The notes under the pieces: generated by a model
What the model saw: the letters and a program-made list of their open reading frames with translations, nothing else
Database searches by the model: none
Told to the model about the DNA's origin: nothing
Program-made: the position numbers and the translations under genes
From: a virus
IMG/VR virus record: IMGVR_UViG_3300027829_000004
Location: 1 to 29,770 of that record
Strand: one strand, 5' to 3'
DNA length: 29,770 nt
In this document: one piece after another, positions 1 to 29,770 of the stretch
How positions within the stretch are numbered: the first letter of the stretch is position 1
How the letters are laid out: each line of letters starts with the position of its first letter

Positions 1-177
1 AAGTTTTTTAATTTGCCATTTGGGATCAGATGTTGCAGTGCCAGGACGCGCTAATCCAGCGAAAATAAGATTGGATCCTGAATATTCTCCTTGAAATGCA
101 GCATCTAAAGAAGAGCTCTGAACATCAGTATTCTTTACATCTCTTGCTATAATAGGCCGATTTAATGATGTGGGCAT
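1..177 (-). CDS. Tail-associated protein, N-terminal part (cut by left edge)
   Basis: Fifty-nine codons are open from an ATG at 177 to the window edge. The protein starts MPTSLNRPIIARDV and is still open at WQIKKL. AAGGAATAG lies just upstream of the ATG as a ribosome binding site, and the start is 10 bases past the stop of the tail fibre gene, so it is the next gene of the same operon. Short proteins with this kind of start and a WQI-K-type motif sit beside fibre genes in many metagenomic podophages, where they are probably virion components; that link is from memory of the family. The function is unknown and the C-terminus is missing. Confidence 0.7.
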   Translation of the reverse strand, partial: MPTSLNRPIIARDVKNTDVQSSSLDAAFQGEYSGSNLIFAGLARPGTATSDPKWQIKKL

Positions 178-187
178 CTTCTATTCC

Positions 188-2374
188 TTAAACCTGATAC
201 TGTCCGGATACTTCGATTATGTTTCCATTGGCTACAACGTTGGCGACTATAGGAACACGAGCTCCGTTAGTAATAATGCCAAAGGGACGAACTTGACTTT
301 CTGTTGCAACTACTCTTGCTGCTAAAGCTGTGGTACTTCCTGGAAAGGTAACTCCACTTGTGGCACATGTACAAACAACTTCTACTGGAGCCGCTGCAGC
401 GGCTACTGGAAGCCCTTGAATTAATAAATCCCCAGATGCAATACCAACAGTAACCGCATTGATCACTACGTAAATATTGAAGAACACGATATTTCCAATT
501 CTTGTGTAATTACCATTTTGAGTCGTATATGTAATAGAGGTATAACCAGTTCCACTTGGAACAAGAGTAGGAGTAAACGTACTTTGAACCCAGCTAGTGA
601 TTTGAACAGCTAATGTTCCAGCTCCCGTTGTCGCTGTGAGACCATTAGATACTCCAAGTGTTGCTGGTACAGGGTCTGCTCCTGTAGATCCCACCAAAAG
701 TTGACCATTGGTCATTGCTGCAGTAGGAGTAACTGCTCCAGTACCTTCTCCAAGAAGAATGCCATGAGCTGTAAATGTCGCAGCTCCTGTTCCTCCTTGT
801 GCTACTGCTAATGGAGTAGAGATTGTCAGAGCGCCAGTGATCGCAGTAGTTGCAGCAGTGATATTGAGATTTCCAGATCCTGCAAGAATATTGGTAGTGG
901 AAGTTCCGCTTGCCGATCCTATGGTTACTGTGTTGTTTCCAGCTGCATCTGCAATATGAACGATCTTACCGCCCGTTCCTGTAGCTAAGTTCAGAGTCTG
1001 AGTTCCGGCGCTTGCATTTCCAGAAAGAATACTTACAGTGGATGCAGCTCCTGCAGCGCCACTAGAAATATTCACGTTCTGAGCAACAGTATTTACCCCA
1101 GTTCCAATGTTAACAGTGTTTCCTGCGGTTCCAGTAGCAATGGATACAGTCTTTGCAAAGTTCCCATTACCAATGTTAACTGCTTGGGCGCCCGCTGTAG
1201 CCGTTCCGGAAAGAATATTTACAGTAGACGCGGCTCCCGCGGCTCCATTTGAAATATTTACCGTTTGAGCGCTTCCGTTCACCCCATTGGCTACAGAAAC
1301 CGTATTTCCTCCGGTTCCTCCAGCAACAAGCACTGTTGTGGCTCCGTTTCCATTACCAACATCTATTTCATTGGTTGAACCGGACTGACCCAAAACAATT
1401 GTCCCGGTTTGAGAAGCACCTCCGATAGTCATTGTTCCCGTGGTTGTGCTAGATCCAATAGTGTAGGTTGTTGCTGCAGCACCATTCAAAGTAAAGTTAC
1501 CAGATCCTGCCTTCAAATTAAGAGCTGAAGCACCACTATTACTACCGATATCAACGATATTTGCAGCAGCAGAGTCTCCAATATGGATCGTGCGTCCACT
1601 AGTTCCTGTACCAATTGTTACAGTGTCTGTAGCGTTGTCTGTGGCTAGATTAACAGCTCCTCCAGTCACTGTGATCCCAGCATCACCCGTGATTAATCCA
1701 GTAGAAGTGAATGTTCCAGCGACTGTTTGGTTCCCATCAAATGTTACAGTTCCTGTAACATCGAGGTTACCTGGAAGATCAAGATTATTGCTGAAAATGG
1801 GATCAGCAGCACCTTGTCCAATAAATACTTGATTAGAAGCCCCAGCAGAAGTAGCGACAATGGGACTTGCTCCTTCTCCGAGAAGTACACCGTGTGCTGT
1901 TAATGTTGTATCTCCTGTGCCGCCTTGAGCTACAGCCAATGGGCTGGAAAGGGTGAAAGAACTTGCGGTTAGAGTTGTAAAGGCGCCTGTATTAGGAGCC
2001 GTTCCTCCAATGGCTGGAGGAGAAGCAAAAACAGATGCAAGGTTAGAAGGAACTAAAGCTACCGTACTATCTACTCCCGCAACTGCTATGACATTAGTCG
2101 CTGTCTTTAAAATACCTTTAACCGTTGTAGAAGCATCAGGTGCTCCCGCAATAGCAATCGCTGCCACGCCCGCTGGAGTTGTCGCAATCGTTTGAGAAAT
2201 ACCAGCTATAGTTTCAGCAACTGTTGCCAAACGAGTCAGTCCAACATGAACAGTAGTTGCCACAGCATTTGCTGGTACACCCTGATTTGAAGAGCCTTTT
2301 CCTTCGTCTAGTTCGGCCTGTGTAGCCAAGGATTGAGGAACCCCGATATATGCGAGAGGATTTTGAGCCGACAT
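188..2374 (-). CDS. Long tail fibre / receptor-binding protein
   Basis: 728 residues, very rich in Gly, Ala, Thr, Ser and Val and nearly free of charged residues in the middle, as expected for a trimeric beta-helical fibre. The N-terminus (MSAQNPLAYIGVPQSLATQ) is the likely attachment part. Two related modules, each with AVAQGGTG followed by TAHG-LLGEG, lie near residues 148 and 526. Between them are many short repeats of the form (T/N)(V/I)NI(G/S)-G, one of which is doubled (GAAGAASTV with ILSG). The last 130 or so residues, from FTPTLVPSGTGY, form a distinct globular tip with an IGNIVFFNIYV strand pattern, a likely host-binding domain. It is on the late strand, with a gap to the next upstream late gene. 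Fibre identity is strong from composition and architecture; the receptor is unknown. Confidence 0.85.
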   Translation of the reverse strand: MSAQNPLAYIGVPQSLATQAELDEGKGSSNQGVPANAVATTVHVGLTRLATVAETIAGISQTIATTPAGVAAIAIAGAPDASTTVKGILKTATNVIAVAGVDSTVALVPSNLASVFASPPAIGGTAPNTGAFTTLTASSFTLSSPLAVAQGGTGDTTLTAHGVLLGEGASPIVATSAGASNQVFIGQGAADPIFSNNLDLPGNLDVTGTVTFDGNQTVAGTFTSTGLITGDAGITVTGGAVNLATDNATDTVTIGTGTSGRTIHIGDSAAANIVDIGSNSGASALNLKAGSGNFTLNGAAATTYTIGSSTTTGTMTIGGASQTGTIVLGQSGSTNEIDVGNGNGATTVLVAGGTGGNTVSVANGVNGSAQTVNISNGAAGAASTVNILSGTATAGAQAVNIGNGNFAKTVSIATGTAGNTVNIGTGVNTVAQNVNISSGAAGAASTVSILSGNASAGTQTLNLATGTGGKIVHIADAAGNNTVTIGSASGTSTTNILAGSGNLNITAATTAITGALTISTPLAVAQGGTGAATFTAHGILLGEGTGAVTPTAAMTNGQLLVGSTGADPVPATLGVSNGLTATTGAGTLAVQITSWVQSTFTPTLVPSGTGYTSITYTTQNGNYTRIGNIVFFNIYVVINAVTVGIASGDLLIQGLPVAAAAAPVEVVCTCATSGVTFPGSTTALAARVVATESQVRPFGIITNGARVPIVANVVANGNIIEVSGQYQV

Positions 2375-2467
2375 AGACTGCCACCTGTTAAAGTTTTTAC
2401 TTTACATCATCCTATCGATAAGGGTGATTTTTTAGAAATTCTTTGCAAGGAAATTTTTGAAAAGTTG

Positions 2468-2496
2468 CATAAAGTCAAATTTTCATTTAGCGTCAA
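2468..2496 (-). promoter_or_regulatory. Possible minus-strand promoter for the tail fibre gene
   Basis: On the minus strand TTGACG (2491-2496) and TTTATG (2468-2473) are separated by 17 bases. The -35 box matches 5 of 6 consensus bases and the -10 box only 3 of 6. It lies about 95 bases upstream of the fibre start, where a separate promoter would be useful because plus-strand genes interrupt the late block here. Weak call. Confidence 0.3.
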
Positions 2497-2513
2497 CCGC
2501 ATCCAAACGAGCC

Positions 2514-2588
2514 GTTCTGTCCCTAAGCAGAACGCATCGGGAACGATCCCGAGGAGCCCAGAGAGGAAATGGCCTTTCTGGGCTTTTT
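2514..2588 (+). terminator. Stacked hairpins ending in an intrinsic terminator
   Basis: On the plus strand three hairpins follow one another. The first pairs GTTCTG (2514-2519) with CAGAAC (2528-2533). The second pairs TCGGGA with TCCCGA (2537-2552, loop ACGA). The third is a 12-pair stem of 2555-2566 with 2573-2584, including one G-U pair and a 6-base loop, followed directly by T residues to 2588. The last is a good Rho-independent terminator for rightward transcription. The opposite direction lacks a T-run. No gene is seen upstream on the plus strand, so it either ends a small RNA, blocks readthrough into the membrane cassette, or attenuates it. Confidence 0.65.
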
Positions 2589-2658
2589 AATTAATTTCTA
2601 TGGCTTGGCAGATTGGAAGTGGCGTTATATGATTGATGAAACGAAGTAGGAGATTAAA

Positions 2659-2904
2659 ATGGAATGGATACAAGTATTGGTGATTCTGGCAACCAATCTC
2701 GGTATGTTCTTATGGTCTCGTCAAGAATCACGTACTGACTATCGCCATTTAGACACAGTCATAAATGAGATCAGAGGAGAAATATCGGCCATTAACAAAG
2801 GGATGAGCGATTTTCAGACTAAGTTGGCTTTACAGGATGCGGGATTCAAAGCTGAAATGCTTCGTCTTGAAGAGAAATATCTTAAAGACAGAAAGTCAGC
2901 TTAA
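2659..2904 (+). CDS. Small membrane-anchored coiled-coil protein, type A (copy 1)
   Basis: 81 residues. A single hydrophobic segment (about residues 4-19, QVLVILATNLGMFLW) is followed by a charged, helical, probably coiled-coil tail ending RLEEKYLKDRKSA. GGAGAT precedes the ATG at a good distance. It is first of a plus-strand trio (2659, 2923, 3164) set against the direction of the flanking late genes. It is clearly related to the protein at 18792-19112: both contain ESR-DYRH-DT, DF-TKLA-QDA-FKA and RLEEKY. Its last seven residues also match those of the next gene. The function is unknown; a holin, anti-holin or other envelope role is possible but rests only on size and topology. Confidence 0.8.
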   Translation: MEWIQVLVILATNLGMFLWSRQESRTDYRHLDTVINEIRGEISAINKGMSDFQTKLALQDAGFKAEMLRLEEKYLKDRKSA

Positions 2905-2922
2905 TGGAGATAGGAGATAAAT

Positions 2923-3150
2923 ATGTTTGCAGGATGGGGAGAAATAATAACTACAATAGCCGCAGCTTTAACCATTATTGTAGTGGTTATAGGTTCGGTG
3001 AGGTATTGGTTAAAAAAACTAGACCCAGTAACAGAACGTCTTGATCGTCATATCGTGGAATGTACTCATCAATTTAATGCTATGAATCAACGCATCGACA
3101 AGAGCTATGAGATCATTATCGAAATGTTAAAAGATAGGAAATCTGCTTAA
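2923..3150 (+). CDS. Small membrane-anchored coiled-coil protein, type B (copy 1)
   Basis: 75 residues. One strong transmembrane helix (about residues 8-28, ITTIAAALTIIVVVIGSVRYW) is followed by a charged helical tail ending in RIDKSYEIIIEMLKDRKSA. TAGGAGAT is a strong ribosome binding site, and the start is 18 bases after the preceding stop. The tail matches that of the protein at 18563-18769 (RIDK--EII--MLK-R), so it is a second pair of homologues between the two plus-strand cassettes. The shared LKDRKSA end with the type A gene beside it suggests local duplication or conversion. Function unknown; a lysis or membrane role is inference. Confidence 0.8.
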   Translation: MFAGWGEIITTIAAALTIIVVVIGSVRYWLKKLDPVTERLDRHIVECTHQFNAMNQRIDKSYEIIIEMLKDRKSA

Positions 3151-3163
3151 TCAAGGAGGATTT

Positions 3164-3226
3164 ATGTTACATATCTGCTTGGGAATCTTACTGGCAGTTA
3201 TTGCTCCGTATTTTTGGTGTGACTAG
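3164..3226 (+). CDS. 20-residue hydrophobic peptide
   Basis: An ATG at 3164 opens a 20-codon frame, MLHICLGILLAVIAPYFWCD, ending at TAG 3224-3226. AAGGAGG, the best ribosome binding site of the cassette, lies 5 bases upstream. The start is 13 bases after the stop of the type B gene, and the frame overlaps the 3' end of the opposing gene at 3198. The peptide is almost entirely one hydrophobic helix with Cys near each end. A very small membrane-active peptide (lysis, toxin-like or inhibitor) is possible. No counterpart is seen beside the second cassette. The call rests on the ribosome binding site, spacing and composition. Confidence 0.5.
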   Translation: MLHICLGILLAVIAPYFWCD

Positions 3227-4979
3227 GCTCGTGCTCTAATTCTTTTTGCATTTGAGTCACAATAGACTTTACGGCTCCCCATTTGTTGGCATTTGCCTTT
3301 TTAAGCGCTCGAATGTGAAGGCGCTGAAAATTAGGATCGGTAAGAAGCTTGGTAGCGAACCGTCCAGCAAGTTCTACTCCTATAACATCTTTTAAAAGAG
3401 AAGGATTGAAGGTAAGAATACCCTTTGCCAGGCCGTAAAGCTTACCGGCTCCAAATACCTTCTTAACTGTGCCGCCTTCTATGGACTTTTGAAGATTTGA
3501 TAGGTTCTCTCCCGTCTTTGCAATCAGCTTTAGATTATTTGCTTGCTCTTTACCCACTCCCTTCACGATATCTTCAAAATTGGACGGATTGTCGAATATA
3601 GTCGACAATTTCTTATAATTGACCCCTTCATCTGTAATGGCTCGGCCAAAAAGTTTGCTGAGATCCTCAGCCTGGCGCAACTGTCTCCAGCCCTCATTTG
3701 CCTTCTCAAACTCATTGGCAAGGGCTTTTCCATCTGTTCCTGCCTCTCTGAAAGTCTCTTTAATGGAATTCTTGATCTCTCCAAAGATTTTTTCTCTTTC
3801 AGAAGGATTCGTCCATCTTCCAATACCATTAAGACCTCGATAAAAACGCGTGTAGAAATCCGCTGGAGTGGGTTTTCTTGCTGCTTCTGCTGCAGTATCC
3901 AGAAACTCCATGATTTGTTTCTCTTCTGGAGTATTAGCCAGACTTCTTCCAAGGCGCTCTTTAACATCGTAAACAGCGCGGATGAATTTGTTGCCTCTAG
4001 GAATGTTTGTATGTGCGGCAAGCTCGTCCATTGCTTGATAGAGCTCGGATGCATTGCGTTCAACAGCCTCTACACCACCTTCAAGACCTGGAAATGCCTT
4101 ATTCAGGATTTCACCGTGTTTTTCTTGGAGAGCTTTCAAACTGCTATTAATTTTTTCTTTAGATCCCTTAGTGGCTTTTGAAACCTTTTCAAGGACTCCG
4201 GTCTCTCTAAGAGCATTTTTAGCCAGAGTTAGGTCTTGTTCTGAGAAGCCAAGTTCTCTTAAGCGGTTCAACTCTTGTTCGATTTCTGGAGATTTTGAGG
4301 TGATTTTTGGTTTACCAGGCTTTCCAGTCTTAATAAAGGTAGCAATTTCTAGTGCGGCCTGTCCCCACGGAGGAACTCCCACTTCTTCTGCTGTTTGACC
4401 AACCGCTCCGGCTAAACTAGATGCCACAGGAGCAGGAGCCCCGAAAGAAACGCCAGCACCCAAAAACTGTCCAATGCGAGAACCATATCTACCGCCGCCA
4501 GTTTCCGGTTGTCCAGGAGCTCCTAAAGACTCTAAAAAAGTTCCCACATCTGCAGAAGAGGGAAGTTTTGAATATCTTGGAGCTACGTCTTGAGGAGAGA
4601 GAGTTTCTAATTCTCCAAGAGAAGGAGTCTCACCCTGTAAGAGTTTTTGCAGGATGTCATGTTCTTGCTCATATTGCAACTGTTCTCCTGGAAGAGTTGC
4701 TTTTGCCTGAAGACCCGCCAAATCCAAGATGTCTCCATAAGTTCCCAAAGCTCCTTTTGCAACCCCTTTCAGTCCATGTGTAGCAAATTCTTTAGCGTTT
4801 GCAGAAACAGATGAAGTATCAACTTGCTGTTTAGGACGTAGTCGATAACGCGCCCTTGTTTGGGGAGTTTCTGGAGTGACGGGCATTTGCTGAGGAACTT
4901 CATAGGGACTAATAGAACCCTGTTCAGAATTCTGTTCTAATGAAGGATCTCTAGGTTGTCTCAATCGATACTTCGCCAT
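3198..4979 (-). CDS. Putative internal virion / DNA ejection protein
   Basis: 593 residues. The N-terminus is hydrophilic and disordered (MAKYRLRQPRDPSLEQ, with a later RYRLRPKQ repeat). A Gly/Ala-rich weakly hydrophobic stretch lies near residues 165-195 (IGQFLGAGVSFGAPAP...). A long charged alpha-helical region runs to the end. It is the last gene of the run 6750 to 3198, and its ATG overlaps the stop of the gene before it (TAATG). In podophages the large helical proteins encoded just downstream of the tail genes are commonly injected with the DNA (P22 gp7/gp20/gp16, T7 gp14-gp16 type), which is the basis of this call. No catalytic motif such as a lytic transglycosylase was recognised. Confidence 0.5.
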   Translation of the reverse strand: MAKYRLRQPRDPSLEQNSEQGSISPYEVPQQMPVTPETPQTRARYRLRPKQQVDTSSVSANAKEFATHGLKGVAKGALGTYGDILDLAGLQAKATLPGEQLQYEQEHDILQKLLQGETPSLGELETLSPQDVAPRYSKLPSSADVGTFLESLGAPGQPETGGGRYGSRIGQFLGAGVSFGAPAPVASSLAGAVGQTAEEVGVPPWGQAALEIATFIKTGKPGKPKITSKSPEIEQELNRLRELGFSEQDLTLAKNALRETGVLEKVSKATKGSKEKINSSLKALQEKHGEILNKAFPGLEGGVEAVERNASELYQAMDELAAHTNIPRGNKFIRAVYDVKERLGRSLANTPEEKQIMEFLDTAAEAARKPTPADFYTRFYRGLNGIGRWTNPSEREKIFGEIKNSIKETFREAGTDGKALANEFEKANEGWRQLRQAEDLSKLFGRAITDEGVNYKKLSTIFDNPSNFEDIVKGVGKEQANNLKLIAKTGENLSNLQKSIEGGTVKKVFGAGKLYGLAKGILTFNPSLLKDVIGVELAGRFATKLLTDPNFQRLHIRALKKANANKWGAVKSIVTQMQKELEHEPSHTKNTEQ

Positions 4980-6130
4980 TACTGAATCTTTCTCCAGGTT
5001 CTTCCATTCGAAAGAAACACATTACCTCTGTCATCTTCAATCTCTTGCCCTGCATATTGAGCCGGTGAGGGCAATTCTTCAAATTCTCTAGGTGCGGTTT
5101 CAACAGGGTTAGAAATCTGATCGAGTCTTGCAACCAACGCATCTTCTTCATCGGCAATCATATCTTCAGCAATTTTTGCCGCCTGCTCATAGGTGATTTT
5201 GCCCGCTCCATAGTGCTGAAAGGTCTTTTTTAAAGAATTTTCATAAAGAGAATCGAGTTCATTTATAACTTTCAATTGCTCAATAACTCTTCGTTTTCCC
5301 TCTTTGGTGTTGAGAAGGCTTGGTAGACGTTTCATGAAAGACTCTAAATCGAAATTAGTAACGCGAGCTCCAAAAGACTCTTTAGCCTTAGAAACGAAAT
5401 TGGCAAGCGTTTTAGAAAATTGTTGTGTTTCTGGACTGGATAATCCCGCCAATTGAGCAACTTTATATAGTTCTCCCGTTTGTGGATTGATAAGAACACG
5501 TCCTAAATCTTCAGGCAATTTTCCGGATTGATTGAGTTGGTCCAAAACATTTAAGTCAATGGCCTCTTTCTTAGCCGCACGTGATTTTGTTTGAGCCTCA
5601 GTCAAATGAGGAATATTTTCTTTGCGAAGTTCAGATTGATGTTTAACTCTTTCTTTTGGGGTTAATCCTTCTTCAGCTGGAATCTCTGGGAATGCAAATT
5701 CTCCTTCAGAAACAGCTTGGCGTTGAGACACTCCTCCTTTGGGTAGATTTCCTGAAAGAAAATCTTTATATTCAATATCTCTTCCCTTAAGATCTAAAAG
5801 AGTCCTTGTGAGTTCAGTTTGGGCTCCTACTGGAAGACTTCGAAAGAGTTGCGCTGCTTCTGGTCCAAACTGTTCTCCAATCGTGTTAGCAGCAAATTGT
5901 GTTTGCAATCTTTCAGTGCCTAATTTTTTTAGTTCTGGAGAAATGGGTAATCCAATAATTTGGGCAAGTTGATCTTGGAAATCTCCTTGCTGTGGGTTTT
6001 GAAGAACATTTCGAATTTGGCCAGATTCATAGCCTTGCTGTAGACCCCCAGCGATGCCTCCAGCAAGCGACTGAGGAAGCATTTGGGCTAAAAGGGTATT
6101 GAATGTTGGATCGGCTGGCAATATTTGCAT
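4979..6130 (-). CDS. Putative internal virion protein
   Basis: 383 residues. It starts MQILPADPTFNTLLAQMLPQ, followed by a small Gly/Ala patch (SLAGGIAGGLQQGYESG) and then a long Gln-, Lys- and Glu-rich helical body with no transmembrane segment. The tail (SPAQYAGQEIEDDRGNVF) looks flexible. Its ATG overlaps the stop of the 6130-6750 gene, and its own stop overlaps the start of the 3198-4979 gene, so the three are translationally coupled and probably made together. Placement after the tail tube genes and a helical, low-complexity make-up suggest an ejected or core protein. No family is recognised. Confidence 0.5.
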   Translation of the reverse strand: MQILPADPTFNTLLAQMLPQSLAGGIAGGLQQGYESGQIRNVLQNPQQGDFQDQLAQIIGLPISPELKKLGTERLQTQFAANTIGEQFGPEAAQLFRSLPVGAQTELTRTLLDLKGRDIEYKDFLSGNLPKGGVSQRQAVSEGEFAFPEIPAEEGLTPKERVKHQSELRKENIPHLTEAQTKSRAAKKEAIDLNVLDQLNQSGKLPEDLGRVLINPQTGELYKVAQLAGLSSPETQQFSKTLANFVSKAKESFGARVTNFDLESFMKRLPSLLNTKEGKRRVIEQLKVINELDSLYENSLKKTFQHYGAGKITYEQAAKIAEDMIADEEDALVARLDQISNPVETAPREFEELPSPAQYAGQEIEDDRGNVFLSNGRTWRKIQ

Positions 6131-6750
6131 TAGTATCGTCCTCCCAGTAAGCCAGCACCTATGTTACCACCAAAATTGTTGTAGGTAGGACCAAGCAGTC
6201 TATTGCCCAGATAAGAAGCGCCAATATTTCCAAAACCCGATCCAAGGCCAGATCCGATGCCCGCACCCAAAAGACTCAAAAGTCCAGGAGTTCCTTGTTG
6301 ATAGACGTTTTGAAAAGGTTGTACTCCAAGAAGAGAAAGCGCTCCGCCTTTATTGAATTGCTCAAGACCCAAAGCTTGATTGAAGGCATTAGAACGCAGT
6401 CCAGCTCTTTGAGCGGCTAGATTCTCAGCAAGACCCGCTCCTGCTTGTCCAAGCGCTTGTTGAAAACCAGAACTAGAAGATGCTCCAGCTCCGGCATATC
6501 TCTCAGCAATGGATGGTAGAATCTGCTCGTGAAATTGCCTTAATGCTGGAGCTTCATATTCCTGAAATGCTTGGGGACCACCTCCTAGAAGAGATGAAAG
6601 ATAACTCTGGCCTTGCTGGAGAAGAGGAGCTTGATAACCGGAAGTTTGTTCACCGATTAATTTATTAAGCAATGCCATTTGCTGAGGATTCATCGTGGGA
6701 ACTTGCTTCACACGTCCGCGCTTGCCAGTTAGGAAATCTAAAAAAGCCAT
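6130..6750 (-). CDS. Putative Gly-rich DNA-injection protein
   Basis: 206 residues. The N-terminal half is helical with many Gln and Ala (NPQQMALLNKLIGEQ, RYAGAGASSSSGFQQALGQA). The C-terminal 70 residues form a Gly-rich, weakly hydrophobic tract (LLSLLGAGIGSGLGSGFG, GNIGAGLLGGRY) of a type that can insert in membranes. Such proteins lie between tail and ejection genes in many short-tailed phages and are thought to be delivered into the host envelope. First of a coupled three-gene set (6750 to 3198). The call comes from composition and position, not a signature motif. Confidence 0.5.
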   Translation of the reverse strand: MAFLDFLTGKRGRVKQVPTMNPQQMALLNKLIGEQTSGYQAPLLQQGQSYLSSLLGGGPQAFQEYEAPALRQFHEQILPSIAERYAGAGASSSSGFQQALGQAGAGLAENLAAQRAGLRSNAFNQALGLEQFNKGGALSLLGVQPFQNVYQQGTPGLLSLLGAGIGSGLGSGFGNIGASYLGNRLLGPTYNNFGGNIGAGLLGGRY

Positions 6751-6783
6751 ATATTTGCCTCGCTAGTTTTAAAATAAATACTA

Positions 6784-7308
6784 TTAGTTTTTCAGATATT
6801 CCACCACGATTACGCATGTTGTAAAGGCGGTATAGTCAGCATTTGTGACAACTACCACATTCGTAGAGGTTACGTAAAGTTCAATTGGGGGATTAATCAC
6901 CGATACATAGGGTAGAGGAATGGCAAATCTTGCAGGATCTGGGCCAGCAATTGGATTAGTGGCACATCCATAAATCTTTGTGAAGGTAAATGTAGAAGGC
7001 GACGAAGCAGTGATTCCAGGAATATTGTGAGGAATCGCCTTAAGTCCTGTATTGGGAAGAGCTCCAAAATTCACTACCGTTCGAAATGTTTGACGCTTTA
7101 TCTGGGGCTCTCCTGCGGTAAACCAGAGCTGTGCCGTAACAATCTCTGTGAGATCGTATAAAGCGTTTTCTTTGATATTGAGTAAATTGGCAACGTCAAA
7201 ATCGCGATTATAAAGAACCTCAAGGAATTGACTCTGATCTGTAGGAAAATACAAATCTGGATTGAGATAAGGACCTTCTGTGCTAACGGGTCCGAAACTC
7301 TGACTCAT
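6784..7308 (-). CDS. Virion-associated tail protein, unknown
   Basis: About 174 residues from the ATG at 7308, which overlaps the stop of the upstream gene as ATGA; a start 30 bases further up (7338) is also open but would overlap more. The protein begins MSQSFGPVSTEGPYLNP and is rich in Pro, Asn, Thr and Val, with a mostly beta-strand pattern and no transmembrane segment. It sits between the large tail protein and the candidate ejection genes, so it is probably a small tail or neck component. No family recognised. Confidence 0.65.
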   Translation of the reverse strand: MSQSFGPVSTEGPYLNPDLYFPTDQSQFLEVLYNRDFDVANLLNIKENALYDLTEIVTAQLWFTAGEPQIKRQTFRTVVNFGALPNTGLKAIPHNIPGITASSPSTFTFTKIYGCATNPIAGPDPARFAIPLPYVSVINPPIELYVTSTNVVVVTNADYTAFTTCVIVVEYLKN

Positions 7309-9005
7309 GGGTTTGGTCTTCCCATTGGCTCCATCCAAAGAACCATCGCCTGTAAAACAAATTCAGCATCTCCAATTCCAGGAGTGGAAATTTGACCAGG
7401 AGTAAGATAAAGATGGAGTTGATGGAAACGAGCTACAGAACCAAGGTAGACTCGAACATAAGCAGCCTCTGAAGAAGGATCCGTTGCTACAGCTGTTGAA
7501 ACTGTCAGACTTTGAATTGCAGTATCGGGATCATCATCCGTATAAAGATCGCAGGTAAACGCTCCTTCCGCTGTAGAAGTTAAATAGAAGTCTACATAAG
7601 TAAGGCGCGCGTCTTTACCTTGTTCTAAGAAGGGATTCAATCGTTTTGTCCATATATCAAATCCATAGGAAATCGATACAGGAGCACCCACGATTGTGGG
7701 TGGGACCAAATCTGTAGTCAACTCTAATCCCGAATAAGTATAAATATTTCCATTCACATCGCCAGCAACAATCGTAAGGTCTCCAAATTCCACAGCCCCG
7801 GAATTCCAAGCGTCATTTTCTTGTTCCCAGGGCCAAACCATGTCTTCCCATCGAAGCGATTTCCACGCATTATATTTAGAGAAAACAGAGAATGCTTGTA
7901 GGTGTGTTGCCCAACTATCTTCTTGATAATTGTATGAAAGAATCATGTTAGGAGACGTTGCAGAAGTTGAACCATCTAGATAGGTCCAGTAAGCAAACTG
8001 TCTATTCTGATCACGAATGCCCTGTATTTGTTCCAATCCGCTTGTCGAAGAGTTCACATTATCCATAAAATCAATGATCTTCTCGTCAATACGAGTCACA
8101 TTGGATTGGTCGGCACTCACAATTCCATATCGAGAAATGGCTACCACGCCTTTATCAAAAGATACACGACTAAATTGACACTCTGCTCCTTTATTATCAT
8201 TGATCTGTTGGAATACAAATGGAAGAAGATTATTTCCTGTGTAAACCAACTTCCAGGTACTTGTAGGGCAGAAAATAATGAGTGTGTCCTTGTTGAATTC
8301 GGCAGAAATGATTTGCTCATAGGAAGGAAGATCAACGAATCCTCCAAATCCAACCAGATCGTCTCTCCATACATTATCGTTGCCTACAAACGGAGGTGGG
8401 GGAGTTCCAACAGTAGTGTAGGGATTGCCGATTTGAGACCATCTTGCTCTGTAAGGATAGGAAACTCCAGATTCGAGTGTATTGATGGCCACAAGACGAT
8501 TTTTATAGGGTAGAATAATTTGAGCAGTATTTAGAAAGGTGGGAACCGCGTTTAACTGAGGTGAAATCATGTTCCACGTTGTGCCCGTAAAGTAGTAGGC
8601 TATGGGATCTTTTCCATTGGTTGCCCAGAATGCTCTAGCAAAATTTGTAGTCCAGAAAAAATTCAGATTGTTTCCAGTCCAGACAGTAGCTCCAGAAATA
8701 TTGTCAAATGCAGAAGTTGCTGTATTGAACTTGAAGACCTGTGTAAGATTGAAGGCAATAAGATTTTGTGTGGTCAATCCAAATAATGTTTGAGTGCCCA
8801 GACCCATGACCGGACCCGCAGGAAGACTTGTTACAGTGACAAAGGTGTCGTGCATGATCTCGACACCTGGGCGCTTATGGATATTGCCTCTCCAGCAATA
8901 GGCATTACTCAAGATGGGAAATGCGTCATTAGGAAGGAGCCACGGCTTGTAGTAAGTGAACAAACCACCCTTGAGATTACCTATAAGGAATGGTTGTAGA
9001 GGCAT
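7305..9005 (-). CDS. Large tail tube / tail hub protein (gp12-like role)
   Basis: 566 residues from the ATG at 9005 (MPLQPFLIGNLKGGLFT). This start lies 5 bases past the stop of the previous gene and begins the conserved part, so it is preferred over the 9056 start. The sequence is rich in aromatic residues and beta-strands, with motifs such as YKPWLLPNDAFPILSNAYCW near the start and LIIFCPTSTWKLVYTGN in the middle, as in the beta-propeller-like tail tubular proteins that follow the connector gene in podophages. Homologues starting in this way are frequent in metagenomic phages. The gene order connector, small tail gene, this gene supports the tube/nozzle role. The fold itself is inferred. 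Confidence 0.65.
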   Translation of the reverse strand: MPLQPFLIGNLKGGLFTYYKPWLLPNDAFPILSNAYCWRGNIHKRPGVEIMHDTFVTVTSLPAGPVMGLGTQTLFGLTTQNLIAFNLTQVFKFNTATSAFDNISGATVWTGNNLNFFWTTNFARAFWATNGKDPIAYYFTGTTWNMISPQLNAVPTFLNTAQIILPYKNRLVAINTLESGVSYPYRARWSQIGNPYTTVGTPPPPFVGNDNVWRDDLVGFGGFVDLPSYEQIISAEFNKDTLIIFCPTSTWKLVYTGNNLLPFVFQQINDNKGAECQFSRVSFDKGVVAISRYGIVSADQSNVTRIDEKIIDFMDNVNSSTSGLEQIQGIRDQNRQFAYWTYLDGSTSATSPNMILSYNYQEDSWATHLQAFSVFSKYNAWKSLRWEDMVWPWEQENDAWNSGAVEFGDLTIVAGDVNGNIYTYSGLELTTDLVPPTIVGAPVSISYGFDIWTKRLNPFLEQGKDARLTYVDFYLTSTAEGAFTCDLYTDDDPDTAIQSLTVSTAVATDPSSEAAYVRVYLGSVARFHQLHLYLTPGQISTPGIGDAEFVLQAMVLWMEPMGRPNP

Positions 9006-9009
9006 TGCG

Positions 9010-9627
9010 CTAACCCAATCCCAGAAAGACACCAATCTGAACTTCAGGACCGCCAATACCTAGATTGGTGGTAAATGTCAGAACAAAGGAATTCAAATTT
9101 CTTGTAATAGCTGAGCACCCGACGGGAGTCCCATTGAAATTGCCAATAATGCTATAAAAAACAAAATAATCCAAAGATGGAGCATTGTTAGTGAAGTTCA
9201 CGGTTAGAGTAGCTGAAGTTGCGCCGCCAACTGTCATAATAGAAGCCACATTAATTGGCGTTCCAGTTATTACCGCCGTTCCCCCAAAAGTACCAGAGAC
9301 CCTGACTCCAGCAAAAAACGCTCCGAAAATGCTACTGCGATTAGTAACCTGTTGAATGGGGCCACTGCTTTGATAACGATAAAAGGCTTCAGAATTGCCC
9401 CCTTGTACCTTTGCGTAAACCGCGCCTTCTGTGCCCCCAGTAGTGGGATCTAATGCCTGATTAAGAACATGAACAGCCTGATGATGGCCAGCCGTTGCAC
9501 CGCCCACAGTATATGCTACGTGGTCTATCGCAAACTGAGCATTTAATTGAGTAAAGTTAGTCAGAATTTGAGGCTGACTTTGAGCAATGATATCTGTGGG
9601 CTGAGGGATGTTTGGATTATAAGTCAT
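9010..9627 (-). CDS. Putative tail or head-associated structural protein
   Basis: 205 residues starting MTYNPNIPQPTDIIAQSQPQILTNF, a start I associate with small structural proteins of metagenomic podophages (a helix with QPQILTNF-QLN followed by a DHV motif). The rest is beta-rich and Gly/Thr/Val-rich (FAGVRVSGTFGGTAVITG), like a jelly-roll or collar-type domain. AGGAAATAAA precedes the ATG. It lies between the connector and the large tail protein. The exact location in the particle is unknown. Confidence 0.6.
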   Translation of the reverse strand: MTYNPNIPQPTDIIAQSQPQILTNFTQLNAQFAIDHVAYTVGGATAGHHQAVHVLNQALDPTTGGTEGAVYAKVQGGNSEAFYRYQSSGPIQQVTNRSSIFGAFFAGVRVSGTFGGTAVITGTPINVASIMTVGGATSATLTVNFTNNAPSLDYFVFYSIIGNFNGTPVGCSAITRNLNSFVLTFTTNLGIGGPEVQIGVFLGLG

Positions 9628-9628
9628 T

Positions 9629-9778
9629 TTATTTCCTAAAAGCGTTAATCCAGCGCACGAACCAGCAGGATCTTTTCTTTTTTGTAATCTGCTTTACAAA
9701 TGTACGAGTGGGCTTTTTCTTAGCCCTCTTCTTTTTCTTTTTAACTTGTGGTAAAGTTACTCCATGGTCCCCATGCAT
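9629..9778 (-). CDS. Small lysine/arginine-rich basic protein
   Basis: Forty-nine residues from the ATG at 9778 to a stop at 9629. The first 38 bases of the frame overlap the 3' end of the connector gene in another frame. After MHGDHGVTLPQV the protein contains KKKKKRAKKK and RTFVKQITKKKRS and ends WINAFRK. A weak GGA precedes the ATG and the gene fills the gap between its neighbours. It is probably a nucleic-acid-binding or virion-packaged basic peptide. A longer frame to 9907 is only the shadow of the connector gene. The start is uncertain. Confidence 0.5.
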   Translation of the reverse strand: MHGDHGVTLPQVKKKKKRAKKKPTRTFVKQITKKKRSCWFVRWINAFRK

Positions 9779-10697
9779 AATTTCCGTTATCCGCGTAAAG
9801 GGTTTGTGCGCGCTCCACAGCAATTTGCTTAAGAGTTCGTCTTTGAGCAATATCTTTATAATTTTGATACAGAGGATAAAACTTCTGGTACTGATCCATA
9901 TCACCATTGTCTTCGAATACCTTTAACGATGCTCCCATTGCGATCATTTCCCACCATTCGATGAAATTTGGCATTGCAAGGGGATTAGTAGACACTAACT
10001 GAGTTGGTCGCACATAGACCTGTACTCGGAATAGATAAGGCTGATTTGGAACAGGTCTAAAAACAAATGTTTGGTTGAAGAACAGCACATCTGTTGGCCA
10101 TCCAGCCGTATATGAAGCGTTTTCTCCAAAAATTATGGTACCTGTCGCTACAGGATTTGGAAAAGTGACTGTTGCGAAAGCAGTGATATAGTTAACGGTT
10201 CCCATTAGGGTAGGTGAATTCAATGCATATAGATTTCCGTCTTTATTGATGTCCGTCACGGACTGAACACCATCTGAAATGACAACCGTTCCGGGAACTA
10301 TAGGAGCAGTCAATGTTCCGCTATATGTCACCCCTCCATTGCCTAAGGTGAACGTAATCGACTGAGTCGTTTCTGGCCAAATCTGATAGAAAGATTGGGG
10401 GTCTTCTCTCACAGATATCTGCTGACCTCCTACCCAAGCGGTCTTATCAATCTCTAATGGATAGAGCACCGTAGGATTCAAAGACCCCGTCTGTGGAGGC
10501 AGAGTATAGGTATCCACATTTGATTGTAGTACAATCTCGAAATACTGCTTCAAGTCAAGGGTACGAAACTCATCAGGGAAATTGAGCGTGTAGTAATTAT
10601 TGACGTAGAAATCGATCTGAGCATCGGCTAGCTGCGTCACACTCGGTCGTCCGGTGATATTGCGAACTTTTTGTCTAATATCAGCCAGTGTTGCCAT
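9741..10697 (-). CDS. Head-tail connector / tail tube adaptor protein
   Basis: 318 residues. The N-terminus (MATLADIRQKVRNITGRPSVTQL) and the following DFYVNNYYTLNFPDEFR stretch are of the type seen in podophage adaptor proteins (T7 gp11 / P22 gp4 role). The central part is a beta-rich insertion. The C-terminal part is helical (EWWEMIAMGASLKVFEDNGD, QRRTLKQIAVERAQTLY), as expected for a ring-forming adaptor that contacts the portal. The gene follows the capsid genes and precedes the tail tube genes. Its 3' end overlaps a small basic-protein gene. Confidence 0.65.
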   Translation of the reverse strand: MATLADIRQKVRNITGRPSVTQLADAQIDFYVNNYYTLNFPDEFRTLDLKQYFEIVLQSNVDTYTLPPQTGSLNPTVLYPLEIDKTAWVGGQQISVREDPQSFYQIWPETTQSITFTLGNGGVTYSGTLTAPIVPGTVVISDGVQSVTDINKDGNLYALNSPTLMGTVNYITAFATVTFPNPVATGTIIFGENASYTAGWPTDVLFFNQTFVFRPVPNQPYLFRVQVYVRPTQLVSTNPLAMPNFIEWWEMIAMGASLKVFEDNGDMDQYQKFYPLYQNYKDIAQRRTLKQIAVERAQTLYADNGNYAWGPWSNFTTS

Positions 10698-10698
10698 A

Positions 10699-11118
10699 TT
10701 ACATCAATTCCGATGAAGAGAAGTGAAAGCGGTTAATCATCTGCTTTACCCTCGGCATCGCCCTTCCCGTCTCATCCGTTATGATAGACTGATCGTAGAT
10801 AGGATAATGACAATTACGATTGATGTGCTTAGCTACAGAAAGAGGGATCGTATACATCAACCCGTCTTGAAAATGATAGGTTTTCACCGGCTGATCTTTA
10901 TAGAGCCTTACAGTGAACCGCACATGTTGTCCTGGATGCTGAACGTTACGAAACACCCCAGTCACCATCTTCTCATGCTCTTTTTTAAAACAGTTAAGAT
11001 TGTCAGGACACTTGTTGTGATGATCTGCTCTAGCTTCGTCTGATACCTTTGCAACCTCTTCTACAGATATCTTTGCGGGGCGTCCACGTTCACGTTTCAC
11101 TTCTGTTTGTGTTTCCAT
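10699..11118 (-). CDS. Conserved phage protein of unknown function
   Basis: 139 residues. A charged N-terminus (RERGRPAKISVEEV) is followed by a compact domain with FRNVQHPGQHVRFTVRLYKDQPV and then TIPLSVAKHINRNCHYPIYDQ. I recall small proteins with this VAKH-N-NC-YP pattern next to capsid and connector genes in podophages, where they may be head completion or decoration factors; the function is not established. It begins 53 bases after the decoration gene, behind a strong hairpin at 11135-11162, and ends 1 base before the connector start. Confidence 0.65.
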   Translation of the reverse strand: METQTEVKRERGRPAKISVEEVAKVSDEARADHHNKCPDNLNCFKKEHEKMVTGVFRNVQHPGQHVRFTVRLYKDQPVKTYHFQDGLMYTIPLSVAKHINRNCHYPIYDQSIITDETGRAMPRVKQMINRFHFSSSELM

Positions 11119-11134
11119 AATTTCCTTAAATTTT

Positions 11135-11162
11135 AGGGAAGGAGTCTCAAGACTCCCTCCCT
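11135..11162 (-). promoter_or_regulatory. Strong mRNA hairpin between capsid and connector genes
   Basis: GGGA (11136-11139) pairs with TCCC (11158-11161) and GGAGTC (11141-11146) with GACTCC (11151-11156), around a 4-base loop. Read as minus-strand RNA the single internal mismatch becomes a G-U pair, so the stem is continuous over about 11 pairs. The sequence after it is not T-rich, so it is not a classical terminator. An mRNA-stabilising, processing or leaky termination element between abundant capsid products and less abundant connector products is likely. Confidence 0.55.
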
Positions 11163-11170
11163 TGAGTTAA

Positions 11171-12121
11171 TTAAACTCCTTTCATTGCTCGATACCAGAT
11201 CACGTCGTTAGTTGCTCCAGCAACGGCACTTCCAAAATGGACGCCGAAAGAAGCAGTGTTGTCGACAGAATCTGTTAACGCAACTCCAAACTCTCCCACG
11301 GGGATAACCTCTGGGAATGAGAATGGAACGTTTCCAGATGGAGGGAAATTAAAGGCAGTGAATGCAGTTGTATCAATACCGACTGAGAATGTTGTCGGTG
11401 TCAATACAGTAATCGTTACTTGAACTTCATTTAACTGACTCATTCCCCATGCGGCAGTAGCCAGACCCGCTATCTGAGGTAAAATCAAACGATAGATATC
11501 GTTTGTAGCATACCCATTAGGCACACTAGTTGTCACAACGCCAGGATTAGCCTGCGTAATGTTAGTAATTACAATCGCAGGAGGAACCCAGTTGGAGTAC
11601 TTGTTTACTTTTCTAATGAAACCAGCGGTTGCAGGAGCCGCAAAGCCGGTAGTATTCAATTGAATTGTAAATGTAGAAGCTCCTGTTACAGTCACCACAA
11701 AAAATAATGTAGAGATCTGTTGCATGCCAGTTACGTTGTAGAATCCTACAATGTCTCCTGTGGTTAAACCATGAGGAGTTCCTGTAGTAACTACAGCCGG
11801 GTTGGCTTGAGTAATAGAAGTAATAAGAATGGAGGGTCCAAGTTCTAGTGCACCACCGTCAATAGCTGTGAAACCGCCACTGGTGATCACGGAACTTGTA
11901 TCAGTAGCAGCTCCTGCTGTGTTTTGTACAACAAAAGCAGAATCTGCTGCCATTCCATTAAACCAAGTTGACTTCTTGACAACTCCAGGAGTTGCAGTAG
12001 ATCCTTGGTTGGTTTGGTTCCAGGTCTCGAATTCATCTGGAATAAACGGCAGAAGCAGATCCTGTGGAGCTCCTGTCGATATTACTTTACCTATGATAGT
12101 ATTTTCATATGATACGGCCAT
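11171..12121 (-). CDS. Head decoration-like protein with internal repeat
   Basis: 316 residues, Gly/Thr/Val-rich and beta-rich. It contains two copies of a motif, ITSITQANPAVVTTGTPHGL near residue 100 and ITNITQANPGVVTTSVPNGY near residue 185. Each is followed by (T/A)T(G/N)D. These resemble the short beta-barrel repeats often labelled ubiquitin-activating E1 FCCH-like in phage structural proteins. The gene lies directly after the major capsid gene (11 bases) behind the same promoter, so the product is probably abundant. Decoration, capsid stabilisation or cell-surface adhesion are the likely roles. Confidence 0.6.
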   Translation of the reverse strand: MAVSYENTIIGKVISTGAPQDLLLPFIPDEFETWNQTNQGSTATPGVVKKSTWFNGMAADSAFVVQNTAGAATDTSSVITSGGFTAIDGGALELGPSILITSITQANPAVVTTGTPHGLTTGDIVGFYNVTGMQQISTLFFVVTVTGASTFTIQLNTTGFAAPATAGFIRKVNKYSNWVPPAIVITNITQANPGVVTTSVPNGYATNDIYRLILPQIAGLATAAWGMSQLNEVQVTITVLTPTTFSVGIDTTAFTAFNFPPSGNVPFSFPEVIPVGEFGVALTDSVDNTASFGVHFGSAVAGATNDVIWYRAMKGV

Positions 12122-12132
12122 AATCCACCCTC

Positions 12133-13089
12133 CTATGCTCCAGATGAAGTTGAAGCAAGGTCAACAGTCCACGTATCATTTAAGATACGGGTCGCATACG
12201 CGAACTTATAACCTGCAGTTTGTCTTTGATTCAGAGGATCATCTCCATAGCCCAGTGGCTTGTAGATGAATTCTGCAGTAGCTTCTGTCAAATCAACACA
12301 TCCGTAGGCTTCTCTTGCAACGATCATGTTATGGTAAACAGTGTTACCCAACATTGATGTTTGAGGAGTCTGTGCTCCGAAAGAGGACTGAAGAACGCGA
12401 ACGTTTCCAACAGATCCCCATTCATAGGGCAAGATGTTTTGATAAGAAGGATATTGTGCCTGGCTAATAAAGCCGGTCACATTCTCAAGGTCGTCGATGA
12501 TTGATGAGTTCATAAACATCCAGAACGCTTCACGAATTGGAGCTGTTCCAAACTTCAACGAACCTTCGATATCGTCACTAATAAACATAGCATTGTTGCT
12601 CAAAAGAGTCTGAACAACGATATCAATGTCTATTCTAGTCAATTCTGTGGGATTATCGCCATCACCACCATTGACGCAATTGACTTGAGAAGCGGTTGCC
12701 ACAAGCATGTCACGAGTCAAAATATCTTCTGATTCGCGCATTGATTGTGCAAGCAAAGATGCGGTTTCATTGAGAACCGGATCCTGGTTAACAGCTGTGA
12801 CCTGATCGGTGATCAATACATAGCTTCCGTACCATTCGATCGTCGCATCAATGTCTACTGCGGTTAAACTCTGAGCAGCGGGACTTACTCCGCTAGGGCC
12901 CAGAGGAACAATCGCAGGAGCCAAGTTGTTATATCGTCTGAAACGAATTGTTCTACCTTCACGAGAAGGAAGAGTTTTCTTTAATCCAAACCGCTTGTAC
13001 ATCAGGTTTGGCATAGGTCTTGAGAGCAAGACCTTATCAAACCACTGCTGCACAGGGGCTGGAAGGGTGTTAATTGTAGTAATTGCCAT
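12133..13089 (-). CDS. Major capsid protein, N4-gp56-like
   Basis: 318 residues. The N-terminus is characteristic of the N4-gp56 major capsid family as I recall it: TINTLPAPVQQWFDKVLLSR, then KRFGLKKTLPSREGRTIRFR and YNNLAPAIVPLGPSG. The remainder fits the HK97-type capsid fold expected for that family, with a long helix around residues 110-135 (LNETASLLAQSMRESEDILT) and a C-terminal beta-rich part. It follows the scaffold gene by 17 bases and precedes the decoration gene, the expected order. The protein is somewhat shorter than N4 gp56 itself. No internal cleavage site is evident. Confidence 0.88.
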   Translation of the reverse strand: MAITTINTLPAPVQQWFDKVLLSRPMPNLMYKRFGLKKTLPSREGRTIRFRRYNNLAPAIVPLGPSGVSPAAQSLTAVDIDATIEWYGSYVLITDQVTAVNQDPVLNETASLLAQSMRESEDILTRDMLVATASQVNCVNGGDGDNPTELTRIDIDIVVQTLLSNNAMFISDDIEGSLKFGTAPIREAFWMFMNSSIIDDLENVTGFISQAQYPSYQNILPYEWGSVGNVRVLQSSFGAQTPQTSMLGNTVYHNMIVAREAYGCVDLTEATAEFIYKPLGYGDDPLNQRQTAGYKFAYATRILNDTWTVDLASTSSGA

Positions 13090-13106
13090 TGGCTAGCCTT
13101 CTAATT

Positions 13107-13763
13107 TTAATGTCCTTTGGCAAAATTTTGAGACATTTTCCAAATCTCATCGGGTTTCATTTGAGCAAAGTTAGCAGCCTCTCCTTGAAGACCTGGAGCC
13201 GCAGCAGCAGAAAGAGGCCTTGAAATGTTCTTCAAGATTTTTTCCGCTTTCTTGGGATTGCTAGCAGGTTTGTCAGGAGCATTTGCTTTTGCCATTTGAT
13301 ATGCCGTTAAAAAAGGGTTTTTAGTCTCATAAATTGCCGAAAGAAGATCGGGGTTTTCTTCGATTTGCGGTTTTAAGTAGGTCTCGATGACTTCCTTGTA
13401 GTCCGGAAAGCGAGCCATGACTTCTTTTTCTTGCGATGCTTTTGTATGCTCTTTAACGATCTTCAATGCGGCCTCTCTGGCCTGCCGTTCAGCTAATTTC
13501 TTAGCTTGAGCGACAGTGACCACATCATCATCACCGAGTTCATCAAGTTCATCCTTCGGAGCAGTTTGTTGTTCTAATCGCATCTGCAGTTCGCGAATAC
13601 GATTTTGCTGCTCTTGAAGCGTCTGCCTTACTTGAGCCCAGTTTTTATCCGTATCATTTGATTGCGGCTCTGGCGTTTCAGTTGGGGCGGATTCGATATT
13701 CGAAGCTTCTTGCTCGACCTGTTCTACAACTCTTTCTTCTTCAACCTTCTCTTCTGTTTCCAT
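13107..13763 (-). CDS. Capsid scaffold protein
   Basis: 218 residues, highly charged. A Glu-rich N-terminus (METEEKVEEERVVEQVEQEA) leads to a coiled coil from about residue 45 to 130 (RQTLQEQQNRIRELQMRLEQ, AKKLAERQAREAALKIV). After Pro/Ala-rich linkers a short C-terminal helix (ANFAQMKPDEIWKMSQNFAK) is the likely capsid-binding end. Position immediately before the major capsid gene, acidic helical character and length all fit an internal assembly scaffold. It is the first gene after the promoter at 13844-13872. Confidence 0.8.
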   Translation of the reverse strand: METEEKVEEERVVEQVEQEASNIESAPTETPEPQSNDTDKNWAQVRQTLQEQQNRIRELQMRLEQQTAPKDELDELGDDDVVTVAQAKKLAERQAREAALKIVKEHTKASQEKEVMARFPDYKEVIETYLKPQIEENPDLLSAIYETKNPFLTAYQMAKANAPDKPASNPKKAEKILKNISRPLSAAAAPGLQGEAANFAQMKPDEIWKMSQNFAKGH

Positions 13764-13843
13764 GTCATCCTCGTGGTATTCGGCGGCAATACCTGTTACG
13801 CCCTAACATTTTTACGCCCGCTAGCCGGCGACACTTGTGTTGG

Positions 13844-13872
13844 ATGATAATATTTAATATTTTACTTGTCAT
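13844..13872 (-). promoter_or_regulatory. Promoter of the scaffold-capsid genes
   Basis: On the minus strand ATGACA (13867-13872) and TATCAT (13844-13849) stand 17 bases apart; each matches 5 of 6 bases of the housekeeping sigma-factor consensus. It lies in the only sizeable gap (13764-13874) inside the packaging-capsid block and is followed by an 80-base leader to the scaffold gene. The leader contains a GC-rich inverted segment (around 13817-13831). It is the best promoter match seen in the late region. Confidence 0.6.
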
Positions 13873-13874
13873 TT

Positions 13875-14237
13875 TTAGTAAAAAATTTCGGTCGGGGAAT
13901 TTCGCTGCAACTCATTGAAAGACTCAATAACCTCTGGAACGGGCTCACCAACAGAGCCCGTGTCCATGGTCGGCCAATCACCAGCTAGTGCCCACTCCAA
14001 CGTGAGCTTGCCCTCGCGGTTATCTACACCAAAGAGCATGGTCGATAACATCATCTTGGGTTTCACTTTCGTTATCATGATCTTTTCGCGAATGATCGTG
14101 CGATCTTTACGATCCGGCTTTGCATGAACCCAGATGTAGTACTTATCAGCAAAATCTTGATGACTATTGATAATCTTCTCGATTCGCTTCATAAGACCAC
14201 GTGTCATTTCTTGTCTGGTTTCACCGAGCTGCTGCAT
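13875..14237 (-). CDS. Unknown protein between portal and scaffold
   Basis: 120 residues, soluble and mixed alpha/beta. It starts MQQLGETRQEMTRGLMKRIE. A basic central part (KPDRKDRTIIREKIMITKVK) is followed by an acidic C-terminus containing WALAGDWPTMDTGSVGEPVP. It is 11 bases after the preceding gene in the packaging operon. Small genes in this position are conserved in many podophages and may act in head assembly, but no family or catalytic motif is recognised. Confidence 0.65.
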   Translation of the reverse strand: MQQLGETRQEMTRGLMKRIEKIINSHQDFADKYYIWVHAKPDRKDRTIIREKIMITKVKPKMMLSTMLFGVDNREGKLTLEWALAGDWPTMDTGSVGEPVPEVIESFNELQRNSPTEIFY

Positions 14238-14248
14238 TTTGCTTCTCC

Positions 14249-14683
14249 TTAGCCTTCTCCTTGACCGGTCGAAAATCCACCTGGATTATTGTGGAAGTTC
14301 TTATCGGTTCTATCGCAAGAATCCGTGTAAAGTCTTTCATAATCATTACCACGCTCGTTGCCAGTAAGATCATAGGGATAATGTTCTTGAGCAGGATAAG
14401 CGTTCACGCCTCGTCCTCCCATGTAACTAAAATCTCCATACATTCCACGGAAAGGAGCGTTTCTTTGATCGCCACTTTCTCTGGAATTAGAGTCTCTTGG
14501 CTGATCATAGCCTCGTCCTCTATCCATTTCTCCCTTACGACTCATGGGCCCTTCTCTACTTTCTCTAGGCTCATACAACTCGTATGGATTTGCTTTTTCA
14601 GGAACCATTTTACGATTCCTGTATTGCGGCACATCAGCAGGACCCATCTGAGGTGCTCTATAGTCTTCTCTTCGTTTTGCCAT
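14249..14683 (-). CDS. Hydrophilic disordered protein, unknown
   Basis: 144 residues, dominated by Arg, Glu, Gly, Asp, Tyr, Asn and Pro (PQYRNRKMVPEKANPYELYE, RGRGYDQPRDSNSRESGDQR). Almost no hydrophobic core is visible, so the protein is probably intrinsically disordered. It is between the portal gene and the 14237 gene with small gaps, so it is co-transcribed with packaging genes and may be a virion-associated or assembly factor. Its coding status is supported by the full-length open frame in operon context. No function can be assigned. Confidence 0.6.
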   Translation of the reverse strand: MAKRREDYRAPQMGPADVPQYRNRKMVPEKANPYELYEPRESREGPMSRKGEMDRGRGYDQPRDSNSRESGDQRNAPFRGMYGDFSYMGGRGVNAYPAQEHYPYDLTGNERGNDYERLYTDSCDRTDKNFHNNPGGFSTGQGEG

Positions 14684-14694
14684 AACTTCCTCCG

Positions 14695-16779
14695 TTAGGC
14701 TACTTGTGCAGCTTGTGCAAACTGGGGTTGCTGCTCCCCAGGATAAGCCGATCCCTTAGCTTCTGCTTTGGTTTCGACTAACTCTTTTTGTTGTTGACGA
14801 GCCTGCTGTTTTTGCAACTCCATCAAGACGCCCATATCTTTTCTGGCATTGTCTCTTCCGAGGGCTTCAAGACCTGCCAATGTTTGAACGGTCTCCAGTC
14901 CCGATTTAGAGCGATCGTGGATACCTTGAGAAATGCGTTCGCGTGCAAGGCCCACATTGGCAACAGCTCTAGACTCTCGCTCTGCCACTCCCGACTGATT
15001 ATACTGTGCCTGACTCTTGAGCAGAGAAATAGCAGCCTCTTGCTGGGCAAGTTGAGATTGCATTTGGGCCATTGCTTGTTGTTGTTGCTGCTGTTCTTGC
15101 TGTCCAATGGCATCCAGCAATTCATTTTTGTTCTGTAGGGTGGCGCTCTTAAGTAGGACTGAATCAGGAATCTGGATACCCAGTTCACGCAGCTGCAAGA
15201 GCTGGGCAAACTGCATCTTTTTCTGGTCTGAAGTAAGTAGCCCTTCCTCAATAAGGCAATCATATTTCTGGAAGCGGGCACTGGAAAATTCTGGGGTGGG
15301 CTGTTTTCCAAGAATACGTTCAATCTTTGCTTCTCCAAAATTATTTTGAATTAGGTCGAGATAAAGATTTCCTAGGATTTTTTGAGCCATATCCAAGCGA
15401 TCGAAGAGCGGCTGCAGTGTGACAAGACCGGCCCCTTGACGAAGCATCGAAAGAATTCCAGCAGTCCCTTTCTCATTGGACATGCCAAAGAGCTCTTCAT
15501 TGACTCCGGCGATCTCCATAATCTCTTTTTCAATCTGAAGTTGCAATTCTAATAAACCAGGAGGAACCGTGGGTGTGGGGATCGGCTGAACGTCTCCTGG
15601 TTGAGCGGTAGACTTTGTGAACAGCGCTCGTCCTTGGCCGTTAAGATACACATCTTCAGGATTGACCAGAGCATCTTCTTTTACGATCCAGCCTGAGTTT
15701 GCTACAGAATCCAGAATGTCTAGAAGTTTGTTTCGACGACGATTCAATTCGATTTGAGAGTCACGAAGATTGCGTACGACCCCCTGAATACGGAACGACC
15801 AGTTAGCAAGCTCTGGGACGTAATAGGCCTGAATAGGAACGAACGGAAGCTTATCTGATCCATAAGGAGCCATCTCAGAATGGATCAATTTGTCGGCCAC
15901 GACAATATGTCTCATTACAGTAGGCTTTTGCGTCTCGATGACCTTCAAATCAGGATCGAACATGCGGAAAAGAGCTAACTGTTCATCATTTCCATCCCAT
16001 TCAACGATTTCTCCGGTAGACGGACGGATTAATTTTCTTACCACCCTAAAGGTTTGTTCCCAGTATTCATCGTAAGGAATGAGACGAAGGTTGGCATAAG
16101 AATATGACTGAGCCATCCAGGCAAATCTGCCATCGCGATTTCCATAGTCTCTATTCAATCCTTGCAAATTATCAATTTCAGGAACGAGAGAGCGCACCTG
16201 CTCAGGAGAGAGCCATTTTCGTACCCACACCCATCCGCAGTCACTTAAATCAGGGCGCGTCCAGAACGGGTCCATAATGAAGGAAGAAAATGGGAGGCGC
16301 GTACATCGTATTTCCCCGTTTTCCGGATCTTCTCGGTAGTCCATGTGGACCTGGAGGAGATTCAAACCCGTGATGACGGCCCCCTCAAAAGCATCTGAAA
16401 TCGTTTGATAGACATTGTCGTAATTGTGACACCATTGTATCACGCCACTGAGCTGATCGGCAGTTTCTTGAGCGGCATTTTCAATCGGAATCACGGTAGT
16501 AGTCAGGCGATTCTTGCGCTGATATCCAGTGATCATATTGACCACGCGCTTGACCTTATTGATCATGACCACATACTGCGTGGAGCGTACGCGACCCAAG
16601 GACTGATACCAAGCATTATAGGTCTGATCGCCGGCAGTCAAACGATTGTCTGTATCAGCTTCATACCACCACGACTGCCACATGGTGAGCGCCTTCGTAT
16701 AGTTATCTTGCATGCGCTTAAGAACCGAATAATCAGTTCCGGGCACACCACCTTGAATGGGTGTTCCAGTGTCAGGCAT
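14695..16779 (-). CDS. Portal protein, P22-like
   Basis: 694 residues, close to the 725 of P22 gp1. The early region (TAGDQTYNAWYQSLGRV, YVVMINKVKRVVNMITGYQR) and the region with SSFIMDPFWTRPDLSDCGWV and WLSPEQVRSLVPEI are typical of P22-type portals. The middle holds the clip/stem helices (RNLRDSQIELNRRRNKLLDI, IMEIAGVNEELFGMSNEKGT). A Gln-rich coiled coil near residues 560-610 (EQQQQQQQAMAQMQSQLAQQ) fits a barrel extension. The start overlaps the terminase stop by one base (TAATG), which couples portal and terminase synthesis. Confidence 0.88.
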   Translation of the reverse strand: MPDTGTPIQGGVPGTDYSVLKRMQDNYTKALTMWQSWWYEADTDNRLTAGDQTYNAWYQSLGRVRSTQYVVMINKVKRVVNMITGYQRKNRLTTTVIPIENAAQETADQLSGVIQWCHNYDNVYQTISDAFEGAVITGLNLLQVHMDYREDPENGEIRCTRLPFSSFIMDPFWTRPDLSDCGWVWVRKWLSPEQVRSLVPEIDNLQGLNRDYGNRDGRFAWMAQSYSYANLRLIPYDEYWEQTFRVVRKLIRPSTGEIVEWDGNDEQLALFRMFDPDLKVIETQKPTVMRHIVVADKLIHSEMAPYGSDKLPFVPIQAYYVPELANWSFRIQGVVRNLRDSQIELNRRRNKLLDILDSVANSGWIVKEDALVNPEDVYLNGQGRALFTKSTAQPGDVQPIPTPTVPPGLLELQLQIEKEIMEIAGVNEELFGMSNEKGTAGILSMLRQGAGLVTLQPLFDRLDMAQKILGNLYLDLIQNNFGEAKIERILGKQPTPEFSSARFQKYDCLIEEGLLTSDQKKMQFAQLLQLRELGIQIPDSVLLKSATLQNKNELLDAIGQQEQQQQQQAMAQMQSQLAQQEAAISLLKSQAQYNQSGVAERESRAVANVGLARERISQGIHDRSKSGLETVQTLAGLEALGRDNARKDMGVLMELQKQQARQQQKELVETKAEAKGSAYPGEQQPQFAQAAQVA

Positions 16780-18089
16780 TAATTTCCCGTCCCAAAGTGT
16801 TTATCTCGCATTTTCTTAATATCTTCTGCACTCATACCCTTCGCGTTGTAGTGCTGGACACCAAGCGACAAATATCTCATCGCATCAGCTCCATGAGACG
16901 ACCAATCATGCAGGGGGATATTCGAATAAACGTTCATCTTTTCGTTGAACTTCTTTCGATAATTCTCCAAACACCTAATCAGCTGTTTGCACTTAACTTC
17001 ATCTACCCAACAGCGCGGCAGTGTTGCACGCACACGTTCGATCCCATATTCTATATCTGTTCTAGAAATTACTTGATAGTCTAACCCGAGATCTTTTGCA
17101 TAAAGTCTTAACGATCGACCCGTTGAAAGATTGCTAGCCTCAACATCATGGGGGGCATAATGTCTGCCATAAAGATAAGGTTTTTCTTTCAGATCACGGA
17201 TATAATCGCGAATTCCTTTGCCGTGCTCTTCGTAATAATCAATTATATGTAACTCTTGGCCAACTCTTTGCAAAAAGATTATGGCAGTTGAATCACCAAA
17301 GCCCAGATCCCAATAAGTATCGACTGTGATAGCGGGATCATAAGGCACAGAACATATACGTCCATCTCTTCGCGCGTCGTCAATAAGCCTGCCATAATAA
17401 GTTCCTTCCACACCTCGCTCGAATGAGGTGTAATATTCTTGTTGAATCAGCTCTTCCGATCGACCCTCTTTGCGCTCTTTATCGAGCTCTTCTTTGGTGA
17501 TCAAACCAGTATCATCGACAGTGAGCTTCTGGACAAACCACTCAGGATTGTCCTTGGCCATGTCATAAAGCTCATAGAGATGGTTTTTTCCTCGAGGAGT
17601 GGAATTGAAGATTGCCCAGCCCTTATTTTTCAAAAGAATTGGACTAATTACTAATTCCCACGCCTTGTGGTCTTGAAGAGCGTACTCAGAAAATACGCAC
17701 CCACGAGGATTTGTCCCAGTAATAGAATCGTAATTATCGGTACCAATAAGCTGAATGATAGATCCCGAAACAAGTCGTATGCGCATTTCCATTTGATTAG
17801 GTTTTCCATCGATCAACTCCTTTGGAATAAAGTCTAAAAATCGTTTGCCTGACTCATCAATGCCGTCCCAGATGACCTTACGAGCATGACGTTGCGTGGG
17901 AAGAAGGTAGTAGTAAACTCCGCAGTTTTTCGTTTGCAGAGCCTCTCGAATAAGGAAGTTCCAACAAGCCACATCTTTGCCGGCTCGACGATGCCAAACC
18001 AACAGAGCGCGTTTAACCCCGTTCTCCATGGCTTCTTCAAAATCCAGCTGGTAGTCGCGCGGGACATACGGGAGGGTGATTATCGTCAT
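16779..18089 (-). CDS. terL: Terminase large subunit
   Basis: 436 residues. The ATPase domain shows Walker A HRRAGKD (33-39), Walker B CVFSEY (131-136, catalytic Glu 135) and the coupling motif FNSTPRGKNH (161-170). The nuclease domain has the first acidic residue in WDLGFGDST (Asp 261), a second candidate in IIDYYEEHG (near 284) and the last in HGADAMRY (Asp 402). The enzyme pumps DNA into the prohead through the portal and cuts the concatemer. The gene overlaps its upstream partner by 4 bases (ATGA) and the portal gene by 1. All key residues are present. Confidence 0.93.
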   Translation of the reverse strand: MTIITLPYVPRDYQLDFEEAMENGVKRALLVWHRRAGKDVACWNFLIREALQTKNCGVYYYLLPTQRHARKVIWDGIDESGKRFLDFIPKELIDGKPNQMEMRIRLVSGSIIQLIGTDNYDSITGTNPRGCVFSEYALQDHKAWELVISPILLKNKGWAIFNSTPRGKNHLYELYDMAKDNPEWFVQKLTVDDTGLITKEELDKERKEGRSEELIQQEYYTSFERGVEGTYYGRLIDDARRDGRICSVPYDPAITVDTYWDLGFGDSTAIIFLQRVGQELHIIDYYEEHGKGIRDYIRDLKEKPYLYGRHYAPHDVEASNLSTGRSLRLYAKDLGLDYQVISRTDIEYGIERVRATLPRCWVDEVKCKQLIRCLENYRKKFNEKMNVYSNIPLHDWSSHGADAMRYLSLGVQHYNAKGMSAEDIKKMRDKHFGTGN

Positions 18090-18463
18090 GCGGTTTTTCG
18101 CTTGGATTTACGCTCAGGACGCTGAGTCAGAAGCGTTATTGGTCCTTTAAGGCCCGACGTATCATCATTATCAGTATTACGATAATGGTGCCTATTGATA
18201 AGATAAAAGCGAGCAAAGCCCCCATCGAATTTCCTCGTAAGTGCATTTTTCACTATGTAGTTCTCTTCGTGTTTAATAGCATTTTGGTAAGCCCTTCCTG
18301 CGCGCTCATGTTCCGACGCCCACCTTTCGACCTGTTTTTGGTCATAGCCGCGCATAGACATGAAATCAGCCAACAAGAACTGCTCGGTTCTCACCCAGAT
18401 TTCGAGTTCATCGGCTAATTTTTCGTAAAAATGAGGATCAGACTGAGGATTTGCGGTTGACAT
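18086..18463 (-). CDS. Putative terminase small subunit
   Basis: 125 residues from the ATG at 18463; an upstream TTG at 18481 falls inside the inverted repeat and is disfavoured. The protein is helical and charged (DPHFYEKLADELEIWVRTEQ, YDQKQVERWASEHERAGRAY), has a DNA-binding-like N-terminal half and a basic tail (QRPERKSKRKTA). It is directly upstream of and overlaps the large terminase, the standard place for the DNA-recognition subunit. Identity rests on context and size; no helix-turn-helix was confidently recognised. Confidence 0.7.
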   Translation of the reverse strand: MSTANPQSDPHFYEKLADELEIWVRTEQFLLADFMSMRGYDQKQVERWASEHERAGRAYQNAIKHEENYIVKNALTRKFDGGFARFYLINRHHYRNTDNDDTSGLKGPITLLTQRPERKSKRKTA

Positions 18464-18465
18464 AG

Positions 18466-18502
18466 AGTAAATTTTTGACAATCAGACCGTTTTTGTCAAA
18501 AA
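18466..18502. promoter_or_regulatory. Divergent control region with 9-bp inverted repeat
   Basis: TTTTTGACA (18472-18480) and TGTCAAAAA (18494-18502) form a perfect inverted repeat with a 13-base spacer, between the divergent packaging and membrane-protein operons. Each arm carries a TTGACA -35 box, one per direction. The leftward one has a 17-base spacer to AAAAAT (4 of 6 for -10). The 15-base segment AGTAAATTTTTGACA at 18466-18480 recurs exactly at 25564-25578 upstream of the primase gene. It is probably a shared promoter/operator for a phage regulator. Confidence 0.55.
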
Positions 18503-18562
18503 ATGTTTATGTATTCCATAGATTGAGCGAAGGGGGCATGATCCACGAAAAAGGAGACCGTA

Positions 18563-18769
18563 ATGAAAGAAGGAAGACATCTGTTTATCGAAATTACGGG
18601 AGTAGCCATTGCCACCCTAGGCGTAATGGTTCCACTCCACATTCATTTATCTAATAGAATTGACGCCCACATGGAATCGAGCGCGCAAAGATTTGATAAA
18701 GTCGCAGAACGCATTGATAAAACACAAGAAATTATCATGCAGATGCTTAAAGAACGAAACCAGGCGTGA
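18563..18769 (+). CDS. Small membrane-anchored coiled-coil protein, type B (copy 2)
   Basis: 68 residues. An N-terminal hydrophobic segment (about residues 7-26, LFIEITGVAIATLGVMVPLH) is followed by a charged helical tail ending RIDKTQEIIMQMLKERNQA. The tail matches the 2923-3150 protein. AAGGAG lies upstream of the ATG. It is the first gene of a plus-strand operon running to 20770, downstream of the divergent control region. Unlike the other cassette, type B comes before type A here. Function unknown. Confidence 0.75.
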   Translation: MKEGRHLFIEITGVAIATLGVMVPLHIHLSNRIDAHMESSAQRFDKVAERIDKTQEIIMQMLKERNQA

Positions 18770-18791
18770 TTTGTCTAAAAGGAGATATGAA

Positions 18792-19112
18792 ATGGAAACA
18801 CAGCGAATAGATCGCGGTCAGTTTTGGACAATGGTTGGGACTAACATAGCTATTGCTGCAATCCTGTTATCCTTAATCGTATCGATGAGAATAGAGTCCA
18901 GAAATGACTATCGTCATCATGACACCATCATTGCCGCCATTAACAAAGAAATGGGGGACTTCCATACAAAACTAGCGATCCAAGATGCCGAGTTTAAAGC
19001 AGCTATAATCCGTCTCGAAGAGAAATATCACCAAGATAGATGCTACCTTCGTTCTCAGCCACCCTCACCTCCGGAAGGATTTCACTATCTTTCTGCAACG
19101 CGCCAAAAATAA
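18792..19112 (+). CDS. Small membrane-anchored coiled-coil protein, type A (copy 2)
   Basis: 106 residues from the ATG at 18792, chosen because AAGGAGAT stands 6 bases before it; the frame is open further upstream but that part overlaps the preceding gene. A transmembrane helix (about residues 10-30, QFWTMVGTNIAIAAILLSLI) is followed by ESRNDYRHHDTIIAAI, DFHTKLAIQDAEFKA and RLEEKYHQDR, which align with the 2659-2904 protein. A 20-residue Pro/Ser-containing extension at the C-terminus is unique to this copy. Function unknown. Confidence 0.75.
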   Translation: METQRIDRGQFWTMVGTNIAIAAILLSLIVSMRIESRNDYRHHDTIIAAINKEMGDFHTKLAIQDAEFKAAIIRLEEKYHQDRCYLRSQPPSPPEGFHYLSATRQK

Positions 19113-19250
19113 TTTCCTCTACCACGCGTAGAGCGATTCTGGGGCCCGTCTAACCAGCGGCGCCTTCTTTTCGGTGAATAAAAATAATTTTTATGATGTT
19201 ACAAAACTCTTTGTGGGCTAGAGTCCCCATGGAAAACCAGAGAATGTGAG

Positions 19251-19871
19251 ATGGAACTTCTCGAACCAGTCTATCCTTATCGTCCACCACATAGACTTCT
19301 CAATACCAAATATCGTCATTTCGAGCTCCATAACGAGACTTTCACTTTAGACGAAGAAATAAGAAAGATTAATGGATTTAATAGTCTAGCCGCGGCAGAC
19401 CAAGAAGTCTTATTGAAGGCACACGTACAGAAAATCGAAATCGAAGATCCTTGTCATCCTAAAAACTCTAGCGAATTTCACGCCATCTGTCTTGCTTACG
19501 GAGTTAACCCAGGTCTTTTAGGAAAAGAGGTGCGTGTAGATGATCTACCAAACCATTCGTTCACCATTCCAATGTCAATACGAGATGGTGAAGGAATTAT
19601 ACAAGAAAACTGGAGAACGCTAGAAACAGTCACGGTTCAGTGGCTCATCGACAACGGCTTCTGCTTTCCTCCAAGACTGATAAATCAAAAAGGAACTCCC
19701 ATCGATGCGATATCATGGAACGAGGTCTTAGAAAGCCTTAAAGGAAGCACGAGGTTATTACTTACAACCGGAGTTATCATAATTACCACATCAGCCCTAG
19801 GATTTAAGGTACTAAAATCCCCAATAACCAAAGGAATATTAAAGACATGGATGCCGTCTTTAGACATTTAA
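19251..19871 (+). CDS. Unknown protein with C-terminal membrane anchor
   Basis: 206 residues, no family recognised. A soluble part of about 165 residues (it begins MELLEPVYPYRPPHRLLNTK and has DPCHPKNSSEFHAICLAYGV in the middle) is followed by one hydrophobic helix at about 168-187 (RLLLTTGVIIITTSALGFKV) and a short basic tail. There is no signal peptide, so it is probably anchored by its tail with the main domain in the cytoplasm. Third gene of the plus-strand operon from 18563; it overlaps the next gene by 25 bases. A host-interaction or envelope role is only inference. Confidence 0.65.
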   Translation: MELLEPVYPYRPPHRLLNTKYRHFELHNETFTLDEEIRKINGFNSLAAADQEVLLKAHVQKIEIEDPCHPKNSSEFHAICLAYGVNPGLLGKEVRVDDLPNHSFTIPMSIRDGEGIIQENWRTLETVTVQWLIDNGFCFPPRLINQKGTPIDAISWNEVLESLKGSTRLLLTTGVIIITTSALGFKVLKSPITKGILKTWMPSLDI

Positions 19872-20770
19872 CAGCAACAATTCCACCACAAGACCGCCAG
19901 CGCATTCAAACCGTCTCTAATAACGCATCGCTCGTCCTAGACAACTCCATAAAAAAGCGCATTTTACGCCATTCAAAGTGGCTAACCGAAGGTACAGGAT
20001 GGGTTCCGTATAAAAAAGCCGCCGATCTTACTGTAGCCTGCACCACAGGAGCTTTGATTCTAATTGGTGCCGGAAATGCCGGCATAAGCGCAATGAACGG
20101 CGGATGTAGCCCCACAACAAGAGACCGCAAAAGCAGCATTGTGGATCTAAGTGTTGGAGCGGGATGCGCAGTTGCGGGAGCCATAGGAGGAGCAGCTATA
20201 TGGTTTTTAAAAACAGAAGGGGATATCGACTTTAAAGAATGGAGCCTAGATCAGGACTGCCAAAATCTTAGGAATTTTATCACTGTGGAGTATGGAGACC
20301 ATCCGCAATTTGAAGACTATCAGTGCGAGATAAAAATGACCGTCATGACAACGCCACTCAAGCTCCCAAGCGGCCACTTCATTGATCGCACCACACTCAA
20401 AGAAATGAGTAAAGACGCCTTTGGCGTGTACTCCGACCCATGGTCTCGTCGGCCATTTACAGAGGAGACCCTGAAAGTTCATTGTGAATCAGCCATCAAA
20501 ATCGGAAAGCGCATTCGCGTGCTAATGAGAAAAGATGCAGAAAAAATCAAGGATGCAAGCCCAATATTAGTCCAGACGTTCTCACAGATCATTACGTTGC
20601 AAAATAAATTCATCGATAGTCTTTATAAAAAAGCCATCAAAGAATTGATGACAGAAGACACCACTTACGAAGAAGCTGCACAAATAAGGACCAGCCTAGA
20701 AGCCAGGTGTGAAGGCGGTCCACAAGCCGATCCGGTCATGACAGAAACTGAAGTAAAATTAGGTCATTAG
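19847..20770 (+). CDS. Unknown protein with paired transmembrane helices
   Basis: 307 residues, no family recognised. Two hydrophobic segments at about 60-84 (VACTTGALILIGAGNAGISA) and 99-121 (VGAGCAVAGAIGGAAIWFLK) are separated by a short polar loop, forming a hairpin. About 185 mostly charged helical residues follow, with several Cys. AAAGGA lies about 11 bases before the chosen ATG, which is within the end of the previous gene, so the two are coupled. The helix pair recalls holins or inclusion-membrane (Inc) type proteins of intracellular bacteria, but the large soluble domain argues against a simple holin. Confidence 0.65.
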   Translation: MDAVFRHLTATIPPQDRQRIQTVSNNASLVLDNSIKKRILRHSKWLTEGTGWVPYKKAADLTVACTTGALILIGAGNAGISAMNGGCSPTTRDRKSSIVDLSVGAGCAVAGAIGGAAIWFLKTEGDIDFKEWSLDQDCQNLRNFITVEYGDHPQFEDYQCEIKMTVMTTPLKLPSGHFIDRTTLKEMSKDAFGVYSDPWSRRPFTEETLKVHCESAIKIGKRIRVLMRKDAEKIKDASPILVQTFSQIITLQNKFIDSLYKKAIKELMTEDTTYEEAAQIRTSLEARCEGGPQADPVMTETEVKLGH

Positions 20771-20790
20771 AAAATAGACACAAACTCGCG

Positions 20791-21009
20791 TCAACTTATG
20801 GACGGCACTTTAAAATCTGGTCGCACATCTTTAATAACTTGAAAAATGTGCGATATATTATCAGCCACATTATCTAACGCCCAGACGATTTCTTTGAGCT
20901 CTTCTTCGTCAGTCGCTTCGATGATGCCGGGAAGCGCCATATAATCCTGATCATCCATATGCATGGCCATCGTGAGCACTTCGCTAAAGTCAAATAAATT
21001 ATCGTCCAC
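20791..21009 (-). CDS. Small acidic protein, unknown
   Basis: 72 residues from a GTG at 21009, overlapping the stop of the tiny membrane protein upstream. It is strongly acidic ([32 protein letters not shown]), helical and soluble. It is last of the leftward run that starts at 22828 and converges on the plus-strand gene ending at 20770 with no clear terminator between them. An inner ATG 13 codons on is an alternative start. No function recognised. Confidence 0.5.
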   Translation of the reverse strand: MDDNLFDFSEVLTMAMHMDDQDYMALPGIIEATDEEELKEIVWALDNVADNISHIFQVIKDVRPDFKVPSIS

Positions 21010-21091
21010 GGAAGTACATTCCTATAAAAGATATGCCAAGCAAGATCAAGGTTGCAAATGCAATTCCTTTAAGAAAAACAGGATCGGTCAT
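20999..21091 (-). CDS. 30-residue single-helix membrane peptide
   Basis: The frame starts with an ATG at 21091 that overlaps the stop of the preceding gene (ATGA) and ends with TAA at 20999-21001. The 30 residues consist of a short polar start (MTDPVFLKG), one hydrophobic helix ([18 protein letters not shown]) and a basic end (RGR). Coupling to the gene before and after and the clean positive-inside membrane pattern support a real gene. Possible small membrane regulator; function unknown. Confidence 0.5.
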
Positions 21092-21243
21092 TTCTTTTTC
21101 TTTTTCATCTTAGTCTGACCGGTGGATTTTCTGGCCGTAGAAAGCGCAATGGCTACAGCCTGTTTTTGAGGACGTCCCGAATGTACAAGCTCAGAAATAT
21201 TCTCAGATACGATCTTCTTTGACTTACCCTGTTTTAGAGGCAC
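21088..21243 (-). CDS. Small basic protein, DUF6496-like
   Basis: 51 residues from a GTG at 21243. The pattern (I/V)[23 protein letters not shown] followed by a Lys-rich end (KMKKKKK) is the one I recall for the DUF6496 family of very small phage and bacterial proteins. It ends in an ATGA overlap with the membrane peptide gene. The role is unknown; the highly basic tail suggests nucleic-acid binding. It has not been checked against a profile. Confidence 0.6.
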
Positions 21244-21253
21244 ATGTATTCCT

Positions 21254-21628
21254 TTATTCTTCTAAAAAATCTTCATCAAAATCCGGAAAATCTGTCCAGC
21301 ATTGGATTTCAAACTCATGATGATTGAAAGCAGACTTATCATGCGCTCCCCATTGGCCGTCACCTACGTAAAAAGCCGGAACACGGATACGAAGGTTTCG
21401 TTCTTTATGCAGAGCCAGAACAATAACCATTCTGCTGGTTCCAGGAAGCGCATCGCTAAGAAATGTCCACTCGCCTTCATACTTCATTTTTTTCATCTTT
21501 TTAATTTCTTTGGCCTTATGGGTCTGTTGCGCAACCGTTATAGGCCCGCGCGTCCAAACTTCTTCGTGATATATGCAAGATTCAAAGTCGCGTCTATTAG
21601 GCTTCTTTTCCATAAACGCTATCTGCAT
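21254..21628 (-). CDS. DUF551-like small protein
   Basis: About 124 residues (or 119 from the ATG at 21613). The N-terminal half is basic ([17 protein letters not shown]). The second half has a [16 protein letters not shown] start, a [10 protein letters not shown] middle and a [12 protein letters not shown] end, which matches the usual DUF551 pattern of W, P, an aromatic G-W and a final W--LP. DUF551 proteins are common in phages and have no known function. The gene overlaps its upstream neighbour by 17-32 bases. Confidence 0.55.
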
Positions 21629-21860
21629 AGACTGAACAAAGATTTAAAAACAGCTCTTTTATAAGACCTACATCTTTACATGCGTGAGTACAAGCCAGAA
21701 CTACTGCATGGACGATTATGTTCTTGGTTTCGTCTTTAAGTTCGCTGTAATCGAACTGGTTAATTTGATGTAGCATTCTTTGAGTTAGCGCTCGAATTAA
21801 CTCCGTGCGCATGTCAGTGGGTTCTACTGCGGATTGTGTAGGGGCGGCTTCTTCACTCAT
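21597..21860 (-). CDS. Unknown small protein
   Basis: 87 residues, soluble and helical. It starts MSEEAAPTQSAVEPTDMRTE and has two Cys/His-containing helices ([27 protein letters not shown]). Its ATG overlaps the stop of the 21857-22198 gene by 4 bases, so it is part of the coupled run after the resolvase gene. No family recognised. Confidence 0.6.
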   Translation of the reverse strand: MSEEAAPTQSAVEPTDMRTELIRALTQRMLHQINQFDYSELKDETKNIIVHAVVLACTHACKDVGLIKELFLNLCSVYADSVYGKEA

Positions 21861-22198
21861 ATAGTCTCTCTACTGTCGATTCTTTCTTTTATCTTCTTTA
21901 ACTCTTTTCCTGTGAGTGATCGTGGTTCTGGAAGCATAGAATAAATTCTATTAAACATTTGACGCAACGTGGTCGATCCGAATACCAAAATAGAAGCCAT
22001 TTTTGCCATCTGCTCTACCAGAACCACATTAGATACATCCTCATTCGGCTCCGATTCTTCCAGCCCATTACGAAAGTCGCAAAGCATGTCTACAAGTTTA
22101 CCAAACGCGATCATCTCTGATTCGGTAATGCCGTTCATCACCTGATCAAGGAATTCGTTAGAAAGACAATAGAAGCTGGTGTTGTCCGGAGTTAGCAT
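21857..22198 (-). CDS. Unknown small protein
   Basis: 113 residues from the ATG at 22198, preceded by GGAAAG; a TTG four codons upstream is less likely. Acidic, helical and soluble (NEFLDQVMNGITESEMIAFG, LVEQMAKMASILVFGSTTLR), with a basic last third (LTGKELKKIKERIDSRETI). It overlaps the end of the resolvase gene by 7 bases and the next gene by 4. No family recognised. Confidence 0.6.
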   Translation of the reverse strand: MLTPDNTSFYCLSNEFLDQVMNGITESEMIAFGKLVDMLCDFRNGLEESEPNEDVSNVVLVEQMAKMASILVFGSTTLRQMFNRIYSMLPEPRSLTGKELKKIKERIDSRETI

Positions 22199-22617
22199 TG
22201 TTCTTTCCAAACTTCAATTTCTGTTCTCGGTTCTTTGCCGTAGCGCTTTTTACACTGAACGCAACAGATTTGTCGGTCATCGGCGATGACGATTCCAGAA
22301 AGTACATCTAGTATCCACTTCAATAAATTATCGATATCTGGCTTTTTCTCGTGGAAAGAGTCCTCTAACGCATCCTTCTTCTTCTGTGACCAGGAGTCGG
22401 GAATTGGCATCACAAAATCAATGGTGAGGCTAATAGGCCCTTTCAGTGGGATTCCTCTATGTGGGGCTTGTGCCGCCACCTCCCACTGCTGGCTGTTTAG
22501 GAGGTGTGCTTGCTTATTGTACGCTCTTGATCTACTAAAGCGAGGACGAGCTTGTGCCACGGGATCGCCTTTAACCACTAAGGTAAATTCTTTTCGAAAA
22601 GACAAAGCGCTCTCCAT
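22192..22617 (-). CDS. rusA: RusA-type Holliday junction resolvase
   Basis: 141 residues from the ATG at 22617; a TTG at 22662 would add 15 residues and a longer overlap. The signature KPDIDNLLKWILDVLSG followed by VIADDRQI gives the acidic catalytic residues of RusA (two Asp in DIDN, then the D-L-G and DD pairs). The N-terminal part (VVKGDPVAQARPRFSRS) matches the usual PV-K-RPR start. RusA cuts four-way DNA junctions, here most likely to remove branches from replicated DNA before packaging. It overlaps the winged-helix gene by 47 bases. Confidence 0.88.
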   Translation of the reverse strand: MESALSFRKEFTLVVKGDPVAQARPRFSRSRAYNKQAHLLNSQQWEVAAQAPHRGIPLKGPISLTIDFVMPIPDSWSQKKKDALEDSFHEKKPDIDNLLKWILDVLSGIVIADDRQICCVQCKKRYGKEPRTEIEVWKEQC

Positions 22618-22828
22618 CGCGAAGGGTGGTTGAAAGATAGCCAAGATTTTTGAGTTTGACAACAGAATATTTTACTTTGTTTATGGGGATGTTGAGCTGA
22701 GAGGCGAGATACTTAGGCTTATCGAGAACCGAGCCGATGGCGAAAGATTCTATCCAAGAAACAAGAATTTTGTCTGTCCAGTCCATATTTTGATTGTGAA
22801 GAACATGCTCATTAATACTTAACGTCAT
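22571..22828 (-). CDS. Winged-helix DNA-binding protein
   Basis: 85 residues from the ATG at 22828, chosen because AGGAG lies 5 bases before it; the frame is open to 23041 but that part has no such site and runs into repeats. Residues 32-85 form a typical winged helix: YLASQLNIPINKVKYSVVKL as helix-turn-helix and NLGYLSTTLRDGERFVFS as the wing. It is the first gene left of the iteron region and may act in replication initiation or as a regulator of the leftward run. Which of these is unknown. Confidence 0.65.
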   Translation of the reverse strand: MTLSINEHVLHNQNMDWTDKILVSWIESFAIGSVLDKPKYLASQLNIPINKVKYSVVKLKNLGYLSTTLRDGERFVFSKRIYLSG

Positions 22829-23033
22829 ATTTGCTCCTGTTAAGGAATGGCCAGGCGTACAAGAAAGAATATTTTTACACAAGGTGTCATGTAAATTTTT
22901 TTTTACTTCCATGGCTTGCCACCTCGCTCTTCTCTTAAAATTTCGCAGATCAACCATGTTGGTGACGTCAACAAAATGGTCGGTTTGCGGGCGCGCGCAA
23001 AGAGGTTTGGAATGGGAAAAATGCCAAAAAAGA

Positions 23034-23295
23034 GGTGTCACAGGTGTCCCAAGTATGACTCATGTAATGTCATTAGTAATTTTCTCTTTTAGTCCTTTAT
23101 TCTTATATATTTACTTCTACTGTCACAAGTAACATAAGTAAAAGTATATATACCAATGAAAACATAAAAAATAGGGTATAATACATTTTCAGCCGGAGTT
23201 AGAGGGTTACCTGTGACACCCGAAAATTGACGTATAAGTAGTGGTAATCAATGGCTTAAGTGTCTCAGGTAGCTTTTTCGGTTCACCCGTGACGG
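23034..23295. other. Candidate replication origin with iterons
   Basis: The gap 22829-23299 has no convincing gene. Repeated sites close to TGTCACAGGT are at 23036-23045 (exact), 23045-23054 (8 of 10), 23121-23130 (9 of 10), 23209-23218 (exact, other strand), 23261-23270 (9 of 10) and 23285-23294 (8 of 10, other strand). GGTGTCACAGGT at 23034-23045 and its complement at 23209-23220 form a perfect 12-bp inverted repeat. Between them, about 23101-23200, the sequence is very AT-rich. The primase-helicase gene ends 5 bases away. P4-type primase-helicases are known to bind short iterons at their origin, so this is the likely start site of replication. Confidence 0.6.
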
Positions 23296-23299
23296 AGGC

Positions 23300-25537
23300 T
23301 TATTTCGTGCCTTTCAAAAATGTACTTTCAAGCTCTATTCGTGCCATTTCTAGTGTTGGCACGTCCAAAAATCGCGGTCTTTCGCCATTTAGCCTGAGTT
23401 GTTGAGTTGTGACAGAGGGGACCATTTTGTTGAGTTTTCGAAAGAAGTGAACTTCGTTTTCTGGGTGGTTGCGAATTTTATTTCGGTCCGTCCAATCGAG
23501 GTAACACTGATAAATTTCCCGTTTCATTAGTTTACCCCATGGTTTTTGTGGTTCATTGAGGTAGCAGTCGAAAAATCCTGTATCTAGCACTTGGTGAATA
23601 TAGAGTGCTAAAGATCCCAATGATTGGAGTTTTATATCGATTAGTCGTTCTTGTGATTTTTCGGAGGTAGTGGGTCTTTGTCGTGGGTCAAAGTTTTTGA
23701 TGTCTTCGTTCAAGAGATCATAAAGAATGGCTTCATATCCTCCGGCTTGGAGGGCTGCAAAATATTTATCAAAATATTGTTTTTCATTTTTGTGTCTATC
23801 GGAAACATTCAAAATGACCATACGACGATCGTCTGTGTCTACGAAGGCGGGGAAAGATTCGTTGGTAGACATAATGATGTGTTTGCAGTTGATGTCTTCG
23901 CGAATCTCTCTGCCTTTTCCTTCGTAGGCGCAGCGATTGTCTGTAATCATCGCTTTTAGGGCTCCACGGCATTGTTTGTCTCCTCCCCATAACGCTTCGT
24001 TGGCGTGTACCAAAATAAGGGATTGGAGGTGACTATTGAATCTTCCTAGGAGTCTATCTAGGGAATCGAATGAGCTGAAGTGTCGTCCTAAAAGAGCACC
24101 TATTGGATCTACAAATGCGTTTTTCCCTATGCCTTGAGATCCCATTAAGATTAGAGCGGTGTGAAGAATTTCTGGCTTTTGAAATACAATGGCCAACCAT
24201 TTGCGTACGTATAGGTATGTCTCTTCGTTTGAATCACAGATGACTTCTCGGGCGTGGTCCCAAAAGAATTGAGTGTCACCTGGAATCGCCTCATAAGAAA
24301 ATCCTGACCAAAGGTTCATATAGTCAGATCCTGGATTTTGATGCGGTCTAAAGATGATTCCTTTGACTGTATTTCGTTTGGGGTGGTTAAACCAGATATC
24401 TGCTTTAGTACGAAATTTTCCTCCGCCAATTTCGATCCTTTGATTTTGATATCTAAGTCTAAAAGAGTCCTTGCTCATTTGAGTAAATGTACCATCTGGA
24501 AGATGCTCTATAATCGACATATTTGGTCCCGCTTCCGCTGTGTGGTGCTGATTCATTTCATAAGCGGCTTCATCTTGAGCGTCGATAAAAAGCTGTTTGC
24601 GGGTGACTTCTGATCCTTCGCTGATAAATAGGTCATTGAAATCAGTTCCTCTGTCTTCTTCTTTGGAAAAATGAGGAAGCAAGTAACGCACTTTGTGCTT
24701 AGAAAAAAGCATGTGAGCAGTTTCTAGACCGGCATTCTTCTCCTTGAAACGATCATTGTCTGCACAAACTGTTATCTGCATTCTTGGATAATGCTTTCTC
24801 AGTTCTGTGACGACTGGATCCAAATTGATGCAATCGTAAGAAATCACTACGGGTGTCTGCATTAATTCAAAAATTGTGGCTCCTGTCGCATACCCTTCGC
24901 AGATATAGCACTTAGAAGCGCCTGACAGTGTGCCTAGAACATGAAAATGGCCCTTCTTTTTACCTCCTGGAAAATAACGCTTTTCATGAGGAGCTTTGGA
25001 TGTGATGAACTGAAGTGTCTTGATCTCTCCGTGAATATCTCTCAAGGGAAGCACCAATGAAAGACTGCCTTGAGCATTCTCTGCAATCTTTAGTCCATGA
25101 ACATGCACTTTCTTCAGTTCCAAATAAGGATGAGATCTGGCGACTTCTGCCTTCTCCCATATCTGTCTAGCTGTTTTTTCAGCTGCTTCCTGATCTTTTT
25201 CCAATCCTTTTTTAATAGATTGGATTTTAAGAATCTGACAGCGATTGATGGCTTCTCGATCCATACGATCGCTTGGCAAAGATGACTTGTAAACGAAAGG
25301 CTCGTTGCCTAGACGCCAAGAGCCATATTTAACGACCAGCCATTCTGTCCCGTCTCGACTTATTCCGCTGTGGGCTACGTACCATTCGGCGATGTCTTTT
25401 GGATTATCTTGCCTGCAAGAATAACGATGGAGTTGGCCGTCTATCTTGAGATGGCTGTCTATGGGACACAATCCATCTTGAGACATTTTCGTTAGGCATT
25501 CGTCGATGAAATCATTGAGACGTCGTGATTCATTCAT
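23300..25537 (-). CDS. Primase-helicase, P4/D5 type (DUF5906-like helicase)
   Basis: 745 residues. Residues 200-310 form a Toprim-type domain (CYICEGYATG with Glu 214, VCADND at 258-262, GTDFNDL at 297-303). Residues 430-620 are an SF3/D5-like helicase: Walker A GSQGIGKN (466-473), Walker B LILVHANEAL (507-516), sensor HIIMSTNE (553-560) and DDRR (569-572, arginine finger). The N-terminal 150 residues resemble the DNA-binding start of such phage primases. It should unwind the origin and prime synthesis by the host polymerase, as no phage polymerase is seen. The ATG at 25537 is 27 bases from the 15-base motif shared with the terminase upstream region. Confidence 0.9.
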   Translation of the reverse strand: MNESRRLNDFIDECLTKMSQDGLCPIDSHLKIDGQLHRYSCRQDNPKDIAEWYVAHSGISRDGTEWLVVKYGSWRLGNEPFVYKSSLPSDRMDREAINRCQILKIQSIKKGLEKDQEAAEKTARQIWEKAEVARSHPYLELKKVHVHGLKIAENAQGSLSLVLPLRDIHGEIKTLQFITSKAPHEKRYFPGGKKKGHFHVLGTLSGASKCYICEGYATGATIFELMQTPVVISYDCINLDPVVTELRKHYPRMQITVCADNDRFKEKNAGLETAHMLFSKHKVRYLLPHFSKEEDRGTDFNDLFISEGSEVTRKQLFIDAQDEAAYEMNQHHTAEAGPNMSIIEHLPDGTFTQMSKDSFRLRYQNQRIEIGGGKFRTKADIWFNHPKRNTVKGIIFRPHQNPGSDYMNLWSGFSYEAIPGDTQFFWDHAREVICDSNEETYLYVRKWLAIVFQKPEILHTALILMGSQGIGKNAFVDPIGALLGRHFSSFDSLDRLLGRFNSHLQSLILVHANEALWGGDKQCRGALKAMITDNRCAYEGKGREIREDINCKHIIMSTNESFPAFVDTDDRRMVILNVSDRHKNEKQYFDKYFAALQAGGYEAILYDLLNEDIKNFDPRQRPTTSEKSQERLIDIKLQSLGSLALYIHQVLDTGFFDCYLNEPQKPWGKLMKREIYQCYLDWTDRNKIRNHPENEVHFFRKLNKMVPSVTTQQLRLNGERPRFLDVPTLEMARIELESTFLKGTK

Positions 25538-25563
25538 AGAGGTGTCCGATGTGAGAAATGTAT

Positions 25564-25578
25564 AGTAAATTTTTGACA
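25564..25578. promoter_or_regulatory. Second copy of the AGTAAATTTTTGACA motif
   Basis: These 15 bases are identical to 18466-18480, and the similarity extends to 17 of 18. Both copies stand just upstream of a leftward operon (primase here, terminase there). Here only one arm is present, without the inverted partner. The site is probably bound by a common regulator or forms part of a phage-type promoter. Confidence 0.45.
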
Positions 25579-25621
25579 GATGTAGCAGAGAAATCTTTCG
25601 AAGAAAAGAAATTCTTATGAC

Positions 25622-25650
25622 TTGTCGTTAATCGATGTGGTTGGGATAAT
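25622..25650 (+). promoter_or_regulatory. Promoter of the candidate small RNA
   Basis: TTGTCG (25622-25627) and GATAAT (25645-25650) with a 17-base spacer, matching 4 of 6 and 5 of 6 consensus bases. It directs transcription rightward into the terminator at 25694-25728, with no gene in between. Confidence 0.5.
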
Positions 25651-25656
25651 GGTTGC

Positions 25657-25728
25657 GACATGGCTTCTTGTACAAGCTGTGTTATTTCTTACGCCTAGTA
25701 ATCTGCAGGGGTTACTAGGTTTTTTTTA
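25657..25728 (+). ncRNA. Candidate small RNA of about 70 nt
   Basis: The stretch lies between the promoter at 25622-25650 and a strong intrinsic terminator. It contains the perfect palindrome CTTGTACAAG near its 5' end and no convincing gene; a 12-codon frame from an ATG has no ribosome binding site. It sits between the replication gene and the Cro-like gene, the same kind of place as OOP RNA in lambda. It is not complementary to an obvious long stretch of either neighbour. Transcript ends are estimates. Confidence 0.45.
25694..25728 (+). terminator. Intrinsic terminator (rightward)
   Basis: CCTAGTAA (25694-25701) pairs perfectly with TTACTAGG (25712-25719) around a 10-base loop and is followed at once by eight or nine T residues. 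This is the cleanest Rho-independent terminator in the window. Confidence 0.8.
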
Positions 25729-25771
25729 TTTATGCCCTTCTTCATGAACCTCATGCGACATTTTAGTCAAT

Positions 25772-25811
25772 AGTAAAAATAAAGCACCCCTCCTTTTTGA
25801 AGGGAGGGGTG
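25772..25811 (-). terminator. Intrinsic terminator of the Cro-like gene (leftward)
   Basis: CACCCCTCC (25785-25793) and GGAGGGGTG (25803-25811) form a 9-bp GC-rich stem with a 9-base loop. On the minus strand it is followed by CTTTATTTTTACT. It lies 65 bases after the stop of the Cro-like gene and would separate it from the primase operon. Confidence 0.65.
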
Positions 25812-25875
25812 TAATGGAAGAAATGCGGACGAAATACCTTCTCACAAAAGGATGAAAAACTATATAGGAAATTCT

Positions 25876-26133
25876 TTACTTCTCGTCAACATAGAGTCCG
25901 CGAAAGTTTTTTCCCGTGCGTTTTCGCGCTTCTTCGATCTGCTCATTAATCTTTTCCATATCTTCACAGGTCACTTCTCCTCGAGTAAATCGCTCTATCT
26001 GAAGAGCCATTCCTAGGGAAACTTTCGTTCGACCGGTGTAGAAGCCATAAAATGACTGATAGATGATTCCGGATTCCTTGCAGAATTTTTTTGAAGATAC
26101 TAAATATTTTTTGAAATACTCTCGTAAGTTCAT
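25876..26133 (-). CDS. Cro/CI-like helix-turn-helix regulator
   Basis: 85 residues. Residues 14-58 have the pattern of the Cro/YdaS type helix-turn-helix: KKFCKESGIIYQSFYGFYTG followed by RTKVSLGMALQIERFTRGEV and TCEDM, as in proteins that read (G--VS--LGMALQIER-T-GEV). The N-terminus is short (MNLREYFKKYLVS) and the C-terminus charged. It is transcribed away from the early plus-strand operon across a 153-base control region with an inverted repeat over a -35 box, the classical arrangement for a phage switch regulator. Without an integrase, control of early expression rather than lysogeny is the safer reading. Confidence 0.75.
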   Translation of the reverse strand: MNLREYFKKYLVSSKKFCKESGIIYQSFYGFYTGRTKVSLGMALQIERFTRGEVTCEDMEKINEQIEEARKRTGKNFRGLYVDEK

Positions 26134-26198
26134 CAGTTCGTCTCTGGGTTAGGTTGCGCCTGAAAAGTTTACCATTCTCACAAATTGATTTCCATGAT

Positions 26199-26243
26199 TA
26201 TTTTTCGAGTGGGTGTTGACGAAAAATATAGGATAGATATAAG
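26199..26243 (+). promoter_or_regulatory. Early operon promoter with overlapping operator
   Basis: TTGACG (26216-26221) and TATAAG (26238-26243) with a 16-base spacer point toward the 26287 gene. A perfect 9-bp inverted repeat, TATTTTTCG (26199-26207) and CGAAAAATA (26220-26228), covers the -35 box. A protein bound to the repeat, most simply the Cro-like product, would block this promoter. Confidence 0.6.
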
Positions 26244-26286
26244 ATTACATACTTAATAGATTAAATGTTAAACTTTCGAGGCGAAA

Positions 26287-26553
26287 ATGAAGGGAATGGG
26301 CGACATAAAGAACTACGAATACGATCGCTGGGTCGAATCATGGGCATTGGAAGCTGAAATGCTGGAATCACTCTGCCGTGATTACTGGGTCATGAGTTTT
26401 TCTGATTGGGCCACATTTAAAATATGTGTTGAAGCATTGAAAGATCACCTGACTGGTAAAAAATTTTTGAATTTGAGGTCTCTAGGCCTTATCATTGGAT
26501 TATTAGAAGAAGTGCCTCAATTGGACTTCAGAGGAGAAAGAATATGCAATTAG
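26287..26553 (+). CDS. Unknown early protein
   Basis: 88 residues, starting MKGMGDIKNYEYDRWVESWA, rich in Trp and aromatic residues and helical (FKICVEALKDHLTGKKFLNL). GAGGCG lies upstream of the ATG. First gene of the rightward early operon; its end overlaps the next start by 10 bases. No family recognised. Small first genes of early operons often act on the host, but nothing in the sequence shows this here. Confidence 0.65.
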   Translation: MKGMGDIKNYEYDRWVESWALEAEMLESLCRDYWVMSFSDWATFKICVEALKDHLTGKKFLNLRSLGLIIGLLEEVPQLDFRGERICN

Positions 26554-26753
26554 AAGAATGGGAAGTCTGGGAAAATCCAAAGTATGAGCAATTGAAGAAA
26601 TCTCATGTCATAAAAGAACTATCAGAAATAAATGATATTAGAGAGGTTTTAAGAACTTTAGTTAAAATCGCTTATGGTTTAGAATTATATAATCGAAATG
26701 TAGTGGAAGATAATTTCAAAAAGTTAGAAGATTTTGTCAACTCAGAGGAATAA
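26544..26753 (+). CDS. Unknown small early protein
   Basis: 69 residues, acidic and helical (MQLEEWEVWENPKYEQLKKS, REVLRTLVKIAYGLELY), soluble. AGGAGA stands 7 bases before the ATG. It sits between the first early gene and the annealing-protein gene, with base composition more AT-rich than the recombination genes. No family recognised. Confidence 0.65.
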   Translation: MQLEEWEVWENPKYEQLKKSHVIKELSEINDIREVLRTLVKIAYGLELYNRNVVEDNFKKLEDFVNSEE

Positions 26754-26754
26754 A

Positions 26755-27522
26755 ATGGAAAAAATTAAGGAAGAAAAAATAGTTGCAATTCCTACTTCGA
26801 ATCACGTCCAGCAATTGGAAGAGATGAAGACGCTTTGCAAATCGCTTATGGCAACAAAGCACTATGGAAAGATGGGAGAAGAAGGAATCTTCGCCATTAT
26901 CCAAAAAGCGAAATCTTTAGGACTTGATCCAATCGATGCTCTTAATGGTGGTCTTTATGTCGTGCAAGGCCGCGTGATGATGCCAGCGGAAACAATGAAT
27001 CGATTGATTCGTCAAGCCGGTCATTCGATCAGCAAAGATCCAAAATCTGATGAAAGAACTTGTGTCTTGCAGGGCAAGCGCTCGGACAATGGGGATACTT
27101 GGACAGAGTCCTTCTCTATCGATGATGCGAAGCGCGCTGGAATCTATAAAGATGGGGGCACATGGTCGAAGTATCCGAAGGCGATGCTTTTTGCTAGAGC
27201 TCTGAGTACATTGGCGAGACAACTTTTCCCAGATGTCATTTCTGGGTGTTATGTGGAAGGGGAAATCGTAGAGAACGCTTTCAAGGAAACGACTTTGGAA
27301 ATCGAAGAAGAACCGATCAAGTACGTTGGAGACGAAGAAATAGAACATATTCTTTTTTTGGTGAGCGGTGACTTGGATTATATCAAGAAGATTGAGACCC
27401 ATTTTGGAGGTTCACTTAAGAACATTCCAATGGACCAATATGAGCGCGTACTCAAGCAAATTTCAAAATATCAAGAAGGAAAGGAAGCTCTAAAAGCAGC
27501 CATGGATGGAGAGGTGAGATGA
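26755..27522 (+). CDS. Single-strand annealing protein, RecT/Bet-like
   Basis: 255 residues from the ATG at 26755, which has AGAGGA upstream. The sequence KMGEEGIFAIIQKAKSLGLD, PIDALNGGLYVVQGRVMMPA and YPKAMLFARALSTLARQLFP follows the pattern of phage recombinases of the RecT/Redbeta superfamily. These coat single strands made by the partner exonuclease and anneal them to homologous DNA. The exonuclease gene lies one gene downstream, which supports the pairing. The last 60 residues are a variable charged tail. The exact subfamily is not settled by eye. Confidence 0.78.
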   Translation: MEKIKEEKIVAIPTSNHVQQLEEMKTLCKSLMATKHYGKMGEEGIFAIIQKAKSLGLDPIDALNGGLYVVQGRVMMPAETMNRLIRQAGHSISKDPKSDERTCVLQGKRSDNGDTWTESFSIDDAKRAGIYKDGGTWSKYPKAMLFARALSTLARQLFPDVISGCYVEGEIVENAFKETTLEIEEEPIKYVGDEEIEHILFLVSGDLDYIKKIETHFGGSLKNIPMDQYERVLKQISKYQEGKEALKAAMDGEVR

Positions 27523-28022
27523 AGATATTTGGTTTATTAATATTAGTATTTACTTCTGTTTTTTCTTGTTCTTGTTTAGATGCGTTTTATATATACAATA
27601 TTTCAGACATAAATTACAATAAATCAAAGAATACTATCACATTTTTTTATGATTATGACCAGTATTATGAATTGGATGAACAGTTAGAACCTTGCAAAAT
27701 TGTTTGTGAAATAGATTGTAGGAACTGTCACATCTACGAAGATGATTGTGGGTATGCTACTTTGGATATACGGCATCTAAAAACCAAGGAAATGAAAATA
27801 AAAACAATATTTAAAGACAACTCTGAGAAATGTGAAAATTTAACGTCTGATGCAATTAAATTTAATAAATATGAAGATGGATGGATTCGAGATTCTGTCT
27901 ATTGGGTTGGTAAAAATATAATTGTTTTCAGGGTATATACTGAAACTGAACCTTGCAGGATAGCCGATATTGGTGGAATTGCCTTTATTAAGTATAGAAT
28001 TCTGGAGAAAAAAGATGATTAA
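27519..28022 (+). CDS. Secreted Cys-rich protein, possible lipoprotein
   Basis: 167 residues. A clear signal peptide (MKIFGLLILVFTSVFSCSC, residues 1-19) ends in Cys 17 and Cys 19, a possible lipoprotein or signal peptidase I site. The mature part is beta-like, with nine Cys in total, five of them in LEPCKIVCEIDCRNCH--DDC, suggesting disulphides outside the cytoplasm. It overlaps the annealing-protein stop (ATGA) and the exonuclease start (8 bases). It is noticeably more AT-rich than both, pointing to a later insertion. No family recognised; a superinfection-exclusion or surface role is possible. Confidence 0.65.
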   Translation: MKIFGLLILVFTSVFSCSCLDAFYIYNISDINYNKSKNTITFFYDYDQYYELDEQLEPCKIVCEIDCRNCHIYEDDCGYATLDIRHLKTKEMKIKTIFKDNSEKCENLTSDAIKFNKYEDGWIRDSVYWVGKNIIVFRVYTETEPCRIADIGGIAFIKYRILEKKDD

Positions 28023-28854
28023 TCATTTAGTCCCAGGCTCTGTAGAGTGGCTTGAATTTCGTCGCAGTAAGATAGGAGCTTCCGATGTTCCAATCATTTG
28101 CGAGAAGGCTCCATGGTCTTCTCCTTATGAGTTATGGCAAGAAAAGCTGGGACTTAAGGAAAAAGTCTTAAGTGATGCTATGAAAAGAGGGACTCAGAAT
28201 GAAGAAAGGGCCAGACAAGCATATGAAGAAAAATTCTGTATTCTGATGTTTCCAAAAGTCGTGATTCATGCCAAATATCCATGGCTCATGGCTACTCTGG
28301 ATGGTCTTGATATAGACGGCAATCATGCAGTCGAAATCAAGAGCGGCGAACGCAGTTATGCAATGGCTAAAGAGGGGATTATACCAGAATATTATCAACT
28401 CCAGCTACAAACTCAGATGGAATGCGCCAATCTAGACGCTATCTCTTACTGGGCGTGGCTTCCAGATCATGATCCCATTCATCTGAAGTTAGAGCGCAAT
28501 TCAAAACTGTTTTCTTCAATATTTCCTGCTGTAGAAGCATTCTGGGAGCACTTGAAGAACAAGACGCCTCCAGATCATATCGAAGAGCGAAAGGATCAAC
28601 TTTGGTGTGAAAGTGCTAAACGATATCTCGATATTCGAAGACAGCTTAAAGAGCTCGAAAGGCAAGAAGAAGAAGAGAGGAAATTTCTCATTGATCTAGC
28701 CGATTCCAAAAGTTGTTGCGGCGCTGGCTTGCTTATGAAGAAAGCGGCCTCCAAAGGAAGAATTGACTACTCGAAGATTCCCGAATTAGCAAGTGTTGAT
28801 CTTGAATCCTATCGAGGAGAACCGATCCAGAAATGGTATTTTCAAGAAGGCTGA
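28015..28854 (+). CDS. YqaJ/lambda-type exonuclease
   Basis: 279 residues from the ATG at 28015 (GGAG upstream); an in-frame start at 27970 falls inside the previous gene. Motifs of the viral recombinase exonuclease family are in order: WLEFRRSKIGASDVP (12-26), RGTQNEERA (58-66, metal-binding Glu), LMATLDG (91-97, Asp 96), VEIKS (106-110, catalytic Glu 107 and Lys 109) and YYQLQLQTQM (126-135). It digests one strand of double-stranded DNA to load the annealing protein. A Glu/Arg-rich coiled coil near 200-225 follows. It ends in a 13-base overlap with the opposing gene. Confidence 0.88.
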   Translation: MINHLVPGSVEWLEFRRSKIGASDVPIICEKAPWSSPYELWQEKLGLKEKVLSDAMKRGTQNEERARQAYEEKFCILMFPKVVIHAKYPWLMATLDGLDIDGNHAVEIKSGERSYAMAKEGIIPEYYQLQLQTQMECANLDAISYWAWLPDHDPIHLKLERNSKLFSSIFPAVEAFWEHLKNKTPPDHIEERKDQLWCESAKRYLDIRRQLKELERQEEEERKFLIDLADSKSCCGAGLLMKKAASKGRIDYSKIPELASVDLESYRGEPIQKWYFQEG

Positions 28855-29264
28855 GGATTTCTTAAAGCTTCATATTCTGCTTTTCGGATCTCATATTTCT
28901 TCTGATGCTCATATCGCATGCGCCTCAAAGGATGCACATAATTCGCATTATGATCCTTTCTGTCGAGATAGGTATAATCTGGAATGGAATGATCGGAAGA
29001 TTTGCTGTAAGCGTCTGTAATCAATCTGGCTGCTTCTGCGGGGTATGTAGTGATAAACATCAATGGAGCATCTCGAGAAAGCTCATCTCTTAGGAAATTC
29101 CATCGCGTGGGAAGTAAGAAAAGAGGAGAAATGCGCCAGTTATCTCCGAATGCCCATCTAAGAGTTTTAGATATGTCTTCTAGTCGCTCTCTCTTAAGAC
29201 ATTCGTGCAACTCGTCAAGAACATCGATACGATAAAATTCATGACAAATAAATGACAGGCTCAT
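28842..29264 (-). CDS. Unknown protein
   Basis: 140 residues, soluble, rich in Arg, Asp, His and Tyr. It starts MSLSFICHEFYRIDVLDELH, has LFLLPTRWNFLRDELSRDAP in the middle and ends with a charged helix (KKYEIRKAEYEALRNPQPS). It is leftward and converges on the exonuclease gene with a 13-base overlap. No family or catalytic motif is recognised. Confidence 0.6.
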   Translation of the reverse strand: MSLSFICHEFYRIDVLDELHECLKRERLEDISKTLRWAFGDNWRISPLFLLPTRWNFLRDELSRDAPLMFITTYPAEAARLITDAYSKSSDHSIPDYTYLDRKDHNANYVHPLRRMRYEHQKKYEIRKAEYEALRNPQPS

Positions 29265-29424
29265 GGTATAGGAAGGCTGGATAAAATTTTTATATCCTTG
29301 GGAGGCTCAATGAGATTTAAAAAATTTTATATACATTTTGAGTTTAAAAATGCACCCAAAAAAGAGCGTGTATCGAAAAAATTTTTAGTCACTTATCCGA
29401 AATGGAGTGGAATAGCGAAAGAAC

Positions 29425-29652
29425 CTACCTGGCCTTCTTTTTGCCTTTCACGGCCATGGCTGTCATCTTCTTACTACCATACTTTTTACGACCAGCTGCT
29501 GCCGCCACGGCAGCCGGATTTCTTGCTCCGCTAGCAGCTGCTGATTTTTCAATCGCAGCAAAACGCTTGCCCGAGCCTAATTTTGCTGTCTTTTCGACTT
29601 TAGCTGCATTCTTACGTACTACTCGTCTTACTGGAAGAGATTCTTTTGCCAT
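29425..29652 (-). CDS. Small histone-like basic protein
   Basis: 75 residues with many Lys, Arg and Ala and almost no acidic residues after the first third (MAKESLPVRRVVRKNAAKVE, GARNPAAVAAAAGRKKYGSK, ending KGKKKAR). The ARNP-A-AA--GRKKYG-KKM block is a pattern I recall from small phage proteins of unknown function; the overall make-up is like histone H1 or chlamydial Hc-type DNA-binding proteins. It begins about 20 bases after a tail gene, so it is likely late and may coat DNA or enter the virion. This is inference. Confidence 0.65.
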   Translation of the reverse strand: MAKESLPVRRVVRKNAAKVEKTAKLGSGKRFAAIEKSAAASGARNPAAVAAAAGRKKYGSKKMTAMAVKGKKKAR

Positions 29653-29669
29653 ATTTTTCTCGCGATGTT

Positions 29670-29770
29670 AACTATTTTTTAATCCGTACAAACTGATCGT
29701 TCCTTGACTGAAAGTATTACCTCCGGTTAACGGAACAAATTGGATGTTATTATAAGTGGCTGCAGTAAAA
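29670..29770 (-). CDS. Tail fibre-type protein, C-terminal end (cut by right edge)
   Basis: On the minus strand one frame runs from the right edge to TAA at 29670-29672. It encodes FTAATYNNIQFVPLTGGNTF then SQGTISLYGLKNS, a C-terminal end I associate with phage tail fibre or tail-associated proteins (G-ISLYGLKN). It is upstream of the histone-like gene. It may be the end of the gene cut at 1-177 if the molecule is circular, but the frames do not join directly. Confidence 0.6.

Follow-up and report, generated by a model that had tools for sequence, protein, structure and literature searches.

Where does an uncultured tailed phage begin to copy its DNA, and which of its proteins recognizes that place? 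The question is raised by a complete IMG/VR virus record (IMGVR_UViG_3300027829_000004), all 29,770 bases of which form the window analysed here. A gene-free stretch in this window, which we call the gap, carries short repeats that end beside the gene of a large primase-helicase.

A repeat array in the gene-free region

The gap is bounded by the ATG of a gene for an 85-residue protein (22828) and by the stop codon of the primase-helicase gene (23300). A preliminary description, made from the letters alone, had placed here an AT-rich core and six sites similar to TGTCACAGGT, two of them exact, one on each strand, ending 5 bases from the primase-helicase gene. All of these features are present (Table 1). 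The gap contains a 141-base core of 26% GC. The exact sites are at 23036 (+) and 23209 (−), those with one mismatch at 23121 and 23261, and those with two mismatches at 23045 and 23285. Together they span 23036–23294, and it is the site at 23285–23294 that lies 5 bases from the gene; a seventh, at 23405, falls within the primase gene. However, the repeat unit is longer than described and differently phased: it has about 13 bases, TTACYTGWGWNAC, and TGTCACAGGT is one degenerate form of TTACYTGWGWNAC read backwards. We name the repeats (hereafter iterons) A to E3. Within a group they are spaced by 9 and 11 bases; E1–E3 occupy one side and A–C the other, with the AT-rich core and D1–D2 between them.

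Table 1. Features of the gap and its neighbours in the window, with iterons aligned to those of the relative L003
Feature	Sequence	Positions	Strand	Aligned letters, window / L003	Remarks
RusA-like Holliday junction resolvase		22192..22662	-		next gene after the 85-aa gene, same operon
85-aa winged-helix DNA-binding protein		22571..22828	-		phrog_270 E 2.3e-4, phrog_428 E 0.006
Candidate origin region, gene-free		22829..23299			471 bases, 39% GC; place kept in L003, 2537-3325
28-bp dyad	ACCATGTTGGTGACGTCAACAAAATGGT	22953..22980			between repeats and winged-helix gene
Iteron E3	ACACCTGTGACAC	23035..23047	-	ACACCTGTGACACC / GTTACCTGAGTTAC	contains an exact TGTCACAGGT
Iteron E2	ATACTTGGGACAC	23044..23056	-	CATACTTGGGACAC / CTTACCTGAGTGTT	9 bases from E3
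Iteron E1	TTACATGAGTCAT	23055..23067	-	ATTACATGAGTCAT / ATTACCTGAGACTT	11 bases from E2; window's best match to the L003-trained matrix
AT-rich core, likely melting region		23068..23206			79% AT at 23073-23172, which ranks second in AT content among 100-base stretches of the window
Iteron D2	TTACTTGTGACAG	23120..23132	-	GTTACTTGTGACAG / GTTACTTGAGTAAT	within AT-rich core
Iteron D1	TTACTTATGTTAC	23129..23141	-	TTTTACTTATGTTAC / TTTTACTTGAGTTAC	9 bases from D2
Iteron C	TTACCTGTGACAC	23207..23219	+	GTGTCACAGGTAAC / ATTACTCAAGTAAC	inverted in window and L003
Iteron B	CTACCTGAGACAC	23260..23272	-	CTACCTGAGACAC / GTTACATGAGTAAC
Weak iteron A	ACCCGTGACG	23285..23294	+		5 bases from primase stop; same place as CACAGGT in L003
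Primase-helicase, 745 aa		23300..25537	-		stop codon abuts repeat array

Allowing two mismatches, TGTCACAGGT occurs 33 times in the window against 19.8 expected, a count reached by none of 100 shuffled sequences, and six of the 33 matches fall within 260 bases of the gap. The motif is thus clustered in the gap and less frequent elsewhere, which is the outcome that an iteron array required in the preliminary description. Because the motif had been picked from the gap itself, we added a motif-free test, comparing the most-repeated k-mer of the gap with that of dinucleotide shuffles; the result was marginal (p ∼0.03–0.04). When near-copies of one 9-mer were counted, none of 322 other 270-base stretches of the window matched the gap. 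Motif statistics of this kind are too weak alone, so the comparison with relatives is decisive.

Cumulative GC skew, proposed earlier as a further guide, reaches its minimum at 22,384, near the gap, about 450 bases to its left and outside it. This position is compatible with an origin in the gap, a weak and confounded indication, since skew also follows the direction of genes and transcription.

Conservation in a relative

A query with the terminase found one close relative, contig IMGVR_UViG_3300017528_000401 (hereafter L003), which has the same gene order and whose terminase and primase are 92% and 73% identical to those of the window. The primase as a single query found no relatives in viral contigs or genome contigs, nor did A1 in genome contigs.

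The gap is conserved in L003, as the preliminary description had anticipated for related phages. At least seven repeats, plus weak iteron A, lie in register and on the same strands in the two phages, with differing letters (Table 1). The layout of two groups around an AT-rich core is kept, the core itself (23059–23155) being 77% identical over 97 bases, and the array begins 5 bases (window) or about 8 bases (L003) from the primase stop. Moreover, matrices trained on one phage find the repeats of the other. A matrix built from the window's seven repeats places its six best hits among ∼34,000 L003 positions all in the L003 gap; one built from the L003 repeats places three of its five best, among 59,516 window positions, in the window's gap. 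The conserved register and the cross-trained matrices therefore indicate selection on the repeats as such, including where the letters have drifted apart. A within-gap shuffle p of only 0.03–0.04 would leave room for a chance cluster in an AT-rich gap, but the conservation of repeats and strands argues against it, and the cross-trained matrices, which find the same places in both phages, refute it; we regard chance as scarcely credible.

The primase-helicase

The 745-residue protein matches phage primase families in a profile search. Residues 211–310 form a Toprim_3 primase domain (motif CEGYATGAT, E 3.1e-9) and residues 464–572 a DUF5906/SF3-like helicase (LMGSQGIGKN; DUF5906 E 1.3e-15). In a PDB search the helicase part matched the helicase domain of entries 6k9c/6k9e (E 6.7e-13), which we take to be the NrS-1 primase. 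A Toprim primase and an SF3 helicase in one chain is a feature of P4-like alpha proteins, and to this extent the earlier label "P4-type" was apt. However, on the P4 family model TIGR01613 the protein scores 22.7 bits and its L003 counterpart 30.9 bits, against a curated cut-off of 108.7, which places the primase-helicase outside the P4 family as judged from its sequence and leaves a remote likeness. A PDB sequence search for a C-terminal winged helix of the P4 alpha type gave no match in the primase, and the model of its C-terminal half (pLDDT 35) was too poor for use.

Repeat arrays behind other primase genes

With a two-sequence alignment of the window and L003 primases we found distant primases, 23–25% identical over the alignment. 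Directly 3′ of the stop codons of several lie short repeats: GGTAAC in L040, TTTTCCA in L041, TACCCC in L043–L050, GTACCC in L047 and GTACA in L052. Three of five annotated phages tested have strong arrays in this place. Halomonas phage H4907 has 11 copies of TCAGACAG, divided into two sets by an AT-rich stretch (L280, 4456–4704). Directly 3′ of their DUF5906 primase genes, Pseudomonas phage PG1 has 8–11 copies of TGTGTYGGG (L281, 4571–4904) and Stenotrophomonas phage S1 has 8–9 of TGTGCGGG (L283, 2452–2651). Behind the primases of the other two, YB23 and Aergia, no strong array was found. The three arrays, which do not appear as origins in the listed feature annotations, are probably the origins of these phages. 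They share with the window the succession of DUF5906 primase gene and array, whereas the proteins are only about 25–28% identical and the repeats unrelated.

In nine of 13 loci, repeats are densest in the 270 bases that follow the primase (among them L041, L043, L047, L052, H4907, PG1 and S1); in L044, YB23 and Aergia they are not. Some homologues with 3′ repeats carry an AAA_25 (RecA-like) domain in place of the SF3 helicase. The constant partner of the arrays is therefore the Toprim primase gene and not one helicase type, and the repeats may be bound by a part other than the SF3 half. In L040, L043–L050, L047 and L052 the first repeats are followed, some 90–130 bases behind the primase stop, by a hairpin such as ACACCCCTTTAGGGGTGT, which may be a terminator or a part of the origin.

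Short-repeat arrays also serve in packaging or partition, so the gap might be a cos/pac or partition site. No result of our analysis points to such a role. The window does contain terminase, portal and major capsid genes, but the terminase genes (16779–18481) lie 5 kb from the gap, no ParA/ParB-like gene was seen beside it, and across phages such arrays track primase genes. A packaging or partition role is accordingly very improbable.

The 85-residue protein as repeat-binding candidate

The structure model of the 85-residue protein is a winged helix only, with a GntR/MarR-like fold, and its weak phrog_270 match is to the N-terminal part of phage replication initiators. Its gene adjoins the gap in L003 too. 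It could possibly be an alternative or additional repeat-binding protein, and two further readings of the gap follow.

The repeats could be operators, and the gap no origin. The gap lies upstream of the winged-helix gene, and the operon with the RusA-like resolvase starts in it; a promoter-like −35 element (GTGACA) overlaps a repeat at 23126; and either the 85-residue protein, modelled as it is, or a YdaS/Cro-like regulator (25876–26133) could bind there. Against this, both phages have the repeats 207–466 bases from the start of the winged-helix gene, at the end of the gap nearest the primase, and the winged-helix side is less conserved. Seven or eight sites around an AT-rich core would be unusual for an operator, and repeats recur behind primases where other genes follow. 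We think operator control quite improbable as the explanation of the array. On the far side of the primase (26734–28854 and 25876–26133), the regulator's gene is accompanied by those for a RecT-like annealing protein and a YqaJ/RecE-like exonuclease; no integrase was seen among the window proteins examined.

Alternatively, the origin is real and the 85-residue protein is its initiator, in the manner of lambda O, with the primase-helicase recruited later. This variant shares the origin function with our preferred model. It draws on the weak phrog matches (phrog_270, E 2.3e-4; phrog_428, E 0.006), the winged-helix model and the conserved place beside the gap. However, distant homologues of the primase retain the 3′ repeats, and genes other than that for the winged-helix protein follow them in L043–L052, so that what accompanies the repeats throughout is the Toprim primase gene. 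Moreover, in lambda O-type systems the origin is within the O gene. That the small protein is the initiator is a real but unlikely possibility.

A candidate origin and its relation to known systems

From the repeats, the places and strands that they keep in L003, the conserved AT-rich core and the arrays behind homologous genes, we infer that the gap is probably the phage's replication origin. Its initiator would be a protein of the phage itself, most likely the Toprim-SF3 primase-helicase, and would bind seven or eight iterons of the TTACYTGWGWNAC type, in two groups around the core. The primase-helicase would assemble on the iterons of both sides, the core would melt, and the protein would load as a ring helicase and start primer synthesis, a course of events also proposed for SaPI Rep and P4 alpha. 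The 85-residue protein may act as co-initiator or regulator, binding the repeats, the dyad described below or both. An iteron-type origin adjacent to the primase-helicase gene, as first described, is thus well supported by the conservation in L003 and by the layout behind related primases, with the correction of the unit given above.

The closest known organization is that of SaPI/PICI elements, not that of P4. In PICIs the origin directly follows the 3′ end of the initiator gene and always has an AT-rich region between two sets of iterons (PMC6092414). SaPI Rep recognizes iterons directly downstream of its own gene through its C-terminal domain (PMC7581432). The window resembles this pri-rep-ori arrangement (PMC6092414, PMC7581432) in the place of the origin, in the two iteron sets around an AT-rich region, in an initiator that joins helicase and (often) primase, and in iteron sequences that vary between elements. 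It differs in having a Toprim_3 primase, a DUF5906-type helicase and ∼13-base, partly inverted repeats, and its origin is a predicted one. Furthermore, PICIs are satellites that lack full virion genes and are induced by a helper phage, whereas the window is a phage with terminase, portal and major capsid genes; because it has virion genes of its own, the element is not a PICI.

P4 alpha, whose origin repeats are bound by a winged helix (PMC4234260), shares with the window a Toprim-type primase fused to a ring helicase and paired with repeats. Unlike the P4 satellite, the window has no satellite genes, and the TIGR01613 score separates the proteins. Cch2 of SCCmec, like the window protein, has a Primase_Cterm-type helicase and binds direct repeats just downstream of its own gene, but its polymerase/primase is separate and its iterons, of 5 nt each, number only three (PMC7581432).

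The layout is therefore of the SaPI/PICI "rep-ori" kind, already known, and found here in an uncultured tailed phage with a lineage-specific repeat. Of the new iteron family proposed earlier, the lineage-specific sequence stands, but it does not make a new kind of replicon, since the iterons of other such replicons are lineage-specific likewise. The uncultured lineage gains a defined, testable candidate origin and a candidate initiator. A layout that has been described as confined to phage satellites also occurs behind the primases of ordinary tailed phages, which suggests a wider spread. It also yields a simple guide to phage origins, namely to inspect the bases immediately 3′ of the Toprim-DUF5906 primase gene. 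With a repeat of its own in each lineage, sets of matching primases and iterons could reveal how the specificity of initiators evolves.

A widespread dyad in the same region

The dyad between the iterons and the winged-helix gene is present in L003 at 2845–2872, with a more diverged copy at 2996–3023, and belongs to a family of the form ACCATTTT-SNY-GANNYC-RNS-AAAATGGT. One 21-letter form was matched in 92 viral-contig stretches. The general form CCATTTTNNNGANNYCNNNAAAATGG occurs in at least 120 viral stretches, against four for a reversed pattern of equal composition and symmetry (dyad loci L058–L149 and L158–L274). Across 90 distinct contexts, the inner bases agree as half-sites far more often than after shuffling, 71 times against 39 at the first position and 66 against 34 at the second. 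From this symmetric covariation we propose that the dyad is recognized by a dimeric protein family of varying specificity.

Copies lie in unrelated intergenic spots and unrelated genes, in phages and plasmids of bacteria from several phyla; hosts or sources of the matching records include Streptococcus, Flavobacterium, Fusobacterium, Akkermansia, Porphyromonas and a Criblamydia plasmid. Within genes, such as those for Bro-N (dinD-type) antirepressors and portal proteins, the dyad is often in frame as DHFxxxxKMV. In Bro-N (dinD-like) proteins it encodes DHF[V/A/R][D/E]V[N/G/T]KMV (L062 11425–12345, L137 3780–4676, L190, L238, L264 8730–9575). Two residues are exchanged jointly, as V..N, A..G or R..T, in step with the base pairs of the dyad, which suggests selection at the DNA level within the gene.

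Other accounts of the dyad were rejected or are disfavoured. The idea that it is a general part of origins was rejected, only three of 84 non-coding contexts exceeding shuffles in repeats; in the dyad loci no full primase-family gene was found, only three short PriCT-like matches. An RNA hairpin is not favoured, as sense-strand mismatches (nine A-C, five G-U) show no preference for wobble pairs. Nor is the dyad mere dinD coding sequence, being present in non-coding DNA and other genes. A search for its insertion found no exact empty sites, within a range of 12–40 that left out filled sites (44 bases); one dyad form had no match in E. coli genomes, and the part of the literature covered contained no paper with dyad sequences.

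That the gap combines a PICI-type origin with an undescribed, very widespread dyad family, read by dimeric proteins of varying specificity, is a reading we put forward tentatively and with some doubt. Such proteins might be site-specific recombinases or regulators of phages. The dyad family is the less explained and perhaps the more novel part of the gap; if new, it would be a DNA signal common to phages of several phyla and without a known reader.

Two dyads with different inner bases also occur side by side, 26–39 bases apart, in L128 (2312/2338), L111 (8858/8890), L233 (5358/5397) and Aeromonas phage phiA005 (21872–21935). L163 (3027), L174 (971), L208 (745) and L222 (7432) have closely similar flanks around dyads that differ in their inner bases, so that the core of the dyad changes while its surroundings stay.
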